In this document: piece by piece, positions 1 to 64,000 of the stretch
How positions within the stretch are numbered: the first letter of the stretch is position 1
Layout of the letters: each line of letters starts with the position of its first letter
From: Dissulfurispira thermophila
GTDB lineage: Bacteria > Nitrospirota > Thermodesulfovibrionia > Thermodesulfovibrionales > Dissulfurispiraceae
Assembly (NCBI RefSeq): GCF_014701235.1
Contig: NZ_AP022873.1
Location: forward strand, 124,001-188,000
DNA length: 64,000 nt
Direction of reading: 5' to 3'
Notes under the pieces: generated by a model
What the model was told of the DNA's origin: nothing
What the model saw: only the letters and a program-made list of their open reading frames with translations
The model's database searches: none
Made by a program: the position numbers and the translations under genes

Positions 1-154
1 TTGTGCACCAATCCCGCACATCTTTTTCAAATGTAGGACAGTCTGCCATGACTTCCAAAATATCACCGGGTTTCATCTTCACAGCCATTGCTGTAATTTT
101 TAATGTAGGCTGTGGACATTTGAGTCCTTTTGCGTCAATTGTTTGCACTGCCAT
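1..154 (-). CDS. TusA/SirA-family sulfur carrier protein (C-terminus cut by window edge)
   Basis: The reverse strand from ATG at 154 reads MAVQTIDAKGLKCPQPTLKI and continues for about 51 codons before the window ends. LKCPQP is the family's CPxP motif, whose first Cys carries persulfide sulfur in TusA. A strong AAGGAGG lies just upstream (163-169). It follows mvhD on the same strand with a gap of about 65 bp, so it may be the last gene of the hydrogenase/HdrA operon. Family members act in sulfur relay for tRNA thiolation, molybdenum cofactor or dissimilatory sulfur metabolism; which applies here cannot be told. About one third of the usual length is missing. Confidence 0.85.
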   Translation of the reverse strand, partial: MAVQTIDAKGLKCPQPTLKITAMAVKMKPGDILEVMADCPTFEKDVRDWCT

Positions 155-220
155 TTTTTATTCCTCCTTGTTTTTAAATAAGGTTCAAACAGCTTAAGTC
201 ATTCAAATAGTTTGTGCGGC

Positions 221-709
221 TTAAATGGCTTGAACGATTTTTATAGGCCCTAATCCCCTGACCGTCTCCACCATATCTGTTATCACTCTTACAAACTTAT
301 CTCCCTCACCTGCTGAAACATAATCAAATCTGCATCTGTCTTCTTCTATGCCCATTTGTTTAAGTAGCCTTATAAGCATCTTATATCTCTGAACTGCCCT
401 GTAATTTCCTTCCTTATAATGGCAGTCTCCCGGGTGACATGCAAGAATTATAACACCATCTGCTCCATTTTCAAATGCCTTCATTACAAATTGGGGGTCA
501 ATTCTTCCGCTGCACATAACCTTTATTACATTTACATTCGGAGGATAAGGGTTTTGCGATGCCCCGGCCTTATCCGCCCCAGCATATGAACACCAGTTGC
601 ACAGAAAACCAATTATCTTAGGCTCAAAATTGTCTGCTATCGGGGACAGTCCCGATTCTACGAAATTCTTTTCTTCGCTTTGACGCTTGACGCCTGACGC
701 TTGACTCAT
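221..709 (-). CDS. mvhD: MvhD-type hydrogenase iron-sulfur subunit
   Basis: This is the small [2Fe-2S] protein that passes electrons from the NiFe hydrogenase to HdrA. The 162-residue product has the family cysteine pattern: CNWCSYAGAD, VMCSGRIDP and ACHPGDCHY. Its ATG overlaps the hdrA stop (ATGA, 706-709), so translation is probably coupled. The conserved domain starts only near residue 30 (PKIIGFLCNWC); the preceding residues are encoded by a 7-bp repeat array (680-707) and an imperfect palindrome (639-656), so the N-terminus looks repeat-derived. No alternative ATG lies closer to the conserved domain. Cytoplasmic. Confidence 0.93.
   Translation of the reverse strand: MSQASGVKRQSEEKNFVESGLSPIADNFEPKIIGFLCNWCSYAGADKAGASQNPYPPNVNVIKVMCSGRIDPQFVMKAFENGADGVIILACHPGDCHYKEGNYRAVQRYKMLIRLLKQMGIEEDRCRFDYVSAGEGDKFVRVITDMVETVRGLGPIKIVQAI
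639..656. repeat. GGGAC-family palindrome inside mvhD
   Basis: An 18-bp imperfect palindrome with arms ATCGGG and CCCGAT around a GAC/GT centre. It resembles the longer palindromes at 9903, 11198 and 22917 and lies within the extra N-terminal codons of mvhD. Confidence 0.5.
680..707. repeat. Heptamer array, unit TTGACGC x4
   Basis: Four contiguous 7-bp units (TTGACGC twice, then CTGACGC and TTGACTC) end two bases before the mvhD start codon and encode its first residues on the minus strand. Confidence 0.85.
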
Positions 710-2661
710 CGTAGCACCTCCTGTATTTCTGCAAATATCTCTTCGTTTGTAAAGTGATTGCCCTTAACAGCCCCTGATGGACAAGCTGCAACACATGTGC
801 CGCACCCCTGACATAGCACATCATTTACCACTGATATTTCTTTTTCACTATCAAATGATATGGCATTATAAGGGCATACAGATATACATATCCTACATCC
901 TGAACATCTATCAGAATCTATAACTGCTGTAATAGGCTTTATTTCAAGCTTTCTACCTGTAACGAGACCTGAGAGAATATAGCCGGCAGCAGCCATTGCC
1001 TGATTCATTGCCTTTTGTATATCCATTGGAGACTGGCATGTGCCTGCGAGATATATACCTTTGATCTTACTCTGCGTAGAATCAAGCCTGTTATGGAGTT
1101 CTTCAAAAAAGCCATATCTGTCTATATCTGCCTCCAGTATGCTGCTTAGCACATCAGATTTTGGGGACGATACTATCGCAGGACAAAGTATAATCATATC
1201 TGCCTGAATGCTGTCTGCCTCTGCCGGCAATATCTTATTTCTGATAAATTTCTTGCTGTTTTGTGCAATAACTTCTATATCCTCAATATTTCTGTATCTG
1301 ATGAAAGTAGATTTAATGTTATCCATGGCATGGTGATAAAGTGAATAACCCTCTTTTCCCGGTATGACCAATTCTTTATACAGATGGTATATCTTTGCAT
1401 CAGGCAGTTTTTTGCTTATCATGTGATTGAATTTAAATGCGTAACTGCAGCATATCCCAGAGCAGTAATCATTATGTTTTTTATCGAGGCTTCCAACACA
1501 ATGAATTATTGCGATAGATTCAGGGGATGCACCTGACAATAGCTTGATTTCTCCGCCTGTTGGACCATTTGAAGCAAGCATCCTTTCAAACTCATAAGAG
1601 GTATAAATATCCTGATAATTGCCATAGCCAAGATTTGGTATTTTTCGGCAATCATACAGAGATGAGCCTATAGCCACTAATATAGCGCCTACATTTCTCT
1701 CTATCGTCTCTTGTTGTTCGTCAAATATGAAAATCCCTTCACCAAGTGGGCATGCTTCAACGCAAGCGTTGCAGTCTTGTCCCTTTAATTTAAGGCAGAC
1801 ATCAGCATCAATAAAAGGCGCATTCGGAAGTGCCCCTGTAAATGGGAAATCTATAGCCTTTCTTTCATTTAATCCATAATTAAACTCGTTTTTTGTACTT
1901 TCAGGACAAACAGCTACGCACTCAGCACAGCCTATGCACTGATGTGTGTCAATGCGTCTTGGTGATTTTTTAATCTTAACAATAAAATTACCGTAATATC
2001 CTGTGACATCAACGACTTCTGAAAGTGTCAGGAGTTCTATGTTTTCGGCATGCTCCCCATGAAGCACATCTGCCATCATCGGCTCAAGCATACAGGGACC
2101 GCACTCCATATTTGGAAAGAGTTCTTCGTATCTTACAGGCATGCCACCGATAACAGGTGTTTTTTCAACTACTGTTACCTTTCTGCCTGCCTCTGCAAGA
2201 CTTAATGCTGCCTTCAGTCCTGCCGGACCAGCACCAATAACAAGCACATCAGGACACATGTCTATTTGTCTTTTTTGCAGAGGCTCCTGAAGCATTACCC
2301 TTTTTATTGCAGCGTTGATATATCGTGATGCCTTTTGAGATGCCTTTTCCACATCTTCAGTTACCCATGCTATCTGCTCCCTTGCATTTACCATCTGCAT
2401 AAGATAGGGATTAATGCCTGCATTTGATAAAACCTTCATGAATGTATTTTCATGCTCTCTTGGAGAACATGCTGAGATAACAACCCTCTCTATATTGTTT
2501 CTACGCAGGCTCTGCTCTATCTGATTTTTACCATCCTCAGAGCATGCAAAATCAATTGTCTCAAAATAAATATCAGATGGCATCTGCATTTTTACTTTCT
2601 CTGAGTCAATCTTATCCTTGATATTCGTACCGCAATTGCAAAAATATACGGCTACTTTCAT
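706..2661 (-). CDS. hdrA: HdrA-like FAD/iron-sulfur electron-bifurcation subunit
   Basis: 651 residues, the length of single HdrA proteins. Residues 1-130 carry CNCG and ACSPREHENTF; a Rossmann FAD site GAGPAG lies near 143-148; NMECGPCMLEPMM near 185 matches the HdrA Cys cluster; a ferredoxin-type motif CIGCAECVAVCP is near 242; a further Cys pair follows (CNACVEACP); and two C-terminal [4Fe-4S] motifs (CSGCRICISVCP, CQGCGTCVAACP) lie near 590-640. In methanogens HdrA bifurcates electrons from MvhD to ferredoxin and HdrBC. No hdrB or hdrC is present in this window, so the second acceptor here is unknown. It lies between the hydrogenase protease and mvhD. Confidence 0.94.
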   Translation of the reverse strand: MKVAVYFCNCGTNIKDKIDSEKVKMQMPSDIYFETIDFACSEDGKNQIEQSLRRNNIERVVISACSPREHENTFMKVLSNAGINPYLMQMVNAREQIAWVTEDVEKASQKASRYINAAIKRVMLQEPLQKRQIDMCPDVLVIGAGPAGLKAALSLAEAGRKVTVVEKTPVIGGMPVRYEELFPNMECGPCMLEPMMADVLHGEHAENIELLTLSEVVDVTGYYGNFIVKIKKSPRRIDTHQCIGCAECVAVCPESTKNEFNYGLNERKAIDFPFTGALPNAPFIDADVCLKLKGQDCNACVEACPLGEGIFIFDEQQETIERNVGAILVAIGSSLYDCRKIPNLGYGNYQDIYTSYEFERMLASNGPTGGEIKLLSGASPESIAIIHCVGSLDKKHNDYCSGICCSYAFKFNHMISKKLPDAKIYHLYKELVIPGKEGYSLYHHAMDNIKSTFIRYRNIEDIEVIAQNSKKFIRNKILPAEADSIQADMIILCPAIVSSPKSDVLSSILEADIDRYGFFEELHNRLDSTQSKIKGIYLAGTCQSPMDIQKAMNQAMAAAGYILSGLVTGRKLEIKPITAVIDSDRCSGCRICISVCPYNAISFDSEKEISVVNDVLCQGCGTCVAACPSGAVKGNHFTNEEIFAEIQEVLR

Positions 2662-2684
2662 GTTGCACCTCCAATATCATTCAT

Positions 2685-3188
2685 TTAATTGTCAAGGCAT
2701 TTTTCACTGCATAACCCCTTTTTATAAATTATCTCATCAACAATCTTACTTGCCACTATGGTCACTGCTTTATGTACATCGTCTGTCAATTCTTCTGCAA
2801 ATGTCTCTACATCCTTTGCCTCTATGCCAATGATAGTAATATCGTCAGGTAGTTTAAGCCCAAGCATTTTGCCAAATTCAATTGCAGTCAAAATGTTTGT
2901 GTCATGCGTACAACTTATGTTTCTTGTAGTTACAAGAGATGATAGTGGTAACACTTTAAAACTTCCAGGCTTCACATTGCCTGTAACCATGGCATCAATT
3001 ATTATTGCCCTGTCATAGCCTATCAGTTCGTCCATAAGCCTTAATCCACCTGCATAAGCCTCTATAATGTTAATTTTGAGTTTTGAGTTTTGAATCTTGA
3101 ATCTTTCTATCTCCCTCGCTACCTTAATCCCCACGCTGTCATCTGACAAGATTGGATTACCAAGACCAATGACAACTGTCTTCATCAA
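2685..3188 (-). CDS. Hydrogenase maturation protease (HyaD/HycI/FrcD type)
   Basis: This endopeptidase removes the C-terminal tail of the NiFe large subunit after nickel insertion. The 167-residue protein begins MKTVVIGLGNPILSDDSVG, the family signature (GxGNPxxxDDxxG), and contains IIIDA, a conserved acidic strand. Its start overlaps the mvhA stop by 4 bp, placing the protease right behind its substrate. Residues near 30-40 (FKIQNSKLKI) are an insertion from a 7-bp repeat array, upstream of the conserved IEAYAGGLRLMDEL; family members normally have a short link here. Confidence 0.92.
   Translation of the reverse strand: MMKTVVIGLGNPILSDDSVGIKVAREIERFKIQNSKLKINIIEAYAGGLRLMDELIGYDRAIIIDAMVTGNVKPGSFKVLPLSSLVTTRNISCTHDTNILTAIEFGKMLGLKLPDDITIIGIEAKDVETFAEELTDDVHKAVTIVASKIVDEIIYKKGLCSEKCLDN
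3074..3101. repeat. Heptamer array, unit TTTTGAG/TTTTGAA x4
   Basis: Four contiguous 7-bp units (two exact TTTTGAG, then TTTTGAA and TCTTGAA) lie in frame inside the hydrogenase protease gene and encode FKIQNSK-like residues on the minus strand. Confidence 0.88.
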
Positions 3189-4678
3189 TCCCTCTTAAAT
3201 GTCCTTATAACTTCGCCATCCTGATTCCTTATATTCACAATCATCGGCATCTTTCCGGGCAGTGAATGTGTTGCACAGGATAGACAAGGGTCGTACAGCC
3301 TAAAAGCCATCTCAATCCTATTCAGTATTCCTTCTTCAACAATCTTGCCTTTTTGAATCAGTTTCTCTGCGGCTCTCTTTATTGACATTGTCATTGGCGC
3401 ATAATTGTTAGTTGTGCCTACTATCATGTTAACCTTTGTAAGCACGCCTCTTTCATCAGATTCGTAATGATGCGTCAATGTCCCCCTCGGCGCCTCAACC
3501 GAGCCTATGCCTATACCTTTGATGCCTTCTGGTATCTTTCTTACTTCAGGTGATGTTATCTCAGGATCAGTTGCAAGCTCAAGCATATGTTCTGCTGCAT
3601 ACAAGAGTTCTATCAACCTCGCCCAATGTGTTGCTAATCTGTGGTGAATGGGTTGGTACCTGCCGTTAATCTTTTTGGAGCCAAAGGTTTCATACATCTT
3701 CTCAAAATGCTCCTGAGCCAATGGAGTTGCCATGCTATCTGAAACATTAAGCCTTGACAGTGGAGATGCAGCATACACACCGCTATCAATACCATCAACA
3801 AAACCTTTCCAGCCAACTTTTTTAAGATATGGATATTTAAGGTAAGTCCACGACTCTACATGCTCTGCGATATGTTGATAATATTCAGAAGGATGATATT
3901 TGACAAACTCCTTACCTTCAGGGTCAACAACTCTAATCATTCCATCATAAAAATTAACCCTGTTTTTTTCATCAACTGTTCCCATGTAATAAGTCTTGTG
4001 CAGGTAGATGTCTGATGTCACAAGATCAAGATAATTAGAATTCTTGAGCACTATATCATCAAATGCCTTGAGACTAAAGAGTGCAAAGTCTATATTGTCC
4101 TTTGCAATCTGTTCAATCTCTTTCCGCTCCTCCTCCGTGACAGGCTTGCTCCAGCCCCCAGGTTGTCCTGCCGCCGGATGTATCCCCCTGCCGCCAAGCA
4201 TTTTAATCACATAATGGTTGCGCGCCCTGCAGTCAATAACCTGCTTGCCTATATCCAGACCTACTTTTTTTATCACGCCTAATATGTTCCTCTCCGATGG
4301 CGGAGCATCGGGTCCTACGATAAAATCAGGCCCTCCAAGCGCATAAAAATGAGTAGTGTGGTCAGTAACATAAAACGCCATATATAAAAGCTCTCTTATC
4401 TTTTTAGCTGCAGACGGAGGTTCTACTGCAAATAGCATATCCAGCGCCTTTACAGACGCCATATGGTGTGCCTCGGGGCATACACCGCAAATTCTATTGG
4501 TTATTACAGGCATATCTTCTGCAAGCCTTCCGACACAGAATTGTTCAAACCCTCTTAATTCAGGGACTTGAAAATATGTGTTTGCAACATCACCTTCGTC
4601 ATTTAAAAATATTTCAATCTTTCCATGACCCTCAAGCCTTGTAATAGGGTCTATTGTTATTCTTTTGTTAGCACTCAT
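3185..4678 (-). CDS. mvhA: NiFe hydrogenase large subunit, Mvh (group 3) type
   Basis: The catalytic NiFe subunit, 497 residues. Both nickel-binding motifs are visible: RICGVC at 62-67 and DPCLSCATH near 463-471. The 26 residues after that His are the peptide expected to be removed by the protease encoded next door. The N-terminal ITRLEGHG is also characteristic. The gene overlaps the protease start and its own start overlaps the mvhG stop (4675-4678), so the three genes are tightly coupled. Expected to be cytoplasmic: no Tat signal is seen in either hydrogenase subunit. Confidence 0.96.
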   Translation of the reverse strand: MSANKRITIDPITRLEGHGKIEIFLNDEGDVANTYFQVPELRGFEQFCVGRLAEDMPVITNRICGVCPEAHHMASVKALDMLFAVEPPSAAKKIRELLYMAFYVTDHTTHFYALGGPDFIVGPDAPPSERNILGVIKKVGLDIGKQVIDCRARNHYVIKMLGGRGIHPAAGQPGGWSKPVTEEERKEIEQIAKDNIDFALFSLKAFDDIVLKNSNYLDLVTSDIYLHKTYYMGTVDEKNRVNFYDGMIRVVDPEGKEFVKYHPSEYYQHIAEHVESWTYLKYPYLKKVGWKGFVDGIDSGVYAASPLSRLNVSDSMATPLAQEHFEKMYETFGSKKINGRYQPIHHRLATHWARLIELLYAAEHMLELATDPEITSPEVRKIPEGIKGIGIGSVEAPRGTLTHHYESDERGVLTKVNMIVGTTNNYAPMTMSIKRAAEKLIQKGKIVEEGILNRIEMAFRLYDPCLSCATHSLPGKMPMIVNIRNQDGEVIRTFKRD

Positions 4679-5676
4679 CTTACCCTCCCTTTCAGTATTG
4701 AGCCAGGCAGACTATATTTATAAAATGTCCCTGCAAAGTCAGGTATTGTATCAATTATCGCATCAATCCTTTTATTGATCTCATCCTCAGAAAGTCCTTT
4801 TACTTCGCCTATATCAATAATTGAACCGAGCGCTGCGACCATTTTTGCACCCTGATCAAAAACTCCCTCAGGCGGGCCATAACAGCCTGTGCAAGGCATA
4901 TTCACCTTTGGACACAATGCCCCGCAGCCATCTCTTGTAGCTATGCCCATACAGATTATTCCTTGCTCTAAAAGGCACTGCTCTTTGTCAGGGATAAATT
5001 CATAGGTCCTTTTAAATGCCTTTATCTTTTTGTCTTCTTTCTTTCTTTCACATTCATCGCATACCGACGACTTGCCTGCCCCTAATACTGCTCCTTTGGA
5101 TGGCAGTGCAGCGCCGGTTTTTAATATTTCAACAACAGCGCTTATTACATTCCATATCTGCTCAGGCTCGGGAGGACAACCAGGAATGAAATAGTCAACA
5201 TCTGTAACCTGTGCAAGTGTTTTGACATCTTCATAAAAATCAGGTATGTGCAGAACTCCTTCGGGCATATTTGTTTCAGGCTGTGGGATGATTTTAGATG
5301 GATTATCTATTGATGGATTATCAAAGTAAACGGTCTTTAATATATCTTCTTTAGTGTGAAGGTTGGCAAGTCCGGGAATGCAGCCTTCATATGAACATGA
5401 GCCAAATGCTATGAGTATTCGTGATTTTTTTCTCAACAAATGAGCTATTTCCTCATTTTCTTTTGTCCTTATAGCGCCGTTAAAAAGGGTGATTAAAATG
5501 CTCTTGTCCGGCATAGCCTCTATGTCTTTATACTTTGTATCCAGAAGACATGGACAGAACATAAAATCAAAATTTGCATCAACATCGAGTATCTTTTCGT
5601 TTAGATTTGTAACAGCAATTTCACATCCTCCGCATGATGCTGCCCAGTATAAAGATAGTTTTGGTTTCTCTAACAT
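4675..5676 (-). CDS. mvhG: NiFe hydrogenase small subunit, Mvh type
   Basis: The iron-sulfur small subunit that carries electrons from the NiFe site. The product starts MLEKPKLSLYWAASCGGCE; the CxxC pair near the N-terminus and later cysteines (GSCSYEGC, PGCPPEPEQ, CxxCERK, CTGCYGPPEG) fit proximal, medial and distal clusters. I chose ATG 5676 because GGAGGG (5681-5686) precedes it; in-frame ATGs at 5691 and 5688 overlap the MCP stop and lack a Shine-Dalgarno. No Tat signal, so cytoplasmic. Second gene of the run that starts with an MCP. Confidence 0.94.
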   Translation of the reverse strand: MLEKPKLSLYWAASCGGCEIAVTNLNEKILDVDANFDFMFCPCLLDTKYKDIEAMPDKSILITLFNGAIRTKENEEIAHLLRKKSRILIAFGSCSYEGCIPGLANLHTKEDILKTVYFDNPSIDNPSKIIPQPETNMPEGVLHIPDFYEDVKTLAQVTDVDYFIPGCPPEPEQIWNVISAVVEILKTGAALPSKGAVLGAGKSSVCDECERKKEDKKIKAFKRTYEFIPDKEQCLLEQGIICMGIATRDGCGALCPKVNMPCTGCYGPPEGVFDQGAKMVAALGSIIDIGEVKGLSEDEINKRIDAIIDTIPDFAGTFYKYSLPGSILKGRVR

Positions 5677-5687
5677 ATTTCCCTCCA

Positions 5688-7031
5688 TCATATTTTATAT
5701 GAATTAACAATGCCTGCCGCATTATCCATATGCTCAACCATCTTTAAAACAGCCTCAGTAAGTTCACCTGTAGCATTGGAAATCTGCACAGATTCCTCTG
5801 ACACCTTCTGCGATGAATTGCTCAATTGCTCCATAGATGCGCTTTGCTCCTCAACAGCAGAAGAAAGGCTTATAATGCCGTCTTTGAGCTTTGCAATCTC
5901 ATCACCCACATGCATCTCTGCATCTACTATTTCACCTACTGCACTTGTGCCTGCATTGACCCTTTCTTCTGTCTCTTTGATGATACTAACCACATCCTGA
6001 GTCGCTTTTGAGACCTTCTCTGCCAGCTTTCTCACCTCATCAGCAACTACTGCAAAGCCCCGCCCCTGTTCTCCAGCCCTTGCTGCCTCTATCGCTGCAT
6101 TAAGGGCAAGAAGATTTGTCTGCTCTGCAATATCTTTTATCACTGTTATGATACTCGTTATTTTTTTAGTGCTGTCTTGAATATTATTGATAGATTCAGA
6201 GAGATTAAACATGCGGGAGGCATTTGCATTAATATCATCTGCAATTACTGTAACGCTGTCTTTTGCCTTTAGTCCTATCTCCGTCAGATTATTTATCACC
6301 CTCGAGTTTTCTTCAATTGCCCTTGTTGCCTCGCTTAATTCCGCTGTCTGCCCCTGTGTCGAAGCCCCCAATGTTCCTGTGAGATTAAGCACTTCTCCCA
6401 GTGTGTTTGATGTGCGTATAAGAGCATCCTGAATTTCCTTTATATCCTTGGCAATAAGATATACTGCACTGCCAAGCTCTGAAATGCACTTAAAAATACC
6501 GGCATCTCTGCATTCATCACTTATCTGTTTGATTGCTATCTCTGCTCCATTAATATCCTTGTTTTTAAGGCTGTTGGTGTAATGGATTAAAGAGGAAAGC
6601 AGATTATTAATACCTTCAAATGCAATATTAAGGCTCTGTGTAATACTGCCTATCTCATCCATAAATTGTACATCAGCCTTATAAGAAAAATCACCTTTGC
6701 TCAATGACTTTGCAAAATTATCAAGATGCCTTATTGGACGAATAAAAACAAGATTTAACAAAAAACAAGAGGCAAAAATTGCAAGCAAAAATACTATGAT
6801 AGTTATAGCAATTGCTGTGTTTTTTGCAGACAAAAAGTTATTTCTAATCTGAGATGCCTCATTAAGACGAGTCTGCATATCTTCTGTTTTAATGATTGTC
6901 TCATATTTTTCAACAACATTTGATGCTGTATTTAATGTAATTATAAATGGGATTGAAAGCGATATGGTCATAAAAATATAGCCGACAGCAAATTTCCATT
7001 TTATCCCAATAGAAAAAAGTTTTGACAGCAT
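5688..7031 (-). CDS. Methyl-accepting chemotaxis protein with short sensor segment
   Basis: A 447-residue transducer. Two membrane segments (about 14-36 and 73-97) flank a sensor of fewer than 40 residues; HAMP follows ([19 protein letters not shown]), then a signalling domain with the conserved tip motif [20 protein letters not shown]. The periplasmic part is too small for a normal ligand-binding fold, so it may sense membrane or redox state or a partner protein. It is the first gene behind the sigma-54 promoter at 7076 and its stop abuts mvhG, suggesting co-expression with the hydrogenase. An AGGTTACATG-type leader precedes the start. Confidence 0.93.
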
Positions 7032-7075
7032 GTAACCTCCATCCTTATATAGATTTTATTTATTTTTAAAGATGA

Positions 7076-7091
7076 AGCAATTTACATGCCA
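7076..7091 (-). promoter_or_regulatory. Sigma-54 (-24/-12) promoter for the MCP-hydrogenase operon
   Basis: On the minus strand the sequence is TGGCAT, five bases, then TTGCT, matching the RpoN consensus TGGCAC-N5-TTGCW with one mismatch and exact spacing. It sits about 45 bp upstream of the MCP start and next to the gene of a sigma-54 activator. Confidence 0.8.
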
Positions 7092-7151
7092 TGTGCTAAC
7101 ATCATCTATTATCAAGGATTTTCAAAAATCTCGCTATATGCCTTAGAAATA

Positions 7152-7180
7152 AACTGCCAACTTAGTTGGCAGTTGCCAAC
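7152..7180. promoter_or_regulatory. Overlapping dyads: activator site or terminator
   Basis: Two overlapping perfect inverted repeats: arms AACTGCCAAC/GTTGGCAGTT (7152-7174, 3-bp centre) and GTTGGCA/TGCCAAC (7165-7180, 2-bp centre). They lie about 60-100 bp upstream of the sigma-54 promoter, a usual distance for an enhancer site, and touch the stop codon of the activator gene. The hairpin is followed by a T-rich run on the minus strand, so it could equally be that gene's terminator. Confidence 0.6.
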
Positions 7181-8934
7181 TATTTTAGCCCAAATCGTTT
7201 CATTTTCTTGCGCAGCCCCTCCCTGCTTATGCCAAGCGCCTTTGCAGCTTTAGACTTATTGCCTTTAGCCTCTATTAATGCCTTATTGATAATGGCCTTT
7301 TCTGACTCATCAATTAAGAGCGCTTCGGTTTCCATAAAAGCGATTTTACTCTGATTTCTTATGTTATCTGACAGGTCGTATATAGTAACAACATCACTTA
7401 CACATAACGCTACAGCCCTTTCAATTTCGTTTTCAAGCTCTCTAACATTTCCGGGCCAATTATACTGCATAAGTAACTTTATAGCATCGGCAGAAAATCG
7501 CATTTGCTGTTTGCAAAACTTTCTTGTGCAATTGTCTAAAAAATAATTGATAAGCAGGGGTATATCCTCTCTTCTTTCTCTTAATGGAGGGATGTGAAAA
7601 TTCATCACATTTAATCTGTAAAACAAATCTTCTCTAAAATTGCCGTTTTCTACTTCTTTTTTTAAATCCTTGTTTGTAGCTGCAATGACTCTTATATTCA
7701 AAGGTATGCTCTCTCTGCTACCGAGTCTTTCAAGCTGTTGGCTTTCTATAATCCTCAGCATCTTTGCCTGACAAGATAATGGCATATCTCCTATCTCATC
7801 AAGAAACAATGTGCCTCCGTTTGCCTGCTCTATTTTACCCATACGCTTATCAACACCTGTAGCAACTCCCTTTTCTATGCCAAACATCTCGCTCTCAAAA
7901 ATAGGCTCTGGAACAGCAGAGCAATTGACCACCACAAAAGGTTTGCCAAAACGGCTGCTGTTGTAGTGTATTGCCTTTGCAATAAGTTCTTTACCAGTGC
8001 CTGTCTCTCCTGTTATTAAAACATTAATTGGAATATCAGCAATCTTTTCCACCTTATCAAGTATATCCCTTATCTGACGGCTTGTTCCAAGTATTCTGGC
8101 GGGTGAAAATTTTTGGCGAAGGTTATAAGTTAGATTAATATTTTCACGCTCAAGCATTTCTTTCTGTCTCTTTTCAGCATCATAAAGATGCGCTATCTCT
8201 ATAGCTGAGGCTGCCTGAGATGCAAGAGCAGTAAAAAATTTAAGATCCGATGCCGTGTAATCGTAAGGCTTCTCTGAACTGATATTAATGACGCCAAAAA
8301 TTTTATCTTTTACTTTAAGCGGTGCACACATAATCGAGTATATCCTGTTTGCTCCGGCAACGAATCTTTTGTCGGATTCCACTTTATTGACTATCTCAGC
8401 CTTTCCACTATTAAAAATATATCCGGCAATTCCTTCGTCCGGTTTTAATTCTACTTTTGGATTATATTCTTTTCCCAATGCAGATAGAATTCTCAATACA
8501 CCCTTATTTTTATCCATCAGCATTATTGATGCATTGTCTGCCTTAATCATTTTTACGGCTTCGGCTATAATTACATGTCCTATTTTTTCAAGTTCTAAAG
8601 ACATAGCCATTTTTTCATTAAGGGCATACAACATTGTAAGCTCTTTATATTTATTAAGAGTCTCTTCGGCAAGGCACTTAATATCCCGCTCTTTTTCGGC
8701 AAGATGGCTTAATATATTCGCAATTATATGAGATGCCTTTCCACCGGATATCCATGCAATCGTTTCTCCGTCTAATCTTATCGGAAACCTTTCATCTTTT
8801 GTCCCGGCACTGCCTATAATTTTTTTACCGGTTGCATCATATATTGAGATGGAGTCATCAATGCTACTTATAATCTCCATCAAGGAAGACCGTCCTCGTT
8901 TTAAAATAAGTTTCTTAAAATTAATAGATTTCAT
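7180..8934 (-). CDS. Sigma-54-dependent transcriptional activator (GAF, AAA+, Fis HTH)
   Basis: 584 residues: a GAF sensor domain at about 115-250, an AAA+ domain at about 285-520 with Walker A GETGTGKE and Walker B GGTLFLDEIGD, and a C-terminal Fis-type helix-turn-helix (KSKAAKALGISREGLRKKMK). The loop that contacts sigma-54 is normally GAFTGA; here it reads GVATGV, a variant also known in some GAF-type activators. No receiver domain, so control is probably through GAF ligand binding. It lies directly upstream of the sigma-54 promoter of the MCP-hydrogenase run and is the obvious candidate regulator. Confidence 0.93.
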   Translation of the reverse strand: MKSINFKKLILKRGRSSLMEIISSIDDSISIYDATGKKIIGSAGTKDERFPIRLDGETIAWISGGKASHIIANILSHLAEKERDIKCLAEETLNKYKELTMLYALNEKMAMSLELEKIGHVIIAEAVKMIKADNASIMLMDKNKGVLRILSALGKEYNPKVELKPDEGIAGYIFNSGKAEIVNKVESDKRFVAGANRIYSIMCAPLKVKDKIFGVINISSEKPYDYTASDLKFFTALASQAASAIEIAHLYDAEKRQKEMLERENINLTYNLRQKFSPARILGTSRQIRDILDKVEKIADIPINVLITGETGTGKELIAKAIHYNSSRFGKPFVVVNCSAVPEPIFESEMFGIEKGVATGVDKRMGKIEQANGGTLFLDEIGDMPLSCQAKMLRIIESQQLERLGSRESIPLNIRVIAATNKDLKKEVENGNFREDLFYRLNVMNFHIPPLRERREDIPLLINYFLDNCTRKFCKQQMRFSADAIKLLMQYNWPGNVRELENEIERAVALCVSDVVTIYDLSDNIRNQSKIAFMETEALLIDESEKAIINKALIEAKGNKSKAAKALGISREGLRKKMKRFGLK

Positions 8935-8958
8935 GTCCCCATAATTTCCTGCAATGAT

Positions 8959-9081
8959 AATGTGATTACAATTTTAGTTTAAATTGCGGAATTTTTACAG
9001 ATAATGTATACAATTAAAATTAGGTTATGCAAGCTATGGCGACATCTGCATAATTGTAGGATGAACATGAATGTGATTACA
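8959..9081. repeat. 12-bp direct repeat pair upstream of the activator gene
   Basis: AATGTGATTACA occurs at 8959-8970 and again at 9070-9081. The copies could be regulator sites or the footprint of an old rearrangement at the edge of the decayed region; nothing else identifies them. Confidence 0.4.
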
Positions 9082-9113
9082 GAGTGATGGATATTTGCTG
9101 TATTTCTTGTTTT

Positions 9114-9475
9114 TTATTTCTTCTGTAGTGCCCTCTCCACAGTCTTTATTGCGCAGAACTCTCCACACATGCTGCAGACCTTGTTCAGAGTTGGAGGAAT
9201 CTGACTCCTCCACTCCTTCACCTTTTCGGGATTAAAGCTTAAAGATGCCTGGCCTTCCCAATCAAGGTTTTTCCTGTATTGCACCATCTTTCTATCTTTC
9301 TCTATTGCATCCGAAATCCTTAGCGGCATGTGCTGCAATCTTTGATGCAATAACACCTTCTTTATACGTCTTCGATATTTGGAAGCCTGATATGTTCTGC
9401 AGGGGTGACATAACATAGGAAATCAGCACCTGCAATTGCACCACCTATAGCTGCTGCAATGTGTTGTCCCCTCTC
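9114..9475 (-). pseudogene. thiC: thiC 3' remnant (phosphomethylpyrimidine synthase)
   Basis: The minus strand encodes, across at least two frames, the C-terminal part of Thi[23 protein letters not shown] then IRLPNIEDV followed by a stop, then EGVIASKIAAHAA in a shifted frame, then DWEGQASLSFNPEK and the radical-SAM tail CSMCGEFC (the family CxxCxxxxC cluster). ThiC is normally 430 or more residues; only about the last 110 codons remain, interrupted by frameshifts. No TPP riboswitch is visible upstream. Either thiamine synthesis is lost or an intact copy lies elsewhere. Confidence 0.85.
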
Positions 9476-9747
9476 ACATTAATCTGGCTAAAAATCTCAC
9501 GGTATTTTGAATGTATCAAATTATTTTGACCAATTATTCATATAACCCTTGAAGTATAAAGATGGGCAGATGTAGCCCCTCTTGTTGTTCATATAAGCTA
9601 TGTTGATGCTATTCTTACATGTTCTGCTGTTATCAGGTTGGTTTTTTTTCATAGCTGCCCTTATGAGTGAGCCTTTTGCAAGCAGGTTTGCCTTTCTCAG
9701 GAGTCCTCCTGAACCCTGATGTATTGCAAGGACTGCCTCATCTCTTA

Positions 9748-9775
9748 CCCCAGAAAATCTTTGATTTTCTTGGGG
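9748..9775. repeat. CCAGAAA-family palindrome
   Basis: Arms CCCCAGAAAATC and GATTTTCTTGGGG around TTT. The same element, with small changes, occurs at 19509 and 52649. Confidence 0.85.
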
Positions 9776-9902
9776 CACCGATATCTCGAGGTGGTGTGGG
9801 AGGTATCCTTCCATGTCTTTCAGTCTTAATCCTTCAAGATGGCTTCTGCCGGCTACCCTTGATGCAAGGGGTCTTGAGGATTGAATTCTTTTTTATCAGG
9901 GT

Positions 9903-9927
9903 CTTAAAGGGACTATGTCCCTTTAAG
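9903..9927. repeat. GGGAC-family palindrome
   Basis: Perfect 11-bp arms CTTAAAGGGAC and GTCCCTTTAAG around TAT. Related elements are at 11198 and 22917, and a shorter one at 639. Confidence 0.85.
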
Positions 9928-10039
9928 CTTTGAGCGCACACTTGCTATCCATGTTTACGGATTATGGTCAAATGTATAAATCTGTTCGTAATGACATATA
10001 TCGTATTGTTATTTGTCGCGGATGTGATATGCTTTAATT

Positions 10040-10564
10040 ATGAAAGGTATTGTGCTGTGGATAACCGGTCTACCAGGAAGCGGCAAGAGTACTATTGCTG
10101 ATGGAATAAAAGATCGTTTTCCAGATTTTGTAATTCTAAGAATGGACAAACTCAGGAAGATTGTTACGCCTGAGCCAACATATTCTGAAGAAGAAAGAGA
10201 GATAGTCTATCGTTGTATTGTTTATATGGCAAAAATCCTTTCAGATCTTAATCACAATGTTATTATTGACGCCACAGGAAACATGCGGAGATGGAGAGAG
10301 CTTGCAAGGGAGATCATCCCAAACTTTGCTGAAATTTATCTGAAGTGTCCTTTAGATATATGCATAAAAAGAGAAACGACTCGTAAAAAGACGCGGGGCG
10401 CACCAAAAGGCATATATAAAAAGGGCATGGCAGGCTGGCCTATACCGGGAATAAATGTGCCATATGAAGAGCCACTAAATCCTGAGATTACAATACAAAC
10501 AGATAAGACCTCTGTTGAAGAGGCATTATCTGTAATTAAATCCTATATTGAAAAACAGGGGTAA
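10040..10564 (+). CDS. Adenylylsulfate kinase-like protein (CysC family)
   Basis: 174 residues with a Walker A motif GLPGSGKST at 11-19 and the APS-kinase C-terminal signatures APKGIYKKG and PYEEPLNPE. CysC phosphorylates APS to PAPS; some relatives act on other substrates. The usual DGDNxRxxLxxDLGF segment is replaced by RMDKLRKIVTPEPTYSEEE, so substrate specificity is not certain. It stands alone between degraded sequences. The candidate -10 TATGCT (10028-10033) ends six bases before the ATG and no Shine-Dalgarno is seen, so the mRNA may be leaderless. Confidence 0.8.
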   Translation: MKGIVLWITGLPGSGKSTIADGIKDRFPDFVILRMDKLRKIVTPEPTYSEEEREIVYRCIVYMAKILSDLNHNVIIDATGNMRRWRELAREIIPNFAEIYLKCPLDICIKRETTRKKTRGAPKGIYKKGMAGWPIPGINVPYEEPLNPEITIQTDKTSVEEALSVIKSYIEKQG

Positions 10565-10581
10565 AGAGTTCTTTTTAACTA

Positions 10582-11107
10582 TTATTCGAATTTGAATTCA
10601 TCTATTGTCATCTTAAGTCTCTGTGAAAGTGTATTCAATTCATCAAAAATTCTCTTAAGATGCTCTGTTGATTCCTGAGTCTTCTTTGCAATGTGAGATA
10701 TATCCTCAATATTCCTTGCTATTTCTTCTGATGCTGCAGATTGCTCCTCTACCGATGCTGCTATCTGGGCAATTTCATCTGCTGTTTTCTGAACAGAATT
10801 TACAATATGACCGAGAGATTCACTTGCTGTTTCCATAAATGCAACTCCTTCGGTTACATGGCTTAATGCCCTGTCCATCGAGTGCGCGGTCTGGTCTGAA
10901 GACGGTTGCATGTTTTGTTAGGTCAGACGCTGCACGGGCAACATTTTTCATGGCACCAGCGAGTTCTCCTGACATCTTATTGATTGATTCTGAAAGCCTG
11001 CCCATCTCGTCAAGGAATATTATCGGGAGCTTTTCTCTAAAATCCTTCTGTGCAGCACTTTCTACTACATTAAGCACTCCTACCCCTCCCCCTTTCCCTA
11101 TCCCCAA
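10582..11107 (-). pseudogene. Crippled methyl-accepting chemotaxis protein
   Basis: Two overlapping minus-strand frames together give a partial transducer: EMGRLSESINKMSGELAGAMKN (HAMP-like and start of the signalling helix, frame of 10820-11107), then after a frameshift near 10910 [19 protein letters not shown] and the C-terminal helix (frame of 10582-10911). The conserved hairpin tip [20 protein letters not shown] is absent, and no sensor or membrane segment precedes it. Its 5' end runs into repeat sequence at 11080-11220. A remnant that cannot signal. Confidence 0.85.
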
Positions 11108-11119
11108 AAGGGAAAATAT

Positions 11120-11152
11120 GCTGAAGGCTGAAGATTAGGCTGAAGCCTATTT
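11120..11152. repeat. Heptamer array, unit GCTGAAG x3
   Basis: Three copies of GCTGAAG (11120, 11127, 11139), the third offset by a 5-bp ATTAG spacer. Together with flanking CCCTATCC and GGGAAAATA blocks it forms a composite that reappears, mostly inverted, at 29866-29990. Confidence 0.8.
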
Positions 11153-11197
11153 TCCCCCCTTCACCCCTTCACCCTAAAGCCTATTTTATTAGGGAGT

Positions 11198-11218
11198 TTG
11201 AGGGACAAAGTCCCTCAA
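11198..11218. repeat. GGGAC-family palindrome
   Basis: Perfect 9-bp arms TTGAGGGAC and GTCCCTCAA around AAA, immediately before the promoter of the hydrolase gene at 11272. Confidence 0.8.
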
Positions 11219-11235
11219 GGCTTAAATATTTTACC

Positions 11236-11264
11236 TTGCAAATTATAGCACAAAAAAGTATAAA
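11236..11264 (+). promoter_or_regulatory. Sigma-70-type promoter, candidate leaderless start
   Basis: TTGCAA (11236-11241), 17-bp spacer, TATAAA (11259-11264). The ATG at 11272 begins seven bases past the -10, where transcription would be expected to start. Confidence 0.6.
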
Positions 11265-11271
11265 ATAAGCT

Positions 11272-11823
11272 ATGGATAGGTTTTATCTCGACATAAACAA
11301 TGTATTGATTCTCATAATTGACATTCAGGAGAGGCTTGCAAATGTAATGAAGATGCGAGAAGATGTTATAAAAAATTGCTTACACTTAATTGAACTCTCC
11401 AGGATGATGAATTTGCCCGTTGTTGTTACCGAGCAATATCCAAAAGGATTAGGACAGACGGTCACAGAAATAAAAGACGCCCTGCCGTCTTATCAGCCAA
11501 TAGAGAAACTTACATTTAGTTGTTGTGAAGAACCGAATTTTCTGAATGAAATAAAAAGGCTTAACAAAAAGACCATTATACTTACTGGTATGGAAACCCA
11601 TATCTGTGTGCTTCAGACATGCATAGGTCTTGTAAAAGAAGGCTTTAATGTCCATGTTGTAAAAGATGCTGTCTGTTCAAGGACAAAAGAAAATCATAAG
11701 ACAGGAATCGAATTTATGCGAGATGTAGGCGCTGTCATCACATGCACGGAAACAGTCTTGTTTCAGCTATTGAAGGTCGCTGGTACTGACGAATTCAAGG
11801 CGATTTCAAAGAGGATTAAATAG
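11272..11823 (+). CDS. Isochorismatase-like cysteine hydrolase
   Basis: 183 residues of the isochorismatase/nicotinamidase superfamily. The expected triad is visible: Asp in LIIDIQERL (near 17), Lys in PIEKLTF (near 80) and the nucleophile Cys in TGMETHICVLQT (near 112), preceded by the cis-peptide-type ETH. The C-terminal half has the usual HVVKDAVCSRTKENHKTG. Substrate cannot be deduced. It is a single gene with its own promoter; no Shine-Dalgarno is visible. Confidence 0.9.
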   Translation: MDRFYLDINNVLILIIDIQERLANVMKMREDVIKNCLHLIELSRMMNLPVVVTEQYPKGLGQTVTEIKDALPSYQPIEKLTFSCCEEPNFLNEIKRLNKKTIILTGMETHICVLQTCIGLVKEGFNVHVVKDAVCSRTKENHKTGIEFMRDVGAVITCTETVLFQLLKVAGTDEFKAISKRIK

Positions 11824-11929
11824 GGATTGACAGTTTAATGCTTTGTATTTAAACTATATCATGTGTTAATGGTTATAATGCATCTTGCACTTGCCTGATG
11901 CTTGAGTAAGGAGATATGAACCAGACAGT

Positions 11930-14900
11930 ATGCATGGTTTTATGGGAAGCATCGCTCTAATAGGAGCAGGAAAAGGCGGAAGCGCCATTTTATCGGTTTT
12001 GTTGAAAGAACCGAATATTAATGTGGTAGGCATTGCAGATATCAATCCTGATGCACCAGGCCTTAATATAGCAAGACAAGCAAATATTTTTATCACAAAT
12101 GATTTTAAAGAACTCGCGGCTAAAAAGCCTGATATAATTATCAATGTAACAGGCATCAAAAGTATAACAACCGAGATCCTAAAAATTCTTAGACGAAAAT
12201 CTCCACATACAGAAGTAATTGACGGGCAAAGCGCAAGGTTCATCTGGGACTTATTAGAAAAACGGCGTCAATCAAAAGAAGATCTGAAGGCACTTTTGAA
12301 TGAGACAAAAGACCTGTATCGTATAGGGGTTGCTCTGACATCGGCTGATAAGCTGGAGGAGGTGCTGGATACCCTATTGATTGAGGCACTTCGCACTGTA
12401 AATGCCCCTGCTGGAAGCGTTGCCCTGTATGATGAAAAAAGCGATACCCTTACATTAAAAGCAGTCCACGGGTTTTCGCATGATTTCTCTCATGTTGTTC
12501 AGTGGAAAAGAAGGGATGGTGGAATGACAGACCATGTCCTGAGCAAAAGAATTCCAACAGTAATTTCTGATATAGAGACTTATCCATTTGTTGACAACAG
12601 AAACATAATTAAAGAGGGGATAAAAAGCATTGTAGCCGTTCCTTTATTTGCCAATGACCATATAATTGGTATCTTGTACATAGATGATTTTAAGCCAAGA
12701 AACTGGATGCAGAGGGAAATTGAGTTTATTACACTTCTTGGAATACAGGCTGCATATGCAATAGAAAAATTCAGACTTATCGAAACAATATCAAAAACAC
12801 AGAATTACTTAAAAAATGTCCTTGACAATTCTGCTGACATAATCGTTACTACAGATACAGAAGGAAGGATAGTCGAGTTCAATAGAGGGGCATCAAGGAT
12901 TCTTGGGTATTCTAAAGATGAGATAATAGGCACAAAGGCTGAAAAATTATGGGTGCAGCCTGAGCAGAGGCATGATATACTTAAGGTCCTTGAAAAAGAG
13001 GGATATGTATCTAATTATGAGACTCAGCTTATAACAAAAGACGGACAAATTATAGATGTCAGCTTGACCCTCTCGTATATCATAAGTAGCCAGAAAGGGA
13101 TTTTGGGAACGGTTGGTATTAGCAAGGATATAACTGAAAAGAAAAAACTTGAAAGGGCTATTGAAGAAAGGAATTTAGAGCTCAGGGAATTAAATGAAAA
13201 GCTCGAAGCAAAAGTTATAGAAAGGACAAAGGAACTCGAAAAGGCAAACAGAGAGCTCGAAAGGTCTAATAGGCTTAAGAGTCAGTTTATTGCAACAATG
13301 AGCCATGAATTAAGGACTCCTTTGAATTCAATCCTTGGTTTTTCTGAATTGCTTATGGATGAGGTATTCGGACCCCTCACAGAAAAACAGAAAAAATATG
13401 CAAATAACATATATAATTCAGGAAGTCATTTACTGCAGCTCATCAATAATATTCTGGATATAGCAAAGATAGAATCCGGGAAGATGGAACTCCATTACGA
13501 AGCCTTCTCTGTGCGCCATGCTATATCAGAAGTAGAGACAGTGATAAAACCCCTGTCTGAAAAGAAAAAACAGAATCTGGTTGTAGTAATAGGCAACAAG
13601 GTTTCTATAATTAAGGCTGATAAGGTAAAGTTCAAACAGATACTCTATAATCTCCTCAGCAATGCTGTAAAGTTCACGCCTGAAGGTGGAGATATTTTTC
13701 TGGAGGCAGAACTATTAGATAGCGATAATATTTCTTATTTCATAAAAAATTCTGACATATGCCCTAATGATGCAAACTGTCTGAAGATCTCTGTAACAGA
13801 CACAGGAATAGGTATTAAAAAAGAAGATCATGAAAAAATTTTCTCAGAATTCGAACAAGTTGACAGCAGTTTTTCGAGGAGATATGAGGGTACAGGGCTT
13901 GGTCTTGCACTGACAAAAAAACTCGTAGAACTCCACGGAGGAGAGATCTCAGTTGAAAGCGAAGAGGGCAAGGGCAGTAAATTTACAGTGATCCTTCCGC
14001 TTTTTGATGTTACAACTATCGAAAAGGAACTAAAACATAGAGAGCCTGAACTGATAGAGGAACCTGTATATGATGTTGATATATCAAAAAATAGAAGAGG
14101 AGATGCACCCCTAATTCTTGTTGTTGAGGATGATCCATCAACTTCTGAATTGTTGACCCTTTATCTTGCACAGGGCGGATACAGAGTTGCACATGCTTAT
14201 AATGGTGACATGGCTATTAGCCGTATAAAGGAACTGAAACCTTTTGCAGTACTGCTTGATGTAATGTTGCCCGGAAAAGATGGATGGGAGATATTACAGG
14301 AGATGAAATCTGACCCTGAGATGAAAGATATACCTGTAATTATATCTTCTGTGATTGATAACAGAGAGCTTGGCTTTGCTTTAGGTGCAGCGGATTATCT
14401 TGTAAAGCCTTTGGACAGGATTACCCTTCTTAAAAAACTTGAGGAATTAAGCTTTGCCACCAAAAAGGGCAGAAGGCCTGTGAATATCCTTTGCATTGAT
14501 GACCACAATGATGTCCTTGAACTATTAACATCTATACTTGAACCACAAGGATATAATGTGATAACCGCAAATTCGGGGAGGCAGGGTATAGAAAAGGCAG
14601 TTGCATATAAACCAGACCTTGTTATTCTTGACCTTATGATGCCGGAGATAGATGGTTTTGAAGTAGCACAGATACTAAAAAGTAATCCTGCTACAATGGA
14701 TATCCCTATACTCATTCTCACTGCAAAGGACCTGACAGTAGACGACAGACTCCGTCTTGCAGGGAAAATAGAAAATTGCATACAGAAAAGCCATTTCACA
14801 AAAGAAGACCTGTTAATGCACATAAGGGACCTTGAGGTTACCTATCCCGTAAGGGCAGGACTTCTGGATGAAGTGAGCGGTTTATTTGACCACTGTTATT

Positions 14901-15361
14901 TCCAGATACGGCTTGCGCAAGAAGTAAGCAGGGCTGGAAGGTATAGAAGCACCTTTACCCTGTTAATGCTCGATCTTGATAATTTCACCGAATACATAAA
15001 AGCACATGGAATTCACAGGGCAAACATTGTTATCAGGAAAATAGCTGAATTTTTGAGAAGGTCTCTGAGGGGCTCTGATACAGTGGTAAGGTATGGTATA
15101 GATGAATTCGGAATTATACTCTCCAGTACATTGAAGGCATCTGCTGAGGCCGTGGCAAAAAGATTTCTTTCATTTATTGAGAGCTATCCATTTTATGGCG
15201 AAGAGATAATGCCACAGGGAAAAATAACCGCAACAGTCTCTGTAATAAATTATCCTCAAGATGCCTCATCTCCTGAAGAACTCGTATTCAAAGCCCATCA
15301 GATGTTAAGAAAGGCAAAGGAAACAGGGGGGCAGAAAGTGGTGGTATATGATTACCAGTAA
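11930..15361 (+). CDS. Hybrid sensor histidine kinase: Rossmann-GAF-PAS-HisKA-HATPase-REC-REC-GGDEF-like
   Basis: 1143 residues. Residues 1-105 form a dinucleotide-binding-like module (ALIGAGKGGSAIL, VVGIADINPDAPG) similar to NAD-binding oxidoreductases; then GAF (about 135-280), PAS with C-terminal extension (about 290-405), a coiled coil, HisKA with SHELRTP (His459), a HATPase domain (about 565-695), two receivers (Asp777 in LLDVMLP, Asp901 in ILDLMMP) and a GGDEF-like domain with RYGIDEF, probably inactive as a cyclase. No membrane segment: a cytoplasmic kinase. The ATG at 11930 lacks a well-spaced Shine-Dalgarno; MGSIALIG at 11942 is an alternative. It overlaps the next receiver gene. Confidence 0.93.
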   Translation: MHGFMGSIALIGAGKGGSAILSVLLKEPNINVVGIADINPDAPGLNIARQANIFITNDFKELAAKKPDIIINVTGIKSITTEILKILRRKSPHTEVIDGQSARFIWDLLEKRRQSKEDLKALLNETKDLYRIGVALTSADKLEEVLDTLLIEALRTVNAPAGSVALYDEKSDTLTLKAVHGFSHDFSHVVQWKRRDGGMTDHVLSKRIPTVISDIETYPFVDNRNIIKEGIKSIVAVPLFANDHIIGILYIDDFKPRNWMQREIEFITLLGIQAAYAIEKFRLIETISKTQNYLKNVLDNSADIIVTTDTEGRIVEFNRGASRILGYSKDEIIGTKAEKLWVQPEQRHDILKVLEKEGYVSNYETQLITKDGQIIDVSLTLSYIISSQKGILGTVGISKDITEKKKLERAIEERNLELRELNEKLEAKVIERTKELEKANRELERSNRLKSQFIATMSHELRTPLNSILGFSELLMDEVFGPLTEKQKKYANNIYNSGSHLLQLINNILDIAKIESGKMELHYEAFSVRHAISEVETVIKPLSEKKKQNLVVVIGNKVSIIKADKVKFKQILYNLLSNAVKFTPEGGDIFLEAELLDSDNISYFIKNSDICPNDANCLKISVTDTGIGIKKEDHEKIFSEFEQVDSSFSRRYEGTGLGLALTKKLVELHGGEISVESEEGKGSKFTVILPLFDVTTIEKELKHREPELIEEPVYDVDISKNRRGDAPLILVVEDDPSTSELLTLYLAQGGYRVAHAYNGDMAISRIKELKPFAVLLDVMLPGKDGWEILQEMKSDPEMKDIPVIISSVIDNRELGFALGAADYLVKPLDRITLLKKLEELSFATKKGRRPVNILCIDDHNDVLELLTSILEPQGYNVITANSGRQGIEKAVAYKPDLVILDLMMPEIDGFEVAQILKSNPATMDIPILILTAKDLTVDDRLRLAGKIENCIQKSHFTKEDLLMHIRDLEVTYPVRAGLLDEVSGLFDHCYFQIRLAQEVSRAGRYRSTFTLLMLDLDNFTEYIKAHGIHRANIVIRKIAEFLRRSLRGSDTVVRYGIDEFGIILSSTLKASAEAVAKRFLSFIESYPFYGEEIMPQGKITATVSVINYPQDASSPEELVFKAHQMLRKAKETGGQKVVVYDYQ

Positions 15362-15725
15362 AAAAAGGATCCTTGTTGTTGAAGACAATCAGGTCAACCT
15401 CGAACTATTTACAGATCTCCTTCATGTAGGGGGTTATGAATACCTTTATACAACAAAAGGAGAAGAAGTTCTGGATATAGTAAAAAGGGAAAAACCAGCC
15501 CTTGTGCTTTTAGATATTCAACTGCCTGGTGTTGATGGGCTTACAGTAAATAAGATTTTAAAGTCAAATGAAGAGACAAAAAATATAAAGGTAGTAGCTC
15601 TTACTGCCTATGCTATGAAGGGAGACAAAGAAATGTTTCTTGAACAAGGATTTGACGGATATATATCAAAACCTGTAAAAATGAAGGAATTTCTATCAGC
15701 TATAGAAGAGTACTTATCCGCATAA
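15348..15725 (+). CDS. Single-domain response regulator (CheY/DivK-like)
   Basis: 125 residues forming one receiver domain: acidic pair VVEDN, phosphorylated Asp in [11 protein letters not shown], Thr/Ala in LTAYAM and Lys in [10 protein letters not shown]. There is no output domain. Its ATG lies inside the 3' end of the hybrid kinase gene (14-bp overlap), so it is translationally coupled and probably receives phosphate from that kinase. The 3' end overlaps the convergent queC gene by 12 bp. Confidence 0.95.
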
Positions 15726-16469
15726 GGGGTCTTTAATCCCTGATTCTTTAAATCCCTTTGCTCTGAAGATACAGCTATCACATTTCCCGCAAGGGGTGAA
15801 TCGATGAATGGGTGAATCCCTGAATGGGTGAGTGGGCTGTGGGTCATAACAACTCCATGTTAGTGCATAGTCAAATCCAAGTTCTACTCCTTTTCTGATT
15901 ATCTCTGCCTTTGTCATATAAAGGAGTGGTGCCTTTATTTTAAATTTAATTTTGCCTTCTACAGATACCTTTGTTGCAAGATTTGCCATTTCTTCGAATG
16001 CCTTCAGGTATTCAGGCCGACAATCAGGATAACCGCTGTAATCTACTGCATTTGCACCAATAAATATATCTGATGCCTCAAGCACCTCTGCCCAACCAAG
16101 TGCAAAGGAAAGGAAAATTGTATTACGAGCTGGAACATAGGTAACAGGGATGTCATTTTTTGGTGTCAAGGTGTTAAGTGTCAGGGTGTCAGAGTCTCTT
16201 CCTTCTAAGTTCTGCCTTCTGTCTTTTGGCACTTCAATGTCAGATGTTAATGCGGAGCCGCCAATCTCTCTCAGATCAAATTTTATTATTAAATGTTTTT
16301 TTACACCTAAAAAGTCTGCTACTATTTTCGCTGCCTCAAGTTCGAGTTTATGCCTTTGACTATAGTTAAAACTCAACGCATAAATATCATATCCCTCTGC
16401 TTTTGCAATGGCAGCAGTTGTAGATGAGTCAATTCCGCCGCTTAAAAGGATAACTGCTTTCTTATGCAT
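15714..16469 (-). CDS. queC: 7-cyano-7-deazaguanine synthase, with two repeat insertions
   Basis: QueC converts 7-carboxy-7-deazaguanine to preQ0 using ATP and ammonia. The PP-loop motif [13 protein letters not shown] is at residues 8-20, and the zinc cysteines are in WSCYDP and CGKCDSC. Two segments interrupt conserved blocks: about 20 residues after EVPKDRR (16162-16228) and about 16 residues between SCYDPQ and CGKCDSC (15797-15836); both are encoded by 7- or 8-bp repeat arrays. The second lies inside the zinc-binding loop. tgt, which uses a preQ0-derived base, lies at 56.5 kb. Confidence 0.94.
15797..15836. repeat. Octamer array, unit TGAATGGG x5, inside queC
   Basis: Five contiguous 8-bp units beginning TGA (TGAATCGA, TGAATGGG twice, TGAATCCC, TGAGTGGG). 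They encode [13 protein letters not shown], an 8-residue-period peptide between two zinc ligands of QueC. Confidence 0.88.
16162..16228. repeat. Compound octamer and heptamer array inside queC
   Basis: GGTGTCAA-type 8-bp units (16162-16192, four units, one lacking a base) are followed after 8 bp by CCTTCTG-type 7-bp units (16201-16228, four units). The same GGTGTCAG unit occurs at 51.9 kb and the TTCTG unit at 18135. Confidence 0.82.
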
Positions 16470-16482
16470 AATTTTACTTTAA

Positions 16483-17103
16483 CTATGGCTTATTGCCTAT
16501 CTTTTCTCCGATTTTACTCTCAGTCCCCTGAATAAGTCTTTTAATATTTGCTATATGTCTTATGAATATCAAAAAAGCGATTATGACAGCAATTATTAAT
16601 TTTTCTTTTGAATAATCAAGCATGTAAAAACTAAGCGGCAGCAAGCCAAATGCAATTAGTGCGCTCAAAGAAGAGTATCTTGTCCACCTTGCTGTTAAGA
16701 ACCAGATTGTAATTGTGAGCAATGCAACATGTGGTGAGAAGGCAAGCAGAACCCCTATGCTTGTTGCAACACCCTTGCCTCCCTTAAACTTCAGAAATAC
16801 TGAAAAATTATGTCCTAATATCGTAGCAATGCCGAAAATTCCTGTATTTAATGTATCAAGTGCAAGCGCCTTTGCAATTGCCACAGGTATAACCCCTTTT
16901 GCAATATCTCCGACTAAAGTAAGTAGTGCTGCTTCCTTGCCTAGGGCCCTGAGCACATTTGTTGCACCTATATTTCCGCTCCCAACTTTTCTTATGTCAA
17001 TTCCTTTGGTCTTTGCAATTAATAGCCCTGTTGGTATCGAGCCTATAAGAAATGAGAGCATTATCAATCCAATCTCCAATCTCCAGTCCACAATCCCTAT
17101 CAT
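16483..17103 (-). CDS. plsY: Acyl-phosphate:glycerol-3-phosphate acyltransferase PlsY
   Basis: An inner-membrane enzyme that makes lysophosphatidic acid from acyl phosphate. The three family motifs are present: GSIPTGLL, SGNIGATNVLR and GHNFSVFLKFKGGKGVAT, with about five membrane segments. The ATG overlaps the pgsA stop (ATGA), giving a phospholipid pair. Residues 2-14 (IGIVDWRLEIGLI) are encoded by the heptamer array at 17064-17098 and are not part of the family; MLSFLIGSIPTG (start 17061) is the likely ancestral beginning. Confidence 0.94.
   Translation of the reverse strand: MIGIVDWRLEIGLIMLSFLIGSIPTGLLIAKTKGIDIRKVGSGNIGATNVLRALGKEAALLTLVGDIAKGVIPVAIAKALALDTLNTGIFGIATILGHNFSVFLKFKGGKGVATSIGVLLAFSPHVALLTITIWFLTARWTRYSSLSALIAFGLLPLSFYMLDYSKEKLIIAVIIAFLIFIRHIANIKRLIQGTESKIGEKIGNKP
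17064..17098. repeat. Heptamer array, unit AATCTCC x5
   Basis: Five contiguous 7-bp units (TCAATCC, AATCTCC twice, AGTCCAC, AATCCCT) at the 5' end of plsY. A related GGATTGG unit occurs at 35358. Confidence 0.87.
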
Positions 17104-17639
17104 TGCATCTGCCTCCAGAAAGAAATTGTGTATTTGACTCCTGATACCATGGCAAGAATGAGTGCAATATACATGAGGACAATGCCTATATCATAGAAGT
17201 CTATATCCCCTATGCCTCCCGGTAGGAGAAGAAGTATTATCGCTGCCATTTGTGATGCTGTCTTCAGCTTTCCCCCTGTCTCTGCAGGAATGACAATATT
17301 CTTTGAAAGGGCAACAACCCTTAATGTTGTTACAACAAACTCCCTTACTATAATTGCTATGGCTACCCATGCAGAAAGCCTCACCATATCTACAAGAAGT
17401 ATGAGTGCAGATATAACGAGGAATTTATCAGCAATGGGATCAAGGATTATCCCGAATTTTGTTATCTGTCCTGATTTCCTTGCTAAGTAACCATCTAAAA
17501 AGTCTGTTATAGATGCAATCAAAAAAATTGTTATACCAATGAGAGGGCTTTTTGGTGTTATTAATACAAAAAAAGGAATCAGGATTATTCTGCTGAATGT
17601 GAGGATTGTAGGGAGATTAAATCGTATAGTACTCATCAA
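17100..17639 (-). CDS. pgsA: CDP-diacylglycerol--glycerol-3-phosphate 3-phosphatidyltransferase
   Basis: It makes phosphatidylglycerol phosphate in the inner membrane. The CDP-alcohol phosphotransferase signature is complete: DFLDGYLARKSGQITKFG followed by IILDPIADK. 179 residues with several membrane helices, normal for PgsA. Its start overlaps kdsC by 23 bp and its stop overlaps the plsY start, so the three genes form one compact transcription unit. Confidence 0.95.
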   Translation of the reverse strand: MMSTIRFNLPTILTFSRIILIPFFVLITPKSPLIGITIFLIASITDFLDGYLARKSGQITKFGIILDPIADKFLVISALILLVDMVRLSAWVAIAIIVREFVVTTLRVVALSKNIVIPAETGGKLKTASQMAAIILLLLPGGIGDIDFYDIGIVLMYIALILAMVSGVKYTISFWRQMQ

Positions 17640-18177
17640 TCAGTTCTTTCCATTTTCCGTTTGACTTTAGTATAAGGTCGCATATCTCCCTGACAGCGCC
17701 TCTTCCACCACGATTTTCTGTAACGATCATTGCCTCTGACTTTGCTTCTTCTACAGCATCTGCTGTAGCCACAGGAAGTGCAACCCTCTTAAAGATTGGG
17801 ATATCCACAACATCATCTCCGATATATGCCACCTCATTATCAGATATTCCTATCTTCTCTAATAGATGTTCATAAGCAACAGATTTTATGTGGCACCTTT
17901 GATAAACCTCTGTTATGCCAAGCTCATGGGCTCTTCTTTCAACAACTTTAGAATGTCTTCCTGTAATTATGGCAACCTTGATGCCAGCCTTTTCGAGCAT
18001 CTTTATTCCATGGCCATCCCTTACATGGAATGCCTTAAACTCATTGCCTTCATTATCAAGGATAATGCTTCCATCTGTAAGGACTCCATCGACATCAAGT
18101 ATAAGGAGTTTGATGTTTTTGGCAATTTTCTTTATTCTGTCTTCTGTCTTTTGTTTTCTGCCTTCTGTCTTCTTCAC
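17617..18177 (-). CDS. kdsC: 3-deoxy-D-manno-octulosonate 8-phosphate phosphatase
   Basis: A HAD-family phosphatase that releases KDO from KDO-8-phosphate. LLILDVDGVLTDG contains the nucleophile Asp, TGR and the later GDDVVDIP supply the other catalytic residues. The only usable start is GTG 18177, overlapping the kdsD stop. Residues 1-15 (KKTEGRKQKTEDR) are encoded by a TTCTGTC heptamer array and have a 7-residue period, so the N-terminus including the start region appears repeat-derived. Confidence 0.94.
   Translation of the reverse strand: MKKTEGRKQKTEDRIKKIAKNIKLLILDVDGVLTDGSIILDNEGNEFKAFHVRDGHGIKMLEKAGIKVAIITGRHSKVVERRAHELGITEVYQRCHIKSVAYEHLLEKIGISDNEVAYIGDDVVDIPIFKRVALPVATADAVEEAKSEAMIVTENRGGRGAVREICDLILKSNGKWKELIDEYYTI
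18135..18176. repeat. Heptamer array, unit TTCTGTC x6
   Basis: Six contiguous 7-bp units, three of them exact TTCTGTC, covering the junction of kdsD and kdsC and encoding the kdsC N-terminus on the minus strand. Confidence 0.9.
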
Positions 18178-19151
18178 ACTATCCCCTGTCTGAGAATATC
18201 ATGCAGATGTATTACTCCTATTGCCCTGTCATTATCATCAGGAACTAATAAGGATGTAATTGAATGTTTTTGCATTATAGATAGAGCCTTTACTGCAAGC
18301 TCATCTTCTGTTATGGTTTTAGGATTTTTTGTCATCACATCTCTTGCCTTCATATCAAAGAATGCCTTGCCCCACTTCTCTATACCCCTTCTAAGATCTC
18401 CATCTGTGATGACCCCGAGTATCTTTCTATTATTATCTGCAACTATTGTAACTCCTAATCTCTTTGAGGAAATTTCAACTGTAGCTTCTATCATTGATAT
18501 ATCCGGAGATATAAGTGGTAGTGCATCACCTGTATGCATGAGGTCTTTTACTTTTATGAATAATTTTTTCCCAAGACTTCCACCTGGATGAAAAAATGCA
18601 AAGTCTTCTTCTTTGAATCCCCTCTTTATGAGAAGGGCGACTGCCAGGGCATCTCCCATTGCCATTGTTGCAGTTGTTGATGCAGTAGGAACAATCCCCA
18701 TCGGGCATGCCTCCTCTTTTACAGATACATCAAGTGTAACATCTGCTGCCTTAGAAATGGTTGAGTTCGGATTTCCTGTCAGAGATATAAGGCTTACATT
18801 GAATCTCTTCAAAAAGGGGATCAGTCCCACGAGTTCTTCTGTCTCACCACTATTTGAGATTGCAACTATTATATCGTCAGATGTAACCATGCCTAAGTCC
18901 CCATGACTTGCCTCTGCAGGATGGAGGAAAAAGGCAGGGGTGCCGGTAGATGCAAGGGTTGCAGCAATTTTTTTACCAACAAGCCCAGACTTTCCCATGC
19001 CTGTGACAACAACCCTACCTTTAGAGTTAAAGATTATCTCCACAGCCCTCTCAAAATCGCTGTTCAGCTTCTCTGTCAGGGCAGAGACTGCCTCAGCCTC
19101 AATTGTTAGTACTCTTTTTGCTATGTCAAGGATATTATTCATTAATTCCAC
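18174..19151 (-). CDS. kdsD: Arabinose-5-phosphate isomerase (KpsF/GutQ family)
   Basis: It converts ribulose-5-phosphate to arabinose-5-phosphate, the first step to KDO. 325 residues: a SIS domain (about 35-175; GKSGLVGKKIAATLASTGTPAFFLHPAEASHGDLG is the family core) and two CBS domains (about 200-325; VIHLHDILRQGIV at the end). It overlaps kdsC by 4 bp; kdsA lies 2 kb upstream on the same strand, completing the KDO pathway. Confidence 0.95.
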   Translation of the reverse strand: MELMNNILDIAKRVLTIEAEAVSALTEKLNSDFERAVEIIFNSKGRVVVTGMGKSGLVGKKIAATLASTGTPAFFLHPAEASHGDLGMVTSDDIIVAISNSGETEELVGLIPFLKRFNVSLISLTGNPNSTISKAADVTLDVSVKEEACPMGIVPTASTTATMAMGDALAVALLIKRGFKEEDFAFFHPGGSLGKKLFIKVKDLMHTGDALPLISPDISMIEATVEISSKRLGVTIVADNNRKILGVITDGDLRRGIEKWGKAFFDMKARDVMTKNPKTITEDELAVKALSIMQKHSITSLLVPDDNDRAIGVIHLHDILRQGIV

Positions 19152-19168
19152 TACTCCGGCCTCAATTT

Positions 19169-19702
19169 TTACCAGTCAAACTGGCACCTCAGCCATCCGG
19201 AAGGGATATTTTTTCTGTGTGCCTCATCCTCAAGTCTATTTAAGTCTTTCTCATTTTCTTTGCGTTTTCTCTTTATTTCCTTTAGTTTTTTTTCTATTTT
19301 TTTAATATCAGCCTCGATAATCCTTCTTTTTTTACCGGTCTCTCTAAGTGCAGCTTCTTTTAGTTCTGTAAGTTTTCCTTCTGCTGCGGCGATCTCGCTT
19401 TCAGCTCTTTCTATTTTGTTTTTATAGAAGGTTGCCCTTTTACACCAGTATTCCTTTTCCTTATGCCCTCTTGTTTTTTCTGCCTTTTCTTTTGTCTCTA
19501 TTCGCATTCCAGAAAGTCTGCGACTTTCTGGGGACCCCGCTGTCCTTGCCTTTGTTTCAGACATTTTATTATCAGAATGGCTTTTGTATTTTTCAATATC
19601 CTCGTTTGAAAAATACGGCGCATCCAGCTGTGCATTGATTGTAGTGGAAAATAATGTGACAATGCAAATTGTTAATGAGATGCATAGTGTTTTTAATATC
19701 AT
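19169..19702 (-). CDS. Secreted coiled-coil protein of unknown function
   Basis: 177 residues. An N-terminal signal peptide (about 1-25, ending INAQ) is followed by a highly charged Lys/Glu-rich coiled coil (about 85-165) and a hydrophobic tail (SGWLRCQFDW). I do not recognise a family. Residues around 55-68 (GSPESRRLSGM) are encoded by the palindrome at 19509-19533. It lies 17 bp upstream of kdsD and may share its transcript. Confidence 0.75.
   Translation of the reverse strand: MILKTLCISLTICIVTLFSTTINAQLDAPYFSNEDIEKYKSHSDNKMSETKARTAGSPESRRLSGMRIETKEKAEKTRGHKEKEYWCKRATFYKNKIERAESEIAAAEGKLTELKEAALRETGKKRRIIEADIKKIEKKLKEIKRKRKENEKDLNRLEDEAHRKNIPSGWLRCQFDW
19509..19533. repeat. CCAGAAA-family palindrome inside a coding region
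   Basis: Perfect 10-bp arms CCAGAAAGTC and GACTTTCTGG around TGC, then GG. It is read in frame in the coiled-coil gene. Confidence 0.85.
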
Positions 19703-19757
19703 ATTTAAATACTCATTTCAGTGGTTATTAATATCAGATATCTGTTGACTGACGATT

Positions 19758-20180
19758 TCATTCCACCTTTGCTTCAAATACTCTCCCATCTGAATCTCTA
19801 ACTTCAATATCCCCAACCCTTCCTGATCTCTTATCAGAAGATGTATGCTCTTCCAATGGCATTAGCACCTTACCCTCAAATCGTTTCAGTTCTTTTATCA
19901 TGCACTGGTATATTGAATAAATAGATAGTGTGGGCAGACGGGATGCTCCACGAGATGAGTATCTTGATTCAAAATGTTGTTTTAAATAGTCAATAATCAC
20001 TGATATTGGCAGATTTGTAATTATTAGATTAATACTATTGTCAGGGATCAGTCTTAACACGGTCAGATTGTCGCCATGCACTATAGTATCTATCATATCT
20101 TCAAAAGAAAAACTATCGGTAGTGTAAGGAGCAATCGTCTCTGCTATTGAAGATTTTTTATTTTTTGTTACCTTTTTCAT
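19758..20180 (-). pseudogene. DNA methyltransferase/restriction gene fragment
   Basis: The 140-residue frame begins like an N4/N6 DNA methyltransferase: IVHGDNLTVLRLIPDNSINLIITNLP corresponds to GDxLxxLxxLPDxSVDLIxTDPPY, but the catalytic DPPY is NLPI. It then jumps to RYSSRGASRLPTLSIYSIYQ and LMPLEEHTSSDKRSGRVGDIEV, which looks like a specificity/endonuclease-associated region of a restriction-modification protein. Most of the methylase fold is missing, so this is probably an internally deleted remnant. It begins inside the end of a KdsA-tail-like fragment. Confidence 0.6.
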
Positions 20181-20239
20181 CTTAATAGCTCATATATCGC
20201 CTTTATTGTATTTAGCATCCCCTCCACCTCATCCAACAT
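20177..20239 (-). pseudogene. Fragment matching the C-terminus of KdsA
   Basis: The minus strand encodes [20 protein letters not shown] then a stop. The kdsA gene 0.9 kb away ends [19 protein letters not shown], and the two share the exact 20-bp stretch at 20208-20227 and 21132-21151. It looks like a leftover of a second or duplicated kdsA. It is too short to be functional. Confidence 0.6.
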
Positions 20240-20246
20240 CACATTT

Positions 20247-20292
20247 GGTAATGGGTGATGAGTGAACTATGATGAGTTCCCACCCCATTACC
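20247..20292. repeat. Nested inverted repeat downstream of vapC
   Basis: Outer arms GGTAATGGG (20247-20255) and CCATTACC (20285-20292) enclose an inner palindrome with arms GAACT and AGTTC. It could form a hairpin terminator for the VapBC pair, though no T-run follows. Confidence 0.5.
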
Positions 20293-20337
20293 TTATCATC
20301 CCCGCCTCCAATAAGTTAATTTTTTGCAACATCAAGG

Positions 20338-20775
20338 TTAACTACCTTTTTGCTGTCTCAGCATATCCTCTAATAAATAAACCTTAATATCTTTCACTCT
20401 TTTCAAAGATTCATCATTCGTTAGGAATGTGCCTGCTCCTGCTAAAATAGCTGTAGCAATCTGAATGGCATCAGGGGTCCTTATGCTATATTTTGCCCTC
20501 AGGTCAGATGCCTTCTCTGACACCCTTAAATCTACATCAAATATTTTAAGGTTGGGAAAGGTGAGGAGTGTGTCCCTGTAATCCTTTACCGCCCCATGGT
20601 TATTTTCTATTTTAGGCTTCACAAGTATCTCTAACAGTGTGATAACAGATGTAACTGCCGTGCGTCTGCCCTTTTCCACTGCATCAAAAATACCTTCTGT
20701 TATCTGAGAATATACAGGATGCTCTTCTATATGATAGATGAAGACCATCGTATCTATGCCGATGATCTTATCCAT
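20338..20775 (-). CDS. vapC: PIN-domain toxin (VapC family)
   Basis: A predicted Mg-dependent ribonuclease, 145 residues. The PIN acidic residues are visible: Asp in IIGIDTMVFIYHIE (near 7), Glu in TLLEIL (near 44), Asp in RTPDAIQIATA (near 99) and Asp in LTNDESL (near 118). It lies 9 bp downstream of an AbrB-type antitoxin gene, the usual VapBC order. The target is not deducible; tRNA or rRNA cleavage is known for the family. Confidence 0.9.
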   Translation of the reverse strand: MDKIIGIDTMVFIYHIEEHPVYSQITEGIFDAVEKGRRTAVTSVITLLEILVKPKIENNHGAVKDYRDTLLTFPNLKIFDVDLRVSEKASDLRAKYSIRTPDAIQIATAILAGAGTFLTNDESLKRVKDIKVYLLEDMLRQQKGS

Positions 20776-20784
20776 GAGACACCT

Positions 20785-21021
20785 TTATCTCCATGAATCC
20801 CTCTCGCCTTTTACATACTTTTTAGGATCTACACCCTTCCAGATCTCTTTATGCAATCCCCTGAGTTTTTTTGAATAGCTTCTGGGTTTAACAGTGAGGA
20901 TAATCTTGTCTTTATCAGCATCAACAATTAACTCGTCTCCCTCGGATATCCCGACCTTCTCCCTGATATTTTTAGGAATAACTATCTGACTTTTTTTTGT
21001 CAATCTTATTGTTGTTAACAA
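20785..21021 (-). CDS. vapB: AbrB/MazE-type antitoxin (VapB)
   Basis: 78 residues with the SpoVT-AbrB swapped-hairpin motif: TIRLTKKSQIVIPKNIREKVGISEGDELIV. The C-terminal part (KKLRGLHKEIWKGVDPKKYVKGERDSW) should wrap the PIN toxin encoded just downstream. Translation starts at TTG 21021 behind AAGGAG. As in other pairs it probably represses its own promoter. Confidence 0.9.
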   Translation of the reverse strand: MLTTIRLTKKSQIVIPKNIREKVGISEGDELIVDADKDKIILTVKPRSYSKKLRGLHKEIWKGVDPKKYVKGERDSWR

Positions 21022-21086
21022 CTTCAGTCTCCTTCAAAAATATTATTAGTATGAATTATAGCTTTTTTGTAGGATAAAATCAAACA

Positions 21087-21914
21087 TTACATACCAGAAT
21101 TTTGAAGTAATTGATAGATTCCCTTAACCTGTGTGAGCATCCCCTCCACCTCATCAAGCCTTATCATATTAGGGCCATCGCATAATGCATTGTCAGGGTC
21201 AGGATGCACTTCCATGAATAATCCGTCAACTCCACATGCTACAGATGCCCTTGCGAGGGGTTCTGCAAACTCCCTCTGCCCTCCTGAACAGGTGCCTTGA
21301 CCTCCTGGAAGCTGGAGGCTGTGGGTGACATCGAATATCACAGGATAACCAAAGGAGCGCATTATAGGGAATGACCTGAAGTCAACCACGAGATTGTTGT
21401 AACCAAAGGATGTGCCTCTCTCTGTAATCATCAGGTTATGATTGCCTGTGGAGGTGAATTTTTCTATGATATTCTTCACATCCCAGGGTGCGAGGAACTG
21501 TCCCTTTTTGATATTCACAGGTTTCCCTGTCTTTGATGCCTCTATGATCAGATCTGTCTGTCTGCATAAAAAGGCAGGTATCTGGATGGCATCAAGGGAC
21601 TCTGAGGCAGTTTTAACCTCCTCTACTGAATGGACATCGGATATTACAGGGATGCCTATCTTATCCCTTATATCTGATAGCATCCTTAATCCCCTGTCTA
21701 TCCCAGGACCTCTATAGGATGAAAGGGATGACCTGTTTGCCTTGTCATAAGAACTCTTAAATATAAATGGGAGCCCAACTTTATTTGATATCTCTTTTAA
21801 TTTTTCTGCTGTATAGAAGGTAATGTCTTGATTTTCAATAACGCAGGGACCTGCGATAATTACAGGCAAATTGCCATTGCCAATTTTTATGTTTTCTATT
21901 GTCACTTCCATCAA
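21087..21914 (-). CDS. kdsA: 3-deoxy-8-phosphooctulonate synthase
   Basis: It condenses phosphoenolpyruvate with arabinose-5-phosphate to KDO-8-phosphate. 275 residues with the KDO8PS signatures [52 protein letters not shown] and [20 protein letters not shown] rather than a Cys-containing motif at that position suggests a metal-independent enzyme, but this is inference. Its start overlaps the hemB stop by 4 bp. Confidence 0.96.
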
Positions 21915-22882
21915 TCATTCAAGATCTTTGCTGCATCTTTTGCAAAATATGTGAGGATTAAATCAGCACCAGCCCTCTTAATGGATATGAGTATTTCCAT
22001 CATAATCCTGTCTTCGTCTATCCATCCCAGTTTTCCAGCAGCCTTGATAAGTGAGTACTCTCCACTTACATTGTATGCCGCTACCGGAACAGCAAAAGAT
22101 GACTTTATATCAGATATGACATCAAGGTAAGAGAGTGCTGGCTTAACCATCACAATATCAGCACCTTCCTCTATATCGAGGGCGACCTCTTTTAATGCCT
22201 CTCGTCTGTTTGCAGGATCCATCTGGTATGAGCGCCTGTCTCCAAATTGAGGGGTTGATTCTGCAGCCTCCCTGAAAGGTCCATAAAAAGCAGATGCATA
22301 CTTTGCCGCATAAGACATAATTGGGACATTGCTGAACCCTTCTCTGTCCATGGCGGCTCTTATTGCTCCAACCCTTCCGTCCATCATATCAGAGGGAGCG
22401 ACCATATCGGCGCCTGCCTTTGCATGGGATACAGCTTCCATTGCAAGAAGACTAAGTGTCTTATCATTATCCACCTCTCCTTTGTCAATAAAGCCGCAAT
22501 GTCCGTGACTTGTGTATTCGCACATGCAGACATCAGTAATTACATAAAGTTCTGGTATAGAATCTTTTATAGCCTTTATTGCATTCTGGACTATTCCGTT
22601 GTCATCATAAGCACTGCTTCCCATTTCGTCTTTGTGTTCTGGGATACCAAAGAGTATAACAGATGGGATACCGAGCGAATAGACCTCTTTTGCATTTTTT
22701 ATAAGTTCATCAATTGATTCTTGATAACAACCAGGCATAGAGGATATTTCTTTTCTAATACCCTTTCCGTGAGTTACGAACATAGGATAAATAAAATCAT
22801 CAGGAGAGATGGTAGTCTGCCTTACCATTCTCCTGATGGTCTCATTCCTTCTAAGCCTTCTGCATCTATGAATTGGAAACAT
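21911..22882 (-). CDS. hemB: Delta-aminolevulinic acid dehydratase (porphobilinogen synthase)
   Basis: It joins two 5-aminolevulinate molecules to porphobilinogen for haem, sirohaem and cobalamin. 323 residues, full length. Zinc-type cysteines are in [14 protein letters not shown]; Schiff-base lysines are in MSYAAKYAS (near 199) and [10 protein letters not shown] (near 250). Translationally coupled to kdsA. A GGGAC palindrome lies between its start and the Fe-S carrier gene. Confidence 0.97.
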
Positions 22883-22916
22883 CGATATATTTATAAAATT
22901 CTGTCAAGGGGGTTTT

Positions 22917-22943
22917 CAAAAGGGGGACAATGTCCCCCTTTTG
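22917..22943. repeat. GGGAC-family palindrome, longest copy
   Basis: 13-bp perfect arms CAAAAGGGGGACA and TGTCCCCCTTTTG around a single A. It separates iscA-like and hemB genes and could also act as a weak terminator. Confidence 0.88.
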
Positions 22944-22945
22944 TG

Positions 22946-23266
22946 CTATCCGCAACTACTGCAGCCTGAACTGCAAGAAGGTGCTGCACCGCCACTTAGT
23001 ATGAAACCTTCTCTTTCTCCATCATCATAATAATCAAGCTGCATGCCTACTAATGTCGAAAGGGTATTTCTATTAACAAAGACCCTCAACCCATTTTTCT
23101 CGATAATCTCATCGTCAGCCATAGGTCTTTCGTCTATATCAAGGCCATAAGAAGGTCCGCAGCAACCTCCTTCTGCACTATATATCCTAAGACCCCAACT
23201 GTCCTTTCCCTCTGCTGCTAATATGGCGATAGCCTTTTCTGCAGCCTTGTCTGTAATTGTAATCAC
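22946..23266 (-). CDS. HesB/IscA-type iron-sulfur carrier
   Basis: 106 residues of the A-type Fe-S carrier fold: ITITDKAAEKAIAIL, WGLRIYSAEGGCCGPSYGLDID and FVNRNTLSTLVGMQLDYY. The first ligand Cys lies in EGGCCG; the usual C-terminal CxC is replaced by a Cys-rich tail SCSSGCSSCG. It should scaffold or deliver clusters to the many Fe-S proteins encoded here. It diverges from lptF; the intergenic 23267-23374 should hold both promoters. Confidence 0.85.
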   Translation of the reverse strand: MITITDKAAEKAIAILAAEGKDSWGLRIYSAEGGCCGPSYGLDIDERPMADDEIIEKNGLRVFVNRNTLSTLVGMQLDYYDDGEREGFILSGGAAPSCSSGCSSCG

Positions 23267-23374
23267 TTCATACCTCCAAAAGTTTGATACTTATAGAATA
23301 AAAAATTATTAGCTTAAAAAGCAAACTTGGTTTTGACCTTTTTGTTTCTGATGGGATATTTTATATACTTGAAT

Positions 23375-24436
23375 ATGCTATTGGTACATAGGTCAATTAT
23401 AAAAGAACTCTTGTTATCTTTTCTTCTTTCCATTATATTCTTGAATTTCACGCTTATGATGGAAAAACTGCTGAGATTGAGCAGAATTCTTTCTGGCGTT
23501 GGAACATCTGCTATAGACATTGCAAAGATAATATTTTATCTTCAGCCGCAAATACTTATACTTACAATACCAATGGCAATGCTCCTGTCTGTGCTGCTAA
23601 CATACGGCAGAATGAACACAGACAATGAAATGATAATTTTAAGAGGTAGCGGCATGTCTTTCAGGACCATATCGGTGCCTGTTGTGTATCTGGGTATAAT
23701 ATGCTTTGTTTTAAGCCTTTCCATGAGCTTTTATCTCGGACCAAAAGGAGGCACGTTTTTAAGGACAAAGGTGTCTGAGATATTAACCACAAGAGCGCCA
23801 ATGACCATAGAGGAAGGTATATTTAACACAGCCTTTAAAGACATAGTTATTTTAGTTAAAGAAAAACCTTCTCCTGACAGTCTCTCAGGGATATTTATTG
23901 TGGATGAGAGGAAAAAAGAAGAGCATAGAATTATAGTTGCAAAAGAAGGGCATATTGTTCCTCAGCATGAGTCTCTGGCTTTTTCTTTATCAAATGGACA
24001 TATCTATATAACAAAAAAAGACATCTTTACTGATATAGCATTTGGTAAATATCACTTTAAACTAAATCCGTCTGTGGAATCTGCTGAAAGGAAAAACAGC
24101 GAATTAACTCCGCTGGAATTACTCGCTGCATCGAGACAATTTCCTGATAGAAAGACTCAATTCTTACTTGAATTCCACAGGAGACTTTCTATGCCGGCAA
24201 TATGTCTTATAATCATATTATTAGGACCATCTCTTTCTCTCATGGCAGGCAAATCAGGAAGACTCGGAGGACTTACAATCGGCTTGTCAGTATTTGCTAT
24301 ATATTACACATTTTTGCTTTATGGCGAGAATTTAGTACGCTCAGGCAGACTTCCTCATCTTGTCGGTGCATGGATGACCTTTGTTATTTTAGGATTATTT
24401 TCGCTGCTTATATTTGAAAAGGTGAATAAAAAATAA
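23375..24436 (+). CDS. lptF: LPS export permease LptF
   Basis: An inner-membrane subunit of the LptB2FG exporter (YjgP/YjgQ family). MLLVHRSIIKELLLSF matches the usual start; membrane segments lie near 12-35, 55-85, 105-125, and three near the C-terminus, with a periplasmic beta-jellyroll between. I chose ATG 23375; an upstream ATG (23351) and TTG (23327) add hydrophobic residues not seen in the family. Its TAATG stop/start fuses it to lptG. Confidence 0.93.
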   Translation: MLLVHRSIIKELLLSFLLSIIFLNFTLMMEKLLRLSRILSGVGTSAIDIAKIIFYLQPQILILTIPMAMLLSVLLTYGRMNTDNEMIILRGSGMSFRTISVPVVYLGIICFVLSLSMSFYLGPKGGTFLRTKVSEILTTRAPMTIEEGIFNTAFKDIVILVKEKPSPDSLSGIFIVDERKKEEHRIIVAKEGHIVPQHESLAFSLSNGHIYITKKDIFTDIAFGKYHFKLNPSVESAERKNSELTPLELLAASRQFPDRKTQFLLEFHRRLSMPAICLIIILLGPSLSLMAGKSGRLGGLTIGLSVFAIYYTFLLYGENLVRSGRLPHLVGAWMTFVILGLFSLLIFEKVNKK

Positions 24437-25557
24437 TGCTTATAATACAAAGATTATATATCAAAGAATTCCTGAAAGTGCTTTTAATTCTTACTTTCGG
24501 TATATCTGCTGTTTTCAGTATTATAGGACTTATAGATAAGATTGATGACTTCATGCCCTATAAGCCTTCATTCAATCTGCTCATGTTATATACGGCATTG
24601 AGTATTCCGAAATACACTAATTATCTTTTACCAATGTCAATACTCCTAAGTAGCCTTTTTATATTCTCACAGGCAATTAAAAGGAGAGAGATTATTGCTA
24701 TAAAGGCTGCAACTGGAAAGATGAAGAAAGTGCTTATACCTTTTGTGATAATAGGAATAATCCTCACATCTTTTGCCTTTTTGTTAGGAGAGATTATTGT
24801 TCCTACAACATCAAAAAAGCTCCACTCTATAAAAAATAAGATAATAAAAAAGGAAAGAGGACTTGCCTTTAAAGAAGGAACTCTTTACATACGCGGCAAA
24901 GATGGCTCTATTGTGAGAATTTCCCTTTATCTGCCTGATAAAAACATCTCAAAAGGTGTCAGTATTTTCAAATTTGACGAAGAAGGATTGAAAGAGAGGC
25001 TTGATGCAGAGACAGGGCTGTGGAAAGACAATGTATGGAAGTTAAAGGATGTAACTCTCTATGATATTGCAAAAGGACAGATAAGAAAAATAAAAGAGGC
25101 TGTATATCCTGCAATAGAGTCTCCGAAGATTTTTCAGGAAGATATGTGGAAGGTCGAAGAGATGACAATAATAGAGATGGTTAAATACAAGCAGAGGCTG
25201 GATGAAGCAGGATTTAAGAATATAAAATTGCTGGTTGACATAAGTTCGAGACTTTCGTATCCACTTATAAATCTTTTTATGCTCCTGCTTGGCATATCTC
25301 TTTCTCTTGGTGGAGATTTTAGAGGGCATTGGCTCTTAAAACTTATTTCCTCACAAAAAATAAAAGAAGGAACACTTGGAAGTGGCATTATTGCAGCAGG
25401 ATTAGGGCTTTTAATAAGCCTTGTTTACTGGTTTGGGTATTCACTTTTTCTGTCACTCGGGTATGCAGGTGCTATTTCACCTCTTATTGCACCATGGGTA
25501 GTCCCAATAATATTTGCAGTGATTTCTGTATATCTGTACAGTCAGATACCTGAGTAA
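24436..25557 (+). CDS. lptG: LPS export permease LptG
   Basis: The partner permease, 373 residues, starting MLIIQRLYIKEFLKVLLIL. Six membrane segments and a central periplasmic domain (about 130-260) as in YjgQ. The start codon overlaps the lptF stop. An LptE-like lipoprotein is encoded at 46 kb; lptB, lptA and lptD are not in the window. The 3' end overlaps convergent deoC by 16 bp. Confidence 0.93.
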   Translation: MLIIQRLYIKEFLKVLLILTFGISAVFSIIGLIDKIDDFMPYKPSFNLLMLYTALSIPKYTNYLLPMSILLSSLFIFSQAIKRREIIAIKAATGKMKKVLIPFVIIGIILTSFAFLLGEIIVPTTSKKLHSIKNKIIKKERGLAFKEGTLYIRGKDGSIVRISLYLPDKNISKGVSIFKFDEEGLKERLDAETGLWKDNVWKLKDVTLYDIAKGQIRKIKEAVYPAIESPKIFQEDMWKVEEMTIIEMVKYKQRLDEAGFKNIKLLVDISSRLSYPLINLFMLLLGISLSLGGDFRGHWLLKLISSQKIKEGTLGSGIIAAGLGLLISLVYWFGYSLFLSLGYAGAISPLIAPWVVPIIFAVISVYLYSQIPE

Positions 25558-26243
25558 GCCTCTTTTATTATCTCAACACCTGCGCTTGTGCCTATCCTTG
25601 TAGCTCCTGCCTTTATGAATTGTAACACCTGAGATAATGTTTTTATTCCACCCGCTGCCTTTACCTCTGCTCTGTCTCCAACAATCTTTTTGATTAGCTT
25701 TACATCCTTTATGGTTGCACCTTTTGTGCCAAAACCTGTTGATGTCTTGATGAATTTTGCTCCGAATAGAGATGCTATTTTTGTGGCAACAATTTTTTCT
25801 TCTTCTGTAAGATAGCATGTTTCAATTATTACCTTATGAACTGCAGATTTTGTTGTAGAGATAATCTCTGATAGCTCCTCACCCACATAATCCCAATTTC
25901 CTGATTTAGCAGCCCCGATGTTCATCACAATATCGAGTTCATCTGCGCCGTGAAGAATAGACTGCTTTGCCTCATAGACTTTTACATCTTTTGTGGCCAT
26001 ACCAAATGGAAATCCTATGATTGTAGTGACTTTTGTATCATAGCCTTTTAACAAGGCATTACATAAAGGCACAAAATAAGGATTAACGCAAACTGAATAA
26101 AAATTATATTTTATTGCTGTTTTACATAGCTTGATAATATCTGATTCTGTTGCCTGTGGTTTTAAAAGACTCTGGTCTATAAATCTTGCAATTTCACTCC
26201 CAGAGAGACGGTCCTTCTGCCTTTTTCTCTTTGACATAGCCAT
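25542..26243 (-). CDS. deoC: Deoxyribose-phosphate aldolase
   Basis: It splits 2-deoxyribose-5-phosphate into glyceraldehyde-3-phosphate and acetaldehyde. The TIM barrel shows the Schiff-base Lys in KFIKTSTGFG, the helper Lys in VKAAGGIK and the start FIDQSLLKP. 233 residues. The N-terminus MAMSKRKRQKDRLSG is poorly conserved and overlaps the upstream aminotransferase gene by about 50 bp; a slightly later start is possible. Confidence 0.94.
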   Translation of the reverse strand: MAMSKRKRQKDRLSGSEIARFIDQSLLKPQATESDIIKLCKTAIKYNFYSVCVNPYFVPLCNALLKGYDTKVTTIIGFPFGMATKDVKVYEAKQSILHGADELDIVMNIGAAKSGNWDYVGEELSEIISTTKSAVHKVIIETCYLTEEEKIVATKIASLFGAKFIKTSTGFGTKGATIKDVKLIKKIVGDRAEVKAAGGIKTLSQVLQFIKAGATRIGTSAGVEIIKEAYSGI

Positions 26244-27105
26244 TCACCTCTTGTTGATATTTCTTTAAAAGTAGCTTTGAAATCTCTCCCACGGGCTTAT
26301 GTGCTATACATGCAGTGTTGTGCATTGTGCGATCTACGATTGAAGATACTGGCATTACCTCCATAGTGGTATTTGTTATAAACACCTCGGATGCCATGTA
26401 TAATTCTTCGGGAGTGAATTTTCCTTCTTTTACCTCAAGCCCGTTTTTTAAGGCGAGGTCTATTACTATAGCCCTTGTTATGCCGTCGAGGATTCCGCAT
26501 TCAACAGAGGGCGTGCATAAAATATTATCTTTTACAAAAAATATATTGCTTATTGTGCCTTCGGTAAGATAGCCTTCAGCATTGAGCATTATGGCTTCAT
26601 ATACATCAGCCTGCTTTGCTTCAATTTTTGCAAGGATATTATTAAGAAAGTTAAGAGACTTAATTTGGGGATTTATCGCCTCTTTCAGATTTCTTCTGAC
26701 AGATGAAATTATTGATTTTATTCCCTCTTTGTAATAAGACCTTGGATAACTTTTGAATTCATTAGTCATCACAACAAATGTTGGCTCCTTACAGAGGTCA
26801 GGGTCAAGACCGATAGTGCCATAGCCTCTTGATATTGTTAATCTAACATAGGCATTTGTCAAAGAATTTGCCTTCAATGTCTCATATATTGATATTTTTA
26901 TATCAGGTATTTTTTTAGGAATATTAAGACCTATAAGGGATGCCGAGCGATATAGTCTCTTGATATGCTCATCGAGCATGAATATAACGCCATCATAAAC
27001 TCGCATGGTCTCGTATATGCCATCTCCGTATAAAAAGCCATGGTCAAATACAGACACCTTTGCCTCTGATGCGGGGACAATCTTATTGTTTAGATATACA
27101 AACAT
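26194..27105 (-). CDS. ilvE: Class IV aminotransferase (branched-chain type)
   Basis: A PLP fold type IV enzyme of about 303 residues: VFDHGFLYGDGIYETMRVYDG, the PLP Lys in QIKSLNFLNNILAK, the Glu in LTEGTISNIFFV and the phosphate-binding EVFITNTTMEV. This could be a branched-chain aminotransferase, D-alanine aminotransferase or aminodeoxychorismate lyase; the size and the GYGTIGLDP segment favour the branched-chain group. ATG 27105 (MFVYLNNKIV) is preferred over GTG 27117. Confidence 0.85.
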   Translation of the reverse strand: MFVYLNNKIVPASEAKVSVFDHGFLYGDGIYETMRVYDGVIFMLDEHIKRLYRSASLIGLNIPKKIPDIKISIYETLKANSLTNAYVRLTISRGYGTIGLDPDLCKEPTFVVMTNEFKSYPRSYYKEGIKSIISSVRRNLKEAINPQIKSLNFLNNILAKIEAKQADVYEAIMLNAEGYLTEGTISNIFFVKDNILCTPSVECGILDGITRAIVIDLALKNGLEVKEGKFTPEELYMASEVFITNTTMEVMPVSSIVDRTMHNTACIAHKPVGEISKLLLKKYQQEVNGYVKEKKAEGPSLWE

Positions 27106-27155
27106 TTTTTTTAACACGCATTACATAGATATTGCCATATTTTGCGTAATCTGTG

Positions 27156-27500
27156 TTAGAATGCCTCTGGTATATGATTTACTTCTGTCTTTCCATCTCT
27201 GGATATGATGCTTACAATATCAAACCTTACAGGTAATTCTATCTCGTGCTGCTTTAGATAATAAAGGGCAACCTTTTTGAGCTTTTCTTGTTTTTTGTGA
27301 TTAACTGCTTCAAATGGCTGGCAAAATGCATTGCTGCTCCTTGCTTTAACCTCAACAAATACGATAGTCTTGTTGTCTTTGGCTACGATATCTGCCTCTC
27401 CCAGCGGCGTCATATAATTACGTCTGAGGATTTTATATCCCTTTTGCTTTAAAAAATCAACAGCAATGTCTTCACCTTTACGGCCAAGAATTTTTATCAT
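27156..27500 (-). CDS. YraN/UPF0102 family nuclease-like protein
   Basis: 114 residues with the family pattern GRKGEDIAVDFLKQKGYKILRRN, GEADIVAKD and FVEVKARSS, a restriction-endonuclease-like fold with E, D and ExK residues. Function is unproven; relatives are predicted Holliday-junction-type nucleases. The start overlaps the Toprim gene by 4 bp. Confidence 0.92.
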   Translation of the reverse strand: MIKILGRKGEDIAVDFLKQKGYKILRRNYMTPLGEADIVAKDNKTIVFVEVKARSSNAFCQPFEAVNHKKQEKLKKVALYYLKQHEIELPVRFDIVSIISRDGKTEVNHIPEAF

Positions 27501-27934
27501 ATATCCCCTAAAAATCCTTCCCTCTCCACTCCGACCCTTACCTCTTCTCCTGTAAGCCTCTCAAGGAGCACAGGAATGCCTTCTATATCTTTTATATCCT
27601 TCTGGCAGAGGATTTTGATTACTTCTCTAAAAGGAGAGAACTCTTCCCACATTCCTCTCAGGTGCTCTGATACATTCCTGTGAAGGTTTTCGCCTTTTTC
27701 ATCCCAATCCATCAGGAGTATTATCTTGTGGAACCTTTCAGCAATTTCATCACAGAATTCATATAACCCTTTTCCTCTATGAAGGGCGATTATATTACCA
27801 ACAAGCCCTATCTTTCTCAATGCGATTATGTCTCTTTTCCCCTCGACAATGATAGGTATGCGTTTGTTTATCTCATAGAGAGACTCAAACACCTCTTTAA
27901 GCCTCTCTGCTCTTTCAAAATCATTCATATTCAC
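27497..27934 (-). CDS. Small stand-alone Toprim-domain protein
   Basis: 145 residues. IIVEGKRDIIALRKIG contains the catalytic Glu motif and LLMDWDEKGENL the DxD motif of Toprim nucleases/primases. It is smaller than DnaG or TopA and resembles archaeal/bacterial small Toprim proteins and RNase M5. It is coupled by 4-bp overlaps to yraN and to the Lrp-type gene; its role is unknown. Confidence 0.85.
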   Translation of the reverse strand: MNMNDFERAERLKEVFESLYEINKRIPIIVEGKRDIIALRKIGLVGNIIALHRGKGLYEFCDEIAERFHKIILLMDWDEKGENLHRNVSEHLRGMWEEFSPFREVIKILCQKDIKDIEGIPVLLERLTGEEVRVGVEREGFLGDI

Positions 27935-28161
27935 TCTACTGCTACAAATGTCTCTGTGCGGTTTATACCCTTAATTAATCTAATCTTTTTGAGAATCTTG
28001 TCAAAAATTTCCGAAGTATTTTCTGCCTCTATAACAGCTATAATGTCATAATGCCCTGTAACCACATCTGCATTTACAACTCCCTTTATTCCTCTCATCG
28101 TATCCCTTATTGATACATCCTTGCCGGGCAATACATTTGCAAGCAAATATACCCTTGCCAT
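27931..28161 (-). CDS. Stand-alone Lrp/AsnC ligand-binding (RAM) domain
   Basis: 76 residues: MARVYLLANVLPGKDVSI, VTGHYDIIAVIEAEN and a terminal ETFVAVE fit the alpha-beta RAM domain that binds amino acids and assembles into octamers. There is no DNA-binding helix-turn-helix, so it is a stand-alone RAM protein. A GGAGG site precedes it, and the IS110 element ends about 40 bp upstream, separating it from pfk. Confidence 0.88.
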   Translation of the reverse strand: MARVYLLANVLPGKDVSIRDTMRGIKGVVNADVVTGHYDIIAVIEAENTSEIFDKILKKIRLIKGINRTETFVAVE

Positions 28162-28214
28162 GATAACCTCCTCTTCTAACGAAGTTTGTCAAGTATAAAG
28201 TTACAATCTGTTAA

Positions 28215-28383
28215 AGTTGTGGTGTTCTTCCAGCCTTTAGTCCCTTTATCTAACCTCTTTTGTTCTACGAGCCTTTACGCCCAACTTACCTTATGCAAAT
28301 CTAAAGGGCGGTGGAAGTCGACCAAGCTGTTTCGTTCAGGCCTAATGCCTACGAGGTGCTGCGATCCTCCTTCCACCACAACT
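28215..28383 (-). ncRNA. Candidate bridge/seek RNA of the IS110 element
   Basis: The non-coding segment between the transposase stop and the left inverted repeat can form two adjacent long stem-loops: CCTTTAG (28234-28240) with CTAAAGG (28301-28307), and GGTGGAAG (28310-28317) with CTTCCACC (28370-28377). An outer pair AGTTGTGGTG (28215-28224) with CACCACAACT (28374-28383) competes with the second. Two-loop guide RNAs in this position are known for IS1111 relatives. A 9-base complement to 29707-29715 (CTTGGTCGA) lies at 28318-28326. Confidence 0.7.
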
Positions 28384-28392
28384 GTTTATTCC

Positions 28393-29679
28393 TTATGCCG
28401 CTAATGCCAATGCAGGCGCTTTAGCGGTAAACATTCTATTGTCTCTTAGCAGCGCAAATATCACTTTTATCAGTTTTATGGCCACCGCACATATCGCTTC
28501 TTTTTTCTTTAATGGCTGCCCAAATCGATTGCTGCTCTTTAACTTGCTATAATAATATTCACTGAAAAACTTGCTCCGATGTATAGCTCTCATGCTCATA
28601 AAATAGAGATATTTCCTCAGCATCCAGCGCCCCTTCTTTGATATCCTCTTTCTCCCTATGCTTTGTCCAGAATCGTTCTCCCGAGGATCATATCCAGCGT
28701 ATTTGATTATCTGTTTAGGGCTCTTAAAGTTAGAAGGATTCCCCAGTTCTCCCAAAAACACTGCACAGGATAAAACTCCTACACCGGGAATCGACAGTAT
28801 GTTCTTTGCACAGGGGACTTCTCCTAACAGTTTCTTCATCTCTTCCTCTATGTCTTTCAGTTGCGCCTCCGAACGCTTTACTTCCTCCAAATACATCTTT
28901 AATCTGTAACGATCTGCTATGCCTATCTGTTTAAGTCCAACTGTTTCTTTTGCTGCATGGTAAAGCTCCGCAGCCTTCTTTGCTGCTGAGCCTTTGCGTC
29001 GTGTGCTCTTTGCTATAAGCTCTGTCAACTCCTTTTGTCCAAGCCTTTTTACGTCTTCGGGAAATGGACAGTTCTCCAGCACTGCCCATAAACCTTTAGA
29101 CTTCATTGACCAGAAGATTCCATTTAGCTCAGGGAAATAATCATCTAATACTGCTCTCAATGCATGCTTTGAACCTGTGTTGTATCTCTGTATCCGTTCC
29201 CGTACATGGGCTAATGTCCTTAGTTGCCTAAATACGCCGTCTTCTATAACGGTGTCTATATACTTGCCCTCTCTCGTTATGTTGGCTATTGTTACCGCAT
29301 CCCTGATGTCGCTCTTGGCCGAGGAACTTTCGTCAAGCTCTCTTTGATGTCTTAACGCCGTTGTCCTGACAAACCTAACTTCATACCCCTTGTCTTTACC
29401 AAAATAAGCTATCTTCCTCCAATAATGTCCTGTCGGCTCCATGCCTATTAACACATCCTTGAATCCTTTTTTCTTTTTCATCGCTTCTATTATCTTTGAG
29501 AAAAAGTTAAAACCTTTCCTGCTGTTGTATATACGGGAATACTTGCCCAATACCTCTCCGTCTTTGTTCATCAGACACATTGCATTAAATTCGTTCCCTA
29601 TGTCCATCCCAATCACCAGTGTCGTCCTCTTTACTCTTTGACGCTTTGCTATCTGCTTGTTATAATTTTTCCCATGCAT
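28393..29679 (-). CDS. IS110-family transposase (DEDD recombinase)
   Basis: 428 residues. The N-terminal RuvC-like DEDD domain begins LVIGMDIGNEFNAMCLMNKDGEV and includes GMEPTGHYWRKIA and AKSDIRDAVTIA; the C-terminal Transposase_20 domain holds ILSIPGVGVLSCAVFLGELGN and IKYAGYDPRENDSGQS with the conserved serine region. It appears intact. GAGGAGG precedes the ATG at a good distance. The acidic residues and length fit an active enzyme. Confidence 0.96.
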   Translation of the reverse strand: MHGKNYNKQIAKRQRVKRTTLVIGMDIGNEFNAMCLMNKDGEVLGKYSRIYNSRKGFNFFSKIIEAMKKKKGFKDVLIGMEPTGHYWRKIAYFGKDKGYEVRFVRTTALRHQRELDESSSAKSDIRDAVTIANITREGKYIDTVIEDGVFRQLRTLAHVRERIQRYNTGSKHALRAVLDDYFPELNGIFWSMKSKGLWAVLENCPFPEDVKRLGQKELTELIAKSTRRKGSAAKKAAELYHAAKETVGLKQIGIADRYRLKMYLEEVKRSEAQLKDIEEEMKKLLGEVPCAKNILSIPGVGVLSCAVFLGELGNPSNFKSPKQIIKYAGYDPRENDSGQSIGRKRISKKGRWMLRKYLYFMSMRAIHRSKFFSEYYYSKLKSSNRFGQPLKKKEAICAVAIKLIKVIFALLRDNRMFTAKAPALALAA

Positions 29680-29734
29680 GACAATTACCTCCTCTGTTAG
29701 GTTTTTCTTGGTCGATTACCTTAACAGATTGTAA

Positions 29735-30064
29735 TTGTCATGCTCTACTTTAGCTCACTCCCTTATAGTAAGCTGATGATTTTATTGATTTATTTTACAT
29801 AGCATTTTTAGGCTTGTCCTTCTATCAAGATTTTCATTTATTTTCAATTAATTATATGTCTAAAAATCTCCCTTTCACCCCATTTTTATAGGCTGAAGGC
29901 TGAAGGCTGAAGAATAGCCTAAAGCCTATTTACAGCCTACCGCCTAAAGCCTTAAGCCTATTTTCCCTCTCCCCAAAATGGATAGGGAATTTTTTAATTT
30001 TGTGAAGCCCTGATTTTATTAAAATTATACGATTTTTTAAGTTATTTTAGCTAAAAGAAAAATT
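29735..30064. other. Repeat-rich gap between the IS and pfk
   Basis: No gene is seen. The first 130 bp are AT-rich flank; 29866-29990 is a composite of CCC-rich blocks and heptamers that mirrors the composite at 11080-11180; the rest is T-rich and could end the pfk transcript. Confidence 0.65.
29891..29960. repeat. Heptamer array, GGCTGAA x3 passing into GCCTAAA-type units
   Basis: Ten consecutive 7-bp units: GGCTGAA three times, then degenerate units with inverted character such as CAGCCTA, AAGCCTT and AAGCCTA, so the array is partly self-complementary. GGCTGAA is also the unit at 11120 and 57102. Confidence 0.88.
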
Positions 30065-31330
30065 TCAGCGACAAGCAGCAGACTTTGTAAGATAGCTGAA
30101 TCGTTTTTTAAAATCATCGGGCTTTAGATGCACTGTTTTTGCAAGAAGTTTTAAGTTTTCTCCTTCAAAGTCTTCTTTTTCAAGTCTTATCATATATTTT
30201 CTTCCAACCTCATATGCCTCAGAAGAAATATCTACCTTTCTTACCTTTACCTTTCCTGTGGAATAATCCATTACCTCCACAAATGGGACCGGTCTTAAAT
30301 GGCCTTCAAAGAATGTTATCATAGAACCAGTGCCTCCCCTTAAGATGTAACGCACTGCACCATATCCGAGATCCCTTGTATATTCGATATCATAAGGGAT
30401 TGGGTCAGCAGCTCGTAATTCATATCCGATATTTTTATCAACTATTGTAATCTTTATTCCTAATGAATCGAGTGTCTTTTTCACGAGATGTTTCAGCACT
30501 CTTCCCAGTTGAATCTCTGAAAGTCTTATCCTGCCTGTTTCGTCTTTTTCGAGTTGTTCATACTGGCTTAATTCTTCTATATCAAATTTTTCTGCAATTC
30601 CCTCTGCAAGTACTGCCACGCCATGGTCTCTGCCCATTGTCAGTCTTTTTATTATTGAGCCTGCGAGTATATCTGCGACCTTTTTTATGGAAAGCCTTTC
30701 TTCGAATTCTTCTGAAATAAGGGTTATTGTTGCACCTGCTGCCTTCCCCATCCCTAATGCAAGATGTCCAGCGTGTCTGCCCATGGTTGTTACAAAATAC
30801 CATCTTCCCATTGTCTTTGCATCTTCCATTATGTTTTTGATAATTTCAACTCCCCAGTGTCTTGCTGTTTCATATCCAAATGTGGATGCACCTCCTGGAA
30901 GTGGAATGTCATTGTCTATTGTCTTTGGCACATGGACAACATTAATACTTCCCCTTGCTTCTTTTTCTATCCAATTTGCCATAAAAAGTGTTCCCTCGCC
31001 GCCAATAGTTATGAGATGTTTAATTCTGAGTTGCTTGAGGGTCGTTATAAGAGTTTTAAACCTCTCTTTTACCTTGTCTGGATAGTCACGAGAGGTTCGA
31101 AGGATAGAGCCTCCCAGTGTGTGTATCCGCGAAACATCATCTATGGTAAGCGGGATTGCAGCACTTCTATCACCATTAAAGAGGCTTTTGAAGCCACCCT
31201 TGATTCCTATGACATCCTTGCCTTCATTGATAGCCTCGATAGTGGCTGAGCTAATAACACCATTTATACCTGGCGCAGGCCCTCCACCTACTATTATGCC
31301 GACTACACCTTTAGCTTTACTCGCCCGCAT
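30065..31330 (-). CDS. Phosphofructokinase, probably pyrophosphate-dependent
   Basis: 421 residues. The PFK fold is clear: GGGPAPGINGVI, GGEGTLFMANWI, PKTIDNDIPLPGGASTFGYETA and TMGRHAGHLA. ATP-type enzymes have GTIDND; the Lys in PKTIDND is characteristic of PPi-dependent PFKs, and GGEGT replaces GGDGS. It would therefore catalyse a reversible fructose-6-phosphate phosphorylation serving glycolysis or gluconeogenesis. It directly follows the aldolase gene on the same strand. Confidence 0.9.
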   Translation of the reverse strand: MRASKAKGVVGIIVGGGPAPGINGVISSATIEAINEGKDVIGIKGGFKSLFNGDRSAAIPLTIDDVSRIHTLGGSILRTSRDYPDKVKERFKTLITTLKQLRIKHLITIGGEGTLFMANWIEKEARGSINVVHVPKTIDNDIPLPGGASTFGYETARHWGVEIIKNIMEDAKTMGRWYFVTTMGRHAGHLALGMGKAAGATITLISEEFEERLSIKKVADILAGSIIKRLTMGRDHGVAVLAEGIAEKFDIEELSQYEQLEKDETGRIRLSEIQLGRVLKHLVKKTLDSLGIKITIVDKNIGYELRAADPIPYDIEYTRDLGYGAVRYILRGGTGSMITFFEGHLRPVPFVEVMDYSTGKVKVRKVDISSEAYEVGRKYMIRLEKEDFEGENLKLLAKTVHLKPDDFKKRFSYLTKSAACR

Positions 31331-31382
31331 TTTTAAACATCTCCCACTCTTTCACCCATTCACCTCTGGTGTTCATTTATTT

Positions 31383-32741
31383 TCACAATCCAAGCAGACC
31401 TGTATTAATCTCATTTTTTACTACTACAAGCTTCACTGTCCTTTTCACAATATCTGTTGTATTTGTAACTTTTAGCTTCTCAAACAGCAAGCCAAATTTT
31501 GCCTCGAGTTCCTTCATTATTGGTTCTTTTATATCAGATGGCAGATCCCACCATTTTTTCTTTATTGGTCCAAATCCCTTTTTCCTTACACTATAAAAGA
31601 ATTGCTCATCTGTCTGCCCTTCTTTTCTTTCCTTTGCACACTCCTGTTTTAGATACTCATACACTTCTGCCTTGAAATCTGCGGGAAGATACTTACTGTC
31701 ATAGATAATATTCTGAAATCCTGTTGCAAGATGTACCTCTGAAGTGCCTGTTTCAGGAAACATATTGAATGCCTCCTCTGGGAGTGTTGATGCCCCATGC
31801 TGAACACAGCCAGAGAGTCCATATTCTTTTCTTGCAAGGTCTGACAGATGCCTCAATGTGTCAAAGTCTATCTTTACCTTTGCAAGGCTTCCATCAGGGA
31901 GAACAACACCACCGTGGCTCGTCCCTGTTTGCACACTGAGCTTGCTCAACCCTTTTGTGCCTTTAAATGTTTCTTTGAACCCGTCAAGATATGCCCTCAA
32001 TTCATCAGGATTGCTGTTTTTCCCTCCTATTTCGCCTATTTCACCACCTATAGAAATATCAATGCCCGATGGCTGTAGTTGTCTTACATATTCTGATAAT
32101 TCAGCTGTTTTTTCAAAGTTAGGCCTTTGCTGTTCTTTTATTGTTGGCTTATCAAGGTCAACAATTGTGGATGTATCAATGTCTATGTTATAGAATTCAG
32201 CTTCTATAGCTTCTTTAATCAGTCCTTTGACATAATCTGTCTCGAGTTCTGGCCCGCTCAGATAATTTTTCCTTACAAGCTGAAAATGGTCGCCTTGAAT
32301 AAACACAGGTCCGATAAATCCCTCCTTTACAGCAGCAGCAAGAACAACTGTAGCATATTCAAGAGGTCTTTGTTTTGTGTATCCTATTTCTGATCTTGCA
32401 ATCTCAAAAATAAATGCGCCAACATTCATCTCTAATGCCTTTCTAAATACTGCCCGTGTAACATCGTATGTGAGTCCCCTGATATTCATAGCAGGCACTG
32501 TAAAACCGGGATAATTTCTTCCCATATCTTCGTATAACCCTTGGATAGATGCTGGCACAGCACCGCATGATTTTGCAATTTCTTTGATGAGTATAAATTT
32601 TGCTTTTCTTTTTTCATCATCTGATTCAAAAACTGCATTATAAATAAGGCTATCCATGAGATTTCTGACCCTTTGGATATCTTTTACATAAATAGATCCT
32701 CCCTTGATTTCGATAACATCTCTTAGCCCTTGCATAGACAT
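31383..32741 (-). CDS. Class II fructose-bisphosphate aldolase-like protein, long form
   Basis: 452 residues with class II aldolase motifs: zinc ligand in IQGDHFQL, Glu in IGGEIGEIGGKNS, VQTGTSHGGVVLPDG and QHGASTLPEEAF. It is about 100 residues longer than typical class II enzymes, with an N-terminal helical extension and a charged C-terminal tail (FGPIKKKWWDLPSDIK). Some long relatives act on other ketose phosphates. Position before the pfk gene supports a glycolytic role. Confidence 0.87.
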   Translation of the reverse strand: MSMQGLRDVIEIKGGSIYVKDIQRVRNLMDSLIYNAVFESDDEKRKAKFILIKEIAKSCGAVPASIQGLYEDMGRNYPGFTVPAMNIRGLTYDVTRAVFRKALEMNVGAFIFEIARSEIGYTKQRPLEYATVVLAAAVKEGFIGPVFIQGDHFQLVRKNYLSGPELETDYVKGLIKEAIEAEFYNIDIDTSTIVDLDKPTIKEQQRPNFEKTAELSEYVRQLQPSGIDISIGGEIGEIGGKNSNPDELRAYLDGFKETFKGTKGLSKLSVQTGTSHGGVVLPDGSLAKVKIDFDTLRHLSDLARKEYGLSGCVQHGASTLPEEAFNMFPETGTSEVHLATGFQNIIYDSKYLPADFKAEVYEYLKQECAKERKEGQTDEQFFYSVRKKGFGPIKKKWWDLPSDIKEPIMKELEAKFGLLFEKLKVTNTTDIVKRTVKLVVVKNEINTGLLGL

Positions 32742-32863
32742 AGATCCCTCCTCTAAAAGTTTTGAATAATTATAGCATAACTATAGAATACTGCTGTCAA
32801 ATTTGCCCATAATCCGTAATTATGGAATTTGACATTAGTTTTGTTAAAAATCAATAATTAAAC

Positions 32864-33787
32864 ATGACCCGAAGATATAATGCATTTGGCCCATATCTAA
32901 AAAAACAATTTGGCACAATTGTTTATAAGGTGAATGTGGATGCTGGATTTACCTGTCCAAACAGAGATGGTACGCTCGGAGTAACAGGCTGCATATACTG
33001 CAATAACAACAGTTTCAGGCCATCAAGATGCAGTCCTGAACTCTCAATCAAGGAGCAGATAAGAAATGGCATAAGGTATCTTTCAGGCCGGTACAATGCC
33101 AGAGAGTTTCTCGTATATTTTCAGCCTTATACAAACACTTATGCATCAGCGCCAGAACTGGAACAGCTTTATAAAGAGGCACTATCAGAGCCGGGTGTAA
33201 TAGGGCTTGCAATAGGCACAAGGCCTGATTGCATAGATGAAGAAAAAATCGAATTGCTCGAAAGTCTTGCAAGCGACTATTTCATTCTTATCGAATATGG
33301 ATTGCAATCAATATATGACAAGTCTTTGCAGTATATCCTAAGGGGCCATGATTACCAGACATTTCTTAATGCAGTAAATATGACAGTTGGCCACAACATT
33401 CATATTGGTGCCCATATTATTGTTGGATTTCCAACAGAGACAATGGATGAAATGCTCTCGATGGCTGATGAAATTTCAGAACTCCCTGTGGAATTTTTAA
33501 AGATACATCAGTTGCAAATTATAAAAGATACTGTCCTTGCAGAACAATATATGAAAGAACCTTTTTATACCTTCAGATATGAGGAATACCTTGATTTTTT
33601 AGTAGATTTTATCGAGCGTCTTTCACCTGATATTGTGCTGCAGAGACTCTTTGCAACTGCCCCTGATGAAATCCTCATAGCACCAAAATGGGGGAAGACA
33701 AAGCAACAAATCATCCATGATATAGAAGAGAGGTTTATAAAGAGAGATGCTGTCCAGGGTTCTAAGTGCATGTGTTTACGGGATTGA
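32864..33787 (+). CDS. Radical SAM protein, YhcC/TIGR01212 family
   Basis: 307 residues. The [4Fe-4S] motif reads CPNRDGTLGVTGCIYCNN (Cys, then GCxYC), as in the YhcC group, followed by EYGLQSIYDKSLQYILRGHDY and GAHIIVGFPTET. The function of the family is not firmly known. The 3' end overlaps comM by 41 bp. A TTGACA at 32830 lies upstream but no well-spaced -10 is obvious. Confidence 0.92.
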   Translation: MTRRYNAFGPYLKKQFGTIVYKVNVDAGFTCPNRDGTLGVTGCIYCNNNSFRPSRCSPELSIKEQIRNGIRYLSGRYNAREFLVYFQPYTNTYASAPELEQLYKEALSEPGVIGLAIGTRPDCIDEEKIELLESLASDYFILIEYGLQSIYDKSLQYILRGHDYQTFLNAVNMTVGHNIHIGAHIIVGFPTETMDEMLSMADEISELPVEFLKIHQLQIIKDTVLAEQYMKEPFYTFRYEEYLDFLVDFIERLSPDIVLQRLFATAPDEILIAPKWGKTKQQIIHDIEERFIKRDAVQGSKCMCLRD

Positions 33788-35279
33788 CGCACATTTAGTT
33801 GAGGTTGAAGTAGACATCACATCTAAGGGACTTCCACACTTCTCGATGGTTGGCCTTCCAGATACAGCTGTTAAGGAGAGCAAAGATAGGATAAGGGCTG
33901 CACTGAAAAATATAGGCTTTAATTTCCCTTTAAAACAGATTACTGTTAATCTTGCCCCTGCTGATTTGAAAAAAGAGGGTTCGTCCTTTGACCTTCCCAT
34001 TGCAATAGGAATAGTAGCAGCAGAAGAAGTGATACCTACAAACCCTCTCAATGATTATCTCCTTGCTGGAGAGCTTTCTCTTGACGGAAAGATAAAACCG
34101 ATAAGAGGTGCTTTGCCTATCGCAATCGAGGCAAAACGGCTCGGACTGAAAGGAGTTATTCTTCCGGAGGATAATGCAGCAGAGGCAGCAGTAGTGAATG
34201 GAATAGATATATTTGGCATGAATGGACTTCCTGATGTTATAGAGTTTTTAAGCGGGATATCAGGGAAAAGACCTTTTGAAATTGATATAAATACTGCAAT
34301 GAAAGAGAGTTCCTTGTATGAAGATGATTTCTCTGATGTCAAAGGACAGGAGTATGCAAAAAGGGCGTTAGAGGTTGCAGCAGCCGGTTCGCACAACATG
34401 TTAATGATAGGGCCTCCGGGAAGTGGCAAGACAATGCTTGCAAAAAGGATACCCTCTATACTTCCCCCAATGACATTCGATGAGGCATTGGAAACAACAA
34501 AGATACACAGCGTTGCCGGACTGCTAAAAAATGGACAGTCTCTTCTTGCAACGAGGCCATTCAGAACACCGCATCATACAGTCTCTGATATTGCACTTAT
34601 AGGCGGTGGGCAAACACCCCGTCCAGGCGAGGTATCACTGGCTCATCACGGAGTGCTATTTCTGGACGAATTACCTGAATTTAAAAGAAATGTTCTTGAA
34701 GTATTAAGGCAGCCTCTTGAGAATGGCTTTGTCACTATCTCAAGGGCTATTGCAAGCATAACATATCCTGCGCAATTTGTTTTAGTTGCAGCAATGAATC
34801 CCTGTCCGTGTGGCTATTTTGGGGATTCAAAGCATCAATGCACATGCACACCAAGGATGATAAGCAGGTATAGATCAAGGGTATCAGGACCTTTGCTTGA
34901 TCGCATAGATATACACACAGATGTCCCTGCTGTGCCTTATAAAGAACTATCTAATGATTATGCCGGAGAAAAATCAGAAGTCATAAGGCAGAGGGTTACA
35001 GAGGCAAGGGAAAGGCAGTTGAAGAGATTCAAAGATGATAAGATATTTGCTAATGGTCAGATGAAGACAAGACATATTAAAAAATACTGCAAACTCACAG
35101 AAGATGCACATAGCCTTCTGGATACAGCCATGCAAAAGCTTGCTTTAAGTGCCAGGGCTTATACGAGGGTATTGAAAGTATCAAGGACAATTGCTGATCT
35201 GGATAACTCTGATGAGATACGCGGTTACCATGTATCAGAGGCAATACAATATAGGACGCTTGACAGAGGGCAGAGTTAA
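33747..35279 (+). CDS. comM: YifB/ComM family AAA+ ATPase (Mg-chelatase-like)
   Basis: 510 residues: an N-terminal Lon-protease-like domain (GLPHFSMVGLPDTAVKESKDR, DLKKEGSSFDLPIA), Walker A IGPPGSGKTM near 222, Walker B VLFLDELPEF, a zinc-like cluster CPCGYFGDSKHQCTC and a Mg-chelatase C-terminal part. ComM is a hexameric branch-migration helicase in natural transformation. Its start lies inside the preceding gene in another frame. Confidence 0.95.
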   Translation: MLSRVLSACVYGIDAHLVEVEVDITSKGLPHFSMVGLPDTAVKESKDRIRAALKNIGFNFPLKQITVNLAPADLKKEGSSFDLPIAIGIVAAEEVIPTNPLNDYLLAGELSLDGKIKPIRGALPIAIEAKRLGLKGVILPEDNAAEAAVVNGIDIFGMNGLPDVIEFLSGISGKRPFEIDINTAMKESSLYEDDFSDVKGQEYAKRALEVAAAGSHNMLMIGPPGSGKTMLAKRIPSILPPMTFDEALETTKIHSVAGLLKNGQSLLATRPFRTPHHTVSDIALIGGGQTPRPGEVSLAHHGVLFLDELPEFKRNVLEVLRQPLENGFVTISRAIASITYPAQFVLVAAMNPCPCGYFGDSKHQCTCTPRMISRYRSRVSGPLLDRIDIHTDVPAVPYKELSNDYAGEKSEVIRQRVTEARERQLKRFKDDKIFANGQMKTRHIKKYCKLTEDAHSLLDTAMQKLALSARAYTRVLKVSRTIADLDNSDEIRGYHVSEAIQYRTLDRGQS

Positions 35280-35357
35280 GAAGGGATAACCTCTGGGCAA
35301 GCTCTCTTGTTATTGCCTTTCTTTCATCGTTAACCCCATCCTTTCGCCTCATGAAAG

Positions 35358-35427
35358 GGATTAGGAATTGGGGATTGGCTTTAAGGACTCTTCCTTCCCT
35401 ATTGGCTAATTCCCAATCCCCAATTAT
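35358..35427. repeat. Inverted pair of heptamer arrays (GGATTGG / CAATCCC)
   Basis: GGATTAG, GAATTGG and GGATTGG (35358-35378) are mirrored by TAATTCC, CAATCCC and CAATTAT (35407-35427), so two 21-bp arrays face each other and could form a hairpin after comM. Related to the AATCTCC array at 17064. Confidence 0.82.
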
Positions 35428-35509
35428 GGTGATCCGACAGGATAGATGCATAGACTGTGAGCAGTGTATAGAGACGTGCATAGTGACGAATAATGTGCCA
35501 GAATATTGA
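35426..35509 (+). pseudogene. Ferredoxin-domain fragment
   Basis: A 27-codon frame reads MVIRQDRCIDCEQCIETC then IVTNNVPEY and stop. One complete CxxCxxCxxxC cluster and the NNVPE continuation match the first cluster of NrfC/HybA-type electron-transfer subunits. Everything after is missing, so it is most likely the stump of a lost oxidoreductase subunit. Confidence 0.55.
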
Positions 35510-35557
35510 GGCAACGATTCAATTTCATTTAGATTTTTGGTGAGGCAATTCGGTGGC

Positions 35558-35586
35558 TTGACAACTGACTGACTGGTCAGTATAAT
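35558..35586 (+). promoter_or_regulatory. TetR-gene promoter with internal operator
   Basis: TTGACA (35558-35563), 17-bp spacer, TATAAT (35581-35586): both boxes perfect. A palindrome with arms ACTGAC and GTCAGT (35568-35581) fills the spacer, an ideal place for autorepression by the TetR-family product. ATG 35593 is six bases past the -10, so the mRNA is probably leaderless. Confidence 0.85.
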
Positions 35587-35592
35587 TAAATT

Positions 35593-36141
35593 ATGTTTTG
35601 CAAGAAGGATTCTATACTTGGAGTTGCTACAGAGCTTTTTTCTAAAAAGCCGTATCACATGGTTGCAATGGATGACATCGCCAAAAAGGCAAGGGTAGCA
35701 AAAGGAACGCTTTACTATCACTTTAAGTCTAAGGAAGAGCTTTATGTTGCTCTTTTACAGGATGGACTTGACAATCTCCTTGTGAGACTCAAGGCAGAAT
35801 CAGGGGCTGATGCTGTTGCAGATTTGAAGTTGTTTATTAATGGGCTATCATCTTTTTTTAACGAGAGAAAGGATTTCTTTGAAGTTCTCAAAAGAGAGGA
35901 AGGAAAACTTCTGTCAAAAAGACTGAAAAATTGTTATGAAAAGACATGCTCTATAAGGGATCTTCTCCATTCCATACTGGATAAAGGAATTACGGAAGGA
36001 CATTTTAGAAAAGATATAGATATACAGATTGTCTCTGAAATAATTATTGGTATGATTGAATCGGCTATCAGTGGAAATATTGAGACGCAAAGGTTATCTA
36101 ATGCAATTGTTGATGTGTTGATACACGGTATTATGGCTTAA
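35593..36141 (+). CDS. TetR/AcrR-family transcriptional repressor
   Basis: 182 residues. The N-terminal helix-turn-helix is typical: ILGVATELFSKKPYHMVAMDDIAKKARVAKGTLYYHFKSKEELY; the C-terminal ligand domain (about 60-180) ends with helices for dimerisation (EIIIGMIESAISG). The start must be this ATG because the first helix begins at residue 8, and no Shine-Dalgarno is present. No efflux or metabolic target gene is adjacent, so the regulon is unknown. Three hairpins follow. Confidence 0.94.
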   Translation: MFCKKDSILGVATELFSKKPYHMVAMDDIAKKARVAKGTLYYHFKSKEELYVALLQDGLDNLLVRLKAESGADAVADLKLFINGLSSFFNERKDFFEVLKREEGKLLSKRLKNCYEKTCSIRDLLHSILDKGITEGHFRKDIDIQIVSEIIIGMIESAISGNIETQRLSNAIVDVLIHGIMA

Positions 36142-36154
36142 AAAGTTAGATAGC

Positions 36155-36275
36155 CTGTGCGGGATGTTTTACCCTCCCTTCCCGCACAGACATATCCCCA
36201 CCAGGGTAAATCCCCCCATTTACCCTGGAACCATTAAATCAGCCCTCTCTCCCCCAGAGAGGGCTTCTTTTTATT
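36155..36275 (+). terminator. Three consecutive 10-bp hairpins, last with T-run
   Basis: Stems CTGTGCGGGA/TCCCGCACAG (36155-36189), CCAGGGTAAA/TTTACCCTGG (36201-36228) and AGCCCTCTCT/AGAGAGGGCT (36241-36265) are each perfect; TCTTTTTATT follows the third. They lie between convergent tetR and ferredoxin genes. The third is a good intrinsic terminator for tetR; the other two are unexplained. Confidence 0.85.
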
Positions 36276-36289
36276 GAATCCAAATAAAG

Positions 36290-36484
36290 TCATTCCTCTA
36301 ATAATGTTATTGCCTCAACAGGGCAATTTTCCTCTGCAGCCTCACAGCAGCCTACAAACTCACATGCATCAGGGTCTATAACTTCGGACTTTCCTGTTGA
36401 CTCATTTAAATGGAAAACAGCCGGACATATCTCTTCACATCTGCCGCAGCCAATACACCTTTCTTCATCAACTATTACATTCAT
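36290..36484 (-). CDS. Small ferredoxin
   Basis: 64 residues. CIGCGRCEEICP near residues 11-22 binds a [4Fe-4S] cluster together with CP near the C-terminus (NCPVEAI); the middle has CEFVGCC in place of a second complete cluster. This is the pattern of monocluster ferredoxins with extra cysteines. It lies 3 bp after the deoxyhypusine-synthase-like gene on the same strand. It could serve Hdr/hydrogenase or biosynthetic enzymes. Confidence 0.92.
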   Translation of the reverse strand: MNVIVDEERCIGCGRCEEICPAVFHLNESTGKSEVIDPDACEFVGCCEAAEENCPVEAITLLEE

Positions 36485-36487
36485 ATA

Positions 36488-37492
36488 CTATCCCAGTTCC
36501 TCAATTATCATTGCACAAAGCAAAGGGAACATTATCTCATGATGGCCTGTAAGTGCAAAACACTGCCCTTTTATCATTGTTGGCCTTTTCAGTACATTTT
36601 CACGAGGCCTATAGTGCTGTATAAAATCCATATTAACAGTTGTAAACTCTTCCACTTTGTTCCCAAGATTTCTTGCGATGGTCAGTGCCTTTAAAAAGAC
36701 CTCTGGAAGGATAACAGCAGAGCCAAGGTTTATATAAACACCGCCTTCTAAATCAGCAACTACAGAGGTAAAAAGTCTAAAGTCTTTTAAACTACCTTCT
36801 CCTATGGATGCTCCATCTGCCTGTGGGTGCATATGTATGATGTCTGCCCCTATTGCTACATGAACTGTGGCAGGGATATTTAGAATATATGCTGTTCTGA
36901 AGATACTTCTGTCTTTAAATGCAAAATCAGAGGATTCTATGAACTCACCGATAGAGCGTCCTATGCCATCATTGTTTTTTATACCATTTTTGATTGCATT
37001 ATTGAGCATCTGCCCTGTTTCCTTTGCCATTCCAAAAGTGCCTGTGCACAACTCTTTTGCTACATCCTCTGAGGTTTGTCCTATATAAGAGATTTCAAAG
37101 TCGTGAATAATGCACGCACCATTTGTTGCAATGGATGTCAGCACACCCCTTTGCATCAAGTCAATAATTAAAGGGGAAAGACCAACTTTGATAGGATGAG
37201 CTCCCATGCCGAGGATTACAGGTCTTTTGTTTTTATATGCTTTTATAATGGATTGTACAACTGCCTTTAAATCATGTGCAGCAAGGAAATCAGGCAGTCC
37301 TTCTATGAATTCCTTGAATGAATTATCTTTTTTATGCACTATTGCTGATTTTTCTGCTGATACCTTGCTGCTCCTGTCCTTGATGGAATAGGTCTTAAGT
37401 CTGCTCAGATCTATCTGCTTGTATTTCATACCCAGCAATTTTAGCATAAATATTGATTTTCTGTTAAGATTTATGGTATCTTTTTTAGTCAT
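36488..37492 (-). CDS. Deoxyhypusine synthase-like conserved protein
   Basis: 334 residues. Conserved blocks GMGAHPIKVGLSPLIIDLMQRG, ATNGACIIHDFEISYIG, IGADIIHMHPQADGASIGEG and NLGSAVILPEVFLKAL resemble the NAD-binding core of deoxyhypusine synthase relatives that occur in bacteria lacking eIF5A. The catalytic function is unknown; bacterial relatives are often annotated only as hypothetical. Ferredoxin is encoded immediately downstream. The N-terminal 40 residues are poorly conserved. Confidence 0.65.
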   Translation of the reverse strand: MTKKDTINLNRKSIFMLKLLGMKYKQIDLSRLKTYSIKDRSSKVSAEKSAIVHKKDNSFKEFIEGLPDFLAAHDLKAVVQSIIKAYKNKRPVILGMGAHPIKVGLSPLIIDLMQRGVLTSIATNGACIIHDFEISYIGQTSEDVAKELCTGTFGMAKETGQMLNNAIKNGIKNNDGIGRSIGEFIESSDFAFKDRSIFRTAYILNIPATVHVAIGADIIHMHPQADGASIGEGSLKDFRLFTSVVADLEGGVYINLGSAVILPEVFLKALTIARNLGNKVEEFTTVNMDFIQHYRPRENVLKRPTMIKGQCFALTGHHEIMFPLLCAMIIEELG

Positions 37493-37543
37493 TGAGTAAG
37501 TAATTGGGAATCTTTAATAACTTAATGACTTAGGAGGATAAAA

Positions 37544-37831
37544 TTGGCAGGTAAAACAGCACCAAAAAAAGATTTATCAACACTCAAAAGAGTAAGACAG
37601 GCAGAGAAACATAGGCTTCGCAATCAATCCGTAAAGACAAAGATAAAAACATACATAACGAAATTAGAGACAGCTTTATCTTCAAAAGACAGAGAGAGTA
37701 TTAATAAGATATTAAACGAAACTGTCAGGGTAATAAGCAGCGCTGCATCAAAAGGGATTATTCACAAAAATACGGCATCAAGAAAAATCTCAAGACTCAC
37801 AAAAAAAGTGAATGCAGCATTAGCCTCTTAG
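37544..37831 (+). CDS. rpsT: 30S ribosomal protein S20
   Basis: 95 residues, basic, all-helical: KRVRQAEKHRLRNQSVKTKIKT and SKGIIHKNTASRKISRLTKKVNAA are the S20 signatures. It binds 16S rRNA early in 30S assembly. Translation begins at TTG 37544 behind TAGGAGG; a non-ATG start is also known for E. coli rpsT, which lowers initiation for autoregulation. Divergent from the gene at 37492. Confidence 0.96.
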   Translation: MAGKTAPKKDLSTLKRVRQAEKHRLRNQSVKTKIKTYITKLETALSSKDRESINKILNETVRVISSAASKGIIHKNTASRKISRLTKKVNAALAS

Positions 37832-37881
37832 AAATAGACTGTTCGCTTTAATTTAAAAATTTATGCAGTGGATAATTATCT

Positions 37882-38847
37882 TTACTGCAAAAATTTGGAG
37901 ATCTCGTTAATCATTTTTGTGACATCGAATTTCACAAGATAGCCATCAGCACCAACACTCTTTGCCTTTTCCCTGTTTTCCTCGCCGCTCAATGATGTAT
38001 TTACTATTATTGGCAATGATTGAAGCTTACTATTGGCTTTAACATTTTTTGTGAATGTCAAGCCGTCCATTTCAGGCATTTCTACATCAGAAATAATAAG
38101 CTGAATAAAATTGTTAATTGGTTGATCTCCAATCCTCTGAAGAAAATCATTCAATATATCCATTGCCTGTTTTCCATCAACTGCTTCAATTACATGAAGC
38201 CCAACATTTTCAAGTGTGTCCTTCAGTATCTTCCTTGCAACTGATGAATCATCTGCTATTAGCACAGTCCCTTTGAGTTTTTTCTTCCCTACTCTTTCTA
38301 TTTCCTCAAGTGCTATCTCATGCTTTGGCATAAAACCACCCATGTCAGAAATAATGCTCTCTAAATCAAGTATAAGAAGAAGTGCCTCTCCTTCATCGTC
38401 TATCTTTGTTACCCCTGTTATCCTTCCGCTGTGCTTTGCCTGAAGCATTGATGGCGGTGGTTTTATCTGGTCCCATTTGATCCTCCTTATCCTCTCTACC
38501 TCATGAACAATCATCCCTGTTGTTTGTCCAAGCATTTCCAGCACTATAACCTTTGGTCTTATTTCTATACTGGATGGGGGGACTATCTTCATCCATTTGC
38601 CCAAATCCACTATAGGAATAACCTCTCCTCTTACCTCGGCAAGTGCATCTGCATATGCTGGCATATCAGGCACCTTTGTGAATATAGGCATTGGGATAAT
38701 CTCTCTGACTTTAGCAACATTTACACCATAATCCAGAACCTCGGGACTGCCATCAGGTTGTGTCCCATACATCCTGAAAACAACAAGTTCCATTTCATTT
38801 GTTCCAACTTTTAAAACCTCAGGCAAAATAGATAGTTCCTTGACCAT
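37882..38847 (-). CDS. cheV: CheV-type chemotaxis coupling protein (CheW plus receiver)
   Basis: 321 residues: a CheW domain at about 15-165 (DYGVNVAKVREIIPM, VRGEVIPIVDLGKWM) and a receiver at about 190-320 with acidic pair IADDS, Asp in ISDVEMPEMDG, Thr/Ser in VNTSLS and Lys in VKFDV. CheV couples receptors to CheA with phosphorylation-tuned output. First in a minus-strand signalling cluster with MCP, HD-GYP and receiver genes. Confidence 0.94.
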   Translation of the reverse strand: MVKELSILPEVLKVGTNEMELVVFRMYGTQPDGSPEVLDYGVNVAKVREIIPMPIFTKVPDMPAYADALAEVRGEVIPIVDLGKWMKIVPPSSIEIRPKVIVLEMLGQTTGMIVHEVERIRRIKWDQIKPPPSMLQAKHSGRITGVTKIDDEGEALLLILDLESIISDMGGFMPKHEIALEEIERVGKKKLKGTVLIADDSSVARKILKDTLENVGLHVIEAVDGKQAMDILNDFLQRIGDQPINNFIQLIISDVEMPEMDGLTFTKNVKANSKLQSLPIIVNTSLSGEENREKAKSVGADGYLVKFDVTKMINEISKFLQ

Positions 38848-38878
38848 AATTCCTCCAGTTTATTTTATTAATGCATAT

Positions 38879-39301
38879 CTATGGTTTTATCCCTGTTTGC
38901 ATATACCATGGAACATCTGTGGGCTTTTGAAAACCGCAGAGCTTATATACATAATCGCTTATCTGTTCTGCAGTAAAAGGCCTTAAAAGTACTCCATTTA
39001 CTATCTGAGATTTCACAAGTCCAATGACCTCTTCTTTGGTTGTTCCTGATGACACAATGAGTAGAATCTTTACAGATGGCTTGTCATTTTTTATCTCTGT
39101 TGCAAAACCAATAGTAGATTGATCTCCTATGATAGAGTCGAGTATGACAACACAGCCGTCTTCCATGTCCCCAACCACCATGCCGAGTTGCTTTGTGGTA
39201 TCAAAATATTTTACATTTGTTCTTTTTTCAAACTCTTTTAGTGCCCAGTTTATGGGGTGCAGTATGTCTTTTTTAACGCATACAAGTATATTTTTCTTCA
39301 T
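38879..39301 (-). CDS. Atypical receiver-like protein
   Basis: 140 residues. The alternating fold (ILVCVKKDI, CVVILDSIIGDQS, VKILLIVSSGTT, VNGVLLRPFTAEQI) resembles a receiver domain, with an Asp in ILDSIIGD at the expected phosphorylation position. The N-terminal acidic pair is absent and the usual Lys is Arg (RPF), so normal phosphotransfer is doubtful. It lies 31 bp upstream of cheV. Confidence 0.65.
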   Translation of the reverse strand: MKKNILVCVKKDILHPINWALKEFEKRTNVKYFDTTKQLGMVVGDMEDGCVVILDSIIGDQSTIGFATEIKNDKPSVKILLIVSSGTTKEEVIGLVKSQIVNGVLLRPFTAEQISDYVYKLCGFQKPTDVPWYMQTGIKP

Positions 39302-39407
39302 GATTTCTATTATCCTTCTGGTATAATCCTCACCTATAGATTTTAGGTAAGGAAGTTTATAATAGTTATTAAAGTCTTTAAGCAGGAAAGACAGTTTACT
39401 TTCCTCC

Positions 39408-39826
39408 TTATGGGTCTCTCATTGAGAGATACCATTTACAAAAGACTACTGCTTCCTTTATTATGATGACTCCTGACTTACTGGATATACTGCATCCATC
39501 AGCCACATTCCCTTCTATAATTACACTTTCACCTGCTTCTATAGTAGTATTTTTAGGGATATCAGCTTTTATTTGTACTTTGCCTTCAAAGATGATATTA
39601 TTAGTTTTAACTTCTGTCAGCGATAAGATTTCTCCTTTAGCTCCACTATATCCCTCTGGCGGTTCTACATATATAAAAAAGCTATTCCATGTTTTTTTTA
39701 ACTGTTAATATACTGTTCATTTAAAACAGCACCTTTTCTCAATATAGGCATAGCTACCCCAGATACTGTAACATCCCGAGCAACTATCATCCCTTCCTTT
39801 AATTCGTGTACCTTACATAAAATCAT
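39408..39826 (-). pseudogene. FapA/DUF342-like protein broken by a one-base frameshift
   Basis: From ATG 39826 the frame reads MILCKVHELKEGMIVARDVT and ILRKGAVLNEQYINS then TAA; one base earlier, the frame continues LKKTWNSFFIYVEPPEGYSG, GAKGEILSL and FEGKVQIKADIPKNTTIEAG to a stop at 39408. The first part matches the short domain found before HD-GYP/HDOD modules, the second the beta-helical DUF342 fold. A single missing T near 39698 would explain it. Either a recent mutation or a sequencing error. Confidence 0.75.
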
Positions 39827-39878
39827 TTTATTTATTCAGTTCCATAACTTGTTTAGCTGATAAAAATCAGCTATCTTC

Positions 39879-41579
39879 TTACATTTTAAAATTTGACACT
39901 AACTGCTCAAGTCTTTCTGTAATTTTACTTATTTTTCCGGTTTCTGCCATTATCTTTTCTGACATCCCCTGTATTTCTTTAGAGATCTTTGCAGAGCTTT
40001 CTATGTTCTTTGCCACTTCCTCTGATGCTGCTGATTGCTCATCTACTGCTGTGGCTATATGTGTTATCTGGTCTTTTACTCTCTGCACTGCATCTACTAT
40101 GTGGTTGAGTGAATCTCCTACCTTCCTTATGTATTCTGTTGCCTTTGTTACCTCATCTGATGCAGATGTCATTGTGTTAGCTGTCTGCACAGATTCTTGC
40201 TGTATTGCTCCTATCTTTTCTGATATCTCGCCTGTTGCCTTTATTGTCCTTTCTGCAAGTTTCCTTACCTCATCTGCTACTACTGCAAATCCCCTTCCTT
40301 GCTCTCCAGCCCTTGCCGCCTCTATTGCTGCATTTAATGCCAATAGGTTTGTCTGGTCTGCTATGTCTTTGATTACTGTTACTATGTCTCCTATCTCTGT
40401 TGCCCTGTTATTGAGTTTTTCTACCATTCCAGCAAGCTCTACTGTAGATGTATAAACGCTGTTTACTGTGTTTACTGCCCCGTCTGCTATTTCTTTGCCT
40501 TCATAGGCTGTCTTCATTGCATCTTCTGATGTCTCTGCTGCTACTGATGCATTTCTTGCTATGTCTGTTATTGTCTGAGACATCTCTTCTGCTGAGACTG
40601 CAACCCTATGAGCTTGTTCTGCTTGTTTTACTACTCCATTAGATGCCTGTTCTGCATCTGTCTTAAGCACATTTGCAGAGGAATTTATCTCTCTGGATGT
40701 ATTTGATATGGCATTTATCATGTCTTTTAGTTTTACTGTCATGTTATTTATAGCATTAAAAAACCTTGCAAATTCATCTCTACCTGTATAATCTATTGAA
40801 GTTGTTAGGTCTCCATTAGCGATTTTTTCTGTTAGATCTATTGCCTTGTCAACAGATTTTACAATGTTTGCTGATATTAACCAGAATGCAAGCCCAACAA
40901 TGCCAATTATAGTCAATGCAATTACAATTTGTTGTATTACTTCTTTCATAAATGCAGTATTTACATCATCTATATAAATACCGCTTCCAATGACCCAGTG
41001 CCATGGCTCAAACTTTTTTATAAATGACATCTTCGGATATAGTTCTTTTGTAGCGCCACCCCCCTTAAGTGGTTTGGGCCACTCATAGGAAACATAGCCA
41101 ATGCCTGACTTATTGGTTACTTCAACGAATGCTTGAAAGAGATTTTTCTTGCCATCGGTCTTTACAGTCTCTCCATCTATCCCATATTGCATAGCTTTGG
41201 CACAATTAAATTTTTCTGCATCCAACAGTTTGCCGTCCAATGCTGGGACGGTAGGATGCATTATCATTTTAGGAATTGGAAGTGAGTCATCATTAATCCA
41301 GAAATATTCTTTACCTTCATAACGGATTGATTTAATCTGTACAATGGCTAATGCCTTTGCATCAGCCTCTGAAAGCTTGCCTTCTGTTTGAAGTTTATAA
41401 TAATGCTCAAGTATCCCATAAGCTACTTCTGTGACATGCCTTAGCTTGGTCTTTTTTTCATCGAGCATTGTTTGTTTTTGGTGAAAGGTGCCTATAAGTG
41501 ATTGCATGGAAAGACCAATGAATACAATTACCAACAGAAAAATAAACTTACCTTTAAGACTAAGTGATTTGATTGACAT
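39879..41579 (-). CDS. Methyl-accepting chemotaxis protein with single Cache sensor
   Basis: 566 residues: membrane segment about 10-28, a periplasmic single-Cache (sCache_2-type) domain about 35-190 ([54 protein letters not shown]), a second membrane segment about 205-230, HAMP, and a full signalling domain with [20 protein letters not shown]. Such Cache domains bind small carboxylates or amines. It follows the HD-GYP gene by 28 bp. Confidence 0.95.
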
Positions 41580-41607
41580 AAAATCCTCCTGTAAATGTTT
41601 ATATCTA

Positions 41608-43089
41608 TTATAGATTAGGGAGCATGAGTTTTTCAGTAATTGCCTCTAAAAATTTATTAAGGATTTGAATATCTGAAAACTTTAAATCACGACGAATATT
41701 TTCTAATTCGTTTATTGAATCAACATCTCTTATCACTTCTATCAGAGCTGCTACGACTTTACCATCAAATTCTTTGTTAATTCCATCTACAATAATAGTT
41801 AGTGCCTTCTCAATAGTCATGGCAGGGCGATAGATTCTATCAGATGTAAGGGCATCAAATACATCTGCTACAGCGATTATCTTTGCAAATTCATGCATTT
41901 CTTCGGCTGTAAGCCCATATGGGTATCCTGTGCCATTTATTTTTTCATGGTGCTGTGATGCTGGTAAAACTATATTATCAGGGAGTTTTATTGGTTCGAG
42001 GATTTTGTAAGTAATATGAGGATATTTTTGTATCTCTTCATATTCTTTATCTGTAAGTTTTCCTGACTTGTTTAAAATAGGATCCAGAATGTCTATTTTG
42101 CCTATATCATGCATGTATCCAGCAATTTCTATGTCAGCAATAGTATCTTTTTCAAAACCCATTTTTTTAGCGATTGCCATGGAATATTTTGCAACTCTAA
42201 ATGAATGCCCATGCGTATAAGGGTCTTTTGCATCTATAGCAGCAGCAAGGGCTTTTACAGTATTAAGGTAAAGTTCTTTTAAGCTGTCGTATAACCTGAG
42301 CGTTTCGATTGTAGCAGTAATGCTGTTATCAATAATGCTGACCAGTTTTTTCTCATAGGCAGTGAAAAATCTTTTGTCTTGTTTTCTGAAAAACGCCATA
42401 AAACCTATAATGCCGTCTTTTATATTGATGGGAGAAACAATTGCAGATATTCCATTATCGAGTTTTGAAAGAATAGCCTCTTTCTTTTTTAAGGCAAGAT
42501 TGAACATCTCCTGATTTTTTATATTTATTACCTCGTCTGCAGAGAGATTGTATGGTATGACTATATCCTCATTATTTTGAGAGTCTTTGACAATAATAAA
42601 TCCTGAATCTGCCTCTATTTTTTTTGCTATATCAGTCAGAGATATTTCACAGAACTCATGTAATTTCTTTACACCTGTAACCTTTTTTGCAAGGTTAAAA
42701 AGAAAATTTATTTGCTCTGATAGCTCAATTATTTCTTTACTCATTTGTTGTATTTTGAGTTTTCTTTGAAGAAGAAGGTTTATTGCTGTGATAGAGGATT
42801 TTATGAACCAGTCAGCATTACTGATAGCTATCTCATCTGGAGAAGCACACATTAGCCATCCAATATCTTCTATAAATTCAAATTGATAGAAACCCTTGAA
42901 TAAGTTATCAGTAGGTAAATCATCAGGCATTAATACAATATCTTTTACGACATTGCCTTCGCTATCAATAATATATCCATTAATGTTGTAGATATTTTTT
43001 AGATTTTCTATTACTTGTTTGATATATGATGTGTCTATAATATAGTCAGTTATGTTAGGCATTAGTGCTGGAATATCCTTTTTTATCAA
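41608..43089 (-). CDS. Cyclic-di-GMP phosphodiesterase (GAF, HD-GYP)
   Basis: 493 residues. An N-terminal sensor segment (about 10-110, PocR-like by appearance: [21 protein letters not shown]), a GAF domain (about 140-270) and a C-terminal HD-GYP domain with [32 protein letters not shown] and [13 protein letters not shown]; the HD and GYP metal residues are intact. It should hydrolyse c-di-GMP. Start overlaps the receiver gene by 35 bp. Confidence 0.94.
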
Positions 43090-43447
43090 GTAACTCTTGT
43101 ACAGTCTTTAGCAGATCGTCTTTTGATACAGGCTTGTTTAAAAAACCTTTGGCGCCGGTCTTGTAAGCAAGCTTTATGTCATCTTCACTTCCCAGAGATG
43201 TAAAGATAATCGTAGGAATTGTGGAGGTTATAGGGTCTGATTTTATTAGAGTTGTAGATTCAATACTATTCATTTCAGGCATCTCAATATCCATGATGAT
43301 CAAATCAGGCTTCCATGTCTTTGCCATGTCATAGCCCTTTTTACCATTATATGCCTTTAAGACCTTAAACCCTGCCTCTGTCAATATCTGTCCTACTACA
43401 CGATGTATCATTAAAGAGTCATCTACCAGAAGGATTATTGGTTTCAC
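43055..43447 (-). CDS. Single-domain response regulator
   Basis: 130 residues: acidic pair LVDDS, Asp in LIIMDIEMPEMNS, Thr in IIFTSLG and Lys in LNKPVSKDDL. No output domain. It overlaps the HD-GYP gene, so the pair probably works together, the receiver controlling or reporting to the phosphodiesterase or to the MCP further downstream. No clear -10/-35 or -24/-12 promoter was found in the 278-bp leader. Confidence 0.94.
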   Translation of the reverse strand: MKPIILLVDDSLMIHRVVGQILTEAGFKVLKAYNGKKGYDMAKTWKPDLIIMDIEMPEMNSIESTTLIKSDPITSTIPTIIFTSLGSEDDIKLAYKTGAKGFLNKPVSKDDLLKTVQELLDKKGYSSTNA

Positions 43448-43507
43448 AATATTATCTTTCCTTTGCTTGTATCTTAAAATTTCACATATCTATGAATTCT
43501 AAAAAAG

Positions 43508-43595
43508 CTGCGCGCCCTTATGTTAAAAAACAAAAGGGCATGCAGTTAAAGAGAGGTTGCTATTAATTATTAGTACATGGGGGGAGATAGCAACC
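43508..43595 (-). other. Two hairpins in the leader of the receiver/HD-GYP/MCP operon
   Basis: Hairpin 1: GGTTGCTAT (43555-43563) with ATAGCAACC (43587-43595). Hairpin 2: CTGC-GC-GCCCTT (43508-43519) with AAGGGC-AT-GCAG (43534-43545), containing a 2x2 internal loop. No riboswitch class is recognised; the sequences do not match a c-di-GMP-I aptamer by eye. They may terminate the upstream ntrC-like transcript or regulate the downstream one. Confidence 0.55.
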
Positions 43596-43707
43596 AACTC
43601 AAAAAAAAATAAATATAGCAACAAATATGCCTATGATAATATTTTGTATTTTTAATTGATTTTACAGTGATTTTTACTTTTGAATGCCTAAGAAGAATAT
43701 CAGCAGA

Positions 43708-43743
43708 TTAGGAATAGTTCCCTAATTATTGGGAATTGTTCCC
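43708..43743. promoter_or_regulatory. Tandem dyads (TTAGGAA..TTCCCTAA and GGGAATTGTTCCC)
   Basis: Two palindromes whose centres are about 20 bp apart cover the last codons of the NtrC-like gene and the bases after it. Their pairing and position, about 260 bp upstream of the receiver operon, fit binding sites for a dimeric activator such as the NtrC-like protein, but no sigma-54 promoter was found between. Confidence 0.45.
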
Positions 43744-45099
43744 ATGATTATTAATTTGATATTCTTTTATTTTTGTATTAAGAGTTTTGTGGTCTATTTG
43801 AAGTGCTGCTGATACTTTTGTCTTATTCCAGTTATATATTTCGAGTGCTTTCATGATAAGCTTTTTTTCGAGAGAGCTTATAGCATCTTTAAGAGGCATA
43901 ATAGGATAAAGGTCGTTATAACTAATGTATTCTTTATCTTCGATAAGAAATTTTAGGTGTTCTGATTTTATTCGGCCTTCATTTGAAAATAATACGGCAC
44001 GGCGAAGTACATTTTTTAATTCCCTGAGATTACCCGGCCAAGTGTGTCTTTTTAAAATCTCGATGGTATCTTCATCTATATCCAGTATGCCCTTATTTAG
44101 TTCAGAGCACGCATCTATAATAAACTTTTTGGCAAAAAATGGTATGTCTTCAACCCGTGATCTTAATGGAGGCAAACTGATTATAAATTCTCCAAGCCGA
44201 TAAAACAGATCGTCCCTAAATTTTTTTTCGATAACATTGCTTTTTATATCTTTGTTTGTAGCTGCAATGATTCTGACATCTACAGTTATTGGTTTTTTAC
44301 TGCCGAGAGGATAGATAGTCATATTTTCTACAACGCTTAAAAGCTTACTCTGCACCATTGGTGACAGATTTTCCAATTCATCTATCAGGATGGTTCCACC
44401 ATCTGCAATTTTTAAAAATCCGCTTTTGTTAACAATTGCTCCAGTGAATGCACCTTTTTCATAGCCAAACAATTCGCTTTCTACCAATGTTTCAGGGATA
44501 GCACTAAGGTCTATCTTGATAAATGGCTTGTTGCTTCTTTTGCTTAAATTATGGATTATATTTGCCACGAATGTCTTTCCAGTCCCTGTCTCTCCCTGTA
44601 TGATTATGGAAAAATCGCTTTGTGCAACCTGTTTTATCTGTTCAATGACTTTTTTCATTGCATTACTGCTGCCAAGTGTCCATTCGAGTGATTTATCCAC
44701 ACTTTCATGCAGACTACTTATTTCCTTTTGCAGGTATAATTTTTCAATAGCTCGCTTAACTGTAACAATGAGCTTTCCAGCTTCCACAGGTTTAACAAGG
44801 AAATCATACGCCCCGAGTTTCATTGTCTCTACAGCAGTGGACATATCTCCTTGTGAAGTAACAACAATGACTGGTATAGAGGCATCTATTTTCTTTATTT
44901 CATTTATTGTCTGAATGCCATCCATGCCTGGCATATTGAGGTCCAATATAACAACATCTGGTTTGTCTTTTGGAAAGATATTTATTGCCTCGATACCATT
45001 GGCTGCTTCATAAATAGCATAGGCTTCTTTCTCAAGCATCCTCCTTAAAATGAGTCTTGTTGTTTTACTGTCTTCTACTATGAGGACTTTATTTATCAT
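43726..45099 (-). CDS. NtrC-type sigma-54 response regulator
   Basis: 457 residues: a receiver (about 1-120, Asp in VVILDLNMPGMDG, Lys in LVKPVEAG), AAA+ domain (about 140-375) with Walker A QGETGTGKT and an intact GAFTGA loop, Walker B DGGTILIDELEN, and a Fis-type HTH (NWNKTKVSAALQIDHKTLNTKI). The promoter class it activates is not identified. It overlaps holA by 4 bp, an unusual operon partner, and lies upstream of the chemotaxis cluster. Confidence 0.95.
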   Translation of the reverse strand: MINKVLIVEDSKTTRLILRRMLEKEAYAIYEAANGIEAINIFPKDKPDVVILDLNMPGMDGIQTINEIKKIDASIPVIVVTSQGDMSTAVETMKLGAYDFLVKPVEAGKLIVTVKRAIEKLYLQKEISSLHESVDKSLEWTLGSSNAMKKVIEQIKQVAQSDFSIIIQGETGTGKTFVANIIHNLSKRSNKPFIKIDLSAIPETLVESELFGYEKGAFTGAIVNKSGFLKIADGGTILIDELENLSPMVQSKLLSVVENMTIYPLGSKKPITVDVRIIAATNKDIKSNVIEKKFRDDLFYRLGEFIISLPPLRSRVEDIPFFAKKFIIDACSELNKGILDIDEDTIEILKRHTWPGNLRELKNVLRRAVLFSNEGRIKSEHLKFLIEDKEYISYNDLYPIMPLKDAISSLEKKLIMKALEIYNWNKTKVSAALQIDHKTLNTKIKEYQINNHGNNSQ

Positions 45100-46010
45100 C
45101 TATTTACCCTGTGTGTCATCTTTTCTGCCTTAAGCAGTTTGATAAGTAAATCTTCTATTACATAGGGATGAGATGTCTTGATAGAGGTATCCGCTTCGTG
45201 GAGCAGCTTAAAAACCGTCCTGAAAAATCTTTCGCTTTTATGATGCGGCTTGCCTTGGAGGTTTGCATATTGATAGTTTAATGCACCAAGCAGCATCTGG
45301 GATTCTGTATTTTTACCAACATTTTCGAATATCCTGAATGCCTCTGCTACCTCTTTCTTCTTTAAGGCATCAAAGAGGTCAAAGGCATTGTATTCAGCAC
45401 TTGTATAGACCATGTCTTTAATATCGTCAATATCAATTTTACGAATACTGCATGAGGAAAACTTTTCTATTTCAGAATAAAGCATCCCTAGGTCTGTGCC
45501 TACACAACTTATCAGATAGTCTATTGCCCTATCTGTAAAGTCTATACCAAATTTTTTTGAGATGCTCTTTATCCACGAAGGGATGTCTTTTTCTTGTACA
45601 TTGAGACCAATAACCTTTATGTTTTCAGTAGAAATTGCATTAAAAAGTTTTGGCGATGTCCCCTCAAAAAGCATTATCAGTAAAGAGGTATTTGACGGAT
45701 TTATGAGGTATTCACTGAGTTTTTCAATATTCTTTTTTGTCAATTTCTGTGTATTTTCGATAATTACAACTCGTCTTTTAGCAGTGGACAGAAAAGGCAT
45801 TGTGTTGAGAATGTCTATTATTTGTTCTATAGGCTTGAAGTTTTCTGATGATCCAGCATCAAATATATCAAGATTAAGAGTATCAGAATGGTATTTGTCT
45901 TTTATGAGTGTTTTTATTTCATAGAGTAAAAAATCATCTGATGAGTAAAATAGGTATGAAGGTGATGGAAACCCATTTGAAAGCTCTATATGAAGTTGCT
46001 TGATACTCAT
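45096..46010 (-). CDS. holA: DNA polymerase III subunit delta
   Basis: 304 residues of the clamp-loader wrench. LSTAKRRVVIIENTQKLTKK, ISTENIKVIGLNV, FSSCSIRKIDIDDIK and AYNAFDLFDALKKKEVAEAFRIF fit HolA. It has the usual place between an LPS lipoprotein gene and leuS upstream; 4-bp overlaps on both sides indicate one operon leuS > lptE-like > holA > ntrC-like. Confidence 0.92.
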   Translation of the reverse strand: MSIKQLHIELSNGFPSPSYLFYSSDDFLLYEIKTLIKDKYHSDTLNLDIFDAGSSENFKPIEQIIDILNTMPFLSTAKRRVVIIENTQKLTKKNIEKLSEYLINPSNTSLLIMLFEGTSPKLFNAISTENIKVIGLNVQEKDIPSWIKSISKKFGIDFTDRAIDYLISCVGTDLGMLYSEIEKFSSCSIRKIDIDDIKDMVYTSAEYNAFDLFDALKKKEVAEAFRIFENVGKNTESQMLLGALNYQYANLQGKPHHKSERFFRTVFKLLHEADTSIKTSHPYVIEDLLIKLLKAEKMTHRVNR

Positions 46011-46978
46011 TGTTTTTCAGTTATTCTGTTTAGTCCTGCTATTTCATCAGGATATGCTTCTTGTATCAACAGTCTATTTAATCTCATGCGCTCGAGACCA
46101 GATGGATTTTGTTTGATCAGGTCTAATGTCTCTTGCGTTAAAGCAATGTGCGCAAACCGTTTTTCATCAAATATAGAAACACCTTGTACGATTGTGTTTA
46201 GGTCATTAACAATAAGAGGTTTAATTTTATCAGGTGGTATTTTTGCATTCACATATTCGTGAAGCATCTGACGTGTGTTAGGAGATAACTGCTGTCGTAA
46301 GTATATAGACACAGGATCTTTTGGCTCGTGCAGTTTTAATATTAGGTTTTCTAAATTTTTGATATCAGAAGCAGTAAACAATAAATATGCAAGATTTTTA
46401 GGGGTGTTGTAAGTTATGATTCTTACTATTTCCTGTGAAAGATTTTTTAATGCACTTACAGTTGAAAGCTCTTTTTGTGCAAGGACATTTTCGAGCCGTT
46501 CAGTAGAGCTAAAATAGGTAATAAAAGGGCTATCTGCTACAAGAGGAACAGATTTTCTGGTGGATGTATCAATGAGTCTGAAATTAGCTTTTATCACGAC
46601 CTTATATTGTGCTGCCACAAGGTTTTGTTCAGTCAGTGGCTCTAATTCAAATTTTGTTATTTCTCCTTCAAGTCTGTACCTTGCAGATGAGCTTACCTTA
46701 AAGCCATATTCTGCAAATGTCTCTGCAAGAGACCTGCTGAACATGTCCTGTAGTTTTGGTTCATATGTCTTGTTTTCTAATTTCCCAACTGCTATGGTAT
46801 CAAATGGTAGGTTTGCTTTTGTTTGAATGGTATAACCGCAGCCAAACAGAAGTAAGAGATAAAAAGTAAGAATTAGGAAGTAAAAATGCCTAAAACTAAG
46901 GCATAACGACTTTGTCCTATAGCATGTAGTCATGGATATATTGCCTTCTAATTTATTTTTGTTGCCTTCTTTTTTCAC
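46007..46978 (-). CDS. lptE: LptE-like outer-membrane LPS assembly lipoprotein with C-terminal extension
   Basis: LptE plugs LptD in the outer membrane. LLLLFGC is a lipobox and the next residues GYTIQTKANLPFDTIAVGKLENKTYEPKL are typical; order after leuS and before holA supports it. Two oddities: the hydrophobic core of the signal peptide (FYFLILTFYLLLLF) is encoded by a degenerate 7-bp repeat array (46845-46886), and about 120 residues beyond the usual LptE length follow (from SDIKNLENLIL), a helical extension with no recognised domain. The start at 46978 gives a long N-region; ATG 46933 (MTTCYRTK) is an alternative. Confidence 0.82.
   Translation of the reverse strand: MKKEGNKNKLEGNISMTTCYRTKSLCLSFRHFYFLILTFYLLLLFGCGYTIQTKANLPFDTIAVGKLENKTYEPKLQDMFSRSLAETFAEYGFKVSSSARYRLEGEITKFELEPLTEQNLVAAQYKVVIKANFRLIDTSTRKSVPLVADSPFITYFSSTERLENVLAQKELSTVSALKNLSQEIVRIITYNTPKNLAYLLFTASDIKNLENLILKLHEPKDPVSIYLRQQLSPNTRQMLHEYVNAKIPPDKIKPLIVNDLNTIVQGVSIFDEKRFAHIALTQETLDLIKQNPSGLERMRLNRLLIQEAYPDEIAGLNRITEKQ
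46845..46886. repeat. Degenerate heptamer array, unit GTAAGAA x6, encoding a signal peptide
   Basis: Six 7-bp units (GTAAGAA, GTAAGAG, GTAAAAA and relatives). On the minus strand they encode FYFLILT then FYLLLLF, the hydrophobic stretch before the lipobox. Confidence 0.75.
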
Positions 46979-46994
46979 TTCCCACTTCTTGCTA

Positions 46995-49577
46995 CTAACT
47001 TACCACTATATTGACAAGTTTGCCTTTTACAACAACAACTTTTTTAATCTGTCTTCCTTTTAGCAATTCTTTTATTTTCTGTTCTTGCAATGCCCTTTGT
47101 TTTGCATCGTCATCTGATAATCCGGCAGAGACAAATATCTTTGCCCTCAGTTTCCCATTTACCTGTACAACAAGCTCTATTTCTTCTTCTTTTGCAAGTT
47201 CCTTATCCCATTCGGGCCATTGATGCTCAAATATGCTATTTTTCTCACCGATTGCCTCCCATAATTCCTCAGCAATATGCGGAGCAAATGGAGCAAGCAT
47301 TAACAGGCTATTTTTTATTGCAGTTCTTAAAATATAGGTATCTTCATCTGTTTGTGGAATGAATGATGACATATCATTTACCAGTTCCATAAGGGCTGCA
47401 ATTGCTGTGTTAAAGTGATAATCTTTTTCTATGTCATCAGTCACTTTTTTAATGGTCTGGTGAGTCTTTCGCAAGAGGTTTAATGAAGATGGCTGGAGTT
47501 TAGATGTTAGATCCAAAATATCTTGAACTTTGAATTCTGAAGTTTGAATCTTGAACTTTTTAGTAATGCCCCATATCTTATTTAAAAACCTGTAAGCACC
47601 TTCTACTCCCTTGTCTGACCATTCAAGGTCTCTTTCAGGAGGGGCAGCAAACAGACTGAAAAGACGCATAGTGTCCGCCCCATATCTGGCAATCAACGCA
47701 TCAGGGTCAATCACATTTTTTTTGGATTTTGACATCTTTTCAACCCTGCCTTTTTCAGCATCCATGCCGCAGTGAATACATTTGCCGTCTTTGACCTCTT
47801 CAGGAAATAGATAATCATGTTCAGGGCATCTCCATGTTTCTTTGCAGACCATACCCTGTGTTAAGAGATTAGTGAATGGCTCACTGATATGCAGCAATCC
47901 AAGGTCCCTCATTGCTCTTGTAAAAAATCTCGAATATAAGAGGTGAAGCACTGCATGTTCAATGCCTCCAATATATTGATCAACAGGCATCCAGTAAGAT
48001 AATGGGGATTTCAAATTTGAAATTTGAGATTTCAGATTAATGCTATTGTTAAGGCAATATGCCACAAAATACCATGATGAGTCCACGAATGTATCCATAG
48101 TATCTGTTTCCCTTTTTGCATCTCCACCACACCTTGGGCATTTAACTTTCAAGAACTCTTCTGACTCCAGAAGTGGTGAGCCACCTTTTCCTGTGAATTT
48201 TACATTTTCAGGAAGTATTATAGGAAGGTCTTTTTCAGGCACAGGGACAGTGCCGCATCTGTCACAATAAATTATTGGTATTGGCGTGCCCCAATATCTC
48301 TGTCTTGAGATGCCCCAATCTCTGAGCTTATAGTTAATCGTCCTCTTTCCAAGACGTTTGTCTTCTATGTATTTTGCAATTGCCTTTTTTGCATCAGCAT
48401 TTTTAAATCCACTGAATCGTCCTGAATTAACAAGCACACCTTCGCCTTCAAAGGCTTCTTTTAGTAGTTCTGCTGACTGCTGACTGTTGACTGCTGACGG
48501 TTCTTCTGGCATTATGACAACTTTTATTGGCAGTCCGTATTTTTTTGCAAACTCAAAGTCTCTCTGGTCATGTGCTGGTACAGACATTATTGCACCGGTG
48601 CCATATTCCATGAGGACAAAATTTGCAATATAAATCGGTATTTTTTCGTTAGTAATGGGATTAATTGCATAATGCCCTGTAAAAAGACCTTCTTTATGCT
48701 CCATCTTGCCATACTTTGCTTTTATAGCCTCAAGTTTATCTTTATCTTTAACTAAACTCTCTGAAAGCGGATGCCCCGGGGCAAGACACATATATGTGAC
48801 TCCAAATATTGTATCAGGCCTTGTTGTATATATCCTTATTTTCTCATCGCTTTCATCTATAGGGAAGTCTATCTCAACTCCCTCACTCTTTCCAATCCAG
48901 TTTTTCTGCATTGCAACAACCCGTTCAGGCCAACCTTTTAATTCATCACATCCTTGTAAGAGTTCTTCTGCATAATGTGTAATTTTAAAAAACCATTGCT
49001 CAAGCTCTTTCTGAATCACCTCACTGTCACATCTCCAGCATTTCCCATCAATTACTTGCTCATTTGCTAAAACAGTCACACAAGATGGACACCAGTTGAC
49101 AAATGATGCCTTTTTGTATGCAAGCCCCTTTTCATAGAGCTTAAGAAACAACCATTGATTCCATTTGTAATATTCAGGGCTGCATGTGGTTATTTCCCTT
49201 TGCCAGTCATAACTTAATCCCATGCGGTTTAGCTGTTTTTTCATATACCCTATATTTTCATATGTCCATTTTGCTGGATGTACACCATGCTTTATAGCTG
49301 CGTTTTCAGCAGGCAGACCGAATGCATCCCAACCCATTGGATGAAGCACATTGAAACCCTTCATCTTTTTGTATCGGGCTATAACATCGCCGATTGCATA
49401 GTTTCGCACATGCCCCATGTGGATTTTGCCTGAAGGATATGGAAACATCTCAAGGCAGTAGAATTTCTTTTTTGAGGCATCAGTTTCTGTTTTGTGAATA
49501 TTTTTTTCAGCCCAATATTTCTGCCATTTAAGCTCTATTTCCTGTGGATTATATTTTTCCTGCAAAACTACCTCCAA
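46995..49577 (-). CDS. leuS: Leucyl-tRNA synthetase with three repeat insertions
   Basis: 860 residues. HMGHVRNY (HIGH box) near 54, KMSKSKKNV near 640, the editing domain with [12 protein letters not shown], and the Zn-type CPRCGG and CPEHDY...CIHCG clusters are all present. Three segments look inserted: [11 protein letters not shown] (48474-48501), [11 protein letters not shown] (48007-48034) and [11 protein letters not shown] (47521-47555), each encoded by a different heptamer array. They fall at places where LeuRS tolerates length variation. First gene of the lptE-holA run. Confidence 0.96.
47521..47555. repeat. Heptamer array, unit CTTTGAA x5, in leuS
   Basis: Five contiguous 7-bp units ending TGAA (TCTTGAA twice, CTTTGAA, TTCTGAA, GTTTGAA). 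Less regular units continue to about 47489. They encode [14 protein letters not shown] with a 7-residue period. Similar to the unit at 3074. Confidence 0.88.
48007..48034. repeat. Heptamer array, AATTTGA/GATTTCA x4, in leuS
   Basis: Units GATTTCA, AATTTGA, AATTTGA, GATTTCA in that order; encode [11 protein letters not shown] with a 7-residue period just before the conserved YWMPVDQY block. Confidence 0.88.
48474..48501. repeat. Heptamer array, unit TGACTGC x4, in leuS
   Basis: TGACTGC, TGACTGT, TGACTGC and TGACGGT in direct tandem; encode AVNSQQS on the minus strand within the LeuRS editing-domain region. Confidence 0.9.
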
Positions 49578-49605
49578 ATCTTTGCGTTATATCGCCATAT
49601 CTAAC

Positions 49606-49668
49606 TTATAGATTTAGTAGTTGTCGTTTAGATTTTCTTGATACTTCTTCAATTTCTTTATTTGTCAT
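49606..49668 (-). CDS. Possible 20-residue peptide
   Basis: A small frame MTNKEIEEVSRKSKRQLLNL lies between ccdA and leuS on their strand. There is no clear ribosome binding site, and it may be only the stump of a longer gene. Confidence 0.2.
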   Translation of the reverse strand: MTNKEIEEVSRKSKRQLLNL

Positions 49669-49678
49669 TTCTATACCC

Positions 49679-50401
49679 TTAAAACTTCACTCCTAAATCC
49701 GGAAATATTGCTGAAAGCTGTCCCATATTATTTGTCAGCAGCAGTATTCCAAAGGCTATTAAAATCAAGCCGCTGATGAGCATAATTGCTCTCATAAACT
49801 TATGTATTTTCTGTATATAAGTAAAAAATGCATTTATCGCAAGAGTTGCCAGTATAAAAGGTATTGCAAGACCGAGAGAATAGACAGATAGAAGTTTTAA
49901 TCCATATGATGCTGATGCCTGCGAACTTGCATAAATCAATATTGTGCCCAAAATAGGTCCTATACATGGTGTCCAGCCTGCTGCAAAGCTCATACCTATA
50001 AGAAAGGCACTAATATAACCTGTTGGACCTTTACTGATATGAAACCTCTTTTCTCTCATCAAAAAATCAAGCTTTATAAAGCCTGCCACAAAAAGACCAA
50101 AGACGATAGTAAGAATTCCGCCACCGATTCTGAGATAATCCTGGTATTTAAGGAATAAGCCTCCAAGCAAAGATGATGAAGCACCTAATGAAATAAAGAT
50201 TGTTGAAAAGCCAAGGATAAAGGCAATTGTATTCGGCATTGTTCTGCTGATAGTCTTTGAGATGCCTTGAGAATGCCTGAGTTCATCAATAGAGATGCCG
50301 GTTATAAATGATACATAAGCTGGCACAAGCGGCAGCACACATGGCGAAAGAAATGACAGCACACCTGCTAAAAACGATAGAGTAAAAGATACATCTTTCA
50401 T
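49679..50401 (-). CDS. ccdA: CcdA-type thiol-disulfide transmembrane protein
   Basis: 240 residues with six membrane segments. FLSPCVLPLVPAYVSFITG holds the first redox Cys and AAGWTPCIGPILG the second, both in their canonical proline-flanked motifs. CcdA moves reducing power from cytoplasmic thioredoxin to periplasmic proteins for cytochrome c maturation or protein folding. No cytochrome maturation genes adjoin it here. Confidence 0.94.
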   Translation of the reverse strand: MKDVSFTLSFLAGVLSFLSPCVLPLVPAYVSFITGISIDELRHSQGISKTISRTMPNTIAFILGFSTIFISLGASSSLLGGLFLKYQDYLRIGGGILTIVFGLFVAGFIKLDFLMREKRFHISKGPTGYISAFLIGMSFAAGWTPCIGPILGTILIYASSQASASYGLKLLSVYSLGLAIPFILATLAINAFFTYIQKIHKFMRAIMLISGLILIAFGILLLTNNMGQLSAIFPDLGVKF

Positions 50402-50446
50402 CTTGCTCTCCCTTTATATAAATAATTTTTGTGTTCTATTAGATGT

Positions 50447-50837
50447 TTATCTATCATATATGTCAAGTCTGCTGATGTGCTTATACTCTTCATAATCACT
50501 CATGCTTTTTAGTCTGAAGTTAATGTAGTGTTTTTTATCTTTGACAACAAGTGTTTGCTTGGTTTTAAAGACCTGATGTCTCAACATTGCAGAAGCCTCA
50601 TTCAAAATCACTATATCTACCCCTCTTTTTGCAATATCAGTTAGCATATAATAGGTATCTTGAGAAGTTTGATGTGTTTGGTTTCTTTTTAAAGTATATT
50701 GCTATATCTATATCACTGTCTTTTTTTTGTTTGCCTGTTGCATAAGAGCCAAACAATAATGCAAATATCACATTGTCATCTTTTTTGAGGCTTTTTTTTA
50801 TTTTACTGATTCCATTATTTTTTATTGTCTTGCGCAT
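50447..50837 (-). pseudogene. MntA-type minimal nucleotidyltransferase, frameshifted
   Basis: The first frame (50837 to 50637) has the nucleotidyltransferase signature ALLFGSYATGKQKKDSDIDIAIYF (GSxxxG and DIDI). The second (50647 to 50447) continues DIAKRGVDIVILNEASAMLR and ends HISRLDIYDR, the usual MntA tail. A one-base shift near 50640 joins them; total length fits the 130-residue family. MntA is the antitoxin of HepT, but no hepT gene is adjacent, so this is an orphaned, broken antitoxin. Confidence 0.8.
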
Positions 50838-51304
50838 TCTGTAGGGTCTCCTTTTATCTTTTCTATTGCATGTGCAATAACATCAAGGATTACTTCTAAG
50901 TTTTCCTTCACAGCAGTGGGGCTTCCAGGAAGATTGATTATAAGGCATTGCCCTTTTACTCCTGCAACAGCCCTTGAAAGCATAGAGCGCCTTGTTTTTT
51001 TTAATCCCTCCATTCTCATTGTCTCTGCAATGCCTGGGATTTCTCTGTCAATAATTTCTAATGTAACATCTGGCGTGACATCTCTTGGTGAAAGGCCTGT
51101 GCCGCCTGTTGTAAGAATTAAGTCAACTTTGTCAGCATATTCAAGGAGTTTATTCTTTATCAAATCCCTCTCATCGGGGAGGATATCATAATACTTAACT
51201 TCTCCAACTCCTTTGAGCATTTCTGAAATGAGGGGACCGCTTTTGTCCTGTCTCTGCCCTTTTGATCCCTTATCGCTTAATGTGAGAACTGCAACATTTA
51301 TCAT
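50822..51304 (-). CDS. Molybdenum cofactor biosynthesis protein MoaB/MogA
   Basis: 160 residues. LTTGGTGLSPRDVTPD is the MPT-binding signature, with NLPGSPTAVKENLE near the C-terminus. These proteins adenylylate molybdopterin before metal insertion. The MOSC-domain gene is immediately upstream (8-bp gap), a common cofactor pair. The 3' end overlaps the broken nucleotidyltransferase by 16 bp. Confidence 0.94.
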   Translation of the reverse strand: MINVAVLTLSDKGSKGQRQDKSGPLISEMLKGVGEVKYYDILPDERDLIKNKLLEYADKVDLILTTGGTGLSPRDVTPDVTLEIIDREIPGIAETMRMEGLKKTRRSMLSRAVAGVKGQCLIINLPGSPTAVKENLEVILDVIAHAIEKIKGDPTECARQ

Positions 51305-51311
51305 AAATAAA

Positions 51312-51788
51312 TTAAAGGTATTCCTCCGCAGATTTTTTGAACATTACCGAAATCTCGTCTCCTACTTTGACCTCGCCACCCTTGAGCACTTTTACAAAAA
51401 TACCTTCTTTTGGCATTACACAATCACCAGCTTGATAGTATATAGCACATCTTGTGTGGCATTCCTTACCTATCTGGCTTACTTCAGCAATTACATCTTT
51501 GCCGAGTCTCATTCGAGTGCCAATGGGCAAGGCAAGAAGGTCTATTCCCTCTGTTGTAATATTTTCTGCAAAATCCCCTGGCTTCACATCAAGCCCTATT
51601 TCTTGCATCTTTTTTATACTTTCAATGGCAAGCAGACTTACCTGTCTGTGCCATTTATCGGATGCATGTGCATCACCGTCAATGCCTGAGTTTTCTTTTA
51701 TGGTCACAGCATTAACAGGCTTTTTCCTGATGCCTTTTTTTTCGCTTGTATTTATAGAAACTATCTTACCTGTCATAGAACCCTCCAA
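51312..51788 (-). CDS. MOSC-domain protein
   Basis: 158 residues with the MOSC pattern: INTSEKKGIRKKPV, GIDGDAHASDKWHRQVSLLA, and the conserved Cys in IGKECHTRCAIY that would handle a sulfur or pterin sulfur ligand. MOSC proteins occur in molybdenum-cofactor sulfuration and transfer. It should be co-transcribed with the moaB/mogA gene. Confidence 0.92.
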   Translation of the reverse strand: MEGSMTGKIVSINTSEKKGIRKKPVNAVTIKENSGIDGDAHASDKWHRQVSLLAIESIKKMQEIGLDVKPGDFAENITTEGIDLLALPIGTRMRLGKDVIAEVSQIGKECHTRCAIYYQAGDCVMPKEGIFVKVLKGGEVKVGDEISVMFKKSAEEYL

Positions 51789-51874
51789 TTCATTATTTTC
51801 TAAAATAACACAAAAAGTTAATATAAGTCAGCACTATAATCCGTAATCATGGATAGTAGATGTGCGATCAAAGC

Positions 51875-51945
51875 ATCAGGGTGTCAGAGCCTTTTTAAGC
51901 TGTCATCTAATAACCTTGAATCTTTGATACCCTGACACTTATAAG
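51875..51945. repeat. Inverted pair of GTGTCAGG-type octamers
   Basis: CAGGGTGTCAG near 51878 is mirrored by ATACCCTGACACTT near 51930. The unit equals that in the queC insertion at 16162. The rest of the mnmA/MOSC gap holds no gene. Confidence 0.65.
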
Positions 51946-51964
51946 ATTAGCCTTAACCTGTTTT

Positions 51965-53095
51965 TTAAATGATTATGCCTCCACCCACAACTACATCTCT
52001 ATCGTAGAAGACTGCACTCTGGCCTGGTGCTGGTGCCCACTGAGGCTCATCGTATATAATCCTGACCTTATCTTTATCCAATACCTCAACAGTTGCTGGT
52101 TCATCCTTCATAGTTGAACGCACTTTAACAGTAGCACGAAAAGTTCTGTCTTTTTTGATCAGCCAGTTGACACCTTCCACTGCAAACTCCTTCATCATTG
52201 CTGCTTCACGCGGTCCCACATATATAGCATTTTTTGAAGGGTCTATTTTTGTCACAAACAATGGCTTGCCTGTTGCAATGCCAAGCCTTTTTCTCTGCCC
52301 AATTGTATATAGGTGTAATCCCTTGTGTCTGCCGAGGACATTGCCTGTTTCCACATCAATTATAGGACCTTCTTTAGATTCTGTTAGATGTTCTAAAAAT
52401 TTGGGATAGTTTCTGTCTTCTATAAAGCATATCTCCTGACTTTCAGGCCTTTTTGCAGATGATAAGTTCAGGGCATTTGCTATCTCGCGCACCTCTTTTT
52501 TTGTTTTCTCTCCAATAGGTAATATGAGGTGGCTTAATTCTTCTTGTCTTAAGACATAAAGCACATAAGATTGGTCTTTTTTTGCATCTACACCTTTTAA
52601 GAGCATTGGTCTATTATAAAGGCTTTTGTCTTTTAACTGAATCGAGGACCCCAGAAAATCGCAAGATTTTCTGGGGTGCAGATGATGCATGTCGCATGAT
52701 GGATTACTAATTCTTGCATAGTGTCCAGTTGCCATAAAATCTGCATTTTTTTCATTTGCTGTTTTTAGTAGATATGGGAATTTTATGTATTTATTGCATA
52801 GTATGCATGGGTTTGGAGTTATTCCCTTTGAATATGCCTCGACAAATGGTTCTATTACCTTTTGGATAAACTCATCACGCAAGTCTATTGACGAATGTTT
52901 TACACCTATCTGCTCTGCAGAGCGACGTGCATCATTGATTGCCTCAATAGAGCAGCATCCTGTAAAGGTGTTTTTCATTCTTGCCTCATACAGAATGAAG
53001 CTTATTCCTTCGACATCATATCCCTGTGTCTTTAAAAGATAGGCTGTGACAGAGGAGTCAACTCCTCCGCTCATTCCTACTATTACCTTTTGCAT
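51965..53095 (-). CDS. mnmA: tRNA-specific 2-thiouridylase, with a palindrome insertion
   Basis: It thiolates U34 of Lys, Glu and Gln tRNAs. PP-loop VGMSGGVDSSVTAYLL is at residue 6; catalytic Cys are in NPCILCN and in GCCSIEAIND/ESQEICFIED. Family length is about 355-365; here about 377 because an extra ~30 residues (SNPSCDMHHLHPRKSCDFLG and on) lie between GHYARI and MLLKGVDAKKDQSYVL, encoded by the palindrome at 52649 and flanks. ATG 53095 is chosen; TTG 53131 adds unconserved residues. Confidence 0.95.
   Translation of the reverse strand: MQKVIVGMSGGVDSSVTAYLLKTQGYDVEGISFILYEARMKNTFTGCCSIEAINDARRSAEQIGVKHSSIDLRDEFIQKVIEPFVEAYSKGITPNPCILCNKYIKFPYLLKTANEKNADFMATGHYARISNPSCDMHHLHPRKSCDFLGSSIQLKDKSLYNRPMLLKGVDAKKDQSYVLYVLRQEELSHLILPIGEKTKKEVREIANALNLSSAKRPESQEICFIEDRNYPKFLEHLTESKEGPIIDVETGNVLGRHKGLHLYTIGQRKRLGIATGKPLFVTKIDPSKNAIYVGPREAAMMKEFAVEGVNWLIKKDRTFRATVKVRSTMKDEPATVEVLDKDKVRIIYDEPQWAPAPGQSAVFYDRDVVVGGGIII
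52649..52676. repeat. CCAGAAA-family palindrome in frame inside mnmA
   Basis: Perfect 12-bp arms CCCCAGAAAATC and GATTTTCTGGGG with a GCAA loop, which would be a GNRA tetraloop in RNA. It is the most regular member; others are at 9748 and 19509. Confidence 0.92.
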
Positions 53096-53187
53096 AACTT
53101 TAGGATATAGTTTTTTACTTTTGTTTTTCAAATATGTTACAGTAATTAAATTTTGAATTGTGCAAGATATAGCAGAAGGAGAACAAT

Positions 53188-54048
53188 ATGAAGAGATTTT
53201 TGCTGATAATTATTATTTTTGCTTTTGTTGCCTCATGTGCAAAGGAAAGTAGTCAAAAGGGCAGCTATGTAATGAAAATAGATGGCAATGTATATACTCA
53301 AGAAGATATCCAGGCAGAGATAGCCACCCTTCCTGATATGGCAAGGGAGTTCTTTCAGGGACCAGAAGGTGCTCAGAGATTTGTGGATGAATTGGTCAAA
53401 AAAGAATTGCTTTATACAGAGGCAAAAAATAGGGGACTTGACAAGGACAAGGATTTCTTGAAAAAACTTGAAGAGTTTAAAAAGATTACCCTCATCAATC
53501 AATTGCTCGAAAGAGAGATTGAAACAGCATCAAAGATTACGGATAAGGATATAAAAGACTACTATGACAAGCATAAAGAAGACTTTACAGTTAATACACA
53601 GGTCCGAATCAGCCATATAGTAGTGAAAACAGAAGATGATGCTAAAAAGGTCTATGAAAGGCTCAAAAAAGGAGAGGACTTTGCAAAGATTGCTTCTGAT
53701 GTCTCTCTTGATAAGGCATCTGCAAAGACAGGAGGGGACATTGGAAACTTCAAAAGAGGTGAAATGAAGTCAGAACTTGAGGATGTTGCCTTTAGACTAA
53801 AAAAAGGTGAGATAAGTATGCCTGTGAAACTTAAGGATGGCATTCATATACTCAAGGTAACAGATGCAAAGGGTTCTGTCCTTGAGTTTGAGAAGGTAAA
53901 AGGACTTATCGGGCAAAGGATAGCAGCTGAAAAACAGAGAGAGAGTTTTGATAAACTTATCGAAAATCTGAAAAAGAAACATAAGATTGATATAAACAAA
54001 GATGCCCTATCAAAGATAACATTTGCACCAGCACCTGCACAAAAATAG
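53188..54048 (+). CDS. Parvulin-type peptidyl-prolyl isomerase lipoprotein (SurA/PrsA-like)
   Basis: 286 residues. A lipoprotein signal (LLIIIIFAFVASC, Cys17) is followed by a SurA-N-like helical domain, a rotamase domain with VRISHIVVKTEDDAKKV, GGDIGNFKRGEM and PVKLKDGIHILKVTD, and a coiled C-terminus. It should fold secreted or outer-membrane proteins. It is a single gene between the divergent mnmA and a terminator. Confidence 0.93.
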   Translation: MKRFLLIIIIFAFVASCAKESSQKGSYVMKIDGNVYTQEDIQAEIATLPDMAREFFQGPEGAQRFVDELVKKELLYTEAKNRGLDKDKDFLKKLEEFKKITLINQLLEREIETASKITDKDIKDYYDKHKEDFTVNTQVRISHIVVKTEDDAKKVYERLKKGEDFAKIASDVSLDKASAKTGGDIGNFKRGEMKSELEDVAFRLKKGEISMPVKLKDGIHILKVTDAKGSVLEFEKVKGLIGQRIAAEKQRESFDKLIENLKKKHKIDINKDALSKITFAPAPAQK

Positions 54049-54056
54049 AATAATTA

Positions 54057-54089
54057 AATAAGGGCTTGTGGTAAACAAGCCCTTATTTT
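54057..54089. terminator. Bidirectional terminator between the PPIase gene and mnmE
   Basis: 13-bp perfect stem AATAAGGGCTTGT/ACAAGCCCTTATT with a 5-base loop; TTTT follows on the plus strand and the other arm supplies T/A-rich sequence on the minus. It overlaps the mnmE stop (54083-54085). Confidence 0.92.
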
Positions 54090-55483
54090 CCTATGCAGAA
54101 TTCATTGAATATCTTATTTAGTATGTCTTCAGTAGTAACTACTCCAACAATTTCTCCGAGGCTGTCGAGTGATTCTCTTATGAAGATAGCTGCAATCTCA
54201 AGCGGCTCGTTTCTTTTTAATATATCTTCTGCATTATATAATGATTTTAATGCCTTCTCTATGGCTTGTCTATGCCTTATGTTTGTTATTATTATATCTT
54301 CAGCATCTATGGCAGCATCTGCAGCTTTGCTCGATGTTATGCACATTGAATAGATAGCATCTTTTAAATCATCAATGCCATCACCTTTTAAAGCAGAAAC
54401 CCTCACACACGGTTTAAGGTTAAAGGATAAAGGCTCAAGGTCAAAAGTAGGACTCTCGATGTCAGACTTATTAATTACAATAATAGTCTTTTTTCCCTTC
54501 ACCTTATCAATTACTTCTTTATCTGCTTTATCGAGTTGCCTGCTGGCATCGAGCACTGCCAGTACAATATCAGCCCCATCAATAGCCTTAAGACTCCTCC
54601 TTACACCCTCAATCTCTGCAAGGTCATGGGTCTCCCTTATTCCAGCCGTATCCATTATCCTTAAAGGCAGTCCTTTGATATTCACATAATCCTCTATTAT
54701 GTCCCGTGTTGTCCCCGGTATCTCTGTAACTATTGCCCTGTCTTTTTGAAGCAAGGCATTCAGGAGCGATGACTTTCCAACATTTGGCTTGCCAACAATA
54801 GCAGTAGAGACCCCCTCTCTGAAAAATTTTCCTTCATCATAACTCCTTATAATGTTTGAGAGATTGCCTTTTATCATGTCAATTGAATTGATGATGTCCT
54901 GTTTCTCTAAAGACTCTATTTCTTCTTCTGGAAAATCTATGTATGCCTCTATATGCATGCATAATTCTACTAACTTATCCCTTATATCTGTTATCCTTGA
55001 TGAGAGCTTTCCTTCAAGTTGTTTTAATGCAAGCCTTTCTGCAGTTTCTGTCTTTGCCCTGATAATATCTATAACAGCTTCTGCCTGCGAAAGGTCGATT
55101 CTGCCATTTAAAAAAGCCCTCTTTGTAAACTCTCCGGGTTCAGCAAGCCTTGCACCTTCTCTTAAGAGGATTCTCATGGTTGCATGTAATGGCAGCATGC
55201 CACCATGACAGTTAATTTCCACTACATCTTCTCTTGTATAGGTTTTTGGAGCCTTCATGACAGTGACAATGACTTCGTCTATGCGATTATTCTCAATAGG
55301 GTCTATTACAAATCCATAAATGATTGTGTGAGATTTTGCATCTCTGAGTTTCTTGCCTTTTGGAGAAAAAAATACCTTATCAGCAATAGGGATTGCATCC
55401 TTGCCGCTCAGTCGCACAATGCCTATGCCGCCTTCTCCAATAGGGGTTGATATGGCAACTATTGTGTCTTCGAGATGGTTCAT
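54083..55483 (-). CDS. mnmE: tRNA modification GTPase MnmE, with repeat insertion
   Basis: With MnmG it adds (carboxymethyl)aminomethyl at U34. 466 residues from ATG 55483 (MNHLEDTIVAISTPIGEGGIG), the family's typical start and length. The G domain has GKPNVGKSSLLNAL, PGTTRDIIEDY, DTAGIRE and NKSD; the tail ends FCIGK (family C-[IV]GK). A longer frame to 55615 only reads through the tRNA-Leu gene. SPTFDLEPLSFNLKPC after NKSDIE is encoded by the heptamer array at 54411. Confidence 0.97.
   Translation of the reverse strand: MNHLEDTIVAISTPIGEGGIGIVRLSGKDAIPIADKVFFSPKGKKLRDAKSHTIIYGFVIDPIENNRIDEVIVTVMKAPKTYTREDVVEINCHGGMLPLHATMRILLREGARLAEPGEFTKRAFLNGRIDLSQAEAVIDIIRAKTETAERLALKQLEGKLSSRITDIRDKLVELCMHIEAYIDFPEEEIESLEKQDIINSIDMIKGNLSNIIRSYDEGKFFREGVSTAIVGKPNVGKSSLLNALLQKDRAIVTEIPGTTRDIIEDYVNIKGLPLRIMDTAGIRETHDLAEIEGVRRSLKAIDGADIVLAVLDASRQLDKADKEVIDKVKGKKTIIVINKSDIESPTFDLEPLSFNLKPCVRVSALKGDGIDDLKDAIYSMCITSSKAADAAIDAEDIIITNIRHRQAIEKALKSLYNAEDILKRNEPLEIAAIFIRESLDSLGEIVGVVTTEDILNKIFNEFCIGK
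54411..54445. repeat. Heptamer array, unit GGTTAAA x5, in mnmE
   Basis: Five contiguous 7-bp units beginning GG (GGTTTAA, GGTTAAA, GGATAAA, GGCTCAA, GGTCAAA); encode FDLEPLS FNLKPCV with a 7-residue period, in the G domain after the NKSD motif. Confidence 0.9.
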
Positions 55484-55492
55484 ATAAGGAAA

Positions 55493-55579
<87 letters not shown>

Positions 55580-55659
55580 GATTGAGTTTATAGAGTTAAT
55601 TAAGATTTCATACAATATAACACAACAAACTCAATGGACACAACAAACTCAATGAACTT

Positions 55660-56520
55660 TTATTGCGACGGCTCTATATGAACTACTACATCTACAACTT
55701 CTGAAATCTCATTTTTTATCTTTTTCTCTACTATCTCTGCAATTTTGTGTGCATCTTCTACTGTTAGAGATGGGGCAACGATCACATGGAGGTCAACAAA
55801 TATATGGCTCTTTGTACCCCTTGTCCTTATTTCATGGCATTCTATAACCCCATCAACTGTGCATGCAATTTCTTTAATCATAGATGTGTCCATTTGTGTC
55901 CTGTCCACAAGGATTTCTGTAGATTCTTTTATTATATCTATACCTGCCTTTGCCACGAATATGCCTACAATGGCGCCTGCAATAGGGTCTGCTTTTGAAA
56001 TCCCGATTTTTGAAATAATGAGTCCCCCTATGACGCCTAAAGATACATAAATATCGCTTCGCGTATGCTTGGAGTCAGCGATAAGGTATTCACTTGTAAG
56101 AGAGACACCTTTATTTTTTTCATAAATAGCAACAAATATATTCACTGATAGGGTAATGAGCATTACCATGAAGCTTTGTGGTGTAATCATTGCTGTTTCG
56201 GATTGTCCCAAAAACGAGTTATATGATTTTTTGAATATCTCAATACAAGTTATAAACATCAAAACACCCACAAATATTGTAAATACGGTCTCATATTTTC
56301 TATGTCCATATGGATGTTTTTCATCAGGCGGGTGCGAGGCTATATATATGCCTATAAGCCCTACGATATTTGAAACACCGTCAAACAAGGAGTGATAGCC
56401 GTCTGAAAGGATGGAAACGGAATTAATATAGTAGCCATAAAATACCTTTGCAGCAGAAACGATGAGATTTAATACGAGTGTGATTAATAATACCTTTCTT
56501 ATTTCAGATGTTCTGTTCAT
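55660..56520 (-). CDS. Cation diffusion facilitator family transporter
   Basis: 286 residues from ATG 56520 (MNRTSEIRKVLLI). Six membrane segments, zinc-site residues in SDGYHSLFDGVSN and SKHTRSDIYVS, and a C-terminal cytoplasmic domain ending VVDVVVHIEPSQ. Family members export Zn, Fe, Mn or Cd with proton antiport; metal not deducible. The start lies 4 bp after the tgt stop, so the longer frame into tgt is not used. Confidence 0.94.
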   Translation of the reverse strand: MNRTSEIRKVLLITLVLNLIVSAAKVFYGYYINSVSILSDGYHSLFDGVSNIVGLIGIYIASHPPDEKHPYGHRKYETVFTIFVGVLMFITCIEIFKKSYNSFLGQSETAMITPQSFMVMLITLSVNIFVAIYEKNKGVSLTSEYLIADSKHTRSDIYVSLGVIGGLIISKIGISKADPIAGAIVGIFVAKAGIDIIKESTEILVDRTQMDTSMIKEIACTVDGVIECHEIRTRGTKSHIFVDLHVIVAPSLTVEDAHKIAEIVEKKIKNEISEVVDVVVHIEPSQ

Positions 56521-56524
56521 GTCA

Positions 56525-57664
<1,140 letters not shown>

Positions 57665-57684
57665 CTACTGGGTAAATCTAAATT

Positions 57685-59172
57685 TTATTTTATCGGCAGA
57701 TAGATTGTAAATAGAGAACCTTTGCCGGGTGTGCTTTCTGCAATAACATATCCATCGTGTGCCTTTATAATTGAATATACTGTTGCAAGCCCTAATCCTG
57801 TGCCTTTGTCAACTGGCTTTGTGGTAAAGAACGGCTCGAAGATGTGGTTTAATGTATCTTCATCCATTCCTGTGCCTGTATCCCTTATCTGCACAGCCGC
57901 ATACCTGCCTGGCTTAAGATAATGGTATTTAGATTTTCCTTTTATATCTGCAATAGATGTTTGTATCGTCAGTTTTCCGCCATCAGGCATGGCATCTTTG
58001 CTATTAATTGCAATGTTTAAAAGTGCCTGCTCAAGCTGCATGCCATCACCAGTGATAACAGGTATGTTGTTGTCTGTAATAGCAATGACTTCTATATTTT
58101 TGGGGAAGGTATCGGAAAGCAGTCTTTGCATCTCTGTTACCAATTTATTTATATCAACAGGTCCTACAGAGTCACCCTCGAGCATTTTTTTTCTTGATAA
58201 CCCTGATAACTCCCTTGCAAGAGTGCTTGCCTTTTGTGCTGATGTCTCTATGGTTTTTGTGCATTTCAAAAGTTCATCAAGATCTTCTTCCTTAAGCAAG
58301 CGATTTTCCCTTTTTGCATTTTCTAATTTCATGCTGAGCAATGATGCATATCCAAGCACGCCAACGAGCATATTGTTAAAGTTGTGTGCAACTCCGCTTG
58401 CCAGGATTCTTATGCCTTTTAGTTTTTGTTCTTCCATTATGTGTTTTATCATCCTCTGTCTTTCTTCCATCATTTCAGCAACACTGTTACTTAAGAATTC
58501 AAATTCATATATGCCTTTGTATTCAGGCTGCTTATTTGCCTTTAAAGAAGTTATTATATTGTTTATTGGATATTTGACAGCCCTGTTTAAATAGCAGAGT
58601 ATGAGCAGTCCTGCTAATGTGAGTGAAATGCCTGTAGATAGGTATGAAATTTTTACTTTGTCTATAAGGGATGAGTAAGCAGTAGAGTCCTTTATTATAA
58701 TTATCTGCCAACTCCACGGCTCAAAATCTGCTTGATAAGTATAATATTCAATGCCATCATACTTGACACTGGAGACTGTATTTGCCTGTGCAGCATCTAT
58801 AAATATCCTTGATTTTTCAGGAGTGTTGCAACATGAAAGCAGTTCTTTTTTGTTTTCTGTGATAATGCCCTTGAGCCTATTTTGGTGCAAAAAGTCTTCT
58901 ATACTACTAATGGTCAGTCCTTTTTTAATCCTTACTATCTTTTCATTATCTATATCATTTGTTTTTAAAAGCTCATTTAGGCTTTTGTCGCATATGGTGT
59001 ATATTTCTCCCCATGCCCATAAAAATTCATTTTTAATGTGCTGATTTGTGAAGTCAGAGATATATCGCAGCACAAATATGTATAGGATTATCCCTGCAAT
59101 CAGCACGAGTATGCTCACAGGCAGAATAATCCTGAATGCTAATTTATTTGTAATATGCTTAATATCTTTCAT
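57685..59172 (-). CDS. Membrane sensor histidine kinase
   Basis: 495 residues: membrane helices about 10-33 and 180-200 flank a periplasmic domain (Cache-like: VKYDGIEYYTYQADFEPWSWQIIIIKD), then a linker and kinase domain with ASGVAHNFNNMLVGVLGYASLL (His in VAHNFNN), N box NIAINSKDAM, DTGTGM, and FFTTKPVDKGTGLGL. No response regulator gene adjoins. The start overlaps the binding-protein stop by 4 bp, so the two are coupled. Confidence 0.94.
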   Translation of the reverse strand: MKDIKHITNKLAFRIILPVSILVLIAGIILYIFVLRYISDFTNQHIKNEFLWAWGEIYTICDKSLNELLKTNDIDNEKIVRIKKGLTISSIEDFLHQNRLKGIITENKKELLSCCNTPEKSRIFIDAAQANTVSSVKYDGIEYYTYQADFEPWSWQIIIIKDSTAYSSLIDKVKISYLSTGISLTLAGLLILCYLNRAVKYPINNIITSLKANKQPEYKGIYEFEFLSNSVAEMMEERQRMIKHIMEEQKLKGIRILASGVAHNFNNMLVGVLGYASLLSMKLENAKRENRLLKEEDLDELLKCTKTIETSAQKASTLARELSGLSRKKMLEGDSVGPVDINKLVTEMQRLLSDTFPKNIEVIAITDNNIPVITGDGMQLEQALLNIAINSKDAMPDGGKLTIQTSIADIKGKSKYHYLKPGRYAAVQIRDTGTGMDEDTLNHIFEPFFTTKPVDKGTGLGLATVYSIIKAHDGYVIAESTPGKGSLFTIYLPIK

Positions 59173-60317
59173 TTAAATATAGGTCTTGCTGTCCTAATTT
59201 CATCAGGCCAAACGATCTCCTTTTTGCCATTCTGCCATTGTATTATTAGATTAAAATGCCTTTTTTGCATTCCATCTGTATAAACGCCGTATCTGCCGAT
59301 GATCGTTATTATATCCATTACTAATAGAATATCATGGATCTTAGCCCTGTCAAAGCTATTTGCCTTTTTTATAGCAGCCTCAAGTATCTGGCCCCCTGCA
59401 TATGCAGTTGCTGCATGGTATGAAGGCATTGCATTGTATTTTTTTATGAATGAATCTGTGAATTCTCTGGAGCCCGGAAATCTTGTATAAGGCTCCCACT
59501 GCGATGATGAAAATGTATAATTGGCATCAATGCCAAGTGCATCATAATATTCCTGCATAGCAGCACCGACTGATGCATAATAAACCTTTGGATACCAGCC
59601 GATGCCTTTAAGAGATTTTCTCATGTCTATGGATTCATCAAGATGACCACATACTATCAATGCATCAGCATTTGAATCTTTTACCTTCAATGCTATGTAT
59701 TTGAGGTCCCTTGTGCCTTTTTTAAACATTTTCATTAATACGACTTTAAGCCCAAATCTCTTTGCCCACTTTACTGCTCCTTCTGCAATATCTATTGATA
59801 CAATATCATCTGCATATACAATGGCAATATTGTTAAGATTGTTTGCTGCAATTAATTCCAAAAATCCAATGGTGTATTTACTGGCGGGAGTATAAACGCC
59901 AAATACATATCTGTAACCTTTTTGCCACAACCTATCTGCAGATGCACCTGATGTGAGAAGAGGATAATGGTGTTTTTCTGTTATAGGCACTACAGCTTCT
60001 GTAATCTGACTTGAATAGGGACCAAAGACAAAGTCACATCTTTCTTTTAAAATCAGGTCCTCATAGATGTTTTTTGCAATCAATGGGTCACTTTTGTCAT
60101 CGTGTATAATGACCTTTACCTTTCTGCCAAGCAATCCCCCCTTTTTATTTATATCGTGCTCCCATAACTTGAAGCCTTTCATCTGCATATCGGACATTTC
60201 AGAATATCTGCCTGTAAGTCCAAGGCTCACACCTATCTTTATAGGTTCTTCAGCATAAACAGAAGATAACAGACAAAATAAAACAAGCTTTAAAACAAAT
60301 AAACCAGATTTTTTCAT
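59169..60317 (-). CDS. Periplasmic binding protein, Leu/Ile/Val (Peripla_BP_6) type
   Basis: 382 residues from ATG 60317: signal peptide KKSGLFVLKLVLFCLLSSVYA, then IKIGVSLGLTGRYSEMSDMQ, KVIIHDDKSDP, VFGPYSSQITEAVVPI and LLTSGASADRLW, all branched-chain-amino-acid receptor features. The longer frame to 60461 is not needed. No ABC permease genes follow; instead it is coupled to a histidine kinase, so it may feed ligand information to that kinase. Confidence 0.93.
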   Translation of the reverse strand: MKKSGLFVLKLVLFCLLSSVYAEEPIKIGVSLGLTGRYSEMSDMQMKGFKLWEHDINKKGGLLGRKVKVIIHDDKSDPLIAKNIYEDLILKERCDFVFGPYSSQITEAVVPITEKHHYPLLTSGASADRLWQKGYRYVFGVYTPASKYTIGFLELIAANNLNNIAIVYADDIVSIDIAEGAVKWAKRFGLKVVLMKMFKKGTRDLKYIALKVKDSNADALIVCGHLDESIDMRKSLKGIGWYPKVYYASVGAAMQEYYDALGIDANYTFSSSQWEPYTRFPGSREFTDSFIKKYNAMPSYHAATAYAGGQILEAAIKKANSFDRAKIHDILLVMDIITIIGRYGVYTDGMQKRHFNLIIQWQNGKKEIVWPDEIRTARPIFK

Positions 60318-60414
60318 GAGGATATTATAACAATTTTTCCTAAACAAATTTTTCACATATATTTCACAAGAAAAGCCCTTATAATTCATTGGATTGTTAA
60401 AAATGCATTTTTTC

Positions 60415-60444
60415 CTTGACAAGCACAATATATTGTGGTTAAAT
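60415..60444 (+). promoter_or_regulatory. nrdJ promoter
   Basis: TTGACA (60415-60420), an 18-bp spacer and TTAAAT (60439-60444). The spacer contains an NrdR-like palindrome. Confidence 0.75.
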
Positions 60445-60470
60445 GTCTCTGCATGACACAAAATATGCTA
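60424..60470 (+). promoter_or_regulatory. NrdR-like boxes on the nrdJ promoter
   Basis: The palindrome CACAATATATTGTG (60424-60437) matches the NrdR box. A weaker copy CACAAAATATGCTA begins at 60457, 33 bp (about three helical turns) downstream, the usual two-box layout. NrdR represses ribonucleotide reductase genes when dATP is high. The first box overlaps the promoter spacer. Confidence 0.82.
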
Positions 60471-60500
60471 AAGCAATAAACATAAAAGGGGGAGTTTTTT

Positions 60501-62741
60501 ATGAAGCAAGCAGAAAAACACACGAGTAATGTCCTTAATCTATCTCAAAATGCCTTAACAGTACTTCAAAAGAGGTATCTCAAGAGAAATGAAGAAGGCA
60601 AAGTAGTAGAAACGCCTGAGGAACTTTTCAGAAGGGTTGCATCTTTTGTGGCTCAAGCAGATAGTCTCTATGGCAAGACAGTGGAAGAGATTAAACAGGT
60701 TGAAGAAGAATTCTATGAACTAATGACAACACTATCATTTCTTCCAAATAGCCCGACTCTCATGAATGCTAAAAGAAGGCTTGGACAGCTATCTGCCTGC
60801 TTTGTCTTGCCTGTTGATGATTCTATGGAGTCAATATTCGATGCTGTAAAATATGCAGCAATAATCCATAAATCAGGAGGAGGCACAGGCTTTAGCTTCT
60901 CAAGATTAAGACCAAAAGGCGATGTTGTTGGCTCTACAAAAGGCATTTCATCAGGTCCTATATCATTTATGACTGTCTTTGATACAGCAACTGAGGCTGT
61001 CAAGCAAGGCGGCACAAGAAGGGGTGCGAATATGGGAATGCTCAGGGTTGACCACCCTGATATTTTAGAATTTATCACATGCAAGGATAATAACTACAAA
61101 CTCAATAATTTCAATATTTCTGTGGGTCTCACAGAGGCATTCATGCGGGCAGTGGAAGAAGACAGCGAATATGACCTTATTAATCCAAGGACAAAGAAGA
61201 TCTCTGGTAGGCTCAGGGCAAGAGAGGTATTTGAAAAGATAGTGAATCAGGCATGGAAAAATGGAGAACCGGGCATAGTATTTCTTGATAGAATAAATGC
61301 ATCGAATCCAACGCCAATGCTCGGCGAGATAGAGTCAACGAACCCATGCGGTGAGCAGCCCCTTATGCCTTATGAATCATGCAATCTTGGTTCTATAAAT
61401 CTCGCAAAGATGGTTAGAGATAGCAATGTTGATTGGCATAAGCTCAAAGAGACCATATGGAAGGCTGTGCATTTCCTTGACAATGTCATAGATATGAATA
61501 AATATCCTCTTAAACTCATAGACGAGATGACAAAGGCAAATAGAAAGATAGGACTGGGTGTCATGGGATGGGCTGATATGCTTATACAACTCAGGATTCC
61601 TTATAACTCAGAAAGGGCAATAAAACTTGCAGAGGAGGTAATGGGGTTCATACAGTCAGAGGGCAGACTTGCATCAAGCGCACTTGCAGAGGAAAGAGGG
61701 GTATTCCCTAATTATGAACACAGCATATATAACGGCGAGATGCCTGTTAGAAATGCAACAGTTACCACTATTGCTCCGACAGGCAGCCTTTCGATTATTG
61801 CGGGTTGCTCATCAGGAATAGAGCCTCTTTTTGCAGTGTCATTTGTTAGAAATGTAATGGAGGGAACAAAGCTAATAGAAGTCAATCCATATTTTGAAGC
61901 AGAGGCAAAAAATAGAGGATTATGGAGCAGAGAGCTTATGGAGAGGATTGCTGACAGAGGCTCGCTTGCCCATTTTGATGAGATTCCTGATGACATGAAG
62001 AAGGTGTTTGTTACAGCGCATGATATCACACCAACTGACCATATAAGAATGCAAGCAGCATTTCAGAAGTATGTTGATAATGCTGTCTCAAAGACAGTGA
62101 ACTTTCCTTATCAAGCAACTACAAAAGATGTAGAAGATGTCTATATGCTTGCATATAAGCTTGGATGTAAAGGTGTTACTGTCTATAGAGATGGTTCAAG
62201 GGAGGAGCAAGTTTTAAGCACATCAAAAAAAGCAGATGAAAAAATAAGCATCGAGGTGGGTAGAAAGATAGTCCCTAAAAAGAGGCCGCCTGTTATCAAA
62301 GGCTCAACACGACTTCTCAAGACAGGCTGTGGACATCTCTATGTAACTATCAATGAAGATGAAGATGGCAAGCCATTTGAGGTATTCACAAACATTGGCA
62401 AGGCTGGTGGCTGCGCATCTTCTCAGTCAGAGGCAATCGGCAGACTCATATCTCTATCTTTAAGGTCAAACATAGAGCCTGAAGAGATAGTTAAACAGCT
62501 TAAGGGTATATCATGTCATCAACCTTCGTGGACAGAGGGAGGCAAGATACTCTCGTGCTCTGATGCCATTGCAAAGGCTATAGAAAAGTATTTGCACTCT
62601 CTAAACGGAGATAATGGAAACGGCAAGACTAAATACAACGAAGTCATGCTCATAGGTGCATGCCCTGAGTGCGGCGGCGCTGTTGAACATGAGAGCGGCT
62701 GTGCAGTCTGCCATAACTGTGGATTTACAAAGTGTGGATGA
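60501..62741 (+). CDS. nrdJ: Ribonucleoside-diphosphate reductase, adenosylcobalamin-dependent (class II)
   Basis: 746 residues. A catalytic Cys in QLSACFVLP (near 98), NPCGEQPLMPYESCNLGSIN with active-site Cys/Glu, GTRRGANMGMLRVDHPDI, GVTVYRDGSR, and a C-terminal cysteine tail (CPECGG, CHNCGFTKCG) that regenerates the active site. The N-terminus lacks an ATP-cone-like region. Needs B12, no oxygen. GGGGG precedes the ATG. It overlaps the dCMP deaminase frame only if that gene starts early. Confidence 0.96.
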   Translation: MKQAEKHTSNVLNLSQNALTVLQKRYLKRNEEGKVVETPEELFRRVASFVAQADSLYGKTVEEIKQVEEEFYELMTTLSFLPNSPTLMNAKRRLGQLSACFVLPVDDSMESIFDAVKYAAIIHKSGGGTGFSFSRLRPKGDVVGSTKGISSGPISFMTVFDTATEAVKQGGTRRGANMGMLRVDHPDILEFITCKDNNYKLNNFNISVGLTEAFMRAVEEDSEYDLINPRTKKISGRLRAREVFEKIVNQAWKNGEPGIVFLDRINASNPTPMLGEIESTNPCGEQPLMPYESCNLGSINLAKMVRDSNVDWHKLKETIWKAVHFLDNVIDMNKYPLKLIDEMTKANRKIGLGVMGWADMLIQLRIPYNSERAIKLAEEVMGFIQSEGRLASSALAEERGVFPNYEHSIYNGEMPVRNATVTTIAPTGSLSIIAGCSSGIEPLFAVSFVRNVMEGTKLIEVNPYFEAEAKNRGLWSRELMERIADRGSLAHFDEIPDDMKKVFVTAHDITPTDHIRMQAAFQKYVDNAVSKTVNFPYQATTKDVEDVYMLAYKLGCKGVTVYRDGSREEQVLSTSKKADEKISIEVGRKIVPKKRPPVIKGSTRLLKTGCGHLYVTINEDEDGKPFEVFTNIGKAGGCASSQSEAIGRLISLSLRSNIEPEEIVKQLKGISCHQPSWTEGGKILSCSDAIAKAIEKYLHSLNGDNGNGKTKYNEVMLIGACPECGGAVEHESGCAVCHNCGFTKCG

Positions 62742-62761
62742 GCTACAGGTCAGGAGAAAAT

Positions 62762-63259
62762 ATGAGCGGAGATAATGGAAAGTTTGTAAGGCCTGGTTGG
62801 GATGAATATTTTATAGAGATTGCAAAGGTTGTATCTTCACGCTCCACATGTTTGAGGAGGAGATACGGCGCTGTTATTGTGAAGGACAATGTCATCGTGA
62901 GCACAGGATATAATGGTGCTCCAAGAGGCTCTATGAACTGCCTTGACAGGGGAAGTTGCAAAAGAAAGGAACTCAATGTGCCTGCTGGAGAGAGATATGA
63001 ACTCTGCGAGGCTGTCCATGCAGAGCAGAATGCAGTCATAAATGGCTCTCCTGAGAGGATGAAAGATGCGACTATATACATCGCAGGTTTTGAAGAAAAT
63101 GGTGAATTTGCTGATGCAAAGCCATGTCTCCTCTGCCGCCGCATGATCCAGAATGCAATGATAAAAGAAGTAGTCTATCTCAAAAGAGAGGGTTCTATTG
63201 TGAAGATTGGGGATGTGAGGGAGTTGGAGGGAGCGGTTGCTTCTGTTGAAGTGAAATAA
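62762..63259 (+). CDS. comEB: dCMP deaminase (ComEB family)
   Basis: 165 residues. Zinc motifs CEAVHAEQNAV and PCLLCRRM are intact, with STCLRRRYGAVIVKDN and GYNGAPRGS typical of dCMP deaminases. It supplies dUMP for thymidylate. I chose ATG 62762 (MSGDNGKFV) because AGGAG precedes it. Co-transcribed with nrdJ, so deoxynucleotide supply is grouped. Confidence 0.94.
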   Translation: MSGDNGKFVRPGWDEYFIEIAKVVSSRSTCLRRRYGAVIVKDNVIVSTGYNGAPRGSMNCLDRGSCKRKELNVPAGERYELCEAVHAEQNAVINGSPERMKDATIYIAGFEENGEFADAKPCLLCRRMIQNAMIKEVVYLKREGSIVKIGDVRELEGAVASVEVK

Positions 63260-63301
63260 TGGGTTGATGAACGGTAAAGCAAAATATAACGACAATTTTG
63301 G

Positions 63302-63328
63302 AAAACAGGCAGAAGCCTGTTTTTTATT
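63302..63328 (+). terminator. Intrinsic terminator after comEB
   Basis: Stem AAAACAGGC/GCCTGTTTT (9 bp) with loop AGAA followed by TTATTATT. Confidence 0.92.
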
Positions 63329-63329
63329 A

Positions 63330-63368
63330 TTGACAGGTAATTCAAATATGTATATATTTAATATATAC
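63330..63368 (+). promoter_or_regulatory. brnT promoter with operator palindrome
   Basis: TTGACA (63330-63335), 17-bp spacer, TATATT (63353-63358). A palindrome with arms GTATATAT and ATATATAC (63350-63368, 3-bp centre) covers the -10, as expected for BrnA or BrnTA autorepression. Confidence 0.82.
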
Positions 63369-63380
63369 AGGAGTAATTAG

Positions 63381-63704
63381 TTGTTTGATATCTTCGCCGA
63401 TATAGAAGGGTTTGAATGGGACAGAGGAAATATAACAAAAAACTGGGAGAAACATCGTGTTGCTTATTCCGAATGCGAAGAGGTGTTTTTTAATGAACCG
63501 CTTATCGTTAAGGAAGATAAGGAGCATTCAACGACTGAGAACCGGTATTTTATTCTTGGCAAAACAGATAACGACAGACTACTTTTTATTGTCTTTACAT
63601 TGAGAGGCAAGAAAATAAGGGTGATATCGGCAAGGGATATGAGTATTAAAGAAAGGAGAATTTACAATGAAAAAATTAAAAAAGATTCCGAAATTCAAAA
63701 GTGA
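63381..63704 (+). CDS. brnT: BrnT-family toxin
   Basis: 107 residues from TTG 63381, seven bases after AGGAG. FEWDRGNITKNWEKHRVAYSECEEVFF and RVISARDMSIKERRIYNE are the BrnT signatures (an RNase fold like RelE). It precedes and overlaps the antitoxin gene by 38 bp, the usual BrnTA order with the toxin first. Confidence 0.92.
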   Translation: MFDIFADIEGFEWDRGNITKNWEKHRVAYSECEEVFFNEPLIVKEDKEHSTTENRYFILGKTDNDRLLFIVFTLRGKKIRVISARDMSIKERRIYNEKIKKDSEIQK

Positions 63705-63948
63705 AAAAGAAGAAGCCGAATTCTGGGCAGCCCATGACTCTACTGAATACATAGATTATTCAAAAGCAAAGAAGGCGATTTTCCCGAGCTTAAAACCTAC
63801 AACAAGAACGATCTCCATTAGACTTCCGGAGTCCCTGATTGAACATTTAAAAGTTTTGGCTAACAAACGTGATATTCCATATCAGTCATTGATGAAGATG
63901 TTTTTGGTTGAGAGGATAGAGAAGGAGTTTAGGAAGGCGGGGTCATAG
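63667..63948 (+). CDS. brnA: BrnA-like antitoxin (CopG-type)
   Basis: 93 residues. The N-terminal half (KFKSEKEEAEFWAAHDSTEYIDYSKA) wraps the toxin in this family; TRTISIRLPESLIEHLKVLANKRDIPYQSLMKMFL is a ribbon-helix-helix DNA-binding domain. It probably represses the palindromic operator at 63350. Its start is inside the toxin gene. Confidence 0.9.
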   Translation: MKKLKKIPKFKSEKEEAEFWAAHDSTEYIDYSKAKKAIFPSLKPTTRTISIRLPESLIEHLKVLANKRDIPYQSLMKMFLVERIEKEFRKAGS

Positions 63949-64000
63949 CTGCACGGGGCAGCAGCATGTGGATCGAGAAAGAGTCAAATAATATTGTGCA

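Follow-up and report, generated by a model that had tools for sequence, protein, structure and literature searches.

Array in the lptE Signal Sequence

The window analyzed here is a stretch of 64,000 nucleotides of Dissulfurispira thermophila (G000), positions 124001-188000 of a single 2.37-Mb contig. On its minus strand lies a gene for an LPS-assembly lipoprotein, with leuS upstream and a holA-like gene downstream (Table 1). The product had been described as LptE-like in the initial annotation, and a Pfam match to LptE (PF04390) at 2e-9 and 38.6 bits, against a cut-off of 23, bears this out; orthologs were present in 58 of the 60 relatives searched. As in the LptE family, the lipobox Cys stands behind a hydrophobic signal and is predicted to be acylated. 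The Phe at position -2 of the lipobox is unusual. All three heptamer arrays within leuS are in frame and encode hydrophilic stretches, and leuS-length ORFs of relatives have arrays at comparable positions too.

Table 1. Positions of the lptE locus features within the window
Feature	Position	Strand	Basis and remarks
holA-like gene (DNA polymerase III delta)	45096..46010	-	Pfam DNA_pol3_delta 7e-10; overlaps lptE by 4 nt
lptE CDS (LPS-assembly lipoprotein)	46007..46933	-	308 aa, ATG at 46933; Pfam and translation
Lipobox LFGC, Cys32	46838..46849	-	Translation; Cys conserved and aligned in relatives
h-region FYFLILTFYLLLLF, aa 17-30	46844..46885	-	Translation; entirely array-encoded
Six degenerate 7-bp units	46845..46886	+	AACAGAA GTAAGAG ATAAAAA GTAAGAA TTAGGAA GTAAAAA; direct reading, Tandem Repeats Finder, synonymous shuffle
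Signal peptide n-region MTTCYRTKSLCLSFRH	46886..46933	-	Translation
Purine-rich heptamer stretch GCAAGAAGTGGGAAGTGAAAA	46972..46992	-	Precedes the lptE start; may be the inverted counterpart of the array in the signal peptide
leuS	46995..49577	-	Pfam tRNA-synt_1_2 1.5e-68
Heptamer array within leuS	47523..47559	+	Tandem Repeats Finder and array scan
Heptamer array within leuS	48008..48038	+	Tandem Repeats Finder and array scan
Heptamer array within leuS	48470..48502	+	Tandem Repeats Finder and array scan

The hydrophobic core of the LptE signal peptide, FYFLILT followed by FYLLLLF, is read on the minus strand at an offset of 1 nt from six heptamer units, and the lipobox follows directly. This arrangement, proposed in the initial annotation, was confirmed by direct reading and translation as well as by Tandem Repeats Finder, which independently detected positions 46848-46887 with a period of 14 (2 × 7), 76% matches and a score of 45. 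The units had been termed GTAAGAA-type; they are heptamers, but a single unit matches GTAAGAA exactly, and the array is more degenerate than the term implied. Because of this degeneracy, a plain pattern search for GTAAGAA pairs did not exceed chance (15 matches versus 11 expected), and we turned instead to a lag-7/14 score, controlled by synonymous recoding and codon-order shuffling. The lptE signal-peptide DNA gave a period-7 score of 20.1, which 0.5% of 3000 synonymous recodings reached (p = 0.005); among codon-order shuffles the proportion was below 0.1%. No other period tested between 5 and 11 scored above 5.

The exact array sequence occurs once in the genome, and a GTRAGAA triplet pattern gave seven matches genome-wide compared with three for the reversed control, so the shared unit of STRR-like repeats was not found. 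The possibility that the array is a copy of one dispersed family was rejected, as its unit is rare elsewhere in the genome.

lptE Signals in Related Genomes

Comparison of the 5' end of lptE across relatives, which the initial annotation had suggested as a check, revealed the periodicity again, often in cleaner form and with different units. The signal is heptameric, with a period-7 score of at least 16, in 11 other relatives, namely G001 (a same-genus MAG, 'Nitrospirae bacterium FK3.bin35'), G002, G003, G005, G006, G012, G013, G015, G018, G028 and G041; the synonymous p value is below 0.01 in all of them and 0.0003 in several. The unit preceding the lipobox Cys varies by species and its position is constant: CTGTTTACTGCTTACTG in G002 and G003, ACTGTTCACTGTTTACTG in G001, ACTATTCACTATTCGC in G028, TTGTTACTCGTTAC in G006 and G018, ACGGTTC plus ACTTTTC in G005, and ACTTGTTACTCGTTAC in G041. 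Heptamers were also seen in lptE of other families (TGCTTCT in G031, ACTGTCT in G054 and GCTCTTT in G034), again with synonymous p values below 0.01. By synonymous shuffle, the lptE periodicity was not significant in G008, G009, G014, G016, G011, G022 and others. Two of the signals are composite: in G005 (L018) the ACGGTTC family gives way to the ACTTTTC family at constant period, forming a mosaic array, and in G041 (L031) an octamer array, TCTCCGTA, is directly followed by a heptamer array (ACTTGTT) within one signal peptide.

On a tree of 50 LptE sequences, the array label requires eight changes (gains or losses), at least six of them forced by well-supported branches. Array-less LptE is widespread in the order, and the array is thus younger than the gene family. 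The relatives did not present the same hydrophobic sequence stripped of its periodicity; G024 comes nearest, having kept the hydrophobic peptide with the periodicity nearly eroded through substitution.

The arrays of the closest species pair, G002 and G003, are equal in length and one substitution apart (one genome per species). Phase variation was rejected, given that this pair differs by substitution and not by length and that the units are too degenerate. This degeneracy also makes present-day slippage unlikely in the window's array.

A Genome-wide Class of Heptamer Arrays

In evenly spaced stretches of the home genome totalling 800 kb of 2.37 Mb, we found 81 period-7 and 35 period-8 arrays. 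Third-order Markov controls gave none at period 7, so that dispersed tandem 7-bp units occur above chance, as in STRR-like repeats, at a density of 101/Mb against a control of 0. Periods 7 and 8 stand out among array periods in the genome, and the units are very diverse from one array to the next. Arrays of the same kind also lie between genes and within non-signal proteins. Array density parallels the state of lptE, with 117-450/Mb in G001, G002, G005, G012, G015 and G018 and 0-12 in G008, G009 and G014, some of the relatives' samples comprising only 20-60 kb. Heptameric lptE signals are found in array-rich relatives, whereas array-poor relatives are without them. The lptE array of the window is one case of this wider pattern.

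Other arrays in the window illustrate the variety of the class. The array at 17068-17099 (TCCAATC) supplies the N-terminal residues, MIGIVDWRLEIG, of an ORF of 206 aa resembling PlsY by eye, and that at 18123-18173 forms a basic N-terminal extension, KKTEGRKQKTEDRIKKI, of a phosphatase ORF, presumably KdsC-like from inspection by eye. Between genes, heptamer arrays of the AGGCTGA and TCAGCCT types make up an inverted pair at 29889-29912 and 29931-29960. An octamer array, GGGTGAAT, occupies 15794-15836; among array periods in the genome, 8 ranks second in frequency.

Enrichment on Sec Signal Peptides

Signal peptides were called by a heuristic combining hydropathy and a cleavage motif, and both this rule and the gene calls are crude. 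Predicted Sec h-regions make up 0.7% of coding DNA in the home-genome sample, and 8 of the 58 in-ORF arrays fall on them compared with 0.41 expected (about 20-fold, p = 8e-9); seven remain when the lptE array that prompted the analysis is set aside. When these 103 signal peptides were recoded synonymously, the mean was 0.28 against the eight observed at period 7, and periods 5, 6, 8, 9, 10 and 11 yielded 0 or 1 h-region array each. Judged by their mature parts, the genes with array signals encode LptA, TolB, FlgI, FlgH, AmiC, FliP, AtpF, a SpoIID-like protein and an MgtE_N-domain protein, and a broader listing across samples contains further cases, weaker or later-starting. The FliP signal peptide (L083:6915-7050) consists of an inverted heptamer pair, and its ORF runs on from an upstream FliO-like segment, which could reflect either a fliO-fliP fusion or an internal start for FliP.

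The sample from relatives showed a 14-fold enrichment, which we do not count as independent, since lptE accounts for five of the six genes and the contigs concerned had been selected for it. TolB provides a better test, as its orthologs were not picked for arrays. Its signal is heptamer-coded, with different units, in G001, G002, G003, G005, G012, G015 and G041; no heptamer-coded TolB signal was found in G008, G011, G014 or G016.

These data bear on the possibility that the periodicity is a chance by-product of codons rich in Phe, Leu and Tyr. Such an origin would fit the degenerate array and the pattern matches, which alone do not rise above expectation, but it leaves unexplained the synonymous-shuffle values in the window and in several relatives, the enrichment of period 7 alone, the absence of arrays from Markov controls and the restriction of high period-7 scores to array-rich genomes, and we give it almost no credence. 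The proposal in the initial annotation that a repeat had been adopted as a secretion signal gains support from the many exported proteins of this genome with heptamer-coded signals; from its position and homology, the array-coded segment of LptE probably serves in secretion. The h-region of this LptE signal is a degenerate 7-bp array, and we consider it fairly probable that it belongs to a genome-wide class of heptamers (and some octamers), many of them in inverted pairs, which has repeatedly been used as Sec signal peptides in this lineage.

Inverted Pairs and a Dispersed Palindrome

Partners were counted at a distance of at most 150 bp and an identity of at least 15/18: among 91 arrays, 27 are paired with an inverted copy and nine with a direct one, compared with none at random places. 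In several genes the basic n-region is read from the purine arm and the hydrophobic h-region from the pyrimidine arm, for example MKNRSQKSEVRGQTTEAGVFPNLYSVLYILFSVFCVLSSVHADD in G012 and TolB of G012. The amiC copy, which folds at -86.7 kcal/mol (z = -7.3), belongs to a longer, nested palindrome whose ends are heptameric and whose core is octameric (GGTGAAGN). A dispersed palindrome of about 200 bp is common to amiC and the lptA leader (72% over 204 bp, 4e-28), and further copies lie at lspA, at a TolC-like gene and between genes. The amiC/lptA/lspA element therefore has the inverted repeat and several dispersed copies of RPE- or MITE-like elements; for the lptE array of the window this likeness is not significant. 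One copy (L114:1500-1653) forms the N-terminal extension of an ORF which, by eye, resembles the lipoprotein signal peptidase LspA. A consensus peptide of the combined n- and h-region cassette (E ≤ 0.001) had matches in 26 of the 246 Nitrospirota genomes sampled. Many of these fall outside the reading frame or occur on both strands, which palindromes would give, and the matches therefore show the spread of the repeats rather than of signal peptides.

For lptE itself, an inverted partner is clear in G006, G018 and G041, and the fold z-scores are -3.1 for the leader of G018 and -4.0 for that of G041. In the window, the GCAAGAAGTGGGAAGTGAAAA stretch is complementary to the array at 15 of 18 positions; since 10 of 100 shuffles do equally well, it is at most suggested as an inverted partner. 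The leader of the window does not form a significant palindrome (fold z = -1.2), and the array may thus be tied to the palindromic element by analogy with G006, G018 and G041.

The arrays could instead act mainly in nucleic acid, as 5'-end hairpins controlling translation or transcription, with hydrophobic coding as a by-product. The closeness of inverted pairs to gene starts, the strong folds of the amiC element and of the lptE leaders of G018 and G041, and the position of the published TAACTGA heptamers, mostly directly upstream of start codons (PMC4679880), are in line with such a role. Most lptE leaders, however, fold no better than shuffles, for which reason a conserved RNA hairpin in the leader was dropped as a general mechanism. 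The orientation of the arrays also speaks against it. In about half of the in-ORF arrays the opposite strand is closed in all frames, so that their orientation is forced. Arrays on h-regions adopt the hydrophobic orientation even where the opposite strand is open, and arrays in purine orientation lie elsewhere in proteins. Among arrays open on either strand, 10 of the 12 read as hydrophobic pyrimidine arrays lie close to an N-terminus, and those read as purine arrays extend over the rest of the proteins, a pattern compatible with selection by protein location. We therefore regard a primary role in nucleic acid as improbable.

Origin and Turnover of the Arrays

Another possibility is that the signal peptide came first and that replication slippage made and homogenized 7-bp repeats in situ in a T-rich, low-complexity h-region, with nothing inserted or adopted. 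The lptE arrays of G000 and G002 share the same 7-bp register, with indels confined to the flanks, and the array also remains in register despite n-region indels relative to G002 and G003; this would fit in-place evolution as well as insertion. TolB of G003 and G015 likewise has a common flanking signal sequence with consistently different units (ACTATTC versus ACTCTTY), and signal peptides are free to evolve while they stay hydrophobic. On the other hand, a 7-bp unit step breaks the reading frame, so that slippage within genes should favor periods 6 and 9, which were not observed; the inverted partners beyond the h-region and the palindrome shared by unrelated genes require dispersal; and the same arrays occur outside signal peptides. 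In-situ slippage thus appears unlikely, though it is the strongest of the alternatives.

The best reading of the data is that dispersed heptamer and palindromic repeats serve as recurrent, frame-independent signal-peptide cassettes. As 7 is not a multiple of 3, every frame of a tandem heptamer yields one and the same repeating heptapeptide. For lptE, hydropathy averages 1.67, 1.13 and 1.70 by frame in array-positive sequences versus 2.0, 0.9 and 0.18 in array-negative ones. The pyrimidine strand of the heptamers would give a peptide rich in Leu, Phe, Val, Cys, Ser and Tyr, and, the heptapeptide being the same in every frame, an inverted pair would supply a basic n-region from its purine arm and an h-region from its pyrimidine arm in almost any frame. 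With a start codon nearby, in frame with the mature protein, the signal peptide would be complete, and the LptE precursor would then be processed as usual by SecYEG, Lgt and LspA.

Insertion is the origin that we infer for the arrays, though the one in lptE may instead have expanded within an older signal. Once established, units would turn over by substitution and, as we also infer, by slippage, with hydrophobicity maintained. Because hydrophobicity is independent of frame, a one-unit change in an N-terminal signal might be repaired by a shift to a different start codon, but farther inside a protein it would disrupt the gene, an argument drawn from the genetic code and the sequences. The broader proposition is that palindromic heptamer repeats are a recurrent source of Sec signals across Nitrospirota, their inverted arms giving an n-region and an h-region whichever strand or frame is read, and that essential envelope proteins (LptE, LptA, TolB, FlgI and others) have many times had their signals replaced in this way; we see its chances as about even.

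Relation to Known Repeats

The closest precedents are the Rickettsia palindromic elements and the Yersinia RU-2 repeat. The former (Ogata et al., 2000) are summarized in PMC10969869 and PMC2229807 as palindromes of about 100-150 bp lying in frame in many genes for conserved proteins, and the present repeats resemble them in being dispersed, palindromic and translated in frame within conserved proteins. Those texts do not describe tandem heptamer arms or use as signal peptides; here, in contrast, 7-bp (and 8-bp) arrays are the arms and Sec signals are a favored site. Among the Yersinia repeats YAPL/RU-2 and RU-1f, a palindromic repeat is part of one predicted signal peptide (Delihas, 2007; PMC2759123, PMC2229807). 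That case concerns one protein, putatively exported, and not a group of core envelope genes, does not recur across species and, unlike the arrays here, is without the frame-independence of a 7-bp period.

Heptamer repeats as such are over-represented in bacteria, with polymerase slippage suggested as the cause (PMC4692102), and include TAACTGA in Beggiatoaceae and others, which encodes one heptapeptide, LSVISYQ (MacGregor, PMC4679880), and GGGAATC in Xanthomonas and Nostoc (PMC4692102). Like these and the cyanobacterial STRR arrays, the present arrays are dispersed 7-bp tandems, mostly intergenic in the known systems and in some cases within ORFs. Stops in all frames are possible there in one orientation, and inverted repeats have been discussed for Xanthomonas; those systems have one or few unit sequences per genome, whereas the units here are diverse, commonly intragenic and enriched on signals. 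Phase-variable SSRs such as the 7-bp repeat of Haemophilus hmw1A (PMC8262952) are also heptamer tandems near gene starts, but the units of the window are degenerate and give no sign of on/off switching. In the open-access literature we found no account in which heptamer arrays recur as the signals of core envelope proteins.

Few parts of proteins evolve as fast as signal peptides, and little is known about how new ones arise. In the present case, repeats of one class seem to generate them in large numbers in conserved genes of the envelope, and the 7-bp period, which yields the same hydrophobic peptide in every frame, offers a simple reason. Heptamer repeats, whose over-representation in bacteria has no settled explanation, would thereby gain a setting that tolerates them or puts them to use, suggesting that junk-like repeats can supply a ready-made, frame-independent secretion signal.
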